Shown: positions 1 to 64,000 of the stretch, one piece after another
Layout of the letters: every line of letters starts with the position of its first letter
Numbering within the stretch: position 1 is the first letter of the stretch
Source: Nocardioides sp. L-11A
Lineage (GTDB): Bacteria > Actinomycetota > Actinomycetes > Propionibacteriales > Nocardioidaceae
Length of the DNA stretch: 64,000 nt
Assembly (NCBI GenBank): GCA_029961745.1
Contig: CP124680.1
Span: forward strand, 1,302,001 to 1,366,000
Direction: 5' to 3'
The notes under the pieces: generated by a model
What the model saw: the letters and a program-made list of their open reading frames with translations, nothing else
What the model was told of the DNA's origin: nothing
Databases searched by the model: none
Program-made: the position numbers and the translations under genes

Positions 1-2
1 GC

Positions 3-635
3 GACCCGCGGCTGACCCTCAGCGCCGCCCAGCTGGAGAAGCGCTCCGCGGTGGAGTGGTTCCAGCGCGGCAAGCTCGCGATGATCGCGGGCTACCGCGG
101 CCTGACGCCCGAGCTGCGGGGCACCGAGGGGCTCAACTTCGACGTGATGCCGATGCCGTCGCTCGGCGCGGCGCACACCATCGCCGACCTCAACGGGCTC
201 TGCCTGGCCCCGAACGGGCCGATGCGCACCGAGGCCGCGGCCAACGTGCTCAGCTACCTGGTGAGCGACGAGGCGCTGGCCCGGGTCGCCGAGACCGGCT
301 ACGTGCAGCCCGCGAAGCTCACGGTCGCCTTCTCCGACGACTTCCTCCAGCCCGGCCAGGCCCCCGAGCACTCCGCGGTGTTCAACGCCGTGATGCGCTC
401 GGTGGTGCTGTCGCCGCTGATGAGCCAGGGCCGTGAGCTGCGCGAGCTCGTCGACCCCGACATCGAGACGCTGCTGACCACGCCCGACATCGCCGACCTG
501 CAGGAGGCGCTGCGCGCCATCGACGAGAAGTCGCGCAGTCTCCTCGACCCGGACTACGAGCCGTCCGACCCGCCGTCCGACCCGTCTTCCGAGCCAGCCT
601 CGCCCTCTGACGACGGGTCCGACGACCGAGGCTGA
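3..635 (+). CDS. Extracellular solute-binding protein, C-terminal part (5' end outside window)
   Basis: The frame is open from the first bases of the window, so this is the C-terminal ~210 residues of a longer protein. The pattern (KLAMIAGYRG, a GAAHTIADLNGLCLAP stretch, then helices around ANVLSYLVSDEALARVAETG) resembles family 1 periplasmic sugar-binding lipoproteins of ABC importers; this assignment is inferred, since the signal peptide and lipobox are not in view. The last ~26 residues are low-complexity Ser/Pro/Asp (PSDPPSDPSSEP) and lie over the end of the convergent RNase D gene by 82 nt. No permease gene is in view. Confidence 0.6.
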   Translation, partial: DPRLTLSAAQLEKRSAVEWFQRGKLAMIAGYRGLTPELRGTEGLNFDVMPMPSLGAAHTIADLNGLCLAPNGPMRTEAAANVLSYLVSDEALARVAETGYVQPAKLTVAFSDDFLQPGQAPEHSAVFNAVMRSVVLSPLMSQGRELRELVDPDIETLLTTPDIADLQEALRAIDEKSRSLLDPDYEPSDPPSDPSSEPASPSDDGSDDRG

Positions 636-1906
636 CGCTTCCTCCGGGCCGCCGCCGGTGCCGCCTCGGCGTCCAGAACCGCGCGGCTCAGTGCCGACGC
701 AGTGAGCCCGATCTGCCAGCTGCGCGCGCCCAGGCCGCGGAGCTGGTCGATGACCGCCTCGAGCAGGTCGACGGCGTCGCGGGTCGCGGGGGGCGACCAC
801 ATGACGCGGCGCAGCGTGTCGGGGGTGAGCAGGTTCTCCAGGGGGACGGCGTGCTCCTCGGCCAGCGCGGAGACCGCCGCCCGGGCGAGCTCGAGGCGCC
901 GCGCGGCGACCGGGTCCTTGTCGGCCCAGGTGCGCGGCGCGGGCGGGCCGTCCCCGTGGGTGACGCGCGTCGGCAGCTCGTTCTCGGGGAGCTCGGCCGC
1001 CTCCTGCAGTGCGGCGAGCCACTCGCGGGCGTGCCGCGCGGCACCGCGGCCGTGGAAGCCGGAGGTGCCGAGCAGGGCGCCGCGGCTGGTCGGCATGGCG
1101 GTCGCCGCGGCGATGATGGCGGCGTCGGGGATCAGCCGACCGGGCGTGACGTCGCGCTCGCGGGCGATCTGGTCGCGGGTCTCCCACAACGCCCGCACCG
1201 CGCCGAGGGTACGACGCCCGCGGACCTTGTGCAGTCCGGAGGTGCGCCGCCACGCGTCGACCCGGACGGCCGGCTCGAAGCCGCGGACGTGCTCGAACTC
1301 CTGCCGTGCCCAGTCGGCCTTCCCGGCCTCCTCGAGCTGGGTGGCCAGCAGGTCGCGCAGCTCCACGAGCACCTCGACGTCGAGGGCGGCGTACTCGAGC
1401 CACGGCTCGGGCAACGGTCGCGTCGACCAGTCGACGGCGGAGTGCTCCTTGCGCAGATGGCGCTCCAGCAGCGTCTCGACGAGGGTGGCCAGCCCGACCC
1501 GCGGGTAGTTCAGCAGCCGGCCGGCGAGCTCGGTGTCGAACAGTGCCACCGGCCGCAGCCCGACCTCGGCGAGGCAGGGGAGGTCCTGGGTGGCGGCGTG
1601 CAGGATCCACTCGGTGTCGCCGATCGCGTCCGCGAGCGGAGTCAGGTCGCCCAACGGGATCGGGTCGATCAGGCCGATCCCGGCACCGGTGCGCTTGACC
1701 TGGATCAGGTAGGCGCGGTTGGAGTAGCGGTAGCCGGAGGCGCGCTCGGCGTCGATGGCGACCGGACCGGACCCGGCGGCGAGCGCGGCGCAGTAGGCGG
1801 CGAGCGCCGCGGGGGTGTCGATGACCGGCGGCAGGCCGTCGGCGAGCGTCAGCAGCTCGACCGGCTGCTCCTCGGAGGTCGGCTGCTCGGTCGGCGAGTC
1901 GGTCAT
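554..1906 (-). CDS. rnd: Ribonuclease D (DEDD 3'-5' exonuclease with HRDC domain)
   Basis: A 450-residue protein. The N-terminal DEDDy exonuclease domain shows VAIDAE (motif I), LHAATQDLPCL (motif II) and EYAALDVEVLVEL (motif III, Tyr and Asp). An HRDC helical domain follows (about 330-405: DPVAARRLELARAAVSALAE). RNase D trims the 3' ends of tRNA precursors and other stable RNAs. The start at 1906 shares one base with the stop of the upstream DUF3000 gene (TGATG), implying coupled translation. The C-terminal ~25 residues are Ser/Asp/Gly-rich and are encoded opposite the tail of the solute-binding protein; this tail is outside both domains and probably disordered. Confidence 0.9.
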   Translation of the reverse strand: MTDSPTEQPTSEEQPVELLTLADGLPPVIDTPAALAAYCAALAAGSGPVAIDAERASGYRYSNRAYLIQVKRTGAGIGLIDPIPLGDLTPLADAIGDTEWILHAATQDLPCLAEVGLRPVALFDTELAGRLLNYPRVGLATLVETLLERHLRKEHSAVDWSTRPLPEPWLEYAALDVEVLVELRDLLATQLEEAGKADWARQEFEHVRGFEPAVRVDAWRRTSGLHKVRGRRTLGAVRALWETRDQIARERDVTPGRLIPDAAIIAAATAMPTSRGALLGTSGFHGRGAARHAREWLAALQEAAELPENELPTRVTHGDGPPAPRTWADKDPVAARRLELARAAVSALAEEHAVPLENLLTPDTLRRVMWSPPATRDAVDLLEAVIDQLRGLGARSWQIGLTASALSRAVLDAEAAPAAARRKRQPRSSDPSSEGEAGSEDGSDGGSDGS

Positions 1907-2520
1907 CAGCTCCCGCTGCCTCGCTGGCCACGCCGGGACGGCATGACCGCGATCCCGTCGGGCACCGGCTCGAGGCCGCCGGCGGTGCACATCAGCTCGC
2001 CCCACGCCTCGGCGTGGCTGGCCAGGTCGTCGTGGTCGACCGGCGTCCACGACGCCCGGATCTCCAGCTGGGCGTTCCCCGGCTCGTCGGCCATCGAACC
2101 GTAGCTCTCGGTCGCCACCCGGGTGACGGTGCCCGAGACGGCGACGTGCTCGGCGCCGTGCGCCGCGAGCGCGTCGGTCAGCCAGGTCCAGCCGACGTCG
2201 GTCAGCAGCGGGTCGGTCGCCAGGTCGTGATCGATCTCGGCCCGGCAGTACGCGACGCAGCGGAAGGTGCCCTCCCACGCGTCGTTGCCGGCCGGGTCGT
2301 GGAGCAGCACGAGTCGCCCCGTGGCGACCTCCTCGTCGTCCACGGTCACGTCGGCGGACAGCGCCGCGGCGTACGGCGCGATCCGCTGCGGTGCCGGCAT
2401 CTCCTCGCAGAACACCTCGGGACGGAACGAGGCGGCGCGCAGGCCTGCGACCGCAGCGGTGAACTCGGGGGGTGTGCCGGCCGCGCCGGATCCCTGGTTC
2501 ATCTCCTGGCGGGCGACCAT
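1906..2520 (-). CDS. DUF3000 family protein
   Basis: 204 residues, matching by eye the actinobacterial DUF3000 family (EVFCEEMPAPQRIAPYAAALSADV, RLVLLHDPAGNDAWEGTFRCVAY, LEIRASWTPVDHDDLASHAEAW). No biochemical function is known and no catalytic motif stands out. On the minus strand a TAGGGT hexamer (2532-2527) ends 6 nt before this ATG, the usual picture of a leaderless actinobacterial transcript, which supports the start. It is coupled to rnd by a one-base overlap. In other actinobacteria, from memory, this family sits close to hemE; here hemE is 11 kb away across an accessory block. Confidence 0.8.
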   Translation of the reverse strand: MVARQEMNQGSGAAGTPPEFTAAVAGLRAASFRPEVFCEEMPAPQRIAPYAAALSADVTVDDEEVATGRLVLLHDPAGNDAWEGTFRCVAYCRAEIDHDLATDPLLTDVGWTWLTDALAAHGAEHVAVSGTVTRVATESYGSMADEPGNAQLEIRASWTPVDHDDLASHAEAWGELMCTAGGLEPVPDGIAVMPSRRGQRGSGS

Positions 2521-2526
2521 GAGGCC

Positions 2527-2532
2527 ACCCTA
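2527..2532 (-). promoter_or_regulatory. -10 hexamer for leaderless DUF3000-rnd transcript
   Basis: TAGGGT on the minus strand ends 6 nt upstream of the ATG at 2520, so transcription would begin at or next to the start codon. It follows the same TANNNT-N6/7-start pattern as other genes of the window (starts at 9466, 43000, 45468, 54001, 57667). No -35 is obvious. Confidence 0.5.
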
Positions 2533-2593
2533 GGACCCCCGGGCCGGATCGATGTGCGTCCCACGCCGTCGGGCCGAGCCCGGATCCAGCACT

Positions 2594-2648
2594 CTCCAGC
2601 GTGACGCCAGTGTGACTCCAGTGCGACTGCAGTACGGCCGCCGAGGAT
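2594..2648 (+). promoter_or_regulatory. SARP-type direct-repeat operator and -10 (site A)
   Basis: Four consecutive 11-bp units start at 2594, 2605, 2616 and 2627 (CTCCAGCGTGA, CGCCAGTGTGA, CTCCAGTGCGA, CTGCAGTACGG); a weaker TCCAG lies 10 bp further upstream at 2585. Ten nt after the last CAG comes GAGGAT (2643-2648), a plausible -10, and the ATG at 2683 follows 34 nt later. Repeats at 11-bp pitch standing in place of a -35 are the known binding mode of SARP activators. The same design recurs at 4123-4186 and, on the minus strand, 13507-13466. The regulator encoded at 9466 is the obvious candidate; that link is inference. Confidence 0.65.
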
Positions 2649-2682
2649 CGCCGGGACGCTCGGGTCGCCCCGAAGGAGAACC

Positions 2683-4101
2683 ATGCCCCGCCTGCTCGCC
2701 CCTGCCCTCCGAGTCCTGCGGCCGCTGCTGACGCTGCTGGTCGCGGCCCTGCTCCTGACCGACCTGCGCCTGCTCTCGGCGGCCTCGGCCGGACCGGTGC
2801 CGCCGTTGGACGTGACGGTCTCCAACGTCAACGCACCGCGGATCAGCGCGCACATCGACCTCGCCCAGACCAGGCGGGACTACGGCGTCCCGTTCTTCGG
2901 GACCGTCACCGCCGACCTGCCGACCACCGTGCCGCCCGACGGCCGGGTCGAGATGATCTACGGCGGCAAGGTGGTGGCGAGCTACGACGTGCGCACGGAC
3001 GGCACCTTCGCCCTGCAGCCGAACGTCCATCCCTGTCCCTGCTGGTACCCGGTCGAGGTCCGCCTGGTGGGTGGATCGGCCTACGCGGACACCGCACCCG
3101 GGGCGGGCAGCTGGGTCGGCGACGTGCGCATCAACCCCATGGCCACCGAGCTGAGCGTCGCCCACAGCCAGAGCCCGGTCGCCCAGGGGGAGGCGTTCTG
3201 GGTGAGGGCCACGCTGCGTCCGGCCGATCCGGACGCCCTCTACGTCCCCAGCGGCACGATCACGGTCCGTGCCACGCCCGCCGCCGGCGGTGACGCGGTT
3301 CCGCTGGCGTCGCTGGCCACCCAGGGCGGCGCGCCGCTGGGGTTCGACCTCACCACCTGGGCCCGGGAGCACCCGGGCCAGTGGCTGATCACGGTCGAGT
3401 ACGTCCCGGGAACGGTCGACCCCGGACGGGTCGTCGGCTCCTCGTCGCAGTTCTCGCTCGACGTCCGCCAGCCCCGGCCGTGGCCGACCGACACCGAGCT
3501 GAGCACCGACCGGACCGAGCTGGTCGTCGAGGAGGCGCTCACCGGCAGCGTGCGCACCCTCGACCGCTACGGCACCGACGTCACCGCCACGACGACCCTG
3601 GAGATCGACGGCGAGACCTGGGCCCACGCGGAGGTCGAGAACGGCCGGTTCCGGTTGACGGGCCTGCCCGTCGGCGTCCACACCCTGCGGGCACACCACC
3701 CCGCCGATGCGGAGACCGGTGAGTCGACCAGTCCGCCGATCACCATCACGGTGGCCGCCGGCTCCCCGGACCCGGGTGATCCCCGTGACCCCGGCGGTCA
3801 CCACCAGCAGTCCCCGATGCCGCATCCCGCCGCGACCACGCTCGGGATCGGCAAGGTCAAGGCCCTCGCGGGCCGCCGGGTGCGGCTGAAGGTCACCGTC
3901 GGTGCCGCGGTCCCGGTGACGGGCACCGTCGTCGTCACCCGTGGCACGAAGGTCGTGGCCACCGGGCTCCTGCGCGCGGGTCGGGTCACGTTGACGACCA
4001 AGCGGCTCCCGCGCGGACGCGCCAGGCTGCGCATCGCCTACGCCGGCGCCCCTGGCCTGCTGCCCGCGCCCTCCCGCACGGTCAGGGTCCGCGTCCGCTG
4101 A
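2683..4101 (+). CDS. Secreted bacterial Ig-like domain protein
   Basis: 472 residues. A signal peptide is clear (RVLRPLLTLLVAALLLTD, cleavage probably near SAASA-G). The rest is beta-rich: an N-terminal region with a CPC motif (VHPCPCWYPVEV), an Ig-like domain around 270-360 (LVVEEALTGSVRTLDRYG, LTGLPVGVHTLRAHH), a Pro/His-rich linker (DPGDPRDPGGHHQQS) and a C-terminal Big_3-like domain (VPVTGTVVVTRGTKVVATG, LPRGRARLRIAYAG). No transmembrane anchor or sorting signal is visible, so it is probably released or non-covalently wall-bound. An SD (GAAGGAGAA) precedes the ATG. It is the first gene behind operator site A. Function unknown; adhesion or matrix role possible. Confidence 0.7.
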   Translation: MPRLLAPALRVLRPLLTLLVAALLLTDLRLLSAASAGPVPPLDVTVSNVNAPRISAHIDLAQTRRDYGVPFFGTVTADLPTTVPPDGRVEMIYGGKVVASYDVRTDGTFALQPNVHPCPCWYPVEVRLVGGSAYADTAPGAGSWVGDVRINPMATELSVAHSQSPVAQGEAFWVRATLRPADPDALYVPSGTITVRATPAAGGDAVPLASLATQGGAPLGFDLTTWAREHPGQWLITVEYVPGTVDPGRVVGSSSQFSLDVRQPRPWPTDTELSTDRTELVVEEALTGSVRTLDRYGTDVTATTTLEIDGETWAHAEVENGRFRLTGLPVGVHTLRAHHPADAETGESTSPPITITVAAGSPDPGDPRDPGGHHQQSPMPHPAATTLGIGKVKALAGRRVRLKVTVGAAVPVTGTVVVTRGTKVVATGLLRAGRVTLTTKRLPRGRARLRIAYAGAPGLLPAPSRTVRVRVR

Positions 4102-4122
4102 CGGGCCGACCAGCCCAACCAC

Positions 4123-4186
4123 TTCCAGTCAGTTCCAGCCAGTTCCAGCCAGCTCCCAGCGGCGCTCCAGTGCGCCCGCGGAGTCT
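4123..4186 (+). promoter_or_regulatory. SARP-type direct-repeat operator and -10 (site B)
   Basis: TTCCAG occurs at 4123, 4133 and 4143, then TCCCAG at 4154 and CTCCAG at 4165, so five elements at 10, 10, 11 and 11 bp. Ten nt after the last CAG lies GAGTCT (4181-4186), exactly where site A has GAGGAT. The downstream start is at 4216 (46 nt after the last repeat, against 50 in site A and 58 in site C). The repeats lie in the short space after the stop at 4101, so the oxidoreductase has its own promoter. Confidence 0.65.
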
Positions 4187-4215
4187 GGCCACCTCACTCA
4201 ATGCGAAGGAATCCC

Positions 4216-5496
4216 ATGTCTGCAGCCCTCCCCGTGTTCAACCTCGCCCACGCCCACGCCCCGCGTGAGGTGGTCGAGCCCCGTACCGCCGAGGAGGTGG
4301 CCGGCATCGTCCGCGCTGCCGCCGCTCGGGGTGAGCGGGTTCATCCCGTGGGCACCGGTCACGGCTGGACCCACGCGATCGAGGGCGGTGTCGCGCTGCT
4401 GACCCGTGGGCTCGCCGGGGTGGAGGTCGACCCCGCCACGCGAATCGCCCGGATCGGCGCAGGAGCGACCTGGGCCGACGTGATCGCGGCCGCCGCCCCG
4501 CACGGGCTGGCGCCGCTGGCCGGCTCGGCACCCGGCGTCGGCGCGGTCGGCTACCTGCTCGGCGGCGGGCTCAGCCCGCTGGGCCGCAGCTTCGGATGGG
4601 CGAGCGACTTCGTGCGCTCCGCCGAGATCGCGACGGGCGCCGGCGAGCTCCTCACCGTCTCCGCCACGAGTCATCCGGACCTGCTCGCCGCGCTGCTCGG
4701 TGGAAAGCACCTGCCTGGCGTGGTCACCTCGGTCGAGCTCGGGCTGGTCGAGCTGACCACGGTGTACGGCGGCGGCCTGTTCTTCGACGCCGCCGATGCC
4801 GAGCGGGTGCTGACGGAGTGGGCCGTGTGGTCCGCGCTCGTGCCGGAGCAGGCCAACACCTCCGCCGCCCTGCTGCGCCTGCCCGACCTCGACTTCGTCC
4901 CTGCGCCACTGCGAGGCCGGTTCGTCGTGCACCTGCGGGTCGCGGTCGTGGCCGACGCGGAGGAGGGGGCCGCCCTGGTCGAGCCGCTGCGCAAGCTGGC
5001 CGACCCGATCGTCGACACCGTCGCCGAGCTGCCGGTGACCGCGCTCGGCGCGATCCACGCCGACCCCGACCAGCCGATGCCGGCGCTGGAGGCGGGAGCG
5101 CTCCTGCGCGACTTCGACCCGGCTGCTGCCCGGGCAATGCTCGCGGCCGCCGGTCCGCAGGTCGAGGTCCCACTGACCGTCGTGGAGGTACGACGCCTCG
5201 GCGGCCGCCTGGCCCAGGCGCCGCAGCGCCCGGACTCGGTCGTGGGCCGCGACGCGGCGTACGGGCTCTTCGTGGTCAGCGTCCCCGTGCCCGAGCTGTT
5301 CGCCGGGCCGGTGCCGGCCGCTGTCGGCGGGCTCGCCAAGGCGATGGCGCCGTGGGCGAGTGGTGGCTTCCAGCCCAACTTCGTCGGCTCCTTGAACCAG
5401 CCGAGCGCGCTCGAGACGGCATGGCCTGCCGAGATGCGCGAGCGGCTGGAGCGCGTTCGGGAGCACCACGACCCGGCCGGCGTCATCGGCCACTGA
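4216..5496 (+). CDS. FAD-linked oxidoreductase (PCMH/VAO type)
   Basis: 426 residues from the ATG at 4216, which has GAAGGA 5 nt upstream; an in-frame ATG at 4201 lacks an SD. The N-terminal half is a PCMH-type FAD-binding domain: EPRTAEEVAGIVRAA, then GTGHGWTH (the position where relatives carry the FAD-linked His), GAGATWADV and GYLLGGGLSPLGRSFGWASD. The usual RGGGGNFGVVT segment is replaced by LLGGKHLPGVVTSVELGL, and there is no Cys for a second flavin bond. The C-terminal substrate domain is divergent, so the substrate cannot be read. No signal peptide is seen, so probably cytosolic. It is the only gene of the block with an evident redox chemistry. Confidence 0.75.
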   Translation: MSAALPVFNLAHAHAPREVVEPRTAEEVAGIVRAAAARGERVHPVGTGHGWTHAIEGGVALLTRGLAGVEVDPATRIARIGAGATWADVIAAAAPHGLAPLAGSAPGVGAVGYLLGGGLSPLGRSFGWASDFVRSAEIATGAGELLTVSATSHPDLLAALLGGKHLPGVVTSVELGLVELTTVYGGGLFFDAADAERVLTEWAVWSALVPEQANTSAALLRLPDLDFVPAPLRGRFVVHLRVAVVADAEEGAALVEPLRKLADPIVDTVAELPVTALGAIHADPDQPMPALEAGALLRDFDPAAARAMLAAAGPQVEVPLTVVEVRRLGGRLAQAPQRPDSVVGRDAAYGLFVVSVPVPELFAGPVPAAVGGLAKAMAPWASGGFQPNFVGSLNQPSALETAWPAEMRERLERVREHHDPAGVIGH

Positions 5497-5550
5497 CCCG
5501 ATCCGGTCCGCCACGCGGCCCGGGCAACGATGCAGGAACAGGTGGAAGTC

Positions 5551-6804
5551 ATGACAACTCAGCGAACCCGCACTGCCGTGGCGGCGATGGCCCTGGTACT
5601 GGCCGGTGGATCTCCCGTCCTGGGGCAGCAGACGGCGACCGCGGCCAGCACGGAGAGCCGGATGATGGCGGCGTCTGCCGGCACCCTCGTGTACGTCAAG
5701 GACCACAACGTCTGGATCTCCCGTCCCGACGGAAGCGGCCAGCGGCAGGTCACCGCGGACGGCACGGCGTCCTGGCCGTACTTCTCGCCGTCGATGGCCG
5801 ACGACGGAACGATCGTCGCCGGGCACGACGGGCAGATCGTCCGGATGCGTCAGGGCGGCACCCCCCTCAGCCGCTTCACGCCGCGAGCGTTGAAGGGCTC
5901 GCTCACCAACCTCGGCCAGGTCGCGATCGCACCGAACGGCGCCAAGATCGCCTACAGCATGGTGAACACCGGTTGCACGGGAACGGGATGCTCGACCGCC
6001 ACGGGCTACACGGCCTCCGGCCGGGCCACCGACCCGGAGACGGACGGGTCCACCTACTTCAAGATGCCCTCATGGGCGGGCAGCAGCCGAACGTTGCAGA
6101 GCGGCGGCTCCGGCTCCGAGGTGATGGTCCACGATCTCGGTGGCGGCGCCGTGCACTGGTTCGACACGCAGGGCGGGATCACCGATGTCGAGCTCTCCCC
6201 GGACGGTCGGCGCCTCGCCGGTGCGGCCGGCTACCAGGGCAACGACGGCATCTCCACCTACGACGCCGACAGGGACGTCACCAGTGGCCCGGTCCCGCTC
6301 CCTCCGGACCACCGGTGCACGTGGGACTACGACGACGGCGGAGCGCTCGTGAGCCCGACGTGGGGCCCGGACAGCAGGGCACTGGCAGTCCAGGCCGACA
6401 ACGGTGTCTGGGTCGCGGACGACGTCACGGTGGGTTGCGACGCCGTGAGCTTCCACCTGCTGATCCCCGGTGCCTCGGCTCCCGACTGGTCTGCCGCGAT
6501 CTACGACCCCGAGCCGCTCGGGACTCAGCACGGCTCCTTCACCGCCACCACCGCGCCCAAGGTCAAGGGCAAGGCGAAGGTCGGCAAGGTGCTCAAGGCC
6601 AAGGCCGGCGCATGGTCGCCGGCGCCCGCTGCGGTCGCCTACCAGTGGCTGCGCAACGGAAAGCCGATCAAGAAGGCCAAGAAGGCCTCCTACCGCGTGA
6701 CGCGCAAGGACCGCGGCAAGCGGATCTCCGTGCGCCTGACGGTCAGCAAGCCCGGCCTGGCCAGCGCGACGTGGACCAGCGCACCCAAGAAGGTGAAGCG
6801 ATGA
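5551..6804 (+). CDS. Secreted TolB-like beta-propeller protein, paralogue 1
   Basis: 417 residues from the ATG at 5551 (an in-frame ATG at 5530 would add 7 residues ahead of the signal peptide). After the signal peptide (AVAAMALVLAGGSPVLG) come TolB/WD40-like blades beginning GTLVYVKDHNVWISRPDGSGQRQVTADG and further blades with SPDGRRLAGAAGY and WGPDSRALAVQ. The C-terminal ~80 residues are a separate Ig-like fold (KVKGKAKVGKVLKAKAG, YQWLRNGKPIKKAKKASY, TRKDRGKRISVRLTV) shared with the next two genes. The stop overlaps the next start (ATGA). Probably extracytoplasmic sensing, binding or scaffold role; no catalytic residues recognised. It lacks a clear repeat-type operator of its own. Confidence 0.75.
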   Translation: MTTQRTRTAVAAMALVLAGGSPVLGQQTATAASTESRMMAASAGTLVYVKDHNVWISRPDGSGQRQVTADGTASWPYFSPSMADDGTIVAGHDGQIVRMRQGGTPLSRFTPRALKGSLTNLGQVAIAPNGAKIAYSMVNTGCTGTGCSTATGYTASGRATDPETDGSTYFKMPSWAGSSRTLQSGGSGSEVMVHDLGGGAVHWFDTQGGITDVELSPDGRRLAGAAGYQGNDGISTYDADRDVTSGPVPLPPDHRCTWDYDDGGALVSPTWGPDSRALAVQADNGVWVADDVTVGCDAVSFHLLIPGASAPDWSAAIYDPEPLGTQHGSFTATTAPKVKGKAKVGKVLKAKAGAWSPAPAAVAYQWLRNGKPIKKAKKASYRVTRKDRGKRISVRLTVSKPGLASATWTSAPKKVKR

Positions 6805-8090
6805 GGACCTTGCTCCATGCCGCCGCAGCCGCCGCAGCCGCCGCAGCCGGCGCGATCGCCCTGAGCGGCCTGGCCGCGGGTGCCACCACGGCCGCCGCCG
6901 CGGACAGCCCGGACCTGCCGGGCACCCTGCTCTACGTCAAGGGGTACGACGTCTACGCGGCGCACCCCGACGGCACCGGGGAGCGCCGACTCACCACCGA
7001 CGGCACCGCGACCTCGCCGTACCACTCGCCGACCGGTGACGACCACGGCCGGGTGGTTGCCGTGCGGGGTTCCCTGATCCACCGGATGACCATCACCGGC
7101 AGCCCGCTCAACACCATCGACCCGCCGAACCTCATCGACGTGTGGGGCAACCCGCTCGGGCCCGACCTGGACACGGCGGCCGTCTCACCCGACGGCACCA
7201 AGATCGCCTACTCCTACGAGGGCACCGTGTGCCAGTGGGTCTGCGGTCCGGTCTGGGCCACCGCGATCACCGCTGCGGATCACCTCACCCCGCCCTCGGA
7301 CGAGAGCCAGGCCAGCGAGGACAACCCGAGCTGGGTCACCGACTCCCGGCTGATCCTCAACGACAGCGGCGAGCTCGGTGTCGACGTCCTGGACCTGGGC
7401 AAGGAGCCGGCGAAGGACTGGTTCCACGAGGGCACCAGTCCCACCGCGGTGCAGTTCAGCGAGCCGGTCACCTCGCGTGATGGCGCCATGCTGGCGCTGG
7501 TGCGCGGCGAGGGCGCCGAGGCTCACGTCGCGACGTACCGCCTCGACGGCGACATCCGCACGGACACGACGCCGGTGGAGCCGACCCGAGTGTGCGTCAA
7601 CGACCCGGTCGCCGGCCAGGGCAGTCCCGCCTTCGCGCCCGACGGCAGCGCGCTGGCGTGGTCGCAGCCCGACGGCGTCTGGGTCAAGCCGGACCCGCTG
7701 GACTGCGCGGCCGAGGCGGCCCGGGTCGTCGCCGGCGGCACCGAGGTCTCCTGGACCACGGCGCAGCTGCCCGCCGTACCCGACCAGCAGCAGGATCCGG
7801 GCAGCAAGACTCCTGTCACCGGGCTCGCGCTGCAGACCGCGCCCCGCCTGGTCGGCAAGGCGTGGGCCGGCAAGGTGCTCAAGGTCAAGGGCGGTGCCTG
7901 GGCGCCCGCGCCGAGCGCGCTCACCTACCAATGGCTGCGCAACGGCAAGCCGATCAAGAAGGCCACCGAGGCGTCGTACCGGATCACCCGCAAGGACCGC
8001 GGCAGACGGATCTCGGTCCGCGTCACCGCCGACACCGCCGGCCTGGCCGGCTCCGTATGGACGAGCAAGAAAGTGAAGGTCCGCCGATGA
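6801..8090 (+). CDS. Secreted TolB-like beta-propeller protein, paralogue 2
   Basis: 429 residues, starting in the ATGA overlap with paralogue 1. The signal peptide contains a ten-alanine run encoded by three perfect 9-bp units (GCCGCAGCC at 6822-6848), a slippage-prone but in-frame repeat. Blades open with GTLLYVKGYDVYAAHPDGTG and continue with VSPDGTKIAYSYEG, NPSWVTDSRLILND and SPAFAPDGSALAWSQ. The same C-terminal Ig-like domain is present (YQWLRNGKPIKKATEASY, TRKDRGRRISVRVTAD). It is closer to paralogue 3 than to paralogue 1, suggesting two successive duplications. Confidence 0.75.
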   Translation: MRTLLHAAAAAAAAAAGAIALSGLAAGATTAAAADSPDLPGTLLYVKGYDVYAAHPDGTGERRLTTDGTATSPYHSPTGDDHGRVVAVRGSLIHRMTITGSPLNTIDPPNLIDVWGNPLGPDLDTAAVSPDGTKIAYSYEGTVCQWVCGPVWATAITAADHLTPPSDESQASEDNPSWVTDSRLILNDSGELGVDVLDLGKEPAKDWFHEGTSPTAVQFSEPVTSRDGAMLALVRGEGAEAHVATYRLDGDIRTDTTPVEPTRVCVNDPVAGQGSPAFAPDGSALAWSQPDGVWVKPDPLDCAAEAARVVAGGTEVSWTTAQLPAVPDQQQDPGSKTPVTGLALQTAPRLVGKAWAGKVLKVKGGAWAPAPSALTYQWLRNGKPIKKATEASYRITRKDRGRRISVRVTADTAGLAGSVWTSKKVKVRR

Positions 8091-9379
8091 GACGGCTGCT
8101 GACCACCCTCGCGGCAGGGCTGATCGCCCTGTCGACCCTGTCCCTGGCCGAGACGCCGGAGGCATCGGCCGCGGCCGCTCCCGGCCCGGGCACGATCGTC
8201 TATCTCAAGGGCTATGACGTCTACGTCGCCCAGCCGGACGGCTCGGGCGAGCGGCGACTCACCACCGACGGCACCGCCGCAGCGCCCTGGAGGTCGCCGA
8301 CCGGGGCCGACGACGGGACGGTCGTCGCGGTCCACGGCTCGGTCCTGCACCGGATGGACCAGTGGGGAACGGTGTTGAACTCGATCGACCCGCCGGACCT
8401 GCGTGACTCGGCCGGCCAGGTCACCGGGGGCGCCATCGACAAGGCGGCGGTCTCGCCCGACGGCGGGCTGATCGCCTATTCCTACAGCCGCTACAGCTGC
8501 CCGCCGGGCCTGGCCTGCAAGACCCGCTGGGCCACCACCGTGACCGCGGCCACCGGGCTGACCTCGCCGGACGTCTACGGCACCACCCTCTACGGCAACC
8601 CGAGCTGGGTCACCGGCTCGCGGCTGATCGTCAATGGGAAGGACTTCGACGCGATCCAGCTCTTCGAGCTGGCGACCAGCACCAAGCAGTGGTTCCATGA
8701 CGGGGCCCACTCGGGCGAGTACCTCCAGCTGTCGGACCCGGCCGTGTCCCGCGACGGCACGCTGCTCGCCACCTTGCGCGGCGACGGCGACCAGTCGCAC
8801 ATCTGGACCTACCAGGTCGAGGGCAACGTGCACTACGGATCGCCGCCCGCCCCGCCGACGCCCGTGTGTGCCGCCGACCCGCGCGGCCCCGGTTACGCGA
8901 GCCCGACGTTCGCGCCGGACAGCAGCGCCATCGCCTGGCAGGAGTCGACCGGCATCGTGGTCAAGCCCGCACCGTTGGTCTGCGCGGTGCAGCCCGAGCT
9001 GGCCATCCCGGGCGGCGCGGACCCGCATTGGACGAATGCAGCGCTGCAGACCGTCCGGCCGACGTACCCGGCCCCGCCCGGGAGCAAGGGTCCCCAGACC
9101 AGCGGCGGCAGCTTCACGCTCGCCGTGGCCCCGAAGGTCGCCGGCAAGGCGCGTGTCGGCAAGGTGCTCAAGGTCAAGGGCCTCACCTGGTCCCCGGCGC
9201 CGGGCAAGGTCTCCTACCAGTGGCTGCGCAACGGCAAGGCGATCAAGAAGGCCACGAGGGCGTCGTACCGGATCACCCGCAAGGACCGCGGTAAGCGGGT
9301 CTCGGTCCGGGTCACCGCCAGCGCCTCCGGCCTCGCGAGCACGTCGTGGACCAGTCCGAAGACCAAGGTCAGGCGTTGA
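8087..9379 (+). CDS. Secreted TolB-like beta-propeller protein, paralogue 3
   Basis: 430 residues, start within an ATGA overlap with paralogue 2. Signal peptide LTTLAAGLIALSTLSLAETPEASA; propeller segments GTIVYLKGYDVYVAQPDGSG, AAVSPDGGLIAYSY, NPSWVTGSRLIVNG and SPTFAPDSSAIAWQ; C-terminal Ig-like domain with YQWLRNGKAIKKATRASY and TRKDRGKRVSVRVTAS. The cysteine pairs around the fourth and sixth blades (CPPGLACK; VCAADP and LVCAVQ) resemble those in paralogue 2 and may form disulfides. It ends 86 bp before the regulator gene, which has its own leaderless promoter. Confidence 0.75.
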   Translation: MRRLLTTLAAGLIALSTLSLAETPEASAAAAPGPGTIVYLKGYDVYVAQPDGSGERRLTTDGTAAAPWRSPTGADDGTVVAVHGSVLHRMDQWGTVLNSIDPPDLRDSAGQVTGGAIDKAAVSPDGGLIAYSYSRYSCPPGLACKTRWATTVTAATGLTSPDVYGTTLYGNPSWVTGSRLIVNGKDFDAIQLFELATSTKQWFHDGAHSGEYLQLSDPAVSRDGTLLATLRGDGDQSHIWTYQVEGNVHYGSPPAPPTPVCAADPRGPGYASPTFAPDSSAIAWQESTGIVVKPAPLVCAVQPELAIPGGADPHWTNAALQTVRPTYPAPPGSKGPQTSGGSFTLAVAPKVAGKARVGKVLKVKGLTWSPAPGKVSYQWLRNGKAIKKATRASYRITRKDRGKRVSVRVTASASGLASTSWTSPKTKVRR

Positions 9380-9452
9380 GCCTGGACGCGCTGCCGGTTT
9401 CGGAGACAGCGCCGATGTCCCCGATACCGGCGTACGGCGACGCGGAACTAGG

Positions 9453-9458
9453 TAGCGT
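9453..9458 (+). promoter_or_regulatory. -10 hexamer for leaderless SARP-receiver gene
   Basis: TAGCGT ends exactly 7 nt before the ATG at 9466, so the regulator-kinase pair is probably transcribed without a leader and separately from the propeller genes. No TCCAG-type repeats precede it, so there is no sign of autoregulation by the same sites. Confidence 0.5.
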
Positions 9459-9465
9459 CGCCCCG

Positions 9466-10716
9466 ATGAGGATGCGCGTGCTGGGCCCGGTGGAGGTCGA
9501 GGTCGACGGTCACCCGCTCGACCTCGGTGCCCCGAAGCCCCGCCGGCTGCTGGCGGTGCTGGCCCTGCACCGGGGTCAGCCGGTCAGCCCGGAGACGATC
9601 GCGGAAGCGCTGTGGGGCGACGAGCCACCGGCCAGCCACGCCGTGACGATCCAGGGCTACGTGTCCGGACTGCGCAAGGTGCTCGAGCCCGACCGTGCCG
9701 CGCGCGCAGCCGGCACGGTGATCCAGACCTCGGCCCTCGGCTACGCGCTGCGGCTGCCGGTGGAGGACATCGACGCCGCCCGGCTCGAGGCCGCGGTCAG
9801 GTCCGCGGGAGCCGCCGCGCGCACCGATCAGGACCGGCCCTGGCTCCTCGCCGGCGCCTCGGACTCCGACGCCCTCGCAGCCACGGCGGACCTCCTCGAC
9901 GAGGCGCTGGAGGCATGGCGAGGAGAGCCGTACGCCGACCTCGCCGACGACCCCGTCATCGCGGTCGAGCGCACCCGGCTGCACGAGGTGCGCACGGCCG
10001 CGGTGGAGATCCGTGAGCTGATCCGGATGCATCGTGGCGACGCCGCCGCTGCGGCCCGCCGGCTGGAGGTCGAGGCCGCCGTGGCGCCCCACCGCGAGCG
10101 GCTCTGGCTGCTGTACGCCGCCGCGCTGGTCCGTGCCGATCGGCAGGTCGACGCACTCGCCGCACTACGTCGACTGCGCGACACCCTGCGCGAGGAGCTC
10201 GGCGTCGACGCCAGCCCCGCCGTCGGCGCGCTCGAGACGGCCATCCTGCAGCAGCGGGTCGCCCCCGGCGCCGGCGCCGGCGCCGCGCCCGCGGCCGTGC
10301 TCCGGGTGGCCGTCGTCGACGACCACCCGATGTTCCGAATGGGCATGACCGGCCTGCTCGGCTCGCTCGACGGTCTCGAGCTGGTCGGCGGGGCGGGGGA
10401 CTCGGCCGGCGCCCGCGAGCTGGCGGTGCGCGGCGTCGACGTCGTGCTGATGGACCTCGACCTGGCGGGGGAGTCAGGCATCGACCTCACCCGCGAGCTG
10501 GTGCGCATGCATCCCGAGCTCAAGGTGCTGGTGATGACCATGCACGAGGACGACGACCATGTCGCCGGCGCCTTGCAGGCCGGCGCGGCGGGCTACCTGC
10601 TGAAGTCGGCGGAGGCGGAGGACGTCCAGCGCGCCATCCGGGCGGTGGCGCGCGGCGAGTTGATCATCGGCTCGGCGGTGGCGCGCGCCGCGCGCTCGCG
10701 CCTGGCACGGCCGTGA
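9466..10716 (+). CDS. Response regulator with N-terminal SARP (wHTH + BTAD) and C-terminal receiver domain
   Basis: 416 residues. Residues 1-~95 form the OmpR-like winged helix of SARP regulators (MRVLGPVEVEVDG, GAPKPRRLLAVLALH, ISP-like PVSPETIAEALWGDEPP, GYVSGLRKVLEP). About 100-265 is the bacterial transcriptional activation domain (YADLADDPVIAVERTRLHEVR, RLWLLYAAALVRADRQVDALAALRRLR, EELGVDASPAVGALE). About 280-400 is a receiver: acidic pair Asp285/286, phospho-acceptor Asp330 (VVLMDLDLAGESGID), switch Lys in GYLLKSAE. The receiver is of NarL type, yet the LuxR-type HTH that normally follows is missing: the protein stops ~15 residues after it. It overlaps the kinase start by 4 nt (GTGA). 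Probable activator of sites A-C; longer in-frame starts upstream are less likely given the -10 at 9453. Confidence 0.85.
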   Translation: MRMRVLGPVEVEVDGHPLDLGAPKPRRLLAVLALHRGQPVSPETIAEALWGDEPPASHAVTIQGYVSGLRKVLEPDRAARAAGTVIQTSALGYALRLPVEDIDAARLEAAVRSAGAAARTDQDRPWLLAGASDSDALAATADLLDEALEAWRGEPYADLADDPVIAVERTRLHEVRTAAVEIRELIRMHRGDAAAAARRLEVEAAVAPHRERLWLLYAAALVRADRQVDALAALRRLRDTLREELGVDASPAVGALETAILQQRVAPGAGAGAAPAAVLRVAVVDDHPMFRMGMTGLLGSLDGLELVGGAGDSAGARELAVRGVDVVLMDLDLAGESGIDLTRELVRMHPELKVLVMTMHEDDDHVAGALQAGAAGYLLKSAEAEDVQRAIRAVARGELIIGSAVARAARSRLARP

Positions 10717-12776
10717 GCCTCGCGCCGGACCGCCACCCCCGGTGCTGGTGGGTCCTGGCCTGGCTGATCGCCTGCACGGCATGGCTGTTGTCCGCCGGGG
10801 CGGTGCTGGCGCTGATCAGCACCGGGGTCACGCCCCCCGGCGTCGCGGACTGGATCATGGACGTGGTGACGTCGGCCGTCTACGGCGGCGTCGTGCTGAT
10901 GATGCTGCCCCGGGCTCGGCACCCGGTCGTGTGGATCCTGGCGCTGACCGCGCTCGGCTGCGGCGCCTCCGGCCTGGCGGCCGGGTACGTCGCCCTCGAC
11001 GGCTGGCCGGGGCAGGACCTCGCGATCTACCTGCCGTTCTGGGCATGGGTGCCCGGCGTGTACGCAACGGTGTCGGTCGTCCCGTTGCTCGTCGTGCCGG
11101 GCGCACGTCACCGGTGGCCCGCAGTGGCGCTCGCGACGGTCGCGATCGGGGCCGCCACCGTGCCGAGCCTGACCGTCGTGGTGCCCGGTCTGCCGCCCAA
11201 CCCGTTCGGCATCGACGTCGAGTGGTGGCAGTCGCTCATGGCCGCCCTCGGTCTCTGGCCGGACCGGACGGTCGCCGCGCTCGGTGCGTGCGTGTGGGTC
11301 TGGCTGCTCGTGCGGGTGCGCCGCACCCCGGCCGAGGAGAGGCGTGGACTCACCTGGCTGCTCGCGGGACACGGCGCGATGGTCATCGCCCTGGTGGCCT
11401 TCCTGCTGCCGCTCTCGACCGACCTGATGGGCGCGGCGGTCGAGGTGAGCGGCACCCTCCTGCTCCTGGCGCAGCTCTTCCTCCCGGCGGCGCTGCTCGT
11501 GCTGGTGCTCGGCCAGCAGTTGTGGGGTGTCGACGCCCGCGTCAACCGCGGCGTGGTCTGGCTCATGATGACGGTGGTCATCGCGCTGGCCTACCTCGCG
11601 CTGATCGGCCTGGCCGCGCAGGTGCTGCCTGACCAGTCGGACGTGGCTCTGGCCCTCGCGGTCGGGCTGGTCGGGCTCGGGGCGACGCCGCTGCGCCGAC
11701 TGGTGCAGCGCCGGGTCGACCGCCTCGTCTACGGCACCGGTCCCGACCCGGCCCGGCTGCTGTCCCGTGCCGACAGCGAGGGCGGATACGACATCGACAG
11801 CCTGGCTGCCGGGCTCTGTCGGAGCCTGCGCCTGGCCGACGTACACATCCTCGTCTCCCGGGAGGGCGAGCCGGCGTCGGCCTCCGGTGCCGTCGGCGGC
11901 GATGACGTGGTGTTGACGCTGACGAGTCGTGGCACGGATGTCGGCGTGCTGATCGCCCGGCCTCGCCCGGGCGAGCGGCTCGACCGTCGGACGATCGCGA
12001 TGCTCACCGAGGTGGCCGGCCTGGTCGGCATGACCATCGACCTGATGCAGTCGGTGCAGGCGCTCAGTGCCGCCCGACGTCGGATGACAGGTATCCGGCA
12101 CGAGGAGCGCCGGATGCTCCGGCGCGACCTGCACGACGGCCTCGGTCCGGCGCTGGCCGGGATCCGGCTGGGCCTGATCGCCGCGCGCGGCATGCGGGAC
12201 CCGCGGGCGTCGGAGGAGATGCTCGACGCCTTGGAGCGCGAGCTGACCCAGCAGGGCGAGGAGGTACGCCGGCTCAGCCGCTCGCTGGTCCCGCTGGCTC
12301 TCGATGACGGTGACCTCGCGAGCGCACTCGCCACGCTCGCCGAGCGCTTCACCGCGGACGGCCTGGTGGTCCGGGCCGCGGTGGCCGACGACGTGATGTT
12401 GGAGGCGTCCGTCCAGGTCGCCGTCTACCAGATGGCCAGCGAGGCACTGCTCAACGTCCGCCGGCACGCGCAGGCCACCCGCTGCGATGTCGTACTGCGT
12501 CAGCGCGCCGATGGGCACGTCGTCTTCTCGGTCTCCGACGACGGCATCGGCATGGCCGAGGACAGGGTCGACGGCATCGGCCTGCGCTCGATGCGCGAGC
12601 GCGCCCAGGAGCTCGGCGGCGCGCTCCGGGTCTCCTCGGGATCGGCCGCGGGGACGGGCAGCCGGATCGAGCTGCGGCTGCCGCCCTCCGCGACCGAAGC
12701 GGGCTCCGGCCCGGGCTCAGCCGAAGACCTCGGCCTCCCGGCGCGCGAATCGCCGTCGCGAGCTGGCCAGCAGTAG
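10713..12776 (+). CDS. NarL/DesK-type sensor histidine kinase with multipass membrane sensor
   Basis: 687 residues starting with GTG in a GTGA overlap with the regulator. The N-terminal ~330 residues contain about nine hydrophobic segments, the first WVLAWLIACTAWLLSAGAVL. A short GAF-like region lies at ~345-440. The HisKA_3 dimerisation domain carries LRRDLHDGLGPALAG with the phospho-acceptor His474, followed by a HATPase_c domain (N box MASEALLNVRRHAQ, G1 DDGIGM, G2 GIGLRSMRERA). This kinase class normally phosphorylates NarL/LuxR regulators, consistent with the NarL-type receiver of the partner. With no extracytoplasmic domain of size, the signal is probably sensed in or at the membrane. 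The 3' end overlaps the hemerythrin gene by 60 nt. Confidence 0.9.
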   Translation: MSLAPDRHPRCWWVLAWLIACTAWLLSAGAVLALISTGVTPPGVADWIMDVVTSAVYGGVVLMMLPRARHPVVWILALTALGCGASGLAAGYVALDGWPGQDLAIYLPFWAWVPGVYATVSVVPLLVVPGARHRWPAVALATVAIGAATVPSLTVVVPGLPPNPFGIDVEWWQSLMAALGLWPDRTVAALGACVWVWLLVRVRRTPAEERRGLTWLLAGHGAMVIALVAFLLPLSTDLMGAAVEVSGTLLLLAQLFLPAALLVLVLGQQLWGVDARVNRGVVWLMMTVVIALAYLALIGLAAQVLPDQSDVALALAVGLVGLGATPLRRLVQRRVDRLVYGTGPDPARLLSRADSEGGYDIDSLAAGLCRSLRLADVHILVSREGEPASASGAVGGDDVVLTLTSRGTDVGVLIARPRPGERLDRRTIAMLTEVAGLVGMTIDLMQSVQALSAARRRMTGIRHEERRMLRRDLHDGLGPALAGIRLGLIAARGMRDPRASEEMLDALERELTQQGEEVRRLSRSLVPLALDDGDLASALATLAERFTADGLVVRAAVADDVMLEASVQVAVYQMASEALLNVRRHAQATRCDVVLRQRADGHVVFSVSDDGIGMAEDRVDGIGLRSMRERAQELGGALRVSSGSAAGTGSRIELRLPPSATEAGSGPGSAEDLGLPARESPSRAGQQ

Positions 12777-13424
12777 CCGCATCGGCGGCCCGCCGATCGC
12801 GGCGACCCGGCTCGCGGCGGCCTCGTCGAGATCCTTGAAGATCCACGGCAGGAACCGGCGGGCGTGGCCGACGGAGGGCCGGCCCCGGAACCTGTCGCGC
12901 TCGATGACCTCCCACTCCTCGCCAGGCACGTAGCGCTGCAGGATCGGCACCGCCGCGGACTCCTCGTGGCCGAGGTGCTCGTCCAGCGCGCGCTCCAGGT
13001 CGGCCAGGTCGGCGAGCAGGTCGGTCCGCAGATCGTCCCGCCGGCCCGGCTCGGGGCTCGCCGCCAGCGCGGAGAATCCGGCGTCGCAGGAGGTCAGCAG
13101 CGGGTCGAGCGTGGTGTGCTCGCTCTCCATCTCCTCGAGCACCCGCAGGCTGTCGACGTCGTCGGCGCCGCGGGCCCGCTCGGCGAGCAGCGGCCAGAGG
13201 ATCTCGTCCTCCTTGGTGTGGTGGCTGTGCAGTTCGGTGGTGAACAGCTGCCAGCGCTCTGCCAGCCGCCGCCACGCCGACCGGTCGTCGAGCGGGAGGG
13301 CGACGACGGCGCGGAAGTCGCGCAGGTCGCGCCGGAAGGCGTGGTGCAGGACGTACATCATCGTCAGGTCGGCAGGTCCCGGCGGGGCGGCGGCCTGGCC
13401 GGGCAGCAGGATCTGGTCGGTCAT
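12717..13424 (-). CDS. Hemerythrin HHE-domain protein
   Basis: 235 residues. The HHE cation-binding helices are visible: YVLHHAFRRDLRDF, ELHSHHTKEDEILWPLL, MESEHTTLDPLL and LDEHLGHEESAAVPIL, giving the His/Glu set of a diiron site that may bind oxygen or NO. No membrane segment or signal peptide. The start at 13424 has a strong SD (AAAGAGGA). Upstream on the minus strand lies site C, with the same repeat and -10 spacing as sites A and B, so it is probably co-regulated with the secreted proteins on the plus strand. It converges on the histidine kinase with 60 nt of shared coding sequence. Confidence 0.85.
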   Translation of the reverse strand: MTDQILLPGQAAAPPGPADLTMMYVLHHAFRRDLRDFRAVVALPLDDRSAWRRLAERWQLFTTELHSHHTKEDEILWPLLAERARGADDVDSLRVLEEMESEHTTLDPLLTSCDAGFSALAASPEPGRRDDLRTDLLADLADLERALDEHLGHEESAAVPILQRYVPGEEWEVIERDRFRGRPSVGHARRFLPWIFKDLDEAAASRVAAIGGPPMRLLLASSRRRFARREAEVFG

Positions 13425-13465
13425 CGGTTCCTCTTTCGACGGCGGGCGCGGTGGTGCGTGGGACC

Positions 13466-13507
13466 ACGCTCGCGCCCACCACTGGAGTGGCGCTGGTGTG
13501 CGGCTGG
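13466..13507 (-). promoter_or_regulatory. SARP-type direct-repeat operator and -10 (site C)
   Basis: Read on the minus strand, CCAG occurs at 13507, 13496 and 13485, two intervals of exactly 11 bp (TTCCAG, CACCAG, CTCCAG). Ten nt after the last CAG is GAGCGT (13471-13466), matching GAGGAT and GAGTCT at sites A and B at the same offset. The hemerythrin start is 58 nt after the last repeat. The proximal repeat also lies in a short palindrome, CCACT-GG-AGTGG (13479-13490). The region is also 80-108 bp upstream of hemE, but the orientation points to the hemerythrin gene. Confidence 0.6.
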
Positions 13508-13587
13508 AACCCCGCACGGAAGCCTCCCGGGCATCCCGATCCGCCCGCGATGGCGGCCCCGGGGGAGTCGTCTGAGACCCTGACCCC

Positions 13588-14634
13588 GTGACCGCCCCAC
13601 TTGCTGACAGCGCATTCCTCAAGGCAGCCCGCGGCGAGGCGGTGCCGCACACGCCGGTGTGGTTCATGCGGCAGGCGGGGCGCTCGCTGCCGGAGTACCT
13701 CGCGACCCGTGAGGGGGTCGCCATGCTCGACGCCTGCGCCGACCCCGACCTCATCGTCGAGATCACCCTGCAGCCCGTGCGCCGGTACGCCGTCGACGCG
13801 GCCATCTTCTTCTCCGACATCGTGCTGCCGCTCAAGGCGGTCGGCGTCGACCTCGACATCGTCCCCGGTGTGGGTCCCGTCGTCGCGACGCCGGTCCGCA
13901 CGCTCGCCGATGTCGAGGCGATCCCCGATCTCACTCCCGAGCAGATCCCGTACATCACCCAGGCCGTCCAGGGCCTCGTGGCCGAGCTCGCCGGCCTCAA
14001 CGGCGGCACGCCGCTGATCGGGTTCGCCGGGGCGCCGTTCACCGTGGCGTCGTACCTCGTCGAGGGCGGACCCTCCAAGGAGCACGCGAAGACCAAGGCG
14101 CTGATGTTCGGCGCGCCCGACGTGTGGGACGCGCTGATGCGCAAGATCGCGGGCATCTCCGCGGCCTTCCTCGAGACCCAGGTCGCGGCCGGGGCCTCCG
14201 CGGTGCAACTGTTCGACTCGTGGGCGGGCGCGCTGACCCGTGAGGACTACGTCCGCTACGTGCAGCCGCACTCCGCCGGTGTCCTGGAGCGGATGGGGGA
14301 GCTCGGCGTCCCGCGCATCCACTTCGGTGTCGGTACGTCGAACCTGCTCGACCTGATGGGCGAAGCCGGCGCCGACGTGGTCGGCGTCGACTGGCGCACG
14401 CCGCTGGAGCGGGCGATCCCGCTGGTCGGCGAGCGCGGGGTGCAGGGCAACCTCGACCCGACCCTGGTGTTCGCGCCGACCGAGCTGATGACCGAGCGCG
14501 CCGCGGCGATCATCGAGGCCGGGCGGGCCGCCCGCGGGCACATCTTCAACCTCGGCCACGGCGTCATCCCCAGCACCGATCCCGACCAGCTCGCGCGGCT
14601 GACCGAGTTCGTGCACGCCTACCCCTTGGGCTGA
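13588..14634 (+). CDS. hemE: Uroporphyrinogen decarboxylase
   Basis: 348 residues, full family length. Converts uroporphyrinogen III to coproporphyrinogen III in heme synthesis. Family motifs are intact: [13 protein letters not shown] near the N-terminus, [61 protein letters not shown] and [11 protein letters not shown]. The start is GTG at 13588 with no clear SD. The 3' end overlaps the convergent NYN gene by 16 nt. No other heme gene is nearby. Confidence 0.95.
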
Positions 14635-15443
14635 GTGGTCTTCTTGGCGGAGGTCCGCGCGGCGGTCTTCCGCGGGGCGGGGGCGACCTGGCCCTTGAGG
14701 CCGACCCGGATGCCGGCGCCCGTGCCGCTGGTGGTCAGGTAGCCCTGGCCCTCGACCAGGGTGACCAGCTTCGCGGCGCCGTACAGCCGGGGGTCGAAGG
14801 ACGAGTCCGCCGAGCGCAGGTAGCTGCCGATCGCGCTGAGGTGTGCCCAGCCGTCGTCGTCGGAGGTGGCGTTGACCGCCCGGCTGAGCAGGCTCTGCAG
14901 GTTCGGCAGCGGTGCGACCGGCTCGGCCTCCTCGGCTGTCTGGGCCCCGTCGGCCTCGTCCTCGCCCACCGAGGCGGGCGAGGACGAGGCCGCCCCCTGC
15001 TCGCCCAGCACCTCGAGGTAGATGAAGGTGTCGACCGCGGCGACGAGGGACTGCGGCGTCTTGCGCAGTCCGAGGCCGTAGACGGTCTTGCCCGACTCGC
15101 GCAGCCGGGTCGCGAGCCGGGTGAAGTCGCTGTCGCTGGACACGAGCGCGAACGCGTCGAGGTTGCCGGAGTAGAGCAGGTCCATCGCGTCGATGATCAG
15201 CGCCGAGTCGGTCGCGTTCTTGCCGGTCGTGTAGGCGAACTGCTGCACCGGGACGATGGCGTGCCGGTTGAGCTGGGCCTTCCAGCCGCCGAGCTGGGGC
15301 GTCGTCCAGTCGCCGTAGGCCCGCTTGACCGTCGCCACGCCGTACGTCGCCAGCTCCTCCAGCAGGGCGCTGACGTGCTTCGGGGAGGTGTTGTCGGCAT
15401 CGATGAGGACGGCCAGCCGCGCGGTGCTCGAGGTGGTGGTCAC
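14619..15443 (-). CDS. NYN-domain ribonuclease-like protein with C-terminal LOTUS/OST-HTH domain
   Basis: 274 residues from GTG 15443. Residues ~9-145 are a NYN (PIN-like) domain: [15 protein letters not shown] supplies the first acidic cluster, then [17 protein letters not shown] and [21 protein letters not shown] the others. After an acidic linker, residues ~185-255 ([37 protein letters not shown]) fit an OST-HTH/LOTUS RNA-binding domain, and the C-terminus is Lys/Ala-rich. The domain pair suggests an RNA nuclease or RNA-binding regulator; the target is unknown. The reading frame is open further upstream, but translation there is low-complexity shadow sequence. Confidence 0.8.
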
Positions 15444-15475
15444 CCGTCCATCATCGCCGAGGAGGGCCCCGCTGA

Positions 15476-16405
15476 TCAGGAGGCGGCGCTCGCGCCGGCG
15501 CCGGTCGCCCGGCACTCCTGGGCACGGGCGGCCAGCGCCCCCTGCAGCTCGCGCACGGGCAGGGGCTGCTGCAGCGTGCGGCGCTGCCGCAGCTGCAGGG
15601 TCAGGAAGGTCTGGTCGCCCGCGATGGGCCGCGCGGCGATGGCGCCGATGCGGTGCAGCGGATCGCCCAGCACGGCGTAGTCCGGGAGCACGGTGACGCC
15701 GATGCCCTCCGCGACCAGGGCCTTGCCCATCTCGGCCCCGTCGGTGCTGTGCGCGGCGGGCGGGAGCTCGTGGCCGAAGGTGCGCTGGACGTAGCGGTGC
15801 ATGACGTGGCCAGCGCGCATCGCGACGAACCGCTCGAGCCGCAGCTCCTCGACGCTCACCTGGGCGCGGGCGGCGAGTGGGTGGGCCGCCGGGAGGACGG
15901 CGACGGGGCGCCCGTGGAGCAGGTCGACGCCGTCGAGGCCGAAGGGCGGGTCGTCCGCGTCGAGGACATCGACGAGGCCGAGGTCGAGCGTCCCCTCGGC
16001 GAGTCCCTCGTCGATCTGGGCCTGCGGGAGGGCGAGGATCTCGACCGTCGTGCCGGGGTGGCGTTCCTGGAAGGCGCCGACGGCGGGCGCGAGGAGGGTC
16101 GACGTGGCGGCGTGCACGGTGCCGAGCCGGATCACGCGGGTGTCGGTGCGCTGGTCGCCGGCGGCGTGGCGCAGCCGGTCGACGGCCGCGAGGACGTCGG
16201 ACATGTAGGGGAGCAGCTCGCGGCCCTCGCGGCTGATCCGCGCCCCGGAACGGCGCCGGTCCAGCAGGGTCACCCGCAGCTCCCGCTCGAGCTTGGTCAG
16301 CGCCTCGCTGAGCGCGGGCTGGGAGAGGTGGAGCTTCTCGCTGGCCCGGCGCAGCGAACCGTGCTGCGTGACGGCCGCCAGGTACTCCAGCTGTTCGATG
16401 CGCAT
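15476..16405 (-). CDS. LysR-family transcriptional regulator
   Basis: 309 residues. N-terminal winged HTH (QLEYLAAVTQHGSLRRASEK, LSQPALSEALTKLERELRV) followed by a LysR substrate-binding domain (VIRLGTVHAATSTLLAPAVG, LDLGLVDVLDAD, EGIGVTVLPDYAVLG). The start has an SD-poor context (GAAAGGCAGCACCC upstream). The regulated gene is not evident: LysR genes usually face their target, but the next gene upstream (DUF4349) runs in the same direction. The AT-rich promoter region just upstream carries an ACTGT/ACAGT dyad. Confidence 0.9.
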   Translation of the reverse strand: MRIEQLEYLAAVTQHGSLRRASEKLHLSQPALSEALTKLERELRVTLLDRRRSGARISREGRELLPYMSDVLAAVDRLRHAAGDQRTDTRVIRLGTVHAATSTLLAPAVGAFQERHPGTTVEILALPQAQIDEGLAEGTLDLGLVDVLDADDPPFGLDGVDLLHGRPVAVLPAAHPLAARAQVSVEELRLERFVAMRAGHVMHRYVQRTFGHELPPAAHSTDGAEMGKALVAEGIGVTVLPDYAVLGDPLHRIGAIAARPIAGDQTFLTLQLRQRRTLQQPLPVRELQGALAARAQECRATGAGASAAS

Positions 16406-16476
16406 GGGTGCTGCCTTTCACGTCCATCGGTGACGCCGTGGTCCACGTCCTTGCCCGCGAATAAAAGTAGAGTAAG

Positions 16477-16492
16477 ACTGTAGACAAACAGT
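16477..16492. promoter_or_regulatory. Dyad in AT-rich promoter region upstream of the LysR gene
   Basis: ACTGT-N6-ACAGT (16477-16481 and 16488-16492) sits in the only AT-rich patch of this neighbourhood (16460-16495), 72 nt upstream of the LysR start. Size and symmetry fit a LysR-type or other dimeric operator, probably autoregulatory. On the minus strand TTGTCT overlaps the dyad and could serve as -35. Confidence 0.4.
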
Positions 16493-16533
16493 ATCACGGT
16501 CGGACGGTCGGTCGCGTGGCCGCGGCTCCGGGC

Positions 16534-17478
16534 TCACGCAGCACCGGTGCGGCCCCGCGGCCGCCGGCGGACCAGCAGCCAGGCCGGCACGCCGACCGCG
16601 GCGCCCAGCACCAGCCAGGGCACCAGGAAGCCGACGACCACGAGCACGGCGCCGAGCCCGTCGACGAAGGCGTCCCAGCCCTTCGCCAGCCCGCCGAGGA
16701 AGCCGTCGGCCGTGTCCTCCTCGGCGTCCTGCTCCGTGGCCGGCTGCTCGACGTACACGGTGATCGTGGACATGCCGGTCTGGTCGGCCAGCCAGCGCTG
16801 CCGGGACTCGAGTGCGTCGAGGTCGGCCTGGCGGCTGGCGAGCTGGGCCTCGATCGCGACGATCTGCTCGATGCTCGCGGCCCGGGCGAGCAGCGCCTCG
16901 ATCCGCGCGACGCTCTTGCGCTGCGCCCGGATCCGCGCGTCGACGTCGACCACCTCGGCGCTGACGTCCTGAGCGTTCGTGGTGGTGCCCGTCGGCGTCG
17001 CGACGTCCTCCAGTGCGGTCACCGCGTCGTCGAACCGGTCGCTCGGCACCCGCAGCACCAGCCGGGCCGTCGTCAGCTCGCCCTTCTCGCCGGTCGTCGT
17101 CTCCTGCTCGCCGACCGTGCCCTGGTGGGCATCGACCACGGCGCGCACCCGCATCCGGGCGCGGGCCACGTCCTCGGCCTCCAGGGAGACGGTGCCGGTC
17201 GCGATGACGGCCGGCTGCTGCGCCGCGGCCGCCTTCGCCGACCCTGCCGTCCCGTCCGCGCCGGCGTCGGCGTCGGCCGCCACGGCCGCCGGTGCCTCCG
17301 CGTCGGCGGCGCCCGCGGCGTCCGGCTCGCTGGCCATCACGCCGGCCGACGACGCATCGAGGTCGCCCGAGTCCCCGGCGTCGTCGGAGCTGCTGCAGCC
17401 GGCCAGGGCGACGACCGTGGCGATCCCGGCGAGCACGAGTGAGGTACGGCGCGGTGAGGGGCGCGGTGAGGTGTGCAT
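16534..17478 (-). CDS. DUF4349 lipoprotein
   Basis: 314 residues. The lipoprotein signal is clear: VLAGIATVVALAGC with lipobox Cys28. An Ala/Asp-rich linker leads to the DUF4349 domain (ATGTVSLEAEDVARARMRV, LVLRVPSDRFDDAVTAL), a coiled-coil stretch (about 190-230, IEQIVAIEAQLASRQADLDAL), then STITVYVEQ and one C-terminal transmembrane helix (AVLVVVGFLVPWLVLGAAVG) ending in Arg-rich RRRPRGR. It is thus anchored by lipid and by a helix. Function unknown. It follows the DUF58 gene by 34 nt and may be the last gene of that operon. Confidence 0.8.
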   Translation of the reverse strand: MHTSPRPSPRRTSLVLAGIATVVALAGCSSSDDAGDSGDLDASSAGVMASEPDAAGAADAEAPAAVAADADAGADGTAGSAKAAAAQQPAVIATGTVSLEAEDVARARMRVRAVVDAHQGTVGEQETTTGEKGELTTARLVLRVPSDRFDDAVTALEDVATPTGTTTNAQDVSAEVVDVDARIRAQRKSVARIEALLARAASIEQIVAIEAQLASRQADLDALESRQRWLADQTGMSTITVYVEQPATEQDAEEDTADGFLGGLAKGWDAFVDGLGAVLVVVGFLVPWLVLGAAVGVPAWLLVRRRPRGRTGAA

Positions 17479-17512
17479 GCCACTCGGACGCCGCGCCCGG
17501 CCCGGCGGTTCC

Positions 17513-18856
17513 CTACAGCAGCCCCTGCGCCTTGAGCGAGAGGTAGTGGTCGGCCAGCGCGGGCGGCAGCTCGCCAGCGTCGGCGTCGACGACGTCCACG
17601 CCGAGCCGCACCAGCATGTCCCGGGTCCGGTCCCGGCGGTGCAGCTCGTGGGCGGCCGCGGCGGCGGCGTACACGTCGTCGGCGGTGGGGGCGGCGCCGA
17701 CGGTCCCCGCGTCGTCTCCCAGCGCCGCCAGCCGGCTCAGCTCCGGGTCGCGGACCGACGCGATGACCACCCGGTGGTGCCGTACCAGGACCGGCAGCAC
17801 GGGCAGCAGGCCGTCGGCCACGGCCGCGGGTTCCAGGGCGGTGAGCAGGACGACGAGCGCGCGGCGGCGGCCGAAGCCCTGGACGGCGCCGGCGAGCAGG
17901 TCCCAGTCGGCCTCGACCAGGGTCGGGTCGAGGTCGGCCATCTGCTCCTGCAACCGGGCCGCGACGTCGCGTGCGCCGTGCAGCCGCTGCCGGGCACGGA
18001 CCCGCCGGTCCCCGGCCACGAAGTCGACCCGGTCGCCGGCCCGCGACGCGAGCGCGGCCAGCAGCAGGGCGGAGTCCATGGCGGCGTCCAGGCGCGGCAT
18101 GCCGTCGGTCTCGGGCTCCCCGGCGGCGCGAGCGACCCGACCGGCGGAGGTGCGTGAGGTGTCGAGGACGAGCACCACCCGCCGGTCGCGCTCGGGCTGC
18201 CAGGTGCGGACCACGACGTGGGGGGAGCGGGCCGACGCGCGCCAGTCGATGGAGCGGACGTCGTCGCCGCGGACGTACTCGCGCAGCGAGTCGAACTCGG
18301 TGCCCTGGCCGCGGACCCGGACGGCGGCGCGGCCGTCGAGCTCGCGCAGGCGGGCGAGACGCGAGGGCAGGTGCTTGCGGGACTCGAACGGCGGCAGCGC
18401 TCGCACGGCACCGGGGACGTCGTAGGTGCGTTGCCGCGCCACCAGCCCGAGGGGTCCCCAGGAGCGGACCGTGACGCCGTCGGCGCGCAGGTCGCCGCGG
18501 CGCCGGGGGAGGAGCGGCGTGGTCAGCCGGCGCTGGTCGCCCGGGGCGAGGCGAAGTCGGTAGCGGTTGTCGCGGGCCCCCGCGGACGGCTGCCAGGCGT
18601 CGCGGACCTGCAGGTGGAGGCGGCGTCCCGTCGCGGCGACGACCAGGTCGGACGACGCCGGGTCGCCGAGCCGGACCGAGCCGGCCGCGCGCCGGGTCAG
18701 TGAGGCGAGCGCGGGAGAGGGGGTGAGCAGCCGGTCCAGGCCGACGAGCAGCAGCACCCCGAGCAGCCAGAGCCAGACGGTGCCGGCCTGGGGGCGCAGC
18801 ACGACCGCCACCAGCCCCAGCAGGAGCAGCAGCGGGACCCGGCCGGAGATCGCCAT
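17513..18856 (-). CDS. DUF58 domain protein
   Basis: 447 residues. Two N-terminal membrane helices (PLLLLLGLVAVVL, VWLWLLGVLLLVGLD), then a beta-rich region and the DUF58 core with its hallmark YVRGDDVRSIDWRASARS and a VWA-like strand VVLVLDTSRTS. DUF58 proteins regularly accompany MoxR ATPases, as here (13 bp downstream of the MoxR stop), in systems thought to assist assembly of membrane or secreted complexes. Role in this organism not established. Confidence 0.85.
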   Translation of the reverse strand: MAISGRVPLLLLLGLVAVVLRPQAGTVWLWLLGVLLLVGLDRLLTPSPALASLTRRAAGSVRLGDPASSDLVVAATGRRLHLQVRDAWQPSAGARDNRYRLRLAPGDQRRLTTPLLPRRRGDLRADGVTVRSWGPLGLVARQRTYDVPGAVRALPPFESRKHLPSRLARLRELDGRAAVRVRGQGTEFDSLREYVRGDDVRSIDWRASARSPHVVVRTWQPERDRRVVLVLDTSRTSAGRVARAAGEPETDGMPRLDAAMDSALLLAALASRAGDRVDFVAGDRRVRARQRLHGARDVAARLQEQMADLDPTLVEADWDLLAGAVQGFGRRRALVVLLTALEPAAVADGLLPVLPVLVRHHRVVIASVRDPELSRLAALGDDAGTVGAAPTADDVYAAAAAAHELHRRDRTRDMLVRLGVDVVDADAGELPPALADHYLSLKAQGLL

Positions 18857-18869
18857 GGTGCGGAGCGTC

Positions 18870-19870
<1,001 letters not shown>

Positions 19871-19874
<4 letters not shown>

Positions 19875-20998
19875 GAGCGTCGTACCTCTCTCCTCAGCTG
19901 GGCCAGGTCCTGAGCGAACCGGACCAGGTCCTGGTCGGTCGCCGGGGGTGTGCGGTCGTCGTCGAGCAGCACCGCGATGCTCTCGACGGGGGCGTCGAGC
20001 TGGCGCGCGACCGCCTCGGCGACGACCGGCGGTGGGGCACCGCGGTCGAGCCGCAGCCGTCCGGCGAGGTCGGCGCACGCCGCGCGCCGCAGCGCGCGGG
20101 CGGCATGGGCGCGGTCGCCGCTGCGGCGGTACATCCGGCCGCGGCTGCGGGCCGTCTCCACCGCGCGGACGACGACCGGCAGCGGCTCCGTCGACAGGGG
20201 GCCCAGGCGCCGGAACCGCCACAGCAGCAGGGCGCTCCCGGCCAGGACCAGCACCCACAGTCCGGGGCCGATCCAGTCGGGCAGCAGTGAGCCGATCGTG
20301 ACGGCGTCGTCGCCGACGGCGTCGGCCGCGTCGGGGACGTACCAGACCAGCCGGGGGTCGTGCCCGAGCAGTCGCAGTGCCACCGCCGCGTTGTCGGCAC
20401 GGGTCACCTGGTCGTTGGTCAGCGCCTGGCCGGCCCCGAACAGCACCAGCCCGTCGACTTCGCGCACCAGCGCCCCGACGTCGTCGGGGAAGCACCCGTC
20501 CCCGGCGTACGACGTCGCACGATCGGCCTCGATCGTGAGCCCGTCGAGCGCGACTCCCGCCACCCCGTCGGCGCAGCGGGCCGCGACGGCGGCGTCGTCG
20601 TCGGCCGGGACCGGCAGTGAGCCGAGGCCGGGCTCGATCTCCTGCAGCAGTGCGTGCCGCGGCTCGACCAGCACGACCCGGCCCGCGGCCGCCGCATGCT
20701 CACGAAGCCGGGCGAGGGTGCTCGGCGCGAGCTGCTCGGTGCCGCTCACCACCACCGTGGTGCCCCCGTCGACCGCGGCCTCCTCGAAGGCGTCGGCGGA
20801 GCGGGCGATGGTCACCTCGACGCCCTGGTCGGCCAGCACCCGGGCCACCGCCTGGGCGCCGTCGGGTCCGGGATTGCGAGGATCGGCCGCGCCCGGGTAC
20901 TGCTCGGTGCCCCGGGTGCTCCACACGGCGGCCGCGAGCGCGAGGACGACCGCCACGACGATCGCCGCCCGCATCCGGGTCCGGCTCGGCCGGGTCAT
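19871..20998 (-). CDS. DUF4350 membrane protein
   Basis: 375 residues. An N-terminal helix (AAIVVAVVLALAAAVW), an extracytoplasmic DUF4350 domain (~35-230: NPGPDGAQAVARVLADQGVEV, TTVVVSGTEQLAPSTLARL, GRVVLVEP), a second helix (GPGLWVLVLAGSALLLW) and a cytoplasmic Arg-rich helical tail. Overlaps the DUF4129 gene upstream and the MoxR gene downstream by 4 nt each. A typical member of the DUF4129-DUF4350-MoxR-DUF58 set, of unknown function. Confidence 0.85.
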
Positions 20999-21624
20999 CG
21001 GCGCGCCGCCCGTCCCGCGAGCAGGTCGTCGAGCGCCAGCAGCTCGCCCGCCTGGGCGGACGTGGCCGGCCGCTCGCCGTAGAGCACGCCGTCGAAGAGG
21101 TCGGCCCCGTTCAGCACGGCGTCCCGCTGCTCGGGGAAGACCGCGACCAGCGCGTCCGCGAGCTCGTGCGCGGTCGCCTGGGGGACGTCCTCGATGCGCC
21201 CCCGCTCGACCTGGCGCACCGCGGCGGCGCGGAAGGCGTCGACGAGCGCGGCTCCCGCGTCGCCCGCGGCCAGGGCGGCCTGGGCGCGGGCCCGCAGCTC
21301 GTCGGCGGTGATCGTCTCGCCGGTGAGCGCCGGTGCGCTCACGGCACGGCCGGCGGCGGTGCGGCGGGCGCGGCCGACGAGGACGAGCACGGCGGCGACG
21401 ATGAGCAGCACGACCAGGATCGCCGCGGCGGTGGCCAGTCCGGAGGAGCCCGAGGCGGCGTCGACGGTGTTGGAGATCAGCCGGTCGAGCCAGCGCCCCA
21501 GCCGGTCGACGATGTCGTCCTGGTAGTACTCGGGCCGGACCAGCTCACGGCGCAGCTCGCGGCGCGCCTCGTCGCCGCTCGGGTCGAGCGGGGGCTCGGC
21601 CAGGAACAGGAGCGCCCCCCTCAT
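20995..21624 (-). CDS. DUF4129 domain protein
   Basis: 209 residues. One membrane helix (LATAAAILVVLLIVAAVLVLVG) between an acidic N-terminus (EARRELRRELVRPEYYQDD) and the C-terminal DUF4129 helical domain (AGAALVDAFRAAAVRQVERG, QATAHELADALVAVFPEQRDA). Four-base ATGA overlap with DUF4350. DUF4129 is often found fused to transglutaminase modules; here it stands alone. Confidence 0.82.
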   Translation of the reverse strand: MRGALLFLAEPPLDPSGDEARRELRRELVRPEYYQDDIVDRLGRWLDRLISNTVDAASGSSGLATAAAILVVLLIVAAVLVLVGRARRTAAGRAVSAPALTGETITADELRARAQAALAAGDAGAALVDAFRAAAVRQVERGRIEDVPQATAHELADALVAVFPEQRDAVLNGADLFDGVLYGERPATSAQAGELLALDDLLAGRAARR

Positions 21625-21643
21625 CGGGCCACCTCGCGCGGCG

Positions 21644-22804
21644 TCATGCGGGAACGAGCCCCGCCTCGCGCATCAGCTCGACGTCGAAGGCCTCCTTGCG
21701 CATGCGGAGGTCGACGTACTGCACGGACGTCACGGCCGCCAGGAAGGGGGCGACGAAGGCGTTCTGGATCACCAGGGCGACCGCCTGGGTGAGGATCAGC
21801 AGCAGCGTGGCGTACTCCGGCGCGGCGATGGCAGCGACATTGCCGGCGATGCTGACCGGGAAGGTCAGCAGGCCGCCGGCGAACTGGACGATGAGCACGG
21901 TCAGCAGGGCGATGCCGAAGGTGCGCCAGTACTGCCGCGAGGTCAGCCTCCAGCCCCGGCCGATCGCCCCGAGCACGCCGGTCGGTTCGAGCATGAGGGC
22001 CGGGACGGGCAGGTAGTAGAAGCGGATCCACAGCCAGCAGCACAGGGCGATGAACGCGGGGACCGTGACCAGGCCCCAGAGCACCACCGGCCAGGGCTCC
22101 CCGTCGACGGCGACCACCACGGCCACCCAGAGCAGGACGTAGGCGACCAGCAGCAGCAGGAAGGCCAGGTTGAGGATCAGGGTCAGGCCGAGCAGGCGCC
22201 ACCGCTTGCCGTGGGTGGCGGCCCAGGCCTCGCCCAGACCGAGTCGTCGCCCGACCGCCGCCGCGCGCGTGACGTGGGCGACCATCCCGGTGACGAACAC
22301 GACGCCGACCTGCGCCACGACCAGCGACACGAGCAGCGAGCCGTACGCCGCCAGCAGGCCGAGCGCGTCGGCGGTGCCGGCGTCGGCCTCGAGCTCGCCG
22401 GAGGCGTCCACGGCGATGCCGACCGTGAAGGTCAGCACCAGGGTCACCACGATGGGGATCACCATCGCCACCGCGGTCACCAGCACCGCGGCGCCGACGG
22501 TCGCCTTCGGGTTGAACCGGATGATCCGGAACGCGCCGTCGTAGATGTTGCCGAGGTTGAGCGGGCGCAGGGGGAGGGCGCCGGGCTTGTGCGCCGCGCC
22601 GAGCAGCAGCCCGGGCGCCGGGCGCGGGCCGGGCGCGGACGGGTACGGCGCCCAGCCGGTGGCGGCCGTCCCCGGACCGGGCGGCGGGGAGGTGGCGGGC
22701 GGCGGGGAGGCGGCAGGCGGCGGGTAGGCGGCAGGCGGTGGGCCGGGATCCGCCGGCGGCGGGGCACCCGGGGGCGGGTACTGCTGCGCGGGGCCGTCGG
22801 TCAT
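21644..22804 (-). CDS. Multipass membrane protein (GDPD membrane-domain-like)
   Basis: 386 residues. The first ~75 are Pro/Ala-rich (YPPPGAPPPADPGPPP), then RPLNLGNIYDGAFRIIRFNPK introduces six or more transmembrane helices (TVGAAVLVTAVAMVIPIVV, LLGLTLILNLAFLLLLVAYV, PAFIALCCWLWIRF). The fold resembles the membrane region of glycerophosphodiester phosphodiesterases, but no catalytic GDPD domain is present. First gene of the minus-strand operon that runs to the MoxR and DUF58 genes. AAGGAT at 22817-22812 (minus) is 7 nt before the ATG, a near-consensus leaderless -10. Confidence 0.65.
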   Translation of the reverse strand: MTDGPAQQYPPPGAPPPADPGPPPAAYPPPAASPPPATSPPPGPGTAATGWAPYPSAPGPRPAPGLLLGAAHKPGALPLRPLNLGNIYDGAFRIIRFNPKATVGAAVLVTAVAMVIPIVVTLVLTFTVGIAVDASGELEADAGTADALGLLAAYGSLLVSLVVAQVGVVFVTGMVAHVTRAAAVGRRLGLGEAWAATHGKRWRLLGLTLILNLAFLLLLVAYVLLWVAVVVAVDGEPWPVVLWGLVTVPAFIALCCWLWIRFYYLPVPALMLEPTGVLGAIGRGWRLTSRQYWRTFGIALLTVLIVQFAGGLLTFPVSIAGNVAAIAAPEYATLLLILTQAVALVIQNAFVAPFLAAVTSVQYVDLRMRKEAFDVELMREAGLVPA

Positions 22805-23198
22805 GCGCGCAATCCTTGCATCCGGACCACACCCGCCGCGGGGGCCCGTGGCGTGGTCGCGCGCAGATTTGGCCGACCACCGGAACTCTGCCAAGATGTT
22901 CCGGTTGCCCCGGGCAGGCGCCCGAGGTGCGCGCTAGATCTTGACTACTGAATCGTGCCTCCCCAGCGGAGTGATCGGCCCACCAGATCCACGGGTCCGA
23001 TCCGTGCCGCGCGGCGCGTGCCCGGTCGTCGAGCCTCAGCTCGTACCGCACGCCGGAGGCCCGAGACAGCCGAGAACAACAGCTCCACTTCCCCTCCCGG
23101 GGAGACGTGTGTGCCCGCACAAGGTGCGACACGCCCGACCGCGGGGGTCGGAGCTCAAGGACCCAGAGTCGTACGACGAGTAAGGACGAGAGAGACCT
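22805..23198. promoter_or_regulatory. Divergent promoter region and rpsJ leader
   Basis: 394 bp without a gene. It holds the start signal of the minus-strand operon at its left edge, the rpsJ promoter candidate with an inverted repeat at 22869-22904, a second isolated TTGACT at 22941, and a leader of ~290 nt before rpsJ. A long S10 leader is common and may be used for autogenous control, but I could not derive a convincing L4-binding fold. No small ORF with a credible start was found in it. Confidence 0.5.
22869..22904 (+). promoter_or_regulatory. rpsJ operon promoter with overlapping inverted repeat
   Basis: TTGGCC (22869-22874) and CAAGAT (22892-22897) are separated by 17 nt, a good sigma-70-type promoter pair for the 21-gene ribosomal run. 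A perfect 7-bp inverted repeat, CCGGAAC (22880-22886) and GTTCCGG (22898-22904), brackets the -10 with an 11-nt centre. This placement would let a bound dimer block the promoter. The start of transcription would be near 22904, about 295 nt before rpsJ. Confidence 0.5.
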
Positions 23199-23507
23199 AT
23201 GGCGGGACAGAAGATCCGCATCAGGCTCAAGGCCTATGACCACGAGGTGATCGACACCTCGGCGCGCAAGATCGTGGACACGGTCACCCGTACGGGTGCG
23301 AAGGTCGCCGGCCCGGTGCCGCTGCCGACCGAGAAGAACGTCTTCTGTGTCATCCGCTCGCCGCACAAGTACAAGGACTCGCGCGAGCACTTCGAGATGC
23401 GCACCCACAAGCGGCTCATCGACATCATCGACCCCACGCCGAAGACGGTCGACAGCCTCATGCGCCTCGACCTGCCGGCCGGTGTCGACATCGAGATCAA
23501 GCTCTGA
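23199..23507 (+). CDS. rpsJ: 30S ribosomal protein S10
   Basis: 102 residues, normal length. Motifs [20 protein letters not shown] and [20 protein letters not shown] identify S10 (NusE), which also works in antitermination with NusB. First gene of the S10 operon here; the str genes (rpsL, rpsG, fusA, tuf) usually upstream in actinobacteria are outside the window or elsewhere, since the next gene upstream is divergent. Confidence 0.98.
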
Positions 23508-23517
23508 GGTTCGAGAC

Positions 23518-24168
23518 ATGACTATTGAGCGCAACGTGAAGGGCCTGCTGGGCACCAAGCTCGGTATGACCCAGCTCTGGGACGAGAACAACCGGGTCAT
23601 CCCGGTCACCGTGGTCGCCGCCGGCACCAACGTCGTCACCCAGGTCCGCCAGCCGCAGCCGGACGGCTACAACGCCATCCAGATCGGCTACGGCGAGATC
23701 GAGGGCCGCAAGGTCAACAAGCCGCAGGCGGGTCACTTCGCCAAGGCCGGCACCACCCCGCGCCGCCACGTCGTCGAGATCCGCACCGCCGACGCCAGCG
23801 AGTACACCGTCGGCCAGGAGCTGCCCGTCGACACGTTCGAGGCCGGCCAGGTCATCGATGTGACCGGCACCAGCAAGGGCAAGGGTTTCGCCGGTGTCAT
23901 GAAGCGTCACGGCTTCGCCGGTGTCAGCGCGTCGCACGGTGCCCACCGCAACCACCGCAAGCCCGGCTCGATCGGCGCCTGCGCCACGCCGGGTCGCGTG
24001 TTCAAGGGTCTGCGGATGGCCGGCCGGATGGGTTCCGACACCGTCACCACCCAGAACGTCACCGTCCACGCCGTGGACGTCGAGAAGGGCATCGTCCTGA
24101 TCAAGGGCGCCGTCCCCGGCCCCAAGGGCGGTCTCGTCGTTCTCCGCACGGCTGCGAAGAAGGGCTGA
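23518..24168 (+). CDS. rplC: 50S ribosomal protein L3
   Basis: 216 residues starting [20 protein letters not shown]. The 23S-contacting loop is intact ([20 protein letters not shown] and [19 protein letters not shown]). Ten nt after rpsJ and 5 nt before rplD. Confidence 0.97.
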
Positions 24169-24173
24169 TCACG

Positions 24174-24785
24174 ATGGCCAAGAACGTTTCCGTCGACTTC
24201 CCCGCCGAGATCTTCGACGTCGAGGTCAACATCCCGCTGATGCACCAGGTCGTCGTGGCCCAGCAGGCCGCCGCGCGCCAGGGCACCCACGCCACCAAGC
24301 GTCGCGGCGAGGTCCGCGGCGGCGGCAAGAAGCCCTACAAGCAGAAGGGCACCGGCCGCGCCCGCCAGGGCTCGACCCGGGCGCCGCAGTTCGCCGGCGG
24401 TGGCGTGGTCCACGGTCCGCAGCCGCGTGACTACAGCCAGCGCACCCCCAAGAAGATGAAGGCCGCCGCCCTGCGCAGCGCCCTGTCCGACCGGGCCCGC
24501 AACGAGCGGATCCACGTCGTCGAGGGCCTCGTCTCCGGCGACAAGCCGTCGACCAAGGCCGCCCTCGCCTCGCTCTTCGAGCTGAGCCCCCGCCGCAAGT
24601 TCCTCGTGGTCCTCGAGCGCACCGACAGCCTCACCTGGCTCTCGCTGCGCAACGCGCCCGAGGTGCACATCGTGGCGGTCGACCAGCTCAACACCCGCGA
24701 CGTCCTCGTGAGCGACGACGTGGTGTTCAGCAAGGCAGCCTTCGACCGCCTCGTCGGCGACCAGCCTGCGGAGGAGAACAACTGA
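24174..24785 (+). CDS. rplD: 50S ribosomal protein L4
   Basis: 203 residues. Contains the exit-tunnel loop region ([33 protein letters not shown]). L4 is the translational and transcriptional regulator of S10 operons in enterobacteria; whether it is here is unknown. Its stop shares one base with the rplW start (TGATG). Confidence 0.97.
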
Positions 24786-25090
24786 TGAGCACCCTGCACA
24801 AGGACCACCGCGACGTCCTGATCGCGCCGGTGGTGTCGGAGAAGAGCTACAGCCTCCTCGACGCCAACAAGTACACCTTCCTGGTGCGCCCGGACGCGAA
24901 CAAGACCGAGATCAAGATCGCCGTGGAGAAGATCTTCGGCGTCAAGGTCACCTCGGTGAACACGCTCAACCGTCCGGGCAAGGTCCGCCGCACCCGCAAC
25001 GGCCTCGGCAAGCGCAAGGACACCAAGCGCGCCATCGTGAGCCTGGCCGACGGTCACCGCATCGACATCTTCGGAGGTCCGGTCTCCTGA
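24785..25090 (+). CDS. rplW: 50S ribosomal protein L23
   Basis: 101 residues. [25 protein letters not shown] and [20 protein letters not shown] are family signatures. L23 lies at the tunnel exit and docks trigger factor and SRP. Start coupled to rplD. Confidence 0.96.
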
Positions 25091-25114
25091 CCGGGCTAGG
25101 TAGAGGAATCTGAC

Positions 25115-25951
25115 ATGGCTATCCGCAAGTACAAGCCGACCACCCCGGGCCGTCGTGGCTCCTCGGTGGCCGACTTCGCCGAGATCACCCGGACCACGCC
25201 CGAGAAGTCGCTGACCCGCCCGCTCCCGAAGAAGGGCGGCCGCAACAACCAGGGCCGGATCACCACCCGGCACCACGGTGGCGGTCACAAGCGCGCCTAC
25301 CGCGTCATCGACTTCCGTCGCTACGACAAGGACGGCGTGCCGGCCAAGGTCGCGCACATCGAGTACGACCCCAACCGCACCGCGCGCATCGCGCTGCTGC
25401 ACTACGCCGACGGCGAGAAGCGCTACATCGTGGCGCCGAAGGACCTGACGCAGGGCATGCGGGTGGAGTCGGGCGTCGGCGCCGACATCAAGCCGGGCAA
25501 CAACCTGCCGCTGCGCAACATCCCCGTCGGTACGACGATCCACTGCGTGGAGCTGCGTCCCGGTGGCGGCGCCAAGCTGGCCCGCTCTGCCGGCAACAGC
25601 GCGCAGCTGGTCGCCCGCGAGGGCTCCCGCGCCACGCTGCGTCTGCCCTCGGGCGAGATGCGCTACGTCGACGTGCGCTGCCGCGCGACGATCGGCGAGG
25701 TGGGCAACGCCGAGCAGTCCAACATCAACTGGGGCAAGGCCGGTCGTATGCGGTGGAAGGGCAAGCGCCCGACCGTCCGTGGTGTGGTCATGAACCCGGT
25801 CGACCACCCGCACGGTGGTGGTGAGGGCAAGACCTCCGGTGGTCGCCACCCGGTCTCGCCGTGGGGCAAGCCCGAGGGCCGCACGCGCAAGCGCAAGGCC
25901 AGCGACTCCCAGATCATCCGCCGCCGCAAGTCCGGCAAGAACAAGCGCTGA
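25115..25951 (+). CDS. rplB: 50S ribosomal protein L2
   Basis: 278 residues. The C-terminal signature [20 protein letters not shown] followed by the basic RTRKRK tail is present, including the conserved His implicated in peptidyl transfer. Family length is normal. Confidence 0.98.
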
Positions 25952-25963
25952 AGGAACTGAACG

Positions 25964-26245
25964 ATGCCTCGCAGCCTGAAGAAGGGCCCCTTCGTCGACG
26001 GCCACCTGCTCAAGAAGGTGGACGCCGAGAACGAGAAGGGCACCCACAACGTCATCAAGACCTGGTCGCGCCGGTCGATGATCATCCCCTCGATGATCGG
26101 CCACACGATCGCGGTCCACGACGGCCGCAAGCACGTCCCGGTCTTCGTGTCCGACTCCATGGTCGGCCACAAGCTCGGTGAGTTCGCGCCGACCCGCACC
26201 TACCGCGGCCACGTCAAGGAAGACCGGAAGGGGCGCCGTCGATGA
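25964..26245 (+). CDS. rpsS: 30S ribosomal protein S19
   Basis: 93 residues, [19 protein letters not shown] at the N-terminus and [18 protein letters not shown] near the C-terminus. Binds the 30S head with S13. Overlaps rplV by 4 nt (ATGA). Confidence 0.97.
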
Positions 26246-26661
26246 GCACCACTGAGCGTCACCGCACCAGCGCGCGTCGCGAGTCGCTCCTGGGCGACGA
26301 GCCCGGCGCGTTCGCGACCGCCCGCTTCGTGCGGATCACCCCGATGAAGGCGCGCCGCGTCGTCGACCTGGTCCGCGGCCTGCCCGCCGACGAGGCGCTG
26401 ACGCTGCTGCAGTTCGCGCCGCAGTCGGCCTCCGAGACCGTCTCCAAGGTGCTGGCCAGCGCCGTCGCGAACGCCGCGACCACCGAGGGCCTCGCCACCG
26501 GCGACCTGGTCGTCTCGGTCGCACGGGTCGATGAGGGACCGACGATGAAGCGCTGGCGTCCGCGTGCGCAGGGCCGGGCCACCCGGATCAACAAGCGCAC
26601 CAGCCACATCACCATCGCGGTCCAGCCGGCCGACGTCGTCGCGAAGAAGGGCAAGAAGTAA
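26242..26661 (+). CDS. rplV: 50S ribosomal protein L22
   Basis: 139 residues. Core begins at [20 protein letters not shown]; the hairpin tip region [18 protein letters not shown] is intact. About 27 extra residues precede the usual core start ([19 protein letters not shown]), roughly 15-20 more than in most actinobacterial L22. The start is set by the ATGA overlap with rpsS. Stop overlaps rpsC (TAATG). Confidence 0.96.
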
Positions 26662-27497
26662 TGGGTCAGAAGATCAACCCGAACGGCTTCCGCCTCGGAA
26701 TCTCGACCGACCACAAGTCTCGTTGGTACGCCGACAAGCTGTACAAGTCCTACGTCGGCGAGGACGTCGCGATCCGCAAGCTGCTCAGCAAGGGCATGGA
26801 GCGGGCCGGCATCGCCAAGGTGGAGATCGAGCGCACCCGGGACCGGGTCCGCGTCGACATCCACACGGCGCGCCCCGGCATCGTCATCGGTCGCCGTGGC
26901 GCCGAGGCCGACCGGATCCGCGGCGAGCTCGAGAAGCTCACGGGCAAGCAGGTCCAGCTGAACATCCTCGAGGTCAAGAACCCCGAGATCGACGCGCAGC
27001 TGGTCGCCCAGGGCGTCGCCGAGCAGCTCTCGGGCCGCGTGCAGTTCCGCCGCGCCATGCGCAAGGCGATGCAGACCTCGATGCGCTCCGGTGCCAAGGG
27101 CATCCGGATCCAGTGCTCGGGCCGGCTCAACGGCGCCGAGATGTCGCGCACCGAGTTCTACCGCGAGGGCCGCGTCCCGCTGCACACGCTGCGTGCCGAC
27201 ATCGACTACGGCTTCTACGAGGCCCGCACGACCTTCGGCCGGATCGGCGTGAAGGTCTGGATCTACAAGGGCGAGGTCGCCGGCAGCCGTGCCGAGCGCC
27301 AGGCCCAGGCCGCCGCCCGCGCCGGGGTCCCCGGTCGCGGTGGCCGTCCCAGCCGTGGTGGCGACCGCCCGACCCGCGGGTCGCGCGGCGACCGCCCGAA
27401 CCGCTCGGACCGCAACGCCGAGGCTGCCGCTCCCGCCGTGGAGAGCAACCCCGAGGCCACGCCGGCTGCCGAGCCCAGCACCGGAACGGAGTCCTGA
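26661..27497 (+). CDS. rpsC: 30S ribosomal protein S3
   Basis: 278 residues. [14 protein letters not shown] at the N-terminus, the KH domain ([21 protein letters not shown]) and the C-terminal domain ([20 protein letters not shown]) are typical. The last ~60 residues form an Arg/Gly-rich then Glu/Ala-rich tail ([17 protein letters not shown]), longer than in E. coli (233 aa) and probably disordered on the ribosome surface. Confidence 0.97.
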
Positions 27498-27500
27498 CCC

Positions 27501-27920
27501 ATGTTGATGCCGCGTCGCGTCAAGCACCGCAAGCAGCACCACCCGAAGCGTCGGGGTGCTGCCAAGGGCGGTACGTCGCTGGCGTTCGGTGACTTCGGTA
27601 TCCAGGCGGTCGAGGGTGCCTATGTCACCAACCGCCAGATCGAGTCCGCTCGTATCGCCATGACCCGCCACATCAAGCGTGGCGGCAAGGTCTGGATCAA
27701 CATCTACCCGGACCGCCCGCTCACCAAGAAGCCCGCCGAGACCCGCATGGGCTCCGGTAAGGGCTCCCCGGAGTGGTGGGTCGCCAACGTCAAGCCCGGC
27801 CGCGTCATGTTCGAGCTGTCCGGTGTGCCGGAGGACATCGCCCGTGAGGCGATGCGCCGCGCGATCCACAAGCTGCCCATGAAGGCCCGATTCATCACGC
27901 GAGAGGCTGGTGAGTTCTGA
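27501..27920 (+). CDS. rplP: 50S ribosomal protein L16
   Basis: 139 residues, [14 protein letters not shown] start and the conserved [19 protein letters not shown] motif near the A site. The stop shares a base with the rpmC start (TGATG). Confidence 0.97.
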
Positions 27921-28156
27921 TGGCGAACGTCATCCGCGCCCACGAGCTGGACGAGCTCAACGAGGTCGACCTCGAGGCCAAGCTGCGCGAGGCCAAGGAG
28001 GAGCTGTTCAACCTGCGGTTCCAGGCGGCCACGGGCCAGCTGGAGAGCCACGGCCGGCTCCGCACGGTCAAGAAGGACATCGCCCGGATCTACACCGTGG
28101 TGCGCGAGCGCGAGCTCGGCATCCGGACCGCTCCGGCAACGGATGAGGAGAACTGA
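27920..28156 (+). CDS. rpmC: 50S ribosomal protein L29
   Basis: 78 residues. [20 protein letters not shown] and [18 protein letters not shown] are characteristic of L29, a helical hairpin near the tunnel exit. One-base overlaps with rplP and rpsQ. Confidence 0.95.
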
Positions 28157-28446
28157 TGAGCACGGAGTCCAACGAGGTGGGCAACGAGACCGCTCAGCGC
28201 AACGCCCGCAAGACCCGTGAGGGCCTCGTGGTCAGCGACAAGATGGACAAGACCGTGGTCGTGTCCGTCGAGGACCGCGTCAAGCACGCTCTGTACGGCA
28301 AGGTCATGCGCCGCAACACGCGGCTCAAGGCGCACGACGAGCAGAACGACTGCGGCGTCGGCGACCGCGTCCTCATCATGGAGACCCGCCCGCTCTCGGC
28401 CACCAAGCGCTGGCGCGTGGTGGAGATCCTCGAGCGCGCCAAGTAG
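28156..28446 (+). CDS. rpsQ: 30S ribosomal protein S17
   Basis: 96 residues. The OB-fold core is [20 protein letters not shown] to [17 protein letters not shown]; about 13 residues precede it. Last gene before a 68-nt gap that holds a small hairpin (CTCAC-N5-GTGAG near 28468), so S10 and spc parts may be separable transcripts. Confidence 0.95.
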
Positions 28447-28514
28447 TCCACACGTTCGGCCAGGCTCACCGCCCGTGAGGCGATGAGAACCGGCACGACA
28501 ACCAGGAGAAATCG

Positions 28515-28883
28515 ATGATTCAGCAGGAGTCGCGACTCAAGGTCGCCGACAACACCGGTGCGAAGGAGATCCTTTGCATCCGGGTGCTCGGCGGCTCCGG
28601 CCGTCGCTACGCCGGCATCGGTGACGTCATCGTCGCCACTGTCAAGGACGCCATCCCCGGCGGCAACGTCAAGAAGGGCGACGTCGTCAAGGCGGTCGTC
28701 GTGCGCACCGTCAAGGAGCGCCGCCGTCCCGACGGGTCCTACATCCGCTTCGACGAGAACGCCGCGGTGATCCTCAAGAACGACGGCGAGCCCCGCGGCA
28801 CCCGCATCTTCGGCCCGGTCGGCCGTGAGCTGCGGGAGAAGAAGTTCATGAAGATCATCTCGCTGGCGCCGGAGGTGCTGTGA
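28515..28883 (+). CDS. rplN: 50S ribosomal protein L14
   Basis: 122 residues: [20 protein letters not shown], then [16 protein letters not shown] and the C-terminal [23 protein letters not shown] upstream. First gene of the spc-like part. Its stop overlaps the rplX start. Confidence 0.97.
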
Positions 28884-29296
28884 TGGCTGCCAAGTTCATT
28901 CGAAGCACCCGCAAGAAGTCCGAGCAGGTGCGCAAGAAGCCCAACCTCCGCGTCAAGAAGGGCGACACCGTCAAGGTCATCGCCGGCAAGGACAAGGGCG
29001 CCGAGGGCAAGATCATCAAGGTCCTCCGTGAGGAGGAGCGCGTGATCGTCGAGGGTGTCAACCGGATCAAGAAGCACACCAAGGTCGTCGACCAGGGTCA
29101 GCGCTCCGGCAACACCGGCGGCATCATCACCACCGAGGCCCCGATCCACGTGTCCAACGTGATGCTGGTCGAGGGTGACGGCGTGACCAAGGTCGGCTAC
29201 AAGCGGGTCGACGTCACCAAGCGCCGCCCCGACGGCTCGGAGTACAGCTCGACGCGCAGCGTCCGCGTCTCCCGCAAGACCGGGAAGGAGATCTGA
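28883..29296 (+). CDS. rplX: 50S ribosomal protein L24
   Basis: 137 residues from ATG 28883 (a GTG at 28880 in the same frame would add one residue). KOW motif [20 protein letters not shown] is near the N-terminus, then [12 protein letters not shown]. Longer than E. coli L24 by ~30 residues at the C-terminus. TGATG overlap with rplN. Confidence 0.95.
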
Positions 29297-29297
29297 G

Positions 29298-29867
29298 ATG
29301 AGCGAGTCCACCATCGAGAAGGTCACCCCTCGCCTCAAGACGAAGTACCGCGAGGAGATCCTCCCGGCGCTGAAGGCCGAGTTCGAGATCGCCAACGTCA
29401 TGCAGGTCCCCGGGCTGACCAAGATCGTGGTCAACATGGGTGTCGGCGAGGCCGCGCGCGACTCGAAGCTGATCGAGGGCGCGATCCGCGACCTCACCGC
29501 GATCACCGGCCAGAAGCCGGCGGTCACCAAGGCCCGCAAGTCGATCGCCCAGTTCAAGCTGCGTGAGGGCATGCCGATCGGCACGCACGTCACGCTGCGT
29601 GGCGACCGGATGTGGGAGTTCCTCGACCGCCTGCTGGCCCTCGCGCTGCCGCGTATCCGCGACTTCCGCGGCCTGTCGCCCAAGCAGTTCGACGGCCGGG
29701 GCAACTACACGTTCGGCCTGACCGAGCAGGTCATGTTCCACGAGATCGACCAGGACAAGGTCGACCGCCAGCGGGGCATGGACATCACCATCGTCACCAC
29801 GGCGACCAACGACGAGCAGGGGCGCGCGCTGCTGAAGCAGCTCGGCTTCCCGTTCAAGGAGAACTGA
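29298..29867 (+). CDS. rplE: 50S ribosomal protein L5
   Basis: 189 residues. [32 protein letters not shown] and [19 protein letters not shown] identify L5, which binds 5S rRNA and the P-site tRNA. One nt separates its stop from rpsZ. Confidence 0.97.
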
Positions 29868-29868
29868 C

Positions 29869-30054
29869 ATGGCGAAGACCGCGCTCAAGGTCAAGGCGGC
29901 CCGCAAGCCCAAGTTCGCGGTGCGCGGCTACACGCGCTGCCAGCGCTGCGGTCGCCCGAAGGCCGTCTACCGCAAGTTCGGCCTGTGCCGGATCTGCCTG
30001 CGCGAGATGGCGCACCGTGGCGAGCTGCCCGGCGTGACCAAGTCGAGCTGGTAA
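29869..30054 (+). CDS. rpsZ: 30S ribosomal protein S14, zinc-binding type Z
   Basis: 61 residues with two CxxC pairs ([20 protein letters not shown]), the short zinc form of S14. Many actinobacteria keep a second zinc-free S14 elsewhere for zinc starvation; none is in this window. Lies in the usual place between rplE and rpsH. Confidence 0.96.
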
Positions 30055-30072
30055 CACCCAACCGTTGAAGGT

Positions 30073-30097
30073 CCACTCGCCTGTCGTTGCTGAGTGG
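30073..30097 (+). other. Small hairpin upstream of rpsH
   Basis: CCACTC (30073-30078) and GAGTGG (30092-30097) can pair around a 13-nt loop in the 69-nt gap between rpsZ and rpsH. S8 is a translational repressor of spc operons in E. coli, so a structured site here could be regulatory, but I see no match to the known S8 target. Confidence 0.3.
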
Positions 30098-30123
30098 AAA
30101 CCACAGCAGAAAGAACACACATC

Positions 30124-30528
30124 ATGACGATGACTGACCCGATCGCAGACATGCTCACGCGTCTGCGCAACGCCAACCAGGCGTACCACGACGCGGTGAC
30201 CATGCCGTACAGCAAGCTCAAGGAAGGCGTCGCGGAGATCCTCAAGCAGGAGGGGTACATCACCTCCTTCGCGGTCGCCGACAACGAGAACGGCGTCGGC
30301 AAGCTGCTGACCGTCACCCTCAAGTACGGCCGCAACCGCGAGCGCTCGATCGCCGGCGTCCGCCGGATCAGCAAGCCCGGTCTGCGGGTGTACGCCAAGC
30401 ACACCGGCCTGCCGAAGGTCCTCGGTGGCCTGGGCGTGGCGATCATCTCGACCAGCCAGGGTCTGCTGACGGACCGTCAGGCCAACCAGAAGGGCGTGGG
30501 TGGGGAAGTCCTCGCCTACGTCTGGTGA
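30124..30528 (+). CDS. rpsH: 30S ribosomal protein S8
   Basis: 134 residues from the ATG at 30124 ([20 protein letters not shown]); an in-frame ATG at 30094 is not favoured because S8 proteins begin at this motif. C-terminal [20 protein letters not shown] is the rRNA-binding signature. Confidence 0.97.
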
Positions 30529-30550
30529 CAAGGGAAGGAGAGAGAAGAAC

Positions 30551-31090
30551 ATGTCGCGCATCGGCAAGCTCCCCGTCCCCGTCCCCTCGGGCGTCGACGT
30601 CCAGATCGACGGCGCCACCGTCACGGTGAAGGGCCCCAAGGGCACCCTGAGCCACACCGTGGTCGCTCCGATCACCGTCGAGAAGGGCGAGGGCGTCCTC
30701 GACGTCAAGCGTCCCGACGACGAGCGCCTCTCGAAGGCCTACCACGGCCTGAGCCGCACGCTCATCAACAACATGGTCGTCGGCGTGACCGAGGGCTACG
30801 AGAAGAAGCTCGAGATCGTGGGCGTCGGCTACCGCGTCCTGCCCAAGGGCCCGACGCAGCTGGAGTTCCAGCTCGGCTACTCGCACCCGATCATCTTCGA
30901 CGCCCCCGAGGGCATCACCTTCACGGTGGAGGGCCCGACCAAGCTCGGCGTCGTCGGCATCGACAAGCAGCTGGTCGGCGAGGTCGCCGCCAACATCCGC
31001 AAGCTCCGCAAGCCCGAGCCCTACAAGGGCAAGGGTGTCCGGTACGCCGGCGAGCACGTCCGTCGCAAGGTCGGAAAGGCTGGTAAGTGA
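30551..31090 (+). CDS. rplF: 50S ribosomal protein L6
   Basis: 179 residues from [19 protein letters not shown]; preceded by GGAAGGAGAGAAGA, a strong [21 protein letters not shown] at the C-terminus is the family signature. Overall length matches bacterial L6. Confidence 0.97.
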
Positions 31091-31091
31091 C

Positions 31092-31475
31092 ATGGCGATC
31101 ACCCTGAAGTACCAGCGGAAGCTGTCCGCTCGCGCGAGCTCGCGCACGCGTCGTCAGATCCGCGGTCGCAAGAAGATCTCCGGGACGGCCGAGCGGCCGC
31201 GCCTGGTCATCACCCGGTCGAGCAAGCACATCACCGCCCAGGTCGTCGACGACCTGGTCGGCAAGACCCTGGTGTCGGCCTCGACCCTCGAGGGCGACCT
31301 GCGCGCCCTCGACGGCGACAAGACCGCCAAGGCCAAGAAGGTCGGCGAGCTCGTCGCCGCCCGTGCCAAGGAGCAGGGCGTGGAGTCGGTCGTCTTCGAC
31401 CGCGCCGGCAACAAGTATCACGGTCGCATCGCGGCCCTGGCAGATGGCGCCCGCGAGGGCGGCCTGACCTTCTGA
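31092..31475 (+). CDS. rplR: 50S ribosomal protein L18
   Basis: 127 residues from ATG 31092, one base after the rplF stop. [20 protein letters not shown] and the C-terminal [20 protein letters not shown] are typical. Binds 5S rRNA with L5. Confidence 0.96.
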
Positions 31476-31500
31476 CCGCGAACAGGACTGAGGAGAGATC

Positions 31501-32145
31501 ATGAGCGGAGCCCAGCGCGGACAGCGTTCGGGTGGCGACCGTGGCGGCCGTGGTGGCCGCGACGACCGCCGCGGCGGCGCCGACAAGAACCAGTACGTCG
31601 AGCGGGTCGTTGCCATCAACCGCGTCGCCAAGGTCGTGAAGGGTGGTCGTCGCTTCAGCTTCACCGCCCTCGTGATCGTGGGTGACGGCGACGGTCTGGT
31701 GGGCGTCGGCTACGGCAAGGCCAAGGAAGTCCCGGCGGCGATCGCCAAGGGCGTCGAGGAGGCGAAGAAGAACTTCTTCCGCGTCCCGCGCGTCCAGGGC
31801 ACGATCCCGCACCCGGTCCAGGGCGAGAAGGCCGCCGGCGTGGTGTTCCTGCGCCCGGCCGCCCCCGGTACCGGTGTCATCGCCGGTGGTCCGGTGCGCG
31901 CCGTCCTGGAGTGCGCCGGCATCCACGACGTGCTCAGCAAGTCGCTGGGCTCGTCCAACCAGATCAACATCGTGCACGCGACCGTCGCGGCGCTCCAGAT
32001 GCTGGAGCAGCCGGAGTCGGTGGCGGCGCGGCGTGGTCTGCCCGTCGAGCACGTCGCCCCGGCGGCGCTGCTCAAGGCCAAGGCCGAGGGCGAGGCCGCT
32101 GCGGCCGCCGCCAAGGCCTCCACGCCGGAGGCGGTGACGGCCTGA
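31501..32145 (+). CDS. rpsE: 30S ribosomal protein S5
   Basis: 214 residues. The N-terminus is Gly/Arg/Asp-rich ([15 protein letters not shown]) ahead of the double-stranded RNA-binding fold ([20 protein letters not shown]) and the C-terminal domain ([20 protein letters not shown]). Longer than E. coli S5 (166 aa) at both ends. Stop overlaps rpmD by one base. Confidence 0.97.
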
Positions 32146-32333
32146 TGGCACAGCTGAAGGTCCAGCAGACCAAGTCGAAGATCGGCACGAAGGCCAACCA
32201 GCGCGAGACGCTGCGCAGCCTGGGCCTCAAGCGGATCGGCGACGTCGTGATCAAGGAGGACCGTCCCGAGATCCGGGGCATGGTCCACACCGTCCGTCAC
32301 CTGGTGACGGTCGAGGTCGTCGGAGGCGAGTGA
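32145..32333 (+). CDS. rpmD: 50S ribosomal protein L30
   Basis: 62 residues: [20 protein letters not shown] and [20 protein letters not shown]. Starts in TGATG with rpsE and ends 2 nt before rplO. Confidence 0.96.
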
Positions 32334-32335
32334 CA

Positions 32336-32776
32336 ATGACGCTCAAGCTGCACCACCTGCGCCCCGCGCCGGGTGCGAAGACCGCCAAGACCCGCGTGGG
32401 TCGTGGTGAGGGCTCCAAGGGCAAGACCGCCGGTCGTGGTACGAAGGGCACCAAGGCCCGCTACCAGGTCCCGGTCGCGTTCGAGGGTGGCCAGATGCCG
32501 CTGCACATGCGGCTCCCGAAGCTCAAGGGCTTCAAGAACCCGTTCAAGGTGACCTTCCAGGTCGTCAACCTCGACCGGATCAGCACGCTGTTCCCCGAGG
32601 GCGGCGACGTCACCCCGGAGACGCTGGTCGCCAAGGGCGCGGTCCGCAAGGGCCACCCGGTCAAGGTGCTCGGGCAGGGTGACCTGACGGTCAAGGTCGC
32701 GGTGAGCGCGGATGCGTTCTCGGCCTCGGCCAAGGAGAAGATCGAGGGCGCCGGCGGGACCGTCACGGTCCTGTGA
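32336..32776 (+). CDS. rplO: 50S ribosomal protein L15
   Basis: 146 residues from ATG 32336 (SD GGAGGCGAG; an earlier GTG at 32330 overlaps the rpmD stop and is less likely). [20 protein letters not shown] and [18 protein letters not shown] are L15 signatures. Last ribosomal gene before secY, followed by a hairpin. Confidence 0.97.
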
Positions 32777-32785
32777 CGACGCTGC

Positions 32786-32833
32786 GAGGGGCGCGTCGGA
32801 TCTGGGGGAACTCCCGGTCCGACGACGCCCCTC
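32786..32833 (+). terminator. Hairpin between rplO and secY
   Basis: GAGGGGCGCGTCGGA (32786-32800) pairs with TCCGACG-A-CGCCCCTC (32818-32833): 15 bp with a single bulged A, around a 17-nt loop that itself can fold (GGGGGAACTCCC). No U tract follows, as is usual for actinobacterial hairpins, so it may terminate, attenuate or stabilise the ribosomal mRNA. secY has its own promoter candidate downstream. Confidence 0.6.
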
Positions 32834-32912
32834 GTTCGTCTCCGCCGTCAGTTCGCCGCTCGCTTCGCCCGACTTCCTCGGCGTACCGGACCGGCGGCTG
32901 TGTGCCCCCTGT

Positions 32913-32918
32913 TAGGCT
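32913..32918 (+). promoter_or_regulatory. -10 candidate for secY-adk-map
   Basis: TAGGCT, 42 nt upstream of the secY GTG and after the hairpin at 32786-32833. The same hexamer serves the start at 43000. No convincing -35 is visible. Confidence 0.4.
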
Positions 32919-32960
32919 TCCCCGCGGCCACAAGGCCAGCGATGAGAGAAGAGGACCCGC

Positions 32961-34274
32961 GTGCTCACCGCGTTCGTGAACGCCTTCCGGACCCCGGACC
33001 TGCGGCGCAAGCTGCTGTTCGTCCTGTTGATCATCGTCATCTTCAGGGCCGGGTCGCAGATCCCGGCACCTGGCGTGCACGTCTCCAACGTGGAGAAGTG
33101 CATCAAGGTGGTCGAAGAGGGCAGCAACGCCAGCCTCTACAGTCTGGTCAACCTGTTCTCCGGCGGAGCGCTCCTCCAGCTGACGATCTTCGCGCTCGGC
33201 ATCATGCCGTACATCACCGCGAGCATCATCCTGCAGCTGCTCGTCGTCGTGATCCCGCGGCTCGAGGCCCTCAAGAAGGAGGGCCAGTCCGGCCAGACGA
33301 AGATCACGCAGTACACGCGCTATCTCACGCTCGGCCTCGCGGTCCTGCAGGCGACCGGCATCGTCGCCCTCGCGCGCACCGGCAACCTGCTGCAGGGCTG
33401 TGACAGCTCGCAGTACCCGTTGCTGCATTCCAACAACACCGAGACCTTCCTGGTCCTGGTCGTGACCATGACGGCCGGCACCGCGGTGATCATGTGGCTC
33501 GGCGAGCTGATCACCGAGCGCGGCGTCGGCAACGGCATGTCGATCCTGATCTTCACCCAGGTCGTCGCGACCTTCCCCGCCTCGCTGTGGCAGGTGAAGA
33601 TCAGCCAGGGCTGGTGGACCTTCGGCATCGTGGTCGTGATCGGCCTGGTGCTCGTGGCGGCCGTCATCTTCATCGAGCAGGCGCAGCGCCGGATCCCGGT
33701 GCAGTACGCCCGCCGCATGGTCGGGCGCAAGATGTTCGGCGGCAGCTCGACCTACATCCCGCTGAAGGTCAACCAGGCGGGCATCATCCCGGTCATCTTC
33801 GCCTCGTCGCTGCTCTACCTGCCGGCGATGGCGGTGCAGTTCAACCAGGAGAACCCGAACCAGTTCATCCGGTGGGTCAACGAGTACCTCGTCGACCAGG
33901 GCCACCCGATCCACATGGCGGCGTACTTCGGTCTGATCATCTTCTTCACCTACTTCTACGTGTCGATCACCTTCAACCCGCAAGAGGTGGCCGACAACAT
34001 GAAGAAGTACGGCGGCTTCATCCCCGGGATCCGGGCGGGCAAGCCGACCCAGGACTACCTGTCCTACGTCCTGTCCCGCATCACGCTGCCGGGCGCTCTC
34101 TACCTGGGTCTGATCTCGCTCGTTCCGCTGATCGCGTTCGTGTTGATCAACGCCAACCAGAACTTCCCGTTCGGCGGCACGTCCATCCTGATCATGGTCG
34201 GCGTCGCGCTCGACACCGTGAAGCAGATCGAGAGCCAGCTCCAGCAGCGCAACTACGAAGGATTCCTGCGTTGA
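32961..34274 (+). CDS. secY: Preprotein translocase subunit SecY
   Basis: 437 residues, ten transmembrane helices expected and visible as hydrophobic blocks. [21 protein letters not shown] at the N-terminus, [40 protein letters not shown] and [24 protein letters not shown] segment identify SecY, core of the SecYEG channel. GTG start with SD AGAAGAGGA. Coupled to adk by a TTGA overlap. Confidence 0.98.
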
Positions 34275-34846
34275 GGCTTCTGATCATGGGCCCGCCGGGC
34301 GCCGGCAAGGGCACCCAGGCGAAGGCGGTCGCCGAGCACTTCGGCGTCCCGGCCATCTCCACCGGAGACATCTTCCGGGCGAACGTCGGGCAGGGCACGC
34401 CGCTCGGCATCGAGGCCAAGCGCTACATGGACGCCGGGGAGTACGTCCCGGACGAGGTCACCAACAACATGGTCCGCGACCGGATCGCGGAGCCCGACGC
34501 CGAGAAGGGCTTCCTGCTCGACGGCTACCCGCGCACCCTGGCCCAGGTCACCGAGCTCGACACGATGGTCGAGGAGACCGGCCACCGGATCGACGCCGTG
34601 CTGTGCCTGACGGTCGACAGCGAGGCCCTGATCAGCCGGCTGCTGAAGCGCGCCGAGATCGAGGGCCGCGCCGACGACAACGAGGAGGTCATCCGGCGCC
34701 GCCAGGAGGTGTACGCCGCGGAGACCGAGCCGTTGATCGCCGTCTACGCCGAGCGTGGCCTGGTCGTCTCGGTGGACGGCATGGGCGAGATCGCCGAGGT
34801 CCAGCAGCGGATCTTCGACGCGCTCGACGACCTGCCGCAGAGTTGA
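34271..34846 (+). CDS. adk: Adenylate kinase (short-lid form)
   Basis: 191 residues. Starts at a TTG that overlaps the secY stop (TTGA, 34271-34274), since the P-loop [11 protein letters not shown] must follow within the first residues. Other motifs: [20 protein letters not shown], and [15 protein letters not shown]. The LID is the short non-zinc form ([16 protein letters not shown]), as in mycobacteria. Converts AMP and ATP to two ADP. The stop codon is included in a 60-bp unit that is repeated 111 bp downstream. Confidence 0.97.
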
Positions 34847-35013
34847 ACTGCCCGAGCGTGTCGCAAACGGACCTCGCCGCCCGGACCTCGCAAGCTCGGC
34901 CCGCGGGCTTCGGCCCGTGCGGCTTCGCCGCCGTGCGCCACGCTGCCGGGCTGTTGAACCGCCCGAGCGTGTCGCAGACGGACCTCGCCGCCCGGGTCTC
35001 GCAAGCTCGGCCC
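34843..35013 (+). repeat. 60-bp duplication between adk and map
   Basis: Unit 1 (34843-34902) and unit 2 (34954-35013) agree at 56 of 60 positions; the period is 111 bp. Each unit begins TTGAAC and ends AAGCTCGGCCC; unit 1 includes the adk stop. A third partial copy of its GACCTCGCCGCCCGG core follows at about 35017. Between the units lie small hairpins (GGGC-TTCG-GCCC; GCGGC-TTC-GCCGC). No coding function is apparent on either strand, and it fills the 205 bp between adk and map. Confidence 0.8.
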
Positions 35014-35051
35014 ACAGACCTCGCCGCCCGGGCGACGAGAGCGGCCTGACG

Positions 35052-35891
35052 GTGTTCTTCGGCCAGCACCGGATCGAGATCAAGACTCCCGAGCAGGTGC
35101 GCTCGATGCGTGCAGCCGGCCTCGTGGTCGGCCGCACCCTCGCGCGGGTGCGTGAGGCGGTCCGCCCTGGCGTCTCGACCGCCGAGCTCGACGCCCTCGC
35201 CGAGCAGAGCATCCGTGACGAGGGGTGCGTCCCGTCGTTCCTCGGGTACGGCGAGCCCCCGTTCCCCGCGAGCATCTGCGCCTCGGTCAACGACGAGGTG
35301 GTGCACGGCATCCCGGGCGGTCGTGTGCTCGCCGAGGGCGACGTGATCTCCATCGACTGTGGGGCGATCGCCTTCGACGACGACGGCCAGGGGTGGCACG
35401 GGGACGCCGCGACGACCGTGGCGGTGGGCCCGGTGCGCGCCGACGTCGCCGAGCTGATGCGGGTCACCGAGGAGGCGCTCTGGCGCGGCCTCGCGGCGGC
35501 CCGGAGCGGCGGACGGGTGGGCGACATCTCCCACGCGGTCGCGTCGTACGTCCACGGCGAAGGGGATTACGGGATCGTGGACGGCTACACCGGCCACGGG
35601 ATCGGCACGGCCATGCACATGGAGCCCGACGTGCCCAACGAGGGCCGCGCGGGCCGTGGCCCCCGGCTGCGGGAGGGCATCGCGCTGGCGGTCGAGCCGA
35701 TGATCACGCTCGGCGACCCGGCCACCGATGTGGCGGCCGACGACTGGACGGTCGTCACCTCCGACGGCGGCTGGGCCGCCCACTACGAGCACACCTTCGC
35801 CCTCACGGCGGCCGGGGTGTGGGTGCTCACCGCGGAGGACGGCGGCCGCGCGCGGCTCGAGCAGCTCGGCGCGACGTACGGCGGCGACTGA
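35052..35891 (+). CDS. map: Methionine aminopeptidase, type I
   Basis: 279 residues from GTG 35052 (VFFGQHRIEIKTPEQVRSM); the SD is weak. Metal ligands are in place: SIDCGAIAFDD and HGDAATT (two Asp), TGHGIGTAMH (His), LAVEPMITLG (Glu) and YEHTFALT (Glu). Removes the initiator Met from new proteins. In Streptomyces-type clusters infA follows directly; here 13 kb of other genes do. Confidence 0.96.
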   Translation: MFFGQHRIEIKTPEQVRSMRAAGLVVGRTLARVREAVRPGVSTAELDALAEQSIRDEGCVPSFLGYGEPPFPASICASVNDEVVHGIPGGRVLAEGDVISIDCGAIAFDDDGQGWHGDAATTVAVGPVRADVAELMRVTEEALWRGLAAARSGGRVGDISHAVASYVHGEGDYGIVDGYTGHGIGTAMHMEPDVPNEGRAGRGPRLREGIALAVEPMITLGDPATDVAADDWTVVTSDGGWAAHYEHTFALTAAGVWVLTAEDGGRARLEQLGATYGGD

Positions 35892-36040
35892 GCCCGCAGT
35901 CGAGGGGTGAACCCGACCTGCCCGCCGGGGGAGGATCCGGGGGATATCTGGTGAGACCTGCATAACTTTCGGGTCGAAGATTCGTTGCTCGTCCATTTTC
36001 ACCCGTACCGTCTCTCCTGGGACATAGGGAGGGACATACC

Positions 36041-39000
36041 GTGGGACAGGTACGCCCGCTTCAGGGCGGGAGCATGCGTCGTTGGGTTGTGGGAGGCCTG
36101 GCGATGCTCATGACGATGTTGAGCGCGCTGATGGTGGTGCCACCGTCGTCGGCGGCGCCGGAGTCGCTGCAGATCGACAAGTCGGTGGACAAGACCACCC
36201 CCGCACCGGGGGAGAACTTCACCTATCAGATCCAGGTGCGGTGCTCGGAGGACGACTGCCTCGACACCCAGATCGTCGACGAGCTGCCGGACGAGTTGGT
36301 CGGGTTCCCGATCGTGAGCGTCCAGTTCAGCCCGAACGCGACCACCGTGCCGCGCACCGTGACCTGGCAGCCGGGCGGAGGATCGACCGCGCCGGAGACC
36401 GTCGTGGCGGGCACCAGCATGACCGTCGACCTGTTGCAGCCGACCGACGGCCCCGTGGGCGTGGGTCTGCAGGCGGGTACGACCTACACGATCTCGATCT
36501 CGCTCAAGGTGCCCGACGACTACCCGCCGGGCCGTAGCGGCGACATCGTCAACCCTGCGCGGGTGTCGGCCTCGAACGCCAACACCAAGACCAGCAGCGC
36601 GACCATCAACGTCGAGGCGCCGATCACCACCGGCGTCGCCGTCGACAAGACCTGGGCGCCGGCGAGCCAGTCGTTCGACCCGGGTGCGGAGTCGACGATC
36701 GGCCTCACGGCCCGCAACTCCAGCAACGTCGCGGTCGACCGGCTCGTCATCCAGGAGCCGAAGAACGCCGCGGACGGCGCTGCCGGGCTCGACCCGAGCA
36801 ACCCGTTCACCATCACCGACTTCGCCGGCTTCGGCGACGTCACCCTGCCCACCGGCTGTACGACCGCCCGCGTCGACGCCTACGTCCGCTCCGGTGGCAC
36901 CTGGAGCTGGGTCCAGGGCGCCGACGCGCCCGCCGGCGATCCGCTGGCCCTGCCGGCCGGCGTGACGAACGCTCAGGTCGGCGGCATCCGGGTCACCTGC
37001 GACGGCACCATCGCCCCCGGTCAGCGGATCGCGCTCGATCTCGACCTGACCCAGCGCGCCACCGACCGTGATGACGGCAGCGACCTGTCGAGTGCCGAGC
37101 ACCGGGTCGACAACGTGACCACCGGCTCCGCCACGCTCGACGGCCAGCCGACCGTGCGCGACGACGGCCAGGCGTCGTACGTCGTCAAGCCGGCCATCCC
37201 GACCGTGGAGGCCAACAAGAACATCTCGCCGGACAGCATCACCGCGGGCCAGGACGCCCCGGCGACGATCACCGGCACCAACGGCGGCGTGCCCGTCACC
37301 AGCCTGACGGTCGCGGACCTCGCCTTCTTCACCGACGAGGTGACCTTCGGCGGCTTCTCCGGTCCGCTGACCTGGCCGGCCGCGGCCACCGGGGCGACGG
37401 TCACCTACCACCTCCTCGCCGGCGGCACCGAGCAGCAGCCGGTGAGCTCCGGTCAGGTGCCGACCGCACCGTCCGGCAAGATCTCCGGCTTCGAGATCAC
37501 CTGGACCGGCCCGATCGCGGCCGATGAGACCGGCGGCGCCGGATTCACCATCGCGACCACCGAGGACGCCACCGGCGGCCTGGCCGAGAAGACGCTGACC
37601 AACAAGGTCGACGCCGCGGTCGAGGCCTCGAACGGCCTCACCGACACCGACAGCGACACCGACACGCTGCGGGTCGTCGACCCGGCGATCACCGCCACCC
37701 TCGACAAGACCGTGCGGCCCGGCTCGGCCGTGGCCCCCGGGCAGTCGGTCATCTCGTCGCTCAACGCCAACGTGATCGCCCACGGCGACGGCGCGGTCGT
37801 CCACGACATCGTGGTCGAGGACGTCGTCGGCACCGGCACCGCCGAGTTCTGGGACGCGTTCGACCTGGTCTCCATCGCGCCGACGCAGGTGCCGGCCGAG
37901 ACCACGCTGACCGTCGAGGTGCAGGACACCGACGGCACCTGGCACGAGCTGCTCGTGCACGGGCCGCTGTCCGAGGCGAGCGTCCTGCGGCGCGACGCCG
38001 CGGCGACGGCGGCCGCTCTCGCTCTGGTCGGCCTGGACCGCGACGGCGTCCAGGGCATCCGGTTCTCGTTCCACCACGACACCGGCTTCCCGAGCAACGT
38101 GACGCTCACCCCGAACCTGGAGTTCGAGGCCCGCGGCGCCCTGCGCGGCGGCGGTGCCGTCACGCCGGGACCGGACACGCCGACGCCGTACCTCAACTCG
38201 GCGACCGTCACCGCCGACGGCGAGTCGGCCGGGGGCAACGACCTGCACGACGCCGACGGCGACGTCGGCACGGGCACGGTCGTCACCGATGACGGCGGCC
38301 CGGGGCCGGGTGTCGACATCGACAAGACCTGGACCGACTCCGCGGTCGACGCCCAGTCGGGTGACCGGTCCACGACCCATCTCGACTGGAACGTGAGCAA
38401 GGGCCTCTCGCCCGTACGGATCAGCGACGGTGCGGCCGATCCGGCCTCCACGCCTGTCGCGCAGACGGTCTACGACGCCTTCGACCTGGTCCGGATCGAG
38501 CGGGTCGGCGTGTCGAACACCCCGTACTCGACCGGCTGGTACCTCCGCTACGACACGGTCACCGAGGTCGCGCTCTACGACGGCAGCAGCTGGGTCGTCG
38601 TGCCGGCGCCGGGCGGGAGCTGGCGCGAAGCCGACGGCAGCTTCAAGGGCTACGAGCTGACCGGTCCCCAGCGGGCCTCCACGCGAGGCGTCCGGATCGT
38701 GGTCGAGGAGACCGCGGACGACACGGACCGGCGTCAGTCGGCCCAGCTGTCCGGCGACGCCTTCGACCCGTATGCGCCCGACCCCGGCTCCGGCGTCGGG
38801 GCCGGCAGCACCGACCGCCGGTTCTCACTGCTCTGGCAGGTGCGCGACAAGGCCCGCTCGGACGGCACGTTCGTGGTCGCGGACCGCGACTACAACACCA
38901 CGGACGAGGGCGTCGTCGAGAACGACACCGAGCTGCGTGGCACGCCCGTCGGCGGCGGCACGCCCGTCACCGACACGGCGGCCGACACCATCCAGATCCT

Positions 39001-42000
39001 CGACCCGGAGCCCGTGGTCGAGGTGACCAAGGCGGTCACCCCGACGACCCAGGTGCACGTGCCCCCGGTGGGGACCCCTGCCGGGAGCTACCCGACGGCC
39101 ACCTGGGTGCTCAGGGGGAACAACGGGTCGACCGCGCGCGCGTCGTACGTCCGGCTGACGGACCCGGCGACCTGCACCGACACCACGGTGGCGGACTGTC
39201 AGAGCAGCGCCGACGCCACGGGTGCCAACGCGGATCCGTTCGACCTCGACGCCGACCACCTCGGCAGCGCCTCGCGGCCCAACCCGATGGAGCGCTTCGA
39301 CATCACCGGCATCACGATCGCCGCGTCGAAGCCGGGGCAGATCGACCCGGCGGCCACCGTCGTGTGGCTGCTGCGCTACGACCAGGCCACGCAGACCTAC
39401 TCCTCGGAGCGGTCGACGATGGCCGCGGTCAACGCGGGCGTCAGCGACCCGGGGACCATCGTCGGCGTCAGCGTGACCTTCCAGCACACCGACCCGGCGA
39501 CGTCCGGCGGCACGATCACCCAGGACAACGAGCTGACGGTGAGCCTGGCCACCCGGTTGCGGCCCACGCTGCGCAGCACCGGGGCCGACCAGGTGCTGCG
39601 GGCGGGGGACACCTTCGACGTCGTGAACCGTGTGTTCGCCCAGTCCTACGACCCCGTCGCGGGGGCCGGCGTCACGACCGGTGACGTCGCCGACGCCACG
39701 CTGGTGCTGACCGGTGGCCTGGTCAACATCACCCCGACCAAGACGATCACGCCGAGCCTGATCAACGAGCCCAAGCCCGACGTACCGGTCACGGTGACGC
39801 TCGGCGCGAACCAGGGCTCCGACCCGCGCAGCACGCTCTCGCCGCAGCGCGTGGTGATCGAGGACCAGGCCGACTCGCCCGACTTCTGGAACACCTTCCG
39901 GTTCGACGGCCTGCAGAGCGTCAGCCTGCCGGCCGGTGCGGACCGGGTTCAGGTGGACCTCTACGACGGCACCCAGTGGGTGGAGGGATCGCCGGCGCCG
40001 GCCGGCGCCGTGGTCCTGCCCGCGGTGCCGGACGGCCAGGTCCAGGGGGTCCGGTTCACCTTCACCCGCGCCGACGGACAGCTGTTCTCGGCGACCGTCC
40101 CGGCCCCGAACTGGTCGGCGAACGCCATCATCGGCGTCCGGCTGCGGGACACCTACCGCGACACGGGCAACCCGGTCACCTTCGACGGCGAGATCGAGAA
40201 CACGCAGACCTCGTGGACGACGCGCCCGGACGGCAACAACACGCCGCGCACCGACGCGACGGCGACGATCGAGCTGTCGCCCGGCACCCGGGAGATCGCG
40301 GTCCGCAAGCTGACCAACGACGGCACCCGGTTGGCGGCGGTCGGTGAGCTGGTGCCCTTCGACCTGACGATCGAGAATGCCGGCACCGGCTACCTCACCC
40401 TCACCGACCTGCGTGACGTCCTGCCGCCGGAGCTGCTCTACACCGGGGTCGAGCCGACGTACACGGCCGACCCGACGGGGACGCTGTCCGACCAGGTGAC
40501 GGTGACCCCGGAGTCCGGTGGATCCGTCCTCCGGTTCACCTGGCCCGTCGACGGCGCCCGGATGCTCCCGGGCGAGGTCTTCCGGATCCGGCTGCAGCTC
40601 GAGCTGCAGCCCGGTCTCGGCAGTGGGGAGAAGGCCACTAACACGATGACGGTGCGCACCGAGGAGACCCTGACCTCGTGCCGCAACGTGGTGTCCAACG
40701 GCGGCCTCACCGACGACTGGGCGAATGACAAGCAGACCTGCGGCACGTCCGACTTCGTCGGCACGGTCGACGGGCCCAACCTCTACACGGTCAAGGGCGT
40801 CCGTGGCTCGCTCGGCGGGGCGTTCGACCCGGCCAACCCGGCCACGACCTGCAGCCCCACCCTGGCCGCGACCGGTGGCTCCTACTACCGCTCGCCCTGT
40901 GTGGCCAACAGTGAGGTCGACGGCACCGACGACTGGGTCCTGCACAGCGTCAACGCCGGCACGGTCACCATCGACGAGATGACGGTCTTCGACCAGCTCC
41001 CGGTGCGTGGCGACCTCCAGCTGGTCTCGGGCAACGCCCGCGGCTCGGCGTACCGTCCGCAGCTGGTGGACGGCTCGCTGCAGGTCAACGCCCCGGCGGG
41101 GACGACCCAGCGGGTCGAGGTCACGACCAGCCCCGGAGTCTGCACCGGGACCTGGACCGGGCTGCCGACCCAGCCGGTCTGCGAGCAGAACGGCGAGTCG
41201 TGGTCCGTCGCCGACGGTGACACCGACTGGTCGAAGGTGAGTGGCATCCGCGTCCACCTCGACTTCCGTACGACGCCCCAGGGCTCGCTGCGGGCCGGCG
41301 AGGCCGTGGACGTCACCTTCTCCACCACGAACGTGATGGCCACCGACACCGACGCCAGCGGGGTTCCCCGCACGGTGCCGGGCGACGACCTGCTCGCCTG
41401 GAACCAGCACGGCATCAAGTTCAAGTACACCGACCGGAACATGTTCCGGCAGATCGCCCCGAGCCGGGTCGGCGTGCACCTGCACACCGGCGCCGCCGAG
41501 ATCCGCAAGGAGATCACCGGGCCCGCCGCGGCGTACGCGCCGGACCTGATCCGGGTCGCCGTGGCGTGCGAGGCCGGTGGCGTGCCGCTCGACCTCGGCG
41601 CGGACGCGGTGGTCGAGCTGCGCCGCGCCGGCGACTGGCTCACCCAGATCGCGGGGGTGCCGATCAGTGCGAACGGCAGCTCGTGCACCTTCACCGAGGA
41701 GGGCTCGGTCGGGGAGTGGGGCGAGACCTCGCGGTCCGGCACGCCGGTGACGGTGGACGTCGAGGACCCGGACACGGTCGAGAGCGCGACGATCACCAAC
41801 GACTACCGGTTCACCGGTCTGTCGGTGACCAAGCGGGTGCAGACCACGGCGACCGGTACCACCTTCGGGCCGTTCACCTTCACGCTGCGCTGTGAGTCGA
41901 TCACCGGCCGCGACGTCACCTTCGACGGCGCCGGCACGACCGAGCTGGAGTTCACCCTCGAGGACGGCGAGACCTTCACCGCGCCGGCCGACCGGATCCC

Positions 42001-42994
42001 GGTGGGGGCCTCCTGCGAGGTGACCGAGACCGACCGGTTCTTCGCCGACCAGATCGTCGTCACCGGCGACAACGTCGTCGACCACGGCGACGGCTCGGCG
42101 ACGGTCACCCCTGGCACCGACCCGGCGGAGGTCGAGATCACCAACGCCTACGACGCGGGCACCGTGACGCTGGAGAAGAAGGTCGACGGCGACGGAGCGG
42201 CTCGCTACGGCACCGGCACCTTCTCCTTCCAGATGACCTGCACGTACCGCGGCCAGACGCCGTACCAGGACACGATCCGGCTCGCCGCCGGCGCGTCCCG
42301 CACGGTCGGACCGTTCGCGATCGGCACGTCCTGCGCGGTGAAGGAGACCGGCACCGGAGGCGCGACGTCGAGCGTGCTCGCGCCGGGCGACGGCGTCGTC
42401 GAGGTGCCGGCGCCGGACCAGCAGGCCGAGACCAGCCGGGTGTCGCTGACCGCGACCAACACCTTCCGGCTGACGTCGCTCGACGTGACCAAGGAGGTCG
42501 TCGGCGACGAGTCGGCCAAGGGTGCGAAGGGCCCGTTCCGCGTGGCACTGGCCTGCACCTGGCTGGTCGACGGCCAACGGGTGGCCTTCGACGTGCCCGG
42601 CGGCGCGGAGCGCGTGCTCGCCAAGGGCAACGGCTACCGGGCGTCCTACCAGGAGCTGCCGTCGAGTGCGGCCTGCACGCTGACGGAGACCAAGGACGGC
42701 GGTGCGGCGTCGACGTCGATGACGGCAACGGTCGCGGGCCAGGTCACGAAGTCGCGCAAGACGTCGATCGCGGTCGACCTCACGCCGACCGGTGGGCCGG
42801 GTCAGGCCTCGGTGCGCGTCGTCAACAAGTTCGACGCCGTCGCCGCGGGGGGTGACGAGCGCGGTGGCGCCGGACTGCCGAACGCCGGTGCGCCGTACCG
42901 ACCCTGGCAGCTGGTCCTCGGTGGCCTGCTGGTGCTGGCCGGACTGCTGGGCGTGCTCCGCAGTCGGCGTCGCCCGGGACGTCATCTAGGCTGA
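36041..42994 (+). CDS. Giant secreted surface protein with DUF11- and DUF5979-like repeats and LPNAG sorting signal
   Basis: 2317 residues. GTG 36041 has a strong SD (AGGGAGG); signal peptide RRWVVGGLAMLMTMLSALMVV ends near SSAAP. About eight DUF11-like beta modules follow, each opening with a similar strand (LQIDKSVDKTTPAPGENFTY, TGVAVDKTWAPASQ, PTVEANKNISP, PAITATLDKTVRPG, GVDIDKTWTD, PVVEVTKAVTP, VNITPTKTITP, REIAVRKLTNDG). Four DUF5979/SpaA-like modules come next (AAEIRKEITGP, LSVTKRVQTTATG, TVTLEKKVDGDG, SLDVTKEVVGDE), each with a Cys pair. The end is a wall-sorting signal: LPNAG (2279-2283), helix WQLVLGGLLVLAGLLGVL, RSRRRPG. Expected to be sortase-anchored at the cell wall; no sortase gene is in view. 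Probable adhesin or stalk. Confidence 0.85.
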   Translation: MGQVRPLQGGSMRRWVVGGLAMLMTMLSALMVVPPSSAAPESLQIDKSVDKTTPAPGENFTYQIQVRCSEDDCLDTQIVDELPDELVGFPIVSVQFSPNATTVPRTVTWQPGGGSTAPETVVAGTSMTVDLLQPTDGPVGVGLQAGTTYTISISLKVPDDYPPGRSGDIVNPARVSASNANTKTSSATINVEAPITTGVAVDKTWAPASQSFDPGAESTIGLTARNSSNVAVDRLVIQEPKNAADGAAGLDPSNPFTITDFAGFGDVTLPTGCTTARVDAYVRSGGTWSWVQGADAPAGDPLALPAGVTNAQVGGIRVTCDGTIAPGQRIALDLDLTQRATDRDDGSDLSSAEHRVDNVTTGSATLDGQPTVRDDGQASYVVKPAIPTVEANKNISPDSITAGQDAPATITGTNGGVPVTSLTVADLAFFTDEVTFGGFSGPLTWPAAATGATVTYHLLAGGTEQQPVSSGQVPTAPSGKISGFEITWTGPIAADETGGAGFTIATTEDATGGLAEKTLTNKVDAAVEASNGLTDTDSDTDTLRVVDPAITATLDKTVRPGSAVAPGQSVISSLNANVIAHGDGAVVHDIVVEDVVGTGTAEFWDAFDLVSIAPTQVPAETTLTVEVQDTDGTWHELLVHGPLSEASVLRRDAAATAAALALVGLDRDGVQGIRFSFHHDTGFPSNVTLTPNLEFEARGALRGGGAVTPGPDTPTPYLNSATVTADGESAGGNDLHDADGDVGTGTVVTDDGGPGPGVDIDKTWTDSAVDAQSGDRSTTHLDWNVSKGLSPVRISDGAADPASTPVAQTVYDAFDLVRIERVGVSNTPYSTGWYLRYDTVTEVALYDGSSWVVVPAPGGSWREADGSFKGYELTGPQRASTRGVRIVVEETADDTDRRQSAQLSGDAFDPYAPDPGSGVGAGSTDRRFSLLWQVRDKARSDGTFVVADRDYNTTDEGVVENDTELRGTPVGGGTPVTDTAADTIQILDPEPVVEVTKAVTPTTQVHVPPVGTPAGSYPTATWVLRGNNGSTARASYVRLTDPATCTDTTVADCQSSADATGANADPFDLDADHLGSASRPNPMERFDITGITIAASKPGQIDPAATVVWLLRYDQATQTYSSERSTMAAVNAGVSDPGTIVGVSVTFQHTDPATSGGTITQDNELTVSLATRLRPTLRSTGADQVLRAGDTFDVVNRVFAQSYDPVAGAGVTTGDVADATLVLTGGLVNITPTKTITPSLINEPKPDVPVTVTLGANQGSDPRSTLSPQRVVIEDQADSPDFWNTFRFDGLQSVSLPAGADRVQVDLYDGTQWVEGSPAPAGAVVLPAVPDGQVQGVRFTFTRADGQLFSATVPAPNWSANAIIGVRLRDTYRDTGNPVTFDGEIENTQTSWTTRPDGNNTPRTDATATIELSPGTREIAVRKLTNDGTRLAAVGELVPFDLTIENAGTGYLTLTDLRDVLPPELLYTGVEPTYTADPTGTLSDQVTVTPESGGSVLRFTWPVDGARMLPGEVFRIRLQLELQPGLGSGEKATNTMTVRTEETLTSCRNVVSNGGLTDDWANDKQTCGTSDFVGTVDGPNLYTVKGVRGSLGGAFDPANPATTCSPTLAATGGSYYRSPCVANSEVDGTDDWVLHSVNAGTVTIDEMTVFDQLPVRGDLQLVSGNARGSAYRPQLVDGSLQVNAPAGTTQRVEVTTSPGVCTGTWTGLPTQPVCEQNGESWSVADGDTDWSKVSGIRVHLDFRTTPQGSLRAGEAVDVTFSTTNVMATDTDASGVPRTVPGDDLLAWNQHGIKFKYTDRNMFRQIAPSRVGVHLHTGAAEIRKEITGPAAAYAPDLIRVAVACEAGGVPLDLGADAVVELRRAGDWLTQIAGVPISANGSSCTFTEEGSVGEWGETSRSGTPVTVDVEDPDTVESATITNDYRFTGLSVTKRVQTTATGTTFGPFTFTLRCESITGRDVTFDGAGTTELEFTLEDGETFTAPADRIPVGASCEVTETDRFFADQIVVTGDNVVDHGDGSATVTPGTDPAEVEITNAYDAGTVTLEKKVDGDGAARYGTGTFSFQMTCTYRGQTPYQDTIRLAAGASRTVGPFAIGTSCAVKETGTGGATSSVLAPGDGVVEVPAPDQQAETSRVSLTATNTFRLTSLDVTKEVVGDESAKGAKGPFRVALACTWLVDGQRVAFDVPGGAERVLAKGNGYRASYQELPSSAACTLTETKDGGAASTSMTATVAGQVTKSRKTSIAVDLTPTGGPGQASVRVVNKFDAVAAGGDERGGAGLPNAGAPYRPWQLVLGGLLVLAGLLGVLRSRRRPGRHLG
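42987..42992 (+). promoter_or_regulatory. -10 hexamer for leaderless isochorismate synthase gene
   Basis: TAGGCT ends 7 nt before ATG 43000 and lies over the end of the surface-protein gene, so the synthase probably has its own leaderless transcript although only 5 nt separate the two genes. Confidence 0.5.
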
Positions 42995-42999
42995 GAGGT

Positions 43000-44160
43000 A
43001 TGGCGCGGGATCCGATCACCCCCGCGGCGCTCGCTGCTCGCCCGATGCTCTTCGCGTCGGGCGAGCAGGCGTACGTCGCCCGTGCGGTGCGACGCACCCG
43101 GACGACGCCCGACGGGGCCGACCCGGCCTGGGCCGACGAGGTCGTCGCCGGCCTCGGCCCCGACGAGCGGGCGTTGTGCGCCCTGTCCTTCGCCGCCGGG
43201 GCTCCCGGCCTCGCCCATGTGGTGGTCGGCTCCGAGCACGCCCTGCAGCGACCCGATCGGGACGAGTCGGTGGAGCGGACCTACGACGTCACCGAGTTCC
43301 CCACGGCCGACGAGTACGCCGTGATGGTGGCCACCGCGCTGGAGCGGATCGCCGGCGGCGACCTCCACAAGGTGGTGCTGGGCCGCTGCCTCGACGTCCT
43401 CAGCGACCCGCCGCTGGTGCCCGCGGAGATCATCGACCGGCTGCTGACCACGCGGCCGGGCCGCTACGTCTTCAGTGTCCCGCTGGTGCCGGGCGTCGAG
43501 GGGCCGCCGGGTGCCGACGGCACCGCGCCCGAGGACGGCCCGATCCTGGTCGGGGCCAGCCCGGAGCTGCTCGTGCGCCGCGCGGGCGCCGAGATCTCGT
43601 GCACCCCCCTCGCCGGCTCCGTGCCCCGCTCGGAGGACCCCGACGAGGACCTGCGCCGGGCCGGCGAGCTGCAGCAGTCGGCCAAGGACCTCGCCGAGCA
43701 CGCCTTCGTGGTCGAGGCGATCGTGCACGCGCTCAAGGACGTCTGCGTCGAGATCGAGTACCCCGCGACCCCGGAGCTGCTCTCGACGGACACGGTGTGG
43801 CACCTCGCCACCCCGATCCACGCCCGGCTGGCCGATCCGGTCGACGGGCCGAGCGCGCTGCGCCTGGCCCAGCTGCTCCACCCGACCCCGGCCGTGGGCG
43901 GCGTACCCACCGCGGCCGCCAATGCCGTCATCGCCGACCTCGAGGGCGACCTCCGCGACTGGTTCGCCGGGTGCGTGGGCTGGGTCGACCGGCACGGCGA
44001 CGGCGAGTTCGCGATCACCATCCGCGCAGCCGTGATGGACGGGCCCCGGCTGCGGCTGTTCGCCGGCGCCGGGATCGTCGCCGGATCCGATCCTGCCGCC
44101 GAGGTGCGCGAGACCGGCGCCAAGCTCGCCACCATGGCCCGGGTCACCGGCCTGCCCTGA
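43000..44160 (+). CDS. Isochorismate synthase
   Basis: 386 residues, chorismate-binding family. HKVVLGRCLDVLSDPPLVPA, ILVGASPELLVRRAGAEISCTPLAGSVPR (catalytic region), STDTVWHLATPIHARL, LHPTPAVGGVPTAAA and LRLFAGAGIVAGSDPAAEV match isochorismate synthases rather than anthranilate or aminodeoxychorismate synthases. It makes isochorismate for menaquinone or a catecholate siderophore. Neither men nor siderophore genes are next to it. In this taxon menaquinone is the more likely route (MenF role). Confidence 0.88.
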   Translation: MARDPITPAALAARPMLFASGEQAYVARAVRRTRTTPDGADPAWADEVVAGLGPDERALCALSFAAGAPGLAHVVVGSEHALQRPDRDESVERTYDVTEFPTADEYAVMVATALERIAGGDLHKVVLGRCLDVLSDPPLVPAEIIDRLLTTRPGRYVFSVPLVPGVEGPPGADGTAPEDGPILVGASPELLVRRAGAEISCTPLAGSVPRSEDPDEDLRRAGELQQSAKDLAEHAFVVEAIVHALKDVCVEIEYPATPELLSTDTVWHLATPIHARLADPVDGPSALRLAQLLHPTPAVGGVPTAAANAVIADLEGDLRDWFAGCVGWVDRHGDGEFAITIRAAVMDGPRLRLFAGAGIVAGSDPAAEVRETGAKLATMARVTGLP

Positions 44161-44180
44161 CGCCGGGTCGGCCCTGCTGA

Positions 44181-44211
44181 TTGGACCCTCGCGCCGCGCG
44201 CGTGCGAGGAT
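44181..44211 (+). promoter_or_regulatory. Candidate promoter for the riboswitch-terC transcript
   Basis: TTGGAC (44181-44186) and GAGGAT (44206-44211) are separated by 19 nt, slightly long. The start of transcription would fall at ~44218, just before the riboswitch core, which fits. Weak evidence by itself. Confidence 0.35.
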
Positions 44212-44220
44212 TCCGCGCAC

Positions 44221-44345
44221 CAGGGGGGAGTACTCCTTCGCTGCGGGCTCGTCATCACGAGCGGTCGATGTCGCCCGCTCCGGTCCCGTAGGCTGCACCA
44301 CGGCGCCCCAGGCGTCGGCAGCGGAAGAGACCTCGGGCGATCTGT
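44221..44345 (+). ncRNA. yybP-ykoY manganese riboswitch upstream of terC
   Basis: The leader carries the conserved pieces of this class in order: GGGGAGTACTCC at 44225 (the GGGGAGUA core), CTCGTCATCACGAG at 44249-44262 (internal stem-loop), a GC-rich variable region, and GAAGAGACCTCGGGCGA at the 3' side (~44324-44340), equivalent to the AAGACCUU strand that closes P1. An SD (GAAGGGA) and ATG 44376 follow. Established knowledge: this motif binds Mn2+ and commonly precedes MntP or TerC-family genes. Expected effect: expression rises with excess manganese. Confidence 0.85.
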
Positions 44346-44375
44346 CGACGCATCCGCCCCTGAAGGGACACCTCT

Positions 44376-45425
44376 ATGGACGTGACCACCCTGGAATGGA
44401 CGATCACCATCGCGGTGACCGTCGGAGTCCTCCTCTTCGATGTCTTCGTGATCGCTCGCGATCCGCACGAGCCGTCGATGAAGGAGTGCGCCATCGCGCT
44501 CTCCGTCTACGTCGGCGCCGCTGTGGCGTTCGGTGTGTTCATCCTCGTCCACCACGGGCACGACTACGGCATCCAGTTCTACACCGGCTGGCTGACGGAG
44601 TACTCGCTGTCGATCGACAACCTCTTCGTCTTCATCATCTTGATGTCCGCGCTCAAAGTGCCCCGGAAGTACCAGCAGGAGGCGCTGCTCGTCGGCATCG
44701 TCCTGGCCCTGGTGTTCCGCGGCATCTTCATCGCGCTCGGCTACGCGCTCATCGAGAACTTCAGCTGGATCTTCTACGCCTTCGGCGCCTTCCTGGTCTA
44801 CACCGCGTTCAAGCTGGTGAAGTCCTACGGCGCCCACGAGGACGAGCACCCCGAGGACAACGCGATCGTCGCCTTCACCCGGCGCCGGATGCGGGTCGGC
44901 GACAGCTGGCACGGCCTCAAGCTCTGGTACCACGAGAACGGCGTCCGCTTCGTCTCGCCGATGCTCATCGTGATCATCGCCCTCGGCGTCACCGACATCC
45001 TCTTCGCGCTCGACTCGATCCCGGCGATCTTCGGTATCACCCAGGAGCCCTACCTCGTCTTCACCGCGAACGTGTTCGCGCTGATGGGCCTGCGCCAGCT
45101 GTACTTCCTGCTCGGCGGCCTCCTCCAGAAGCTCGTCTACCTCTCGCTCGGCCTGGCGTTCATCCTCGCGTTCATCGGCGTCAAGCTGGTCCTGCACGCC
45201 CTGCACGAGAACGAGCTGCCGTTCATCAACGGCGGCGAGCACGTCAAGGTCTGGGACATCCCGTCGCTGTTCAGCCTCGGCGTGATCATCGTGACCCTCA
45301 TCGTCACCGCGGTCGCGAGCCTGTGGAAGTCCTCGCGCGGTGGCGACGACCACGTCGCGGACCACGCCACCGCCCCGCGTGAGCCGGCCGACGTCGACGA
45401 CACCGCGGGCCCCGACTGGCGCTGA
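44376..45425 (+). CDS. TerC-family membrane protein, probable manganese exporter
   Basis: 349 residues, multipass (seven or more helices). WTITIAVTVGVLLFDVFVIA opens the protein; the TerC signatures TEYSLSIDNLFVFIILMSAL and FALDSIPAIFGITQEPYLVF carry the intramembrane acidic residues (Asp in SIDN and ALDS). The C-terminus is soluble and acidic. Placement behind a manganese riboswitch argues for Mn2+ export, as with E. coli Alx, rather than tellurite resistance. Substrate not proven by sequence. Confidence 0.9.
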   Translation: MDVTTLEWTITIAVTVGVLLFDVFVIARDPHEPSMKECAIALSVYVGAAVAFGVFILVHHGHDYGIQFYTGWLTEYSLSIDNLFVFIILMSALKVPRKYQQEALLVGIVLALVFRGIFIALGYALIENFSWIFYAFGAFLVYTAFKLVKSYGAHEDEHPEDNAIVAFTRRRMRVGDSWHGLKLWYHENGVRFVSPMLIVIIALGVTDILFALDSIPAIFGITQEPYLVFTANVFALMGLRQLYFLLGGLLQKLVYLSLGLAFILAFIGVKLVLHALHENELPFINGGEHVKVWDIPSLFSLGVIIVTLIVTAVASLWKSSRGGDDHVADHATAPREPADVDDTAGPDWR

Positions 45426-45454
45426 CCTGCCGGGGCCGGCGGCCCGCCCGACAC

Positions 45455-45460
45455 TAGGGT
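45455..45460 (+). promoter_or_regulatory. -10 hexamer for leaderless FHA-ABC gene
   Basis: TAGGGT ends 7 nt before GTG 45468. This decides the start: the upstream in-frame GTG at 45459 lies inside the hexamer and cannot be translated from this transcript. Confidence 0.55.
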
Positions 45461-45467
45461 GTCGGTC

Positions 45468-47882
45468 GTGGATCGACTCCAGGTGCAGTGGGCCGGTGGG
45501 ACCCGGACCTTCGCCGGGCCGCAGGTCGTGGTCGGGCGCGAGCTCGACTGCGACGTGCCCGTCACCGACACCCGGGCGTCGCGGCGCCACGCCGTGCTGC
45601 AGCGCGAGGACGGCGGCTGGGTCGTCGTCGACGCCAGCAGCAACGGCACCTATGTCGCGGGGCGGCGGGTCACGCGGCTGCCGTTGACCGGCGCGCCGGT
45701 CAGCCTCCATCTCGGGGGACCGGCCGGTGAGCAGGTGATCGTGAGCCTGGTGGCGGCGACCTCGCGGCCGGTGCCCGCCTCGCCGCCCGTGTCGCCCGTG
45801 CCGCCGCAGGCGCCGCCCGTGCCGCCGCCTGCGGGGGAGTTCTGGAGGAACCTCCCGCCCCCGCAGGTCCCCGCGAGCGGCGGGCCGGTCGACGCCTGGC
45901 GCCCGGCGGGCGTCCTCCCACCGGGCCAGTTGCCGCACGGCCACTCCGTCGTCCTGCCGCAGCAGGTCCGCGCGGGTTCCGCGCTCACCATCGGTCGCGA
46001 CCGGGGCAACGACATCGTGCTCGCCGACCCGCTGGTCAGCCGCCGCCACGCGCGACTCGAGCCCGCGACGCCGGCCGCGCCCGCGGTGCTGCACGACCTC
46101 GGCTCGTTCAACGGCACCTTCGTCGACGGGCGCCGGGTGCAGGGCGCGGTGCCGCTCGCGGTCGGGGCCGAGGTGATCTTCGGCAACCAGACCTTCCGCT
46201 GGGACGGCGGGCAGCTGATCGCCTCGGCCACGGCGCACGAGCTCACCCTGTACGCCGACGGGCTGACCCAGATCGTCGGCGGCGGCCGGCGACTGATCGA
46301 GAACGTCTCCTTCCAGCTCCAGCCGCGCAGCCTGACGGCGGTGATCGGCCCGTCCGGCTCCGGCAAGTCGACCCTGCTCGGCGCGCTCACCGGCCTGCGG
46401 CCGGCCAGCCACGGCCGGGTGATCTGGCAGGGCCACGACCTCTACGAGCACTACGACCAGCTCCGCTTCCAGATCGGCCTGGTGCCGCAGCAGGACATCC
46501 TCCATCCCCAGCTGAAGGTCAGGCAGGGGCTGCGCTTCGCCGCCCAGCTCCGGCTCCCGCCCGACACCACCGCGGCCGAGTGGGATCACCGGGTCCGGAC
46601 CGTCGCGGAGCAGATGCAGCTCACCCAGCGGCTCGACAACCGGATCGGGAGTCAGCTCTCCGGCGGCCAGCGCAAGCGGGTCTCCATCGCCACCGAGCTG
46701 CTCACCGCCCCGCCGCTGCTCTTCCTGGACGAGCCGACCTCCGGCCTCGACCCGGGCCTCGACCTCGAGGTCATGCGCCAGTTGCGCAGCCTCGCCGACG
46801 ACGGCCGCGTGGTCATGGTCGTGACCCACTCGGTGCTCGCGCTCGACGTCTGCGACGACGTGCTCGTGCTCGCGCCGGGCGGCCGGATCGCCTACTTCGG
46901 CCCGCCCGCCGGGGTCCTCGCCCACTTCGGCGTGACGACCTACCCGGAGGTCTTCGACCTGCTCGACGAGCCCGACCTGTGGCAGCGGATCCCCGCCCAG
47001 CAGCACGCCGTCGACACTGCCTCGCTGCCGCGGCAGTCGTACGGCGGCGCCGTACCCGCTCCGCCGCGGCAGTCCGTGACCCGGCAGCTGGGCACCCTGG
47101 TCCGGCGCAACCTCGCCGTCGTGCTCGCCGACCGGCTGCTGCTCGGCATGCTCGTGCTGCTCCCGCTCATCCTCGGCGGGCTCAGTCGCGTGGTCCCGGG
47201 CTCCGACGGGATCTCGATCCTGGCGTCGGGCGGCCGGGTCGGCGAGGCACAGCAGCGGCTCACGGTGCTCATCGTGGCCGCCTGTCTGATGGGCACCGCA
47301 CTGGCCATCCGCGAGCTGGTGGGGGAGCGCCCCATCTTCCGGCGGGAGTACGCCGTCGGGCTCTCGCCCGGCATCTACTTCACCAGCAAGCTGCTGGTCC
47401 TCGGCACCGCCGCGTTCGCCCAGGGCCTGGCCGTCACCTTCCTGGCGACCGTCGGCCTGCCCGGAGCCGACGGCACCGCGGGCACCTTCCGGGTCGCCCT
47501 CGCGATCGCGGTGCTGTCCGCGGTCATGGTCGTCATCGGCCTCGCGCTCTCGGCCTTGGTGACCAGCAGCGAGCAGACCATGCCGGCACTCGTCGGACTG
47601 GTGATGCTGCAGCTGGTCCTGTCCGGCGCGCTCTTCGAGATCGCCGGCCGCGCCGGTCTGGAGCAGCTCGCCTGGCTCTCCCCGTCACGCTGGGGGTACG
47701 CCGCCTCCGCCTCCGCGATCCAGCTCGTCGACCGCTTCGCCGGCACCGACCGGCAGGACTGGATCGCGCAGAGCGGTGCCGGGCACTACCTGATGGACCT
47801 GGGCATGCTGGTCCTGCTCGGTGCCGCGGCCTTCGGCATCGGTCTGCTGCTGGTGCGGCGCAGCGCGACCGCCGACGACTGA
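45468..47882 (+). CDS. FHA-domain ABC-2 type exporter (ATPase fused to permease)
   Basis: 804 residues. Two FHA domains bind phosphothreonine: FHA1 (~15-75, VVVGRELDCDVPVTDTRASR, SSNGTYVAGR) and FHA2 (~170-245, LTIGRDRGNDIVLADPLVSR, GSFNGTFVDGR), joined by a Pro-rich linker. The ABCG-like ATPase has Walker A GPSGSGKST, signature LSGGQRKR and Walker B LLFLDEPTSGLD. The C-terminal ~260 residues form an ABC-2 permease with six hydrophobic segments. The architecture equals M. tuberculosis Rv1747, an exporter controlled by the Ser/Thr kinase PknF; a kinase partner is likely here too but not in the window. Confidence 0.92.
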   Translation: MDRLQVQWAGGTRTFAGPQVVVGRELDCDVPVTDTRASRRHAVLQREDGGWVVVDASSNGTYVAGRRVTRLPLTGAPVSLHLGGPAGEQVIVSLVAATSRPVPASPPVSPVPPQAPPVPPPAGEFWRNLPPPQVPASGGPVDAWRPAGVLPPGQLPHGHSVVLPQQVRAGSALTIGRDRGNDIVLADPLVSRRHARLEPATPAAPAVLHDLGSFNGTFVDGRRVQGAVPLAVGAEVIFGNQTFRWDGGQLIASATAHELTLYADGLTQIVGGGRRLIENVSFQLQPRSLTAVIGPSGSGKSTLLGALTGLRPASHGRVIWQGHDLYEHYDQLRFQIGLVPQQDILHPQLKVRQGLRFAAQLRLPPDTTAAEWDHRVRTVAEQMQLTQRLDNRIGSQLSGGQRKRVSIATELLTAPPLLFLDEPTSGLDPGLDLEVMRQLRSLADDGRVVMVVTHSVLALDVCDDVLVLAPGGRIAYFGPPAGVLAHFGVTTYPEVFDLLDEPDLWQRIPAQQHAVDTASLPRQSYGGAVPAPPRQSVTRQLGTLVRRNLAVVLADRLLLGMLVLLPLILGGLSRVVPGSDGISILASGGRVGEAQQRLTVLIVAACLMGTALAIRELVGERPIFRREYAVGLSPGIYFTSKLLVLGTAAFAQGLAVTFLATVGLPGADGTAGTFRVALAIAVLSAVMVVIGLALSALVTSSEQTMPALVGLVMLQLVLSGALFEIAGRAGLEQLAWLSPSRWGYAASASAIQLVDRFAGTDRQDWIAQSGAGHYLMDLGMLVLLGAAAFGIGLLLVRRSATADD

Positions 47883-47924
47883 GACCCGGGAATGCCCGAG
47901 GGCCCGGACGACTTGGACCTGACG

Positions 47925-48971
47925 ATGTCTCTCGCACTCTCCGTCCTCGACCTCGTCCCCGTCCGTAGCGACCAGGCCACGGGCGACGCACTCGCGGCGT
48001 CCCTCGACCTGGCCCGGACGGCCGACCGGCTCGGCTACCGCCGCTACTGGCTGGCCGAGCACCACAACATGCCGGCGGTGGCGGCGACCAACCCGCCCGT
48101 CGTGATCGGGCTGGTCGCCTCCGCGACCGAGCGGATCCGGGTCGGCTCGGGCGGCGTGATGCTCCCCAACCACGCGCCGCTCGTCGTCGCCGAGCAGTTC
48201 GCGCTCCTGGAGGCGGCGTTCCCGGGCCGGATCGACCTCGGCATCGGCCGCGCGCCCGGCTCGGACCCGGTGACCAGCTGGGCGCTGCGCCACGGCGCCG
48301 GTGGCGTGAGCGACGAGGCGGTCACCCGCTTCCCCGAGTACGTCGACAACGTGCTCGCCATGATGGAGCCGGCCGGTGTCGGGCTGGCCCTGCGCGGCTC
48401 CCAGCACGTCCTCAAGGCCACCCCCGCGGCGCAGTCCGTGCCGCAGATCTGGCTGCTCGGCTCCTCCGACTACTCCGCCCGGCTCGCCGCGGAGAAGGGG
48501 ATGCCCTACGTCTTCGCCCACCACTTCTCCGGCTCCGGCACCGCCGAGGCGCTGGAGCTGTACCGCTCCACCTTCCGGCCGTCGCCCGAGTCGGCCGAGC
48601 CGCGCACCTTCCTCACCGTCAACGCCTCGGTGGCCGACACCGCCGAGGAGGCGCGGCGCCAGGCGCTCCCGCAGCTGCTCCAGATGCTCGCGCTGCGCAC
48701 CGGCCAGCCGCTGGTCGCCCAGCGCACGATCGAGGACGCCGAGACGATCGTCGAGGCCGGTCTGCCCGAGGGCCACGAGGCGCTGATCGACGCGATGCGG
48801 CGGCGCTGGGTGATCGGCGACGCCGCCGGCGCACGTGCCGAGCTGACCGAGCTCGCGGCGTCGTACGGCGTCGACGAGGTGATGGTCAACCCGGTCGGGG
48901 GCGCCCTGCGGGGCACCGACGCGCGTACCTCGCCCGCGCGGGTGCGGACCCTGGAGCTCCTGGCGGGCTGA
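47925..48971 (+). CDS. Luciferase-like (LLM class) flavin-dependent oxidoreductase
   Basis: 348 residues from ATG 47925 ([17 protein letters not shown], the usual start of this subfamily; an in-frame ATG at 47892 is less likely). TIM-barrel signatures [43 protein letters not shown] and [15 protein letters not shown] are clear. Uses reduced flavin; the substrate is unknown. 42 nt after the ABC exporter, possibly co-transcribed. Confidence 0.88.
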
Positions 48972-49004
48972 GGCGCCGCTCGCGGTGCCCACCGGCCTCG
49001 GGGA

Positions 49005-49035
49005 TTGGGAGTTCGCTGGGGCCTGCACATAGACT
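49005..49035 (+). promoter_or_regulatory. Candidate promoter for the infA-rplQ operon
   Basis: TTGGGA (49005-49010) and TAGACT (49030-49035) with a 19-nt spacer, ~128 nt upstream of infA. TAGACT is also the -10 proposed for ispH. Because the alpha operon is cut off from map by 13 kb, it needs its own promoter, and this is the best candidate in the 192-bp gap. Confidence 0.45.
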
Positions 49036-49163
49036 GGCGTGTCGGTCCAACGTGGGTTCTGTGTGTGGTGCACGGCCCACGAGGTCCACTCGGCCGCCCG
49101 TGGGCGGCCGAGAGGTTCCCGGGCCACCGGTAGCACGCAACATTCCCGAGCAGATTGTGAGAC

Positions 49164-49385
49164 ATGGCGAAGAAAGAAGGCGTCATCGAGATGGAGGGCT
49201 CCGTCGTGGAGGCCCTTCCGAACGCCATGTTCCGAGTCGAGCTGAGCAACGGCCACAAGGTCCTCGCTCACATCAGCGGCAAGATGCGCCAGCACTACAT
49301 CCGGATCCTCCCCGAGGACCGCGTGGTGGTGGAGCTCTCGCCGTACGACCTGTCGCGGGGCCGGATCGTCTACCGCTACAAGTGA
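49164..49385 (+). CDS. infA: Translation initiation factor IF-1
   Basis: 73 residues, an S1/OB fold: [54 protein letters not shown]. First gene of the resumed alpha-type cluster. A 9-bp perfect hairpin overlaps its stop. Confidence 0.98.
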
Positions 49386-49402
49386 CGCCCACCGGCGTCA
49401 CT
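49381..49402 (+). other. Hairpin over the infA stop codon
   Basis: AGTGACGCC (49381-49389) and GGCGTCACT (49394-49402) pair perfectly with a 4-nt loop. It includes the infA stop (TGA 49383-49385). No U tract follows and rpmJ begins 27 nt later, so processing or attenuation is likelier than termination. Confidence 0.6.
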
Positions 49403-49428
49403 CCCGCCACTAGCAAGAAAGGGCTGAC

Positions 49429-49542
49429 ATGAAGGTCAACCCGAGCGTGAAGAAGATCTGTGACAAGTGCAAGGTGATCCGTCGCCACGGCCGCGTCATG
49501 GTGATCTGCGAGAACCCGCGCCACAAGCAGCGCCAGGGCTGA
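49429..49542 (+). CDS. rpmJ: 50S ribosomal protein L36
   Basis: 37 residues, [20 protein letters not shown] then a [11 protein letters not shown] end. Zinc ligands Cys11, Cys14, Cys27 and His32 are present, so this is the zinc-binding form. SD AGAAAGGG precedes the ATG. In its standard place between infA and rpsM. Confidence 0.97.
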
Positions 49543-49585
49543 GTTCTCGTCCCACAACTGAATACGACAACTACGTGATCGCTTA

Positions 49586-49631
49586 GCCGTCGACTACGAC
49601 GGCGAATCACCTCCGGAGCGGATGGCCGGAG
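49586..49631 (+). other. Two hairpins in the rpsM leader
   Basis: GCCGTCG-ACTA-CGACGGC (49586-49603) and CTCCGG-N9-CCGGAG (49611-49631) lie in the 162-nt gap between rpmJ and rpsM. They could terminate part of the transcripts or form a protein-binding leader. No U tract follows either. Confidence 0.5.
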
Positions 49632-49704
49632 CTGGGCACAACGAGTAGGACCGCCCGGGTGCATCACGACCACACCACCGTGACTGTTCGAAAGGGAAGC
49701 CACC

Positions 49705-50079
49705 ATGGCACGCCTCGTCGGAGTCGACCTGCCGCGCGACAAGCGCATCGAGGTCGCACTCACCTACATCTACGGCATCGGCCGTACCCGCGCCCAGCAG
49801 CTGCTGGAGGCCACCGGCGTCAGCCCGGACCTCCGCGTCCACGAGCTGGGTGACGAGGAGCTGGTCAAGCTCCGCGACGAGATCGAGGCGAACTTCAAGA
49901 TCGAGGGTGACCTCCGTCGCGAGGTTCAGGCCGACATCCGCCGCAAGATCGAGATCGGCAGCTACCAGGGTCGCCGTCACCGCATGGGCCTTCCGGTCCG
50001 CGGTCAGCGCACCAAGACCAACGCTCGTACCCGTAAGGGCCCGAAGCGCACGGTTGCCGGCAAGAAGAAGGCCAAGTAG
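49705..50079 (+). CDS. rpsM: 30S ribosomal protein S13
   Basis: 124 residues: [39 protein letters not shown], and [31 protein letters not shown] upstream. Confidence 0.97.
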
Positions 50080-50091
50080 CCACTTCGGCAC

Positions 50092-50110
50092 AGCTCGCCG
50101 CGTGCGAGCT
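50092..50110 (+). other. Hairpin between rpsM and rpsK
   Basis: AGCTCGC (50092-50098), loop CGCGT, GCGAGCT (50104-50110): 7 perfect base pairs 12 nt after the rpsM stop. Probably modulates the rpsM/rpsK transcript ratio; function unproven. Confidence 0.45.
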
Positions 50111-50150
50111 CACGATCTACTGAGACCAGCTCATCTAGAGGAGATAGCGA

Positions 50151-50552
50151 ATGCCTCCCAAGGCTCGCGCGGGCGCCAAGAAGGTGCGCCGCAAGGAGAA
50201 GAAGAACGTCGCTCAGGGCGAGGCCCACATCAAGAGCACGTTCAACAACACGATCGTCACGATCACCGACCCGACCGGTGCGGTGATCTCGTGGGCCTCT
50301 GCCGGCACCGTCGGCTTCAAGGGCTCCCGCAAGTCCACCCCGTACGCCGCTCAGATGGCCGCCGAGGCCGCGGGTCGTCGGGCGATGGAGCACGGCATGA
50401 AGAAGATCGACGTCTTCGTCAAGGGTCCGGGCTCGGGCCGCGAGACGGCGATCCGCTCGCTGGGTGCGATCGGCCTCGAGGTCGGCACCATCCAGGACGT
50501 GACCCCCGCCCCGCACAACGGCTGCCGCCCGCCGAAGCGCCGGCGCGTCTGA
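50151..50552 (+). CDS. rpsK: 30S ribosomal protein S11
   Basis: 133 residues. [39 protein letters not shown] and the C-terminal [15 protein letters not shown] are diagnostic. SD AGAGGAGAT. Confidence 0.97.
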
Positions 50553-50589
50553 GCGTCTGACCGACCAGGACTGAGCAAGGAGAACTTCG

Positions 50590-51198
50590 ATGGCCCGTTA
50601 CACCGGACCCCTGACCAAGAAGTCGCGCCGTCTCGGCGTCGACCTCGTCGGCGGCGACGCCGCCTTCGAGAAGCGCCCCTACCCTCCCGGCCAGCACGGC
50701 CGCGCGCGGGTGAAGGAGAGCGAGTACCGCAACCAGCTGCAGGAGAAGCAGAAGGCCCGCTTCACCTACGGCGTGCTGGAGAAGCAGTTCCACCGCTACT
50801 ACGAGGAGGCCGCGCGTCGCCAGGGCAAGACCGGCGACAACCTGCTCCAGCTCCTCGAGTGCCGCCTCGACAACGTGGTCTACCGTGCCGGCTTCGCCCG
50901 TACGCGCCGCCACGCCCGCCAGCTGGTGACCCACGGTCACTTCCTGGTCAACGGCAGGAAGGTCGACATCCCGTCCTTCCAGGTGACCCAGTACGACATC
51001 ATCGACGTGCGCGAGAAGTCGCTCGAGATGACCCCGTTCATCGTGGCTCGCGAGACCCACGGCGAGCGGATCGTCCCGGCCTGGCTCGAGGCGCTGCCGT
51101 CGCGGATGCGCGTCCTGGTGCACCAGCTGCCCGTGCGCGAGCAGATCGACATGCCGATCCAGGAGCAGCTCATCGTGGAGTACTACTCCAAGAAGTGA
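50590..51198 (+). CDS. rpsD: 30S ribosomal protein S4
   Basis: 202 residues. MARYTGPLTKKSRRLGVDLV and the S4 RNA-binding domain (LLECRLDNVVYRAGFARTRR, ARQLVTHGHFLVNGRKVDIP). The N-terminal zinc knuckle Cys residues are absent, so it is the zinc-free form, unlike S14 and L36 of this cluster. Initiates 30S assembly. Confidence 0.97.
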   Translation: MARYTGPLTKKSRRLGVDLVGGDAAFEKRPYPPGQHGRARVKESEYRNQLQEKQKARFTYGVLEKQFHRYYEEAARRQGKTGDNLLQLLECRLDNVVYRAGFARTRRHARQLVTHGHFLVNGRKVDIPSFQVTQYDIIDVREKSLEMTPFIVARETHGERIVPAWLEALPSRMRVLVHQLPVREQIDMPIQEQLIVEYYSKK

Positions 51199-51335
51199 TC
51201 GTCGGCCCGTCCCGGTCCCCCTCCGTCCGCGGAGGAGACCGGGGCGGGCACCGGCATCTCCGCAGTACCTCTTCTCCAATTCCGCACCACGTCTGGGTCC
51301 TCATATAGCGGTCGGCCCGGAAAGGAACGAAACAA

Positions 51336-52358
51336 GTGCTCATCGCACAGCGCCCCACCCTGTCGGAGGAGACCGTCGACCAGTTCCGGTCGCGCTTCGT
51401 CATCGAGCCGCTCGAGCCCGGCTTCGGCTACACGCTCGGCAACTCGCTGCGTCGTACCCTCCTCTCCTCGATCCCCGGTGCCTCGGTCACCAGCATCAAG
51501 ATCGACGGCGTCCTCCACGAGTTCTCGACGATCGAGGGCGTGAAGGAAGACGTCACCGAGATCATCCTCAACCTCAAGGGCCTCGTCGTCTCCTCCGAGC
51601 ACGACGAGCCGGTCACCATGTACCTGCGCAAGTCGGGTGCCGGTGACGTGACGGGTGCCGACATCGCGCCGCCGGCCGGCGTCGAGGTCCACAACCCCGA
51701 CCTGAAGATCGCCACCCTCTCCGACAACGGCAAGCTCGAGCTCGAGCTCGTCGTCGAGCGGGGCCGCGGCTACGTCTCGGCCGTCCAGAACAAGGGCGCC
51801 GACAACGAGATCGGCCGGATCCCGGTCGACTCGATCTACAGCCCGGTCCTCAAGGTGACCTACAAGGTCGAGGCCACCCGCGTCGAGCAGCGCACCGACT
51901 TCGACAAGCTCGTCATCGACGTCGAGACCAAGCCGTCCATCCTGCCGCGCGACGCGATCGCGTCGGCCGGCAAGACGCTGGTCGAGCTCTTCGGCCTGGC
52001 CCGTGAGCTCAACGTCGAGGCCGAGGGCATCGACATCGGCCCCTCGCCCGTCGACGAGCAGCTCGCCGCCGACCTCGCCCTCCCGGTCGAGGACCTGCAG
52101 CTGACCGTGCGGTCCTACAACTGCCTCAAGCGCGAGGGCATCCACACCGTGGGTGAGCTCATCAGCCGCTCGGAGCAGGACCTGCTGGACATCCGCAACT
52201 TCGGCGCGAAGTCCATCGACGAGGTCAAGGCCAAGCTGCACGAGATGGGTCTGTCCCTCAAGGACAGCGCCCCGGGCTTCGACCCGTCGGCCGCCCTGGC
52301 CAACTACTCCGACGACGAGGACGACGACGAGTCGTTCATCGAGTCCGAGGAGTTCTGA
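51336..52358 (+). CDS. rpoA: RNA polymerase alpha subunit
   Basis: 340 residues from GTG 51336. N-terminal dimerisation domain with [20 protein letters not shown] and [21 protein letters not shown]-terminal domain with [20 protein letters not shown] and [20 protein letters not shown], which contacts UP elements and activators. Acidic tail [15 protein letters not shown]. The spacing rpsD-rpoA (137 nt) leaves room for a promoter. Confidence 0.98.
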
Positions 52359-52365
52359 GTTTGAT

Positions 52366-52469
52366 GGTGTGAGGGTGTCGCCAGCCGACGAGGCTCGCAC
52401 AGGCGCTCGCTGCGCTCGGCCCGCGGACCCTCGTCGACGCGGCTTCGCCGCGGGCGACACCCTCACACC
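52366..52469. repeat. Long palindromic element between rpoA and rplQ
   Basis: A perfect 17-bp inverted repeat (GGTGTGAGGGTGTCGCC at 52366-52382 and its complement at 52453-52469) encloses two more stems: CGACGAGG/CCTCGTCG (52386-52393, 52429-52436) and CGCGGC-TTC-GCCGCG (52438-52452). RNA or single-stranded DNA would fold into a three-way junction. Size and shape resemble REP/BIME-type or miniature mobile elements more than a simple terminator. No target-site duplication could be identified by eye. Confidence 0.75.
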
Positions 52470-52558
52470 GCGGTTGGCTTCCGCAGGACCTCCGTCGGTC
52501 TGGCGGCAACACAGCAGCCAGCAGCACCCGCCGGGGCGGATCCGTCCCGGTGAAGATT

Positions 52559-52607
52559 CCGGTACCTGACACGGCCGGACCCAGCACCCGGTACCTCATA
52601 CGGCCGG
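52559..52607 (+). repeat. 20-bp direct repeat upstream of rplQ
   Basis: CCGGTACCTGACACGGCCGG (52559-52578) recurs at 52588-52607 with two mismatches, a period of 29 bp, ending 19 nt before the rplQ ATG. Each copy ends in CGGCCGG. Possible protein-binding site or leader structure; no known motif recognised. Confidence 0.65.
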
Positions 52608-52626
52608 GCAGGAAGCGAGCAACGCA

Positions 52627-53217
52627 ATGCCCAAGCCCAAGAAGGGCCCCCGCCTCGGCGGTGGCGCCGCGCACCAGCGCCTCATCCTGTCGAACCTGGC
52701 CACCGCGCTCTTCGAGCACGGCCGGATCACGACCACCGAGGCCAAGGCGCGCACGCTGCGCCCGTACGCCGAGAAGCTGATCACCAAGGCGAAGAAGGCC
52801 CACGCCGGCGAGAACCCGCTGCACCAGCGCCGCGAGGTCCTCAAGGTCATCCGTGACAAGGGCGTCGTCCACACCCTGTTCGAGGACATCGCCCCGACCT
52901 TCTCCGAGCGTCCCGGCGGCTACACCCGGATCACCAAGATCGGCAACCGTGCGGGCGACAACGCTCCCATGGCCGTCATCGAGCTGGTGACCGAGGCGTA
53001 CGCACCGTCCGCGCCGAAGGCTCCGGCCGCCGCTGCCGCTCCGGCCGACGAGGCGCCCGAGGTCGAGGAGACCGAGGCCGCTGAGGCCACTGAGACCGAG
53101 GTCGAGGAGACCGAGGCTCCTGAGGCCGAGGAGACCGAGGCTCCTGAGGCCGAGGCCGCCGAGCCCGAGGCGGAGGCAGCCGAGGAGGCTCCCGCCGAGG
53201 ACACCGACAAGGCCTGA
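52627..53217 (+). CDS. rplQ: 50S ribosomal protein L17 with long acidic tail
   Basis: 196 residues. The core ([60 protein letters not shown]) covers ~1-120. The remaining ~75 residues are an Ala/Glu/Pro-rich repeat ([20 protein letters not shown]). E. coli L17 is 127 residues and mycobacterial L17 also has a tail. Last gene of the ribosomal run, followed by a strong hairpin. Confidence 0.97.
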
Positions 53218-53229
53218 CCAGGTCCACCG

Positions 53230-53265
53230 GATCGACCCGTCGCGTTCAAACGCGACGGGTCGATC
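53230..53265. terminator. Strong hairpin terminator after rplQ
   Basis: GATCGACCCGTCGCG (53230-53244), loop TTCAAA, CGCGACGGGTCGATC (53251-53265): 15 perfect base pairs 12 nt after the rplQ stop. It also covers the last codons of the convergent gene (stop at 53246-53248), so it can serve both directions. No long U tract. Confidence 0.85.
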
Positions 53266-53893
53266 TGCTTGTCAGGGTCGCTTCGTCGATCACGAAGCAG
53301 AGCAGGCCGGTGAGCAGGACGGGCATGACGAACCAGGCCCAGAAGATCGTCCAGGCGATGAGCAGCGAGGTCGTCCCCGAACCCGGCACCACGTCGGTCA
53401 CCAGCTGGGACACGTCGAAGCGCACCACCCACTGGGCCGCGGCGACGACCACCAGCGCGATCAGGCCGACCGGCCAGACCCCGCCCTCCCGCCGGGCGAT
53501 GCCCCAGGCGGCCACCTGGACCACGGCGATGAGCGTCGCGCCCCAGGCCGTGATGATCTCGATCTCGCGGATCGAGGAGAAGTCCGCCGTCCGGAGGGCG
53601 ACGTGCAGCGCGATCTGGACCGGGATGGTCGTTGCCGCGACGAGCGTGGCGACCAGCCGCCGGCCCGGGGTGCGGGCGACCAGGGCCACCAGCGCCGCGA
53701 AGAGCAGCATCAGGACGACGGTGAGCGTGATGCCGACGTCGGGCGACAGGGGCGTCCGGCGCTCGGCGACCAGCCAGCCGGGCAGCAGGTAGAGCGCGAG
53801 GTGGGCCAGGAGCAGGACGCCGAGGAGCAGCAGCGGCAGCGGCGACGCCCCCGAGGGGTGGCGCGGCGCCGTCGGCGGCGGGGGCAGGGACAT
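53246..53893 (-). CDS. Six-helix membrane protein of unknown function
   Basis: 215 residues. After a short Pro-rich N-terminus there are six hydrophobic segments ([118 protein letters not shown]). No family recognised. Its 3' end lies within the rplQ terminator hairpin. Confidence 0.6.
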
Positions 53894-53987
53894 GTCCTCA
53901 TCCTCCCGAGCGGCGGCGGCGGCAAACCCCGGGCGCTCGTCCGCGTTCGCGGGGTCGTGACGACTCGGTCATGGAGTCGCCGGTCCG

Positions 53988-53993
53988 TAGACT
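53988..53993 (+). promoter_or_regulatory. -10 hexamer for leaderless ispH
   Basis: TAGACT ends 7 nt before ATG 54001; this settles the start against an in-frame ATG at 53971. Confidence 0.55.
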
Positions 53994-54000
53994 GGGCCCC

Positions 54001-54996
54001 ATGACGATCGACCTGGGTACGCCGCGCCTGCTGGAGGACGCCGAGCGGGAGGTGCTGCTCGCCGACCCGCGCGGCTACTGCGCCGGCGTCGACCGAGCCG
54101 TGGTGACGGTCGAGCAGGCGCTGGACCTCTACGGCTCGCCGGTCTACGTCCGCAAGCAGATCGTCCACAACAAGCACGTCGTGTCGAACCTCGAGTCCCG
54201 CGGCGCGATCTTCGTCGAGGAGCTCGACGAGGTGCCGGTCGGTGCCACGGTGGTGTTCTCGGCCCACGGCGTCTCGCCGGCCGTCCACAGCCAGGCCGCC
54301 GACCGCGACCTGAAGACGATCGACGCGACCTGCCCCCTGGTCACCAAGGTGCACCGCGAGGCGGTCCGGTTCGCGCGCGAGGGTTACACCATCCTGCTCA
54401 TCGGGCACGCGGGGCACGAGGAGGTCGAGGGCACCGCGGGCGAGGCCCCGGACCAGACGATCCTGGTCGAGCACCCCGACGACGTCGACACCCTGGAGCT
54501 GCCCGAGGGCGCCAAGCTCGCGTGGCTCTCGCAGACGACGCTGAGCGTCGACGAGACCATGGAGACCGTACGCCGGCTGCGCGCGAAGTTCCCGCAGCTC
54601 GAGGACCCGCCCAGCGACGACATCTGCTACGCCACCCAGAACCGTCAGGTCGCGGTCAAGGAGATCGGTGCCACCGCCGACCTGGTGATCGTCGTCGGCT
54701 CGGCCAACTCGTCGAACTCGGTGCGCCTGGTCGAGGTCGCGCTCGAGGCCGGCGCCAAGGCGTCGTACCGGATCGACGACGTCTCCGAGCTCGACGAGTC
54801 CTGGCTCGACGGCGTGCGCTCGGTCAGCGTGACCTCCGGCGCCTCGGTCCCCGACCACCTGGTCCAGGAGGTGCTGGGCTATCTCGCGGAGCGCGGCTAC
54901 CCCGACGCCCGACCGGTGCAGACGGCGGAGGAGACGCTGGCGTTCTCCCTGCCCAAGGAGCTGCACCGCGACCTCAAGGCCGCGGGCCGGGCCTGA
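54001..54996 (+). CDS. ispH: 4-hydroxy-3-methylbut-2-enyl diphosphate reductase
   Basis: 331 residues, last step of the MEP pathway, giving IPP and DMAPP. The three Cys that hold the iron-sulfur cluster are in [27 protein letters not shown] and [11 protein letters not shown]. Other motifs: [48 protein letters not shown]. Followed after 2 nt by the YciO-type gene. Confidence 0.97.
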
Positions 54997-54998
54997 GC

Positions 54999-55616
54999 AT
55001 GGCGCGCTACCTCGACGTCCATCCGGACAATCCTCAGCCGCGGTTGCTCCAGCAGATCGTCACTGCCCTGCAGGACGACGCGCTGATCGCCTACCCGACC
55101 GACTCCGGGTACGCCCTCGGGTGCCGGATCGGCAACCGTGACGGCCGCGACCGGATCCTGCGCATCCGCGGACTCGACGACAAGCACCACTTCACGCTCG
55201 TGTGCCGCGACTTCTCCCAGCTCGGGCAGCTGGTCCACGTCGACAACGCCGCCTTCCGGGCGATCCGCGCCGCGACGCCGGGGCCCTACACGTTCATCCT
55301 GCCGGCCATGCCGGAGGTGCCGCGGCGGCTGCTGCACCCGAAGAAGCGCACGGTCGGGGTCCGGATCCCCGACCACACCTTCGTCCAGGCGCTGCTCGCC
55401 GAGCTCGGTGAGCCGCTGCTGACCTCCACCCTGATCCTGCCGGGGGAGACCGAGCCACGCACCATGGGCTGGGAGATCAAGGAGGACCTCGACCACGACG
55501 TCGACATCGTCGTCGAGGCGGGGGAGACCCCGGCCGAGCCCACCACCGTCGTGGACTGGTCCGAGGGCGCCCCCGAGATCCTCCGCCGGGGCGCGGGCGA
55601 TCCCGACCGCTTCTAG
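54999..55616 (+). CDS. YciO-type Sua5/YrdC-fold protein
   Basis: 205 residues. Begins YLDVHPDNPQPRLLQQIVTA and contains IAYPTDSGYALGCRIGN, LDDKHHFTLVCRDFSQLGQL and PGPYTFILPAMPEVPRRLLH. This pattern matches E. coli YciO more closely than YrdC/Sua5. YrdC makes threonylcarbamoyl-AMP for tRNA t6A; YciO has the same fold with a less certain role. Two nt after ispH, probably co-transcribed. Confidence 0.82.
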   Translation: MARYLDVHPDNPQPRLLQQIVTALQDDALIAYPTDSGYALGCRIGNRDGRDRILRIRGLDDKHHFTLVCRDFSQLGQLVHVDNAAFRAIRAATPGPYTFILPAMPEVPRRLLHPKKRTVGVRIPDHTFVQALLAELGEPLLTSTLILPGETEPRTMGWEIKEDLDHDVDIVVEAGETPAEPTTVVDWSEGAPEILRRGAGDPDRF

Positions 55617-55654
55617 CCCGCCGCCAGACCGTGTCCGTCACCGAAGGGAATCTC

Positions 55655-56380
55655 GTGAAGTACGTCGCTGCCGCCGTCCTGTCCCTCGCCCTCGTCCTCG
55701 GCCCCGCGGCCGGTGTCTCCACCGCCGCCGGGCCCACAGGGCCGGCCGAGCGGCAGAGCGCGGGCTCCGACCGGGCCAAGGTCCTCAAGACGGCCAAGGC
55801 CGTGCGCAAGCACCGCAAGGCGACCGGCGCCGCGCCCGACGACGCCTACGCCAACGCCGCGCTGGTCACCTCGCCCAAGGTCGGCTACCTGCGCGTCGGC
55901 GCGAAGCGGTTCTGCGTCTTCACCAACGCCGCCCGGAGCATGAGCGGCAAGAAGGCCGCCTGGTTCTACGACTCCCAGCGCAAGCGGGCCTTCCGGGCCA
56001 CCCGCAACGCGGTCCGCGGCTCGCACTCGGCGTGCGGCAAGGCCGCTCGCGTGCTCCAACAGCAGGTGGTGCAGGTCCGCGTCGACAACGCGGTGGCCGA
56101 CGCGCTCACCGCCGCCGGGGTGATCCGCGCGGTGGCCGCCGGGGGGTCCTACCCGACCGGCGCGGGCGACATCGACCTGCTGCACTTCGAGAAGACCTAC
56201 GGTGTGAGGTTCGCCAAGGGCAACCGGATCGCCGGCTACGGCACCAGCGGGTACGGCGCGACGTTCCAGATCTGCATCGCGCACCGGACCGGCCCGTGGG
56301 CGCTGTACCTCTCGAGCACCGACAGCTTCGAGACGGGGACGAAGAAGGCGCGCTGCGGCTCGCACGTCGGCCCGATGTGA
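55655..56380 (+). CDS. Secreted protein of unknown function
   Basis: 241 residues from GTG 55655, which has GAAGGGA upstream and places a signal peptide at the N-terminus (YVAAAVLSLALVLGPAAGVSTAA); a GTG at 55631 is in frame but poorly placed. Four cysteines (RFCVF, SACGK, QICIA, ARCGS) could form two disulfides. Tyr/Gly-rich C-terminal half. No family recognised. Confidence 0.6.
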   Translation: MKYVAAAVLSLALVLGPAAGVSTAAGPTGPAERQSAGSDRAKVLKTAKAVRKHRKATGAAPDDAYANAALVTSPKVGYLRVGAKRFCVFTNAARSMSGKKAAWFYDSQRKRAFRATRNAVRGSHSACGKAARVLQQQVVQVRVDNAVADALTAAGVIRAVAAGGSYPTGAGDIDLLHFEKTYGVRFAKGNRIAGYGTSGYGATFQICIAHRTGPWALYLSSTDSFETGTKKARCGSHVGPM

Positions 56381-56389
56381 CGTCCCGGG

Positions 56390-56408
56390 GGCCTGACCGC
56401 TCAGGGCC
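56390..56408. terminator. Imperfect hairpin between convergent genes
   Basis: GGCCTGA-CCGC-TCAGGGCC lies between the stop at 56380 and the stop of the minus-strand gene at 56401, with one bulged G. Possible bidirectional terminator. Confidence 0.35.
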
Positions 56409-56805
56409 GGCGGCGGTCCAGGAAGGAGCGACGCAGCGCGAGCAGGCCCAGGCACGCGGCGTACCCGAAGCCCAGGGCGATGCCGTGCCGGGACAGCCCG
56501 GCGATCGCGGCCTGCGCGACGCCGTCGTCGGCACGGGCGATGCTGGCGCGGTCGCTGAGCGCGAGCAGCACGATGACGAGGGCCATCGCCAGCGGCGGGA
56601 GCACCCCGACCGTGAAGAAGTCGCGGGGCCGGACGGTGAGGGCGGCCCCGACGCAGATCGTCACGAACGCCAGGTCGAAGAACAGCCCGAGGCGCTCGGA
56701 GAGCAGCAGGTCGAGCACAGTCGCGGTCAGCAGCAGCGCGACCGCGAGCGCGACCACCTCGCGGCCGGGACGACGGCCCTCCTCCCACAGGGTGGCGCTG
56801 CTCAC
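56401..56805 (-). CDS. Small membrane protein, DUF6542-like
   Basis: 134 residues with four hydrophobic segments (EVVALAVALLLTATVLDLLL, LFFDLAFVTICVGAALTV, PPLAMALVIVLLALS, GIALGFGYAACLGLLAL). The pattern VLDLLLSERLGLFFDLAFV followed by VRPRDFFTVGVLPPLAMALV resembles DUF6542 proteins, which from memory often sit near ispH in actinobacteria. Function unknown. Confidence 0.55.
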   Translation of the reverse strand: MSSATLWEEGRRPGREVVALAVALLLTATVLDLLLSERLGLFFDLAFVTICVGAALTVRPRDFFTVGVLPPLAMALVIVLLALSDRASIARADDGVAQAAIAGLSRHGIALGFGYAACLGLLALRRSFLDRRRP

Positions 56806-56884
56806 CCCTCCACGCTAGCGGTCGGACCGGGCCATGTCAGGGACTCAGCCGGCGCTGGCCACGACGAGCCGCCTCCCGTGCTGA

Positions 56885-57667
56885 TCAGTCCGCCAGGTCG
56901 ACGACCACCGGCGCGTGGTCGGAGGGCGCACCCGGGAAGACGGCAGGGTCGCGCTCCTCGCGGTCGATGAACGCACCGGTGACCCGCTCGGCGAAGGAAG
57001 CGGAGCCGAGGACGAAGTCGATCTTGAGCCCGCGGTTCCGCTCGAACCGCTGCCGGTAGTAGTCGAAGTAGGTGAACTCGGGCGCGTAGGACCGGGTGAC
57101 CTCGGACCAGCCGCCGTCCAGGAATGCCTGGAAGGCGGCGCGCTCGGCCGGGGTGACGTGGGTGGAGTTCTTGAACTGCGCGACGTCGAACACGTCGTCG
57201 TCGGTCGGGCAGATGTTCCAGTCGCCGACCAGGGCGGTCGGCGCGTCCAGCCAGGACGACGCAGCGGCCCGCAGGCGGGCCAGCCAGTCCAGCTTGTAGA
57301 CGTAGTGCGGGTCGTCGGGCTTGCGGCCGTTGGGGACGTACAGGCTCCACACGCGTACGCCGCTGCAGGTGGCAGCGAGGGCGCGGGCCTCGACCTCGAG
57401 TGCGTCGCCGAAGCCCGGCTGCTCGGGGAAGCCGACGGTGACGTCGTCGAGGCCGACCCGGCTGAAGATCGCGACGCCGTTCCACTGGTTGAGGCCGTGG
57501 GCGGCGACCTCGTAGCCGCGCGCCTGCAGGCCCATCAGCGGCAGCTGCTCCTCACGCGCCTTGGTCTCCTGGACCGCGAGCACGTCGATCTCGTGCCGGT
57601 CGAGGAAGGCTTCGACGCGGTCGATCCGCGTGCGCAGGGAGTTGACGTTCCAGGTGGCCAGTCGCAC
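56885..57667 (-). CDS. xth: Exodeoxyribonuclease III (AP endonuclease)
   Basis: 260 residues from GTG 57667, set by a TAGGAT -10 (57680-57675) 7 nt upstream. EEP-fold motifs: ATWNVNSLRTR, LAVQETKAREEQLP (catalytic Glu), LYVPNGRKPDD, LVGDWNICPTDDD (Asp/Asn), KIDFVLGS and PSDHAPVVVDL (Asp-His). Base-excision repair at abasic sites. Divergent from the sigma factor gene. Confidence 0.95.
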   Translation of the reverse strand: MRLATWNVNSLRTRIDRVEAFLDRHEIDVLAVQETKAREEQLPLMGLQARGYEVAAHGLNQWNGVAIFSRVGLDDVTVGFPEQPGFGDALEVEARALAATCSGVRVWSLYVPNGRKPDDPHYVYKLDWLARLRAAASSWLDAPTALVGDWNICPTDDDVFDVAQFKNSTHVTPAERAAFQAFLDGGWSEVTRSYAPEFTYFDYYRQRFERNRGLKIDFVLGSASFAERVTGAFIDREERDPAVFPGAPSDHAPVVVDLAD

Positions 57668-57674
57668 CGGACGA

Positions 57675-57680
57675 ATCCTA
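57675..57680 (-). promoter_or_regulatory. -10 hexamer for leaderless xth
   Basis: TAGGAT on the minus strand ends 7 nt before GTG 57667. It lies 15 bp from the sigma-factor promoter on the other strand, so the two could interfere. Confidence 0.55.
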
Positions 57681-57694
57681 GTCTGCAGGGGAGC

Positions 57695-57720
57695 TGAACC
57701 GAGCGGACGGTTCCGTCGTA
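57695..57720 (+). promoter_or_regulatory. SigL-like ECF autoregulatory promoter
   Basis: TGAACC (57695-57700), 16-nt spacer, CGTA (57717-57720), 20 nt before the sigma factor ATG. M. tuberculosis SigL recognises TGAACC with a 16-18 nt spacer and a CGT -10, including its own promoter. The match supports autoregulation and the SigL-like assignment of the gene. Confidence 0.65.
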
Positions 57721-57740
57721 TCCCCGGCCGGGAGGTGCGG

Positions 57741-58253
57741 ATGACCGACGACCCGGCCACGGCCATGCAGGCGCTGTACGACGACCACGCGGCGGCCCTG
57801 TGGGGCTTCTGCCTGCACCTGACCGGCAACGACCGCGCGCGGGCCGAGGACGTCGCGCAGGAGACGATGCTGCGCGCCTGGCGCAACGCCGCGGTGCTCA
57901 CCGAGTCGCGCGGCTCGGTCCGCTCCTGGCTGTTCACGGTCGCCCGCCACATCGTGATCGACGAGTGGCGCTCCCGGCGGGGGACCCGCGAGTTCGCGAC
58001 CGCGGACCCGCCGCAGGGCGAGGTCGGCGACGACGGGACCGACGAGCTGCTGCTGTCGTGGGTCGTCGCCGACGCGCTGCGCCGGCTCTCCGACGACCAC
58101 CGCGCCGTTCTCGTCGAGTGCTACTACCGGGGGCGATCGGTGGCCGAGGCCGCTCGCCGCCTCGACATCCCGGAAGGAACCGTGAAGTCCCGCACCCACT
58201 ACGCCCTGCGCGCCCTGCGGCTGATCCTCGAGGAGACGGGGGTGGCGTCATGA
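57741..58253 (+). CDS. ECF sigma factor, SigL-like
   Basis: 170 residues. Region 2 (ALYDDHAAALWGFCLHLTG, RAEDVAQETMLRAWRNAAVL, SWLFTVARHIVIDEWRSRR) and region 4 (ALRRLSDDHRAVLVECYYRG, VAEAARRLDIPEGTVKSRTH) are complete. SD GGGAGGTG precedes the ATG. Coupled by ATGA to a zinc anti-sigma factor, the arrangement of SigL/RslA, a redox- and zinc-linked ECF pair in mycobacteria. Confidence 0.92.
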   Translation: MTDDPATAMQALYDDHAAALWGFCLHLTGNDRARAEDVAQETMLRAWRNAAVLTESRGSVRSWLFTVARHIVIDEWRSRRGTREFATADPPQGEVGDDGTDELLLSWVVADALRRLSDDHRAVLVECYYRGRSVAEAARRLDIPEGTVKSRTHYALRALRLILEETGVAS

Positions 58254-58921
58254 GCTGCGCGTACGCGCACCTCGACGGTGTCTACGTCCTCGGCGCCCTG
58301 GCCGCGGGGGAGCGGGCGGCGTACGAGCGCCACCTGCCGGGCTGCGCCGAGTGCACGCGCGCGCTGCGGGACCTGGCCGGGATCCCGGGGCTGCTGGGGC
58401 GGGTGCGGCTCGAGACGGTCGAGCAGCTGCAACCGGCCGAGCCGGTGCCCGCGACGCTGCTGCCGGCCATGGTGGCGCGGGTACGCCGTGACCGGGGTCG
58501 GCGCCGGGTCGTGGTCGGCTCGCTCGTGGCCGCGGCCGCGGTGCTGCTGGTGCTCCTCGCGGTCGGGATCGGCACCACCCTGGGCGACGGTGCCCCGGGC
58601 CGACCGGATCAGCAGCTGGCCGCCGCCCAGCGGATGGAGGCCCTCGGCACTCCGTCCTCGGGCTGGGTCTCGCTGACCCGGCGCGGCTGGGGCACGCGGA
58701 TCGACCTGACCTGCACCTACGACGGACCGGTGGCCGGCCCGGCGACGTACGTCCTCGTCGTGACCGCGACCGACGGCCGCACCGAGCAGGCCGGCACCTG
58801 GCGGACCCGCGACGGCCAGGAGGTCCGGGTCACCATGGCGACGGCGGTGGCCCCCGATGACATCGCGTCGGTCGAGGTCCGGACGGAGTCGGGCTACTCA
58901 GTCCTTCGCCTGACGCAGTGA
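58250..58921 (+). CDS. Zinc-binding anti-sigma factor, RslA-like
   Basis: 223 residues. The cytoplasmic zinc anti-sigma domain shows CAYAHLDGVYVLGALAAGER and His28-x3-Cys32-x2-Cys35 (RHLPGCAECTRAL). One membrane helix (~85-110, VVVGSLVAAAAVLLVLLAVG) leads to an extracytoplasmic domain (WVSLTRRGWGTRIDLTCTYD). Predicted to bind and hold the sigma factor until its metal site is oxidised or the protein is cut. The end overlaps the convergent gene by 24 nt. Confidence 0.88.
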   Translation: MSCAYAHLDGVYVLGALAAGERAAYERHLPGCAECTRALRDLAGIPGLLGRVRLETVEQLQPAEPVPATLLPAMVARVRRDRGRRRVVVGSLVAAAAVLLVLLAVGIGTTLGDGAPGRPDQQLAAAQRMEALGTPSSGWVSLTRRGWGTRIDLTCTYDGPVAGPATYVLVVTATDGRTEQAGTWRTRDGQEVRVTMATAVAPDDIASVEVRTESGYSVLRLTQ

Positions 58922-59275
58922 CGCGAACCGGCCCTCCGCGGCAGCCGCGGCGAGCGCCACGACGACCGCCACGATCTCGGAGATCGCCGCCAGCCACGCG
59001 TACCAGGTGTCCCAGGTCGTGTGGATGCCGAACAGCCCGCCCGTGGTGGCGATGACGAACGCCAGCAGGGTCGTGGCGCCGAGACCGGCCAGGAGGAACA
59101 ACGGGATCCAGCTGCGCCAGGCGACCACGAGGACGGCGATCACCGCACCCGCGACCACGTTCACCACGAACAGCTGCCCGACGGTGCCCTGGTCGCGCAC
59201 GCCGTCGAACCACAGGTAGAGATGCACCGCCGCGCTCACCACGGCCGCCAGCGCACCGATCACTCGGATGCCCAT
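58898..59275 (-). CDS. Four-helix membrane protein of unknown function
   Basis: 125 residues from ATG 59275 with SD GAGGAGCG. Four hydrophobic segments (VIGALAAVVSAAVHLYLWFD, LFVVNVVAGAVIAVLVVAW, IPLFLLAGLGATTLLAFVIA, WLAAISEIVAVVVALAAAAA) and a conserved-looking HLYLW in the first. No family recognised. Confidence 0.6.
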   Translation of the reverse strand: MGIRVIGALAAVVSAAVHLYLWFDGVRDQGTVGQLFVVNVVAGAVIAVLVVAWRSWIPLFLLAGLGATTLLAFVIATTGGLFGIHTTWDTWYAWLAAISEIVAVVVALAAAAAEGRFASLRQAKD

Positions 59276-59340
59276 CGCGCGCTCCTCACGCTCGTTTCGG
59301 GGAAACACGTGCGAGGAGCGCGCGCGGTTCACTGCCTCGC

Positions 59341-61497
59341 TCACTCCGCCTCGCCGTACGCCGCCAGGAACCGGTCCCGCACGGCGTCCATCCGCCACAC
59401 CGGCGCGCCCGGCCCGGGCAGGATGCCGGGCTGCCAGCCCCAGCCGTCGATCCGCGCGATGGCGGCGGGATCCTGTGCCAGCACCGTGATCGGTACGTCG
59501 TGCCCCGGGTCGCTCCCGCTCACGTACGAGTGCGGCTGGTGGTCCCCGACGATGACGACCACCCGCCTCGGGTCGGGGTAGGTGACCAGGAACGAGATCA
59601 GCGTGCGCCAGGTGTACCGCACGGCCGCGGCGTAGTCGGCCTGCGCCGTGTCCGGGTGCTGCCGGCCGTCGACACCGGCAGGCTCCCGCGCCGGCATGCC
59701 GTCGTACACCGACCCGTCGCCGACGTCGGCCCACGGGACCTGCTCCGGCACCGGCGCCCACGGGTGGTGGCTCGAGATCAGGTCGATCTCGGCGAACACC
59801 GGCCTCCGCTCCCCGGGCCTCAGCTCGGTACGGCGGAGGTGGTCGAGCGTGTACTGGTCGGGCATCGGCGCGTACCCGAACCGCGGCCCGCGGTAGCCGA
59901 CGTCGCGGGAGTCGTAGAGCTCGTCGAAGCCGTAGTACGCCGCGCCCTCGGGCCAGTCGCGGGTGTTGGCCGGCACCGAGAACACGGTGCGCCAGCCGGC
60001 GGCGCCGAACGCGCCGGTCAGGCTGAGCCGGTCGCTGTCCAGCAGCTGGCCGTAGCGCCGCTCGCTGTCGGTCCACACCCCGGCCTGCAGGGTCGCGTGC
60101 GCCAGCCAGCTGCCCGCGCCGAAGGTCGGCGAGGTCAAGAACGCGCTGCGGGCGTCGTAGCCGGCGGCGGCCAGCTCCCGGTCGCCCTGCTCCAGCAGAT
60201 CGACGACCGACGGCGCGAACCAGCTCTCCGCCAGCGCCGCCCGGCCGTAGCTCTCGAACCACACGAGCAGCACGTCCCTGCCCCGCAGCCCCCGCAGCAG
60301 CCGGTCGCCAGGGGTCGCGGCGAACGCGTCGGAGGCGAGCTCGCGGGCGAAGACGGCCGTGTCGCGGCGGTCGGCACGGACCTGGTCGACGGTGTCGACG
60401 ACCAGCCCGGCGGACCCGGCGGCGGCGACGTGGTCGACCGGGGAGCCGGAGGCGGCGCAGACCACCCACACCGTGCCGAGCGCAGCCACCGAGCGCCAGG
60501 TCCGGCGCGGGTGCGCGGCCGAGGCCCGGGCGACCCGGCCGACGGACCAGGTCAGGACGACGGCCAGTACCGCGACCAGCGCCAGCATGCCCGCGAGCGT
60601 GAGCGTCGCGAGCAGCCCGCCCCGGGTGTCGCGGACCACCTCGTACCCCTTGGGCAGGTAGGACCAGTCGCCGAGCACGTGGAACGAGCGGCCGAGGTAG
60701 ACGTCGAAGCCCAGCCCCAGCCCGCGCAGCGCGGCGAGCGCGGTGACCAGGAGCCCGAGTGCCACGACGAGCACATGTCGGCCCCAGGGCGGCAGCACGA
60801 CCGCGAGCGCCGCCAGCACCAGGCCCTCGACCGGGATCCGGGTGAAATCGGCCGGTCCGATGCCGTCGGCGACGTGGGGCGGCGCGAGCGCGAGCCAGAC
60901 GGCGAGGGCGGCGGTCGCGGTGACCAGTCCCGCCGGTGGCGGGGTGACGGGCTCGGTGTCGTGGCGGTGCCGCCACTGCCAGACCACGTCGTGCCCGAAG
61001 GACTCCACGAGCAGGAGCAGGGCCGCGCCGACGGCCACCCGGGACACGGGATCGGGCAGCAGCGTGGACGCCGCCACCGTCAGCACGACGCCCTGGACCG
61101 CGGCGACCACCTTGGCCCAGTACCGCGGCGGGGTCGGTCGCCGCAGCCACGGCAGCACCCACCCGGCGAGGACGTAGGCGTAGCGCATCGCGCCGATCGC
61201 GAGCACCCACCAGCCGAGCCGCGGGGCCACGTGCACGCTGAGCACGGCGATCAGGAAGGCGTCGGTCTCCATGTCGAAACGCGCCCCGAACGCGCTCGTC
61301 GTACCGGTCCGGCGGGCGACATACCCGTCGACGGCGTCGAGCAGCAGGGCCACGGCGCTGACGGTCACCAGGACGGCTGTGAGTCTGCCGGACAACGGGT
61401 CCGCGAGACCGCGGAGGGTGAGCGCGGCGACGCCGACGGCGAGCACCGCGCGCGCCGCCGTCACCCGGTTCGCCGGGCCGAACTGAACCCGATCCAT
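59341..61497 (-). CDS. CDP-alcohol phosphatidyltransferase fused to an alkaline-phosphatase-superfamily (sulfatase/phosphoglycerol-transferase-like) domain
   Basis: 718 residues. Residues ~1-200 hold the complete CDP-alcohol phosphotransferase motif D-x2-DG-x2-AR-x8-G-x3-D-x3-D (DAVDGYVARRTG, then GARFDMETD) within membrane helices. A middle section has further helices (VAVGAALLLLVESFG, VEGLVLAALAVVLPPWGRHV, LAGMLALVAVLAVVLTWSVG). The C-terminal ~350 residues form an alkaline-phosphatase-type domain: DVLLVWFESYGRAAL, SPTFGAGSWLAHATLQAG, AEIDLISSHHPWAP and VVVIVGDHQPHSYV. That domain would be outside the membrane, as in phosphoglycerol transferases. The fusion suggests lipid or glycan head-group synthesis and transfer in one chain. 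Divergent from the alcohol dehydrogenase gene. Confidence 0.85.
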   Translation of the reverse strand: MDRVQFGPANRVTAARAVLAVGVAALTLRGLADPLSGRLTAVLVTVSAVALLLDAVDGYVARRTGTTSAFGARFDMETDAFLIAVLSVHVAPRLGWWVLAIGAMRYAYVLAGWVLPWLRRPTPPRYWAKVVAAVQGVVLTVAASTLLPDPVSRVAVGAALLLLVESFGHDVVWQWRHRHDTEPVTPPPAGLVTATAALAVWLALAPPHVADGIGPADFTRIPVEGLVLAALAVVLPPWGRHVLVVALGLLVTALAALRGLGLGFDVYLGRSFHVLGDWSYLPKGYEVVRDTRGGLLATLTLAGMLALVAVLAVVLTWSVGRVARASAAHPRRTWRSVAALGTVWVVCAASGSPVDHVAAAGSAGLVVDTVDQVRADRRDTAVFARELASDAFAATPGDRLLRGLRGRDVLLVWFESYGRAALAESWFAPSVVDLLEQGDRELAAAGYDARSAFLTSPTFGAGSWLAHATLQAGVWTDSERRYGQLLDSDRLSLTGAFGAAGWRTVFSVPANTRDWPEGAAYYGFDELYDSRDVGYRGPRFGYAPMPDQYTLDHLRRTELRPGERRPVFAEIDLISSHHPWAPVPEQVPWADVGDGSVYDGMPAREPAGVDGRQHPDTAQADYAAAVRYTWRTLISFLVTYPDPRRVVVIVGDHQPHSYVSGSDPGHDVPITVLAQDPAAIARIDGWGWQPGILPGPGAPVWRMDAVRDRFLAAYGEAE

Positions 61498-61519
61498 CGC
61501 AGCTCCGTGTCCTCCGGTG

Positions 61520-61533
61520 GTACCCACGGGTAC
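61520..61533. promoter_or_regulatory. Palindrome in the divergent promoter
   Basis: GTACCC-AC-GGGTAC lies in the 76-bp space between the divergent starts at 61497 and 61574, a suitable position for an operator controlling both. Confidence 0.4.
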
Positions 61534-61573
61534 GACGAGCGCTGGAGGTCGGTTCAACGAGAGGAGTCCCGCG

Positions 61574-62544
<971 letters not shown>

Positions 62545-62545
<1 letters not shown>

Positions 62546-62952
62546 TGTTCAAGGTGACCGTCCGCGACCACATCATGATCGCCCACAGCCTGCGGGGGGA
62601 GGTGTTCGGACCGGCGCAGCGCCTGCACGGCGCCACCTATGTCGTCGACGCGACCTTCGCCGGACCGGAGCTCGACGCCGACGGGATCCTCGTCGACATC
62701 GGCCGGGCCGCCGAGGCGGTGTGCGAGGTGCTCGGCCGGCTGCACTACCGCAACCTCGACGAGGAGGACGCCGTCGCGGACCTCGCCGGGCTGAACAGCT
62801 CGACCGAGGTGCTCGCCCGCTGGATCGCCGACCGGCTGGCCGAGCGCGCCCGGGCCGGAGACCTGGGCGCGGGCGGCCGGGCGCTCACCGGGCTCGAGGT
62901 GACCCTGCACGAGTCGCACATCGCGCAGGCCGCCTACGAGCGCGCGCTGTGA
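62545..62952 (+). CDS. 6-pyruvoyltetrahydropterin synthase-fold protein (degenerate active site)
   Basis: 135 residues. The PTPS/QueD pattern can be followed ([73 protein letters not shown]) with His14 and His28 as zinc ligands. The third His is Ala30 (LHGATY in place of LHGHNY), and the catalytic Cys before LHG is absent. It may have a changed reaction or only bind a pterin. Starts within TGATG of the upstream gene and overlaps the glycosyltransferase by GTGA. Confidence 0.8.
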
Positions 62953-63971
62953 CGGTCCATCTCCTCGTGCCCGAGGCCGTCGACGACCCGCGGCGCGCCA
63001 GCGGGGGCAACGTCTACGACCGCCGGCTGGCCACCGGACTGGTCGCGCTGGGCCGCCCGGTGCGCGAGCACCGGATCGGCGCCGTCGGCCTCGACGGCGT
63101 ACTCGCTGACCTGCCTGACGGGGCCGTGGTGCTGATCGACGGGTTGGTCGCGTCGAGCACCGACGTCCTGGTCGCGGCGAGCTGCCGGCTCCGGGTGGCG
63201 GTCCTGCTGCACATGCCGGGCTCCGGGCCGGCGGAGCCCGCGGTGCTGGGGGCCGTCGCCGCCGTCGTGACGACGAGCGGATGGGCGCGCCGGTGGGTGC
63301 TCGACCGGCTTCCCGTCGCGCCCGAGCGCGTGCACGTGGCGGTGCCGGGCGTCGACCCCGGCCCGCCCGTCGCCGGGTCGGCCACCGGGACCGCCCTGCT
63401 CTGCGTCGGGCCCGTCACCCCCGCCAAGGGGTACGACGACCTGCTCGCCGCCCTCGCCGAGGTCCGCGACCTCGCCTGGACCTGCCGGTGCGTGGGGACG
63501 CTCGACCTGGCGCCGCCCTACGCGGCGCGGCTGCGTGACCGCGCGCGCCGGTGCCGGCTCGCCGACCGGATCGACTTCGCCGGCCCGCTGTCGCCGGCCG
63601 GTCTCGACGAGCTCCGCTCGGTGAGCGACCTGGTCCTGGCGCCCTCGCACCGCGAGTCGTACGGCATGGCGCTCGCGGAGGGCCTGGCCCGCGGCCTGCC
63701 GGCGATCGCGACCGACGTCGGCGGCCATCCCGAGGCGCTGGGGAGGGCCGGCGACGGCACCCTGCCGGGCGCCCTGGTACCGGTCGGCGACCCGGCCGCG
63801 CTCGGGCAGGCCCTCCGCGGCTGGCTGGGCGACCCCGCCCTGCGTCAGCGGTGGCGACGGTCCGCCGCGGACCGCGGGGCGCGGCTCGGCACCTGGGAGC
63901 GGACCGCCGCCGAGGTGGCCGGCGTGCTGAACCGGATCGCCCCGCACGCCGTACGCAGGGACGAGGAGTAG
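62949..63971 (+). CDS. GT4-family glycosyltransferase
   Basis: 340 residues from GTG 62949, in a GTGA overlap. Rossmann N-terminus ([28 protein letters not shown]-like [11 protein letters not shown]), C-terminal donor domain with [20 protein letters not shown], the EX7E motif in [20 protein letters not shown] and [10 protein letters not shown]. Retaining GT-B enzyme; donor and acceptor unknown. Last complete gene of the window; the remaining 29 bases hold a GGAGG that may be the SD of a next gene. Confidence 0.88.
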
Positions 63972-64000
63972 GGGAGGGGAGGTCGCCATCGACGGGACCA

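Follow-up and report, generated by a model that had tools for sequence, protein, structure and literature searches.

The window analysed here, a stretch of 64,000 nucleotides from the genome of Nocardioides sp. L-11A, carries at positions 2683–13424 a block of genes with three promoter regions, here called sites A, B and C, at which short repeats are arrayed ahead of a hexamer (Table 1). The genes for a secreted Ig-like protein, an FAD oxidoreductase and a hemerythrin protein that the first-pass annotation had placed behind A, B and C, respectively, are confirmed by the open reading frames and by Pfam. The nearest NCBIfam models for the FAD oxidoreductase are BagK/FevA1 and BagG/FevA2, with scores far under their cut-offs, and the hemerythrin protein has a weak, sub-cut-off match to the iron–sulfur repair protein RIC/YtfE; its gene and the kinase gene overlap at their 3' ends.

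Table 1. Genes, repeat arrays and putative −10 hexamers of the block in the window.
Feature	Position	Strand	Basis or remark
Site A array, five (Y)CCAG-like elements, the last being TGCAG	2585..2632	+	Sequence re-read, spacing checked by script
Site A putative −10, GAGGAT	2643..2648	+	10 nt past last CAG
Secreted Ig-like protein (Big_3_5), behind site A	2683..4101	+	ORF, Pfam
Site B array, five (Y)CCAG elements	4124..4170	+	Sequence re-read
Site B putative −10, GAGTCT	4181..4186	+	10 nt past last CAG
FAD_binding_4 oxidoreductase, behind site B	4216..5496	+	Pfam
TolB-like secreted protein 1	5551..6804	+	Weak DPPIV_N match under the Pfam cut-off, ORF scanned from 5530
TolB-like paralogue 2	6801..8090	+	ATGA overlap with paralogue 1
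TolB-like paralogue 3	8087..9379	+	ORF, comparison
Regulator, Trans_reg_C + BTAD (SARP) + C-terminal NarL-type receiver	9466..10716	+	Pfam, PDB relatives
Histidine kinase (HisKA_3, HATPase_c)	10713..12776	+	Pfam; 4-nt overlap with regulator gene
Hemerythrin (HHE) protein, behind site C	12717..13424	−	Pfam
Site C putative −10, GAGCGT	13471-13466	−	10 nt past last CAG
Site C array, three (Y)CCAG-like elements	13482..13508	−	Sequence re-read

The CAG cores start at 2587, 2597, 2608, 2619 and 2630 in site A (pitch 10, 11, 11 and 11 bp), at 4126, 4136, 4146, 4157 and 4168 in site B (pitch 10, 10, 11 and 11 bp), both on the plus strand, and at 13506, 13495 and 13484 in site C on the minus strand (pitch 11 and 11 bp). 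The steps next to the hexamer are thus 11 bp at all three sites, and 10-bp steps occur only distally in A and B. This base-by-base reading of five, five and three elements bears out the earlier description of three to five TCCAG-like elements at 10–11 bp; the array at site A stands as well, its earlier coordinates having missed one element at 2585-2589. A Shine–Dalgarno sequence and an ATG follow the hexamer at each site, and the distances from the last CAG to the start codon, 50 nt (A), 45 nt (B) and 57 nt (C), agree within one base with the 46–58 nt given before. The claim that a GAGNNT hexamer begins after exactly 10 nt counted from the last CAG holds at A–C for the offset, whereas the hexamer had been defined too narrowly: orthologous sites have GANNNT, and CANNNT is frequent at SARP loci elsewhere. 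A promoter scan of positions 2500–13700 returned no sigma-70 consensus promoter.

The regulator, here called the 9466 protein, has a Trans_reg_C followed by a BTAD domain, both above the Pfam cut-off, which is the domain make-up of a SARP, and among PDB relatives EmbR and AfsR match it over the N-terminal two thirds. Its last 140 residues align with VraR, ChrA, DevR and NarL, and this receiver contains the acidic pair, the phospho-Asp, the Thr and the Lys of response regulators, as D285, D286, D330, T358 and K380 are invariant in 34 of 34 aligned homologues. Pfam detected no LuxR helix-turn-helix in the protein, whose output domain is the SARP domain. The SARP regulator of the earlier description was thus rightly recognized as such; it is not a plain SARP, however, but a receiver fusion with its own histidine kinase gene, a point which that description lacked. 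That kinase has an H-box, RRDLHDG, and several hydrophobic segments, and its overlapping gene, linked with the regulator gene at 7/7 orthologous loci, marks it as the predicted cognate kinase of the 9466 receiver. A structure prediction was confident inside the domains (mean pLDDT 92.4), with a weak linker at residues 269–275, and did not fix the arrangement of the receiver relative to the SARP part (pTM 0.66). A protein search in which the best 7995 candidates were scored gave at least 35 proteins at E <= 1e-60; 34 of them, the window's own included, have all three domains, and the remaining one, a shorter protein, has no Trans_reg_C in its listing. The protein is rare in the genus, with 8 of 215 genomes at E <= 1e-85, and an order-wide sample contained it in 5 of 293 genomes, all five of Nocardioides.

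In the 5.68-Mb genome, three CCAG words at 10–11 bp pitch give 10 matches at seven places, three of which are A, B and C, while the backward-read control pattern gives 40. Two repeats followed by GAGNNT matched 13 times, A–C included, versus nine matches of the control, and three repeats followed by GANNNT with at most one mismatch matched four times, three of these being A–C, versus five for the control. Counts close to the backward control were also obtained, at one mismatch, in many genomes of the genus, and raw motif counts were rejected as proof. As the number of matches is not above the control, the improbability of the arrays rests on the clustering of A–C: all three lie within 10.9 kb, and the other four places in 5.68 Mb predict about 0.01 per such stretch. 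Location, spacing and conservation are the sole features that discriminate the arrays from the background. In the genome-wide search proposed in the first-pass annotation, A–C are among the matches and the frequency does not exceed the control; conservation upstream of orthologues is found.

This conservation was seen at seven orthologous loci, the window counted. The genes for the FAD oxidase, the regulator and the kinase are present in 7/7 with the gene order kept, and the hemerythrin and the TolB-like genes in 6/7 each. An array precedes the FAD oxidase gene in six of seven orthologues (the window, G140, G034, G086, G135 and G125) and the hemerythrin gene in five of six (the window, G140, G034, G125 and G135), and none of these arrays was equalled in 200 Markov shuffles each. 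Single imperfect elements occur at the FAD oxidase genes of G135 and G125 and at the hemerythrin gene of G135, and the hemerythrin arrays of G140 and G034 end in CAAG. The promoter scan detected no full array at the G146 FAD oxidase gene and no array at the G086 hemerythrin promoter; in G086, a weak array lies ahead of a TolB-like gene upstream of the hemerythrin gene. In Nocardioides sp. SLBN-35, arrays are present at the FAD oxidase and hemerythrin genes, and the position of site A is held there and in G140 by an array followed by another gene, which is TolB-like in G140. Further arrays were found at other genes adjoining the block or divergent from it in G140, G135, G125 and G146. The number of repeats at the FAD oxidase promoters ranges from 3 to 11, and the distal part of the G140 array is a 10-bp tandem repeat. 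A comparison of 19 chosen sites, a set without the weak site of G086, the RCC1-Ig sites described below and the sites of G140 and G034 with CATCGT, brought out the CC-AG words and the 11-bp step against variable intervening bases. Much of this pattern is imposed by the scan, as are the A and T of the hexamer; G as the first hexamer base in 18 of 19 sites is not.

In G135 and G140, CCAG-type arrays also lie ahead of a gene for a secreted RCC1-Ig protein that is remote from the regulator. This protein was found in 4 of 11 genomes searched (G183, G140, G135 and G042), and in 4/4 its promoter has such an array; those of G135 and G042 contain one imperfect element each (CCAA and CAAG, respectively). 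Since G183 and G140 are identical over the protein and the promoter, they represent one event. In G042, the gene adjoins a different SARP gene, and in the window's own genome the protein has no match.

Matches of the motif adjoining other SARP genes (twice in G047, and in G042, G006, G061, G080 and G033) led us to suspect a wider rule. In addition, the promoters of distant FAD oxidases, which had been intended as an array-free control, turned out by eye to have TCAAG-type arrays in 14 of 21 cases (L220–L240), and therefore a genus-wide survey of SARP loci was made. It covered 20 kb around each of 48 further Nocardioides SARP genes (two regions being shorter), with the SARP loci fetched earlier excluded, and, as the control, 40 Nocardioides regions whose coordinates were fixed arbitrarily; elements were scored with A, C, G or T as the middle base. 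At pitch 11 and offset 10, 45 arrays of the A or C form were found at 36 of the 48 SARP loci, several of which come from one or related genomes and are thus not fully independent, versus 0 of 40 controls. Other pitches (8–10 and 12–14) gave 0–1 arrays and other offsets (4–9 and 11–16) gave 0–2, and among A-form arrays at pitch 11, 44 of 46 have the hexamer at offset 10. By middle base, the 48 loci contain 44 arrays with A, one with C, one with G and none with T, so that CAAG is the common form in SARP loci of the genus and the window's CCAG a minority form. The seven orthologous loci have 17 C-form arrays, in six loci, and ten loci picked by their distant FAD oxidases have 12 A-form arrays in nine, with a SARP gene in 9/10. 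For only four of 20 distant hemerythrins (L193–L212) did the best C-form score within 500 bp reach p <= 0.01, and one of the four is CAAG-like. Outside the genus, in 75 SARP loci of other actinobacteria (L096–L170), the A form matched four times and the C form once with pitch 11 and offset 10, and pitches 9 and 12 showed noise of the G and C forms. An exact-triple search of 23 short SARP loci, mostly with 1.5-kb flanks and too narrow, gave one CCAG locus. The grammar of the genus can be written as about three YC[A/C]AG words at pitch 11, followed after 10 nt by [G/C]ANNNT.

The genes behind these arrays recur as well. Forty-four arrays are followed by, among others, 16 MMPL, 10 FAD_binding_4 and nine hemerythrin proteins, and 35 of the 44 have a Shine–Dalgarno sequence and an ATG behind them. 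Of the 48 SARP loci, 37 have a gene homologous to that for the hemerythrin or the FAD oxidase in the window, versus 0 of 40 controls. The predicted targets of the grammar are mostly MMPL exporters, FAD oxidases and hemerythrins, and secreted propeller and Ig proteins probably recur among them.

ActII-ORF4 and DnrI bind TCGAG heptamers. Their operators share the TC-AG frame and the 11-bp pitch with sites A–C and differ in the middle base, which is G there and C here; no TCGAG-type operator is present at A–C. According to a 2024 structural paper, the repeats of SARP promoters have a pitch of 11 bp, and 8 bp lie between the 3' repeat and the −10 (PMC10936776), which is in line with the earlier remark that SARPs bind heptamer repeats at 11-bp pitch close to the −10. 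All proximal steps of A–C agree with the repeat spacing of SARP operators (11 or 22 bp), and each site reads TCCAGNN, 8 nt and GANNNT, which would be the published distance if the hexamer is the −10. A close comparison is AfsR at the afs box of afsS in Streptomyces coelicolor, with a SARP domain, 11-bp repeats over the −35, a poor −10 and the 8-bp gap (PMC10936776); if −12 to −7 is taken as the afsS −10, the repeat has its conserved A at 12 nt ahead of the −10 both in afsS and here. AfsR differs in having NOD and TPR domains where the 9466 protein has a receiver, and its repeat, given as CGTT(T/C)ATCGNN (PMC10972967), is present twice, whereas (Y)CCAG occurs three to eleven times. The PimR site, as described, is similar in its three heptamers with 4-bp spacers and in a secondary site at 10-bp pitch, and the PimR, SanG and PolR operators, with the PimR core CGGCAAG, are close to the CAAG form of the genus (PMC3367932). 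However, in that account a long distance separates the PimR site from the −10 and −35 of the target promoter, whereas the arrays of the window abut the hexamer at a fixed distance and have C as the middle base. PapR2, acting in antibiotic gene clusters, recognizes GTCAGSS, which has the CAG in the same register and GT where the window has TC (PMC7040171). For FevR/BagI, a SARP is clustered with the related FAD oxygenases FevA1/BagK of ferroverdin and bagremycin biosynthesis (PMC6692506), but the window's FAD oxidoreductase and SARP score far under the cut-offs of those models, and no ferroverdin or bagremycin biosynthetic genes were seen in the annotated stretch 2683–13424.

The spacing required by SARPs, together with the recurrence of the arrays beside related activator genes across the genus, makes it very probable that the array layout in this soil bacterium is a real genetic switch and not a product of chance. 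The first-pass proposal of a new SARP regulon with the motif TCCAG is supported as to the SARP operators, by the published rule, the orthologue conservation and the genus survey, and has to be given up as to a motif standing alone, since TCCAG is a minority form of the genus-wide YC[A/C]AG. We consider it highly likely that A–C are the operators of the 9466 SARP-receiver, which is switched by the overlapping kinase and drives its own operon and the flanking genes. The winged-helix domains of the 9466 protein would sit next to each other on the (Y)CCAG elements, roughly one for each helical turn, covering the −35. The bound domains would keep RNA polymerase on a poor −10 (GANNNT) that it may otherwise ignore, as AfsR does. 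The kinase would signal to the receiver, presumably by phosphorylation, and thereby switch the SARP part. Site B would drive an operon containing the regulator and kinase genes, which may result in positive feedback, and sites A and C would activate the flanking genes for the secreted Ig-like protein and the hemerythrin. We infer from the range of three to eleven elements that occupancy is graded, with the three elements nearest the hexamer suggested to be essential.

Some observations count against this assignment to the 9466 protein. The highly conserved DNA contacts of AfsR are given as Q48, W74, P79, T88, R94 and K95 (PMC10936776); judged by the alignment, four of the six are kept in the 9466 protein (W50, P55, R70 and K71), and the two changes, Q48 to K24 and T88 to G64, weigh against it, as does G68 at the position of the base-contacting R92. 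The missing arrays at the G146 FAD oxidase and G086 hemerythrin genes do so as well, and so do the raw motif counts, which are no higher than those of the backward controls. A residue code for CCAG versus CAAG at AfsR positions 87, 88 and 92 of the recognition helix was considered and dropped, as G is present at the T88 position in most CCAG-linked but also in several CAAG-linked SARPs.

Another SARP of the genome might read the operators, alone or with the 9466 protein. The genome has five BTAD matches, four besides 9466, which leaves room for a different reader, and one grammar serves many SARPs of the genus, which makes cross-talk possible. We nevertheless regard this as unlikely, because the full CCAG architecture occurs in the own genome only at this locus, plus one place with one mismatch, because 8 of the 14 zero-mismatch places listed from 147 genomes of the genus fall in SARP-receiver loci, and because the order of FAD oxidase, regulator and kinase genes is kept throughout the orthologous loci. 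PhoP and AfsR compete in Streptomyces for overlapping sites; at the afsS promoter, PhoP sites and the AfsR site are described as overlapping (PMC10972967). That the arrays belong to PhoP or another OmpR-type response regulator which reads 11-nt direct repeats is very improbable, since they associate with SARP genes, with no link to PhoP seen in the survey, and contain no GTTCA repeat as in the 11-nt repeats of a pho box, a GTTCC in site B being the nearest approach. Low-complexity repeats or chance in GC-rich DNA with coincidental hexamers, to which the tandem repeat in G140 and the control-like raw counts would lend themselves, are strongly disfavoured and have hardly any probability left, as position and spacing are held at orthologous promoters while the bases between the elements vary, and as the peak at pitch 11 and offset 10 is sharp in SARP loci and has no counterpart in arbitrary loci.

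The system of the window, proposed operators and 9466 SARP-receiver together, is of the SARP kind, real and conserved, and deviates from the systems compared above in the receiver fusion and the CCAG form. Most descriptions of SARPs concern the activation of antibiotic clusters in Streptomyces. Among the titles and abstract beginnings listed by searches of one paper collection, none described a SARP-receiver two-component fusion, Nocardioides SARPs, a TCCAG SARP motif or a link between hemerythrins and SARPs. We lean towards the view that SARPs of Nocardioides act as general plug-in activators instead of being specialized for antibiotic clusters, using one grammar and recurrent targets with exchanged sensor ends—a STAND-like AAA_16 ATPase, or a receiver with a separate kinase—and that the SARP-receiver forms a two-component system, with the polymerase held between −35 and −10. 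One promoter grammar allows SARP targets to be called from sequence across the genus, and the targets that recur here are genes for redox proteins, exporters and secreted proteins. Through the receiver fusion, the SARP would be tied to a kinase signal, which would make the role of the SARP C-terminal sensor directly testable. Six of seven other SARPs scanned (651–1361 aa, stop to stop) have an AAA_16 ATPase behind BTAD, the seventh, of 345 aa, being without it, and the window's lineage has the receiver in this place. NarL/VraR-type regulators with HisKA_3 kinases resemble the 9466 protein in the receiver alignment and the adjacent HisKA_3 kinase, but their output is a LuxR helix-turn-helix, whereas the 9466 protein combines an N-terminal SARP domain with a C-terminal receiver; receiver–LuxR proteins of Oerskovia share 57–58% over the 9466 receiver.

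Genes for hemerythrin, FAD oxidase and MMPL exporters recur as neighbours of the SARP genes at 48 further loci of the genus (L241-L288), and a hemerythrin or FAD oxidase gene is present at 37 of these loci, compared with none of 40 arbitrary loci. An array is also found in Actinomadura pelletieri (L147), a member of a different actinobacterial family, where three TCCAG elements at 11-bp pitch are followed by 10 nt and TAGCTT, with a SARP gene a few kb away.

In the FAD-oxidase operator of the relative G140, most elements form a pure 10-bp tandem repeat (CCAACCCCAG), and their number reaches 11, whereas the orthologues have 3-5; tuning by repeat length is possible at this operator. The arrays divergent from the hemerythrin gene in G140 and in a second relative, G034, carry the hexamer CATCGT rather than GANNNT, and the gene behind them encodes a 566-aa propeller-like protein in G140, while a short ORF was all that was found in G034. 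A row of CACAG-like elements, not seen in the window at 14601-14760, is conserved directly after the hemE orthologue at three loci, with AACACTGGTGGTCACC downstream of it.

Elsewhere in the window's own genome, two CAAG x3 arrays were found, compared with no matches to the control pattern. None of the BTAD matches of this genome lies near either array. Their hexamers are GACCCT and GACGCT, and start codons follow immediately downstream, of genes for a secreted repeat protein, whose repeats resemble RTX calcium-binding repeats, and for a 173-aa protein.

Coordinates of the arrays and of the kinase/hemerythrin gene overlap
Feature	Location	Strand	Remarks
TCCAG x3 array	L147, hexamer at 14045	minus	A. 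pelletieri
CCAG-type array	L054 (G140), oriented 13908		divergent from hemerythrin gene
CCAG-type array	L055 (G034), 14797		divergent from hemerythrin gene
CAAG x3 array	G000:C1:319377 (L343)		zero mismatches; outside window
CAAG x3 array	G000:C1:1527061 (L344)		zero mismatches; outside window
FAD-oxidase operator array	L054 (G140), about 16914-16799	minus	11 elements
CACAG-like row	L054, oriented 16803; L091, 15258; L055, about 16167		elements 11 bp apart
Overlapping 3' ends of kinase and hemerythrin genes	window 12717-12776	kinase plus, hemerythrin minus	60 bp overlap; hemerythrin frame from ORF and domain scans
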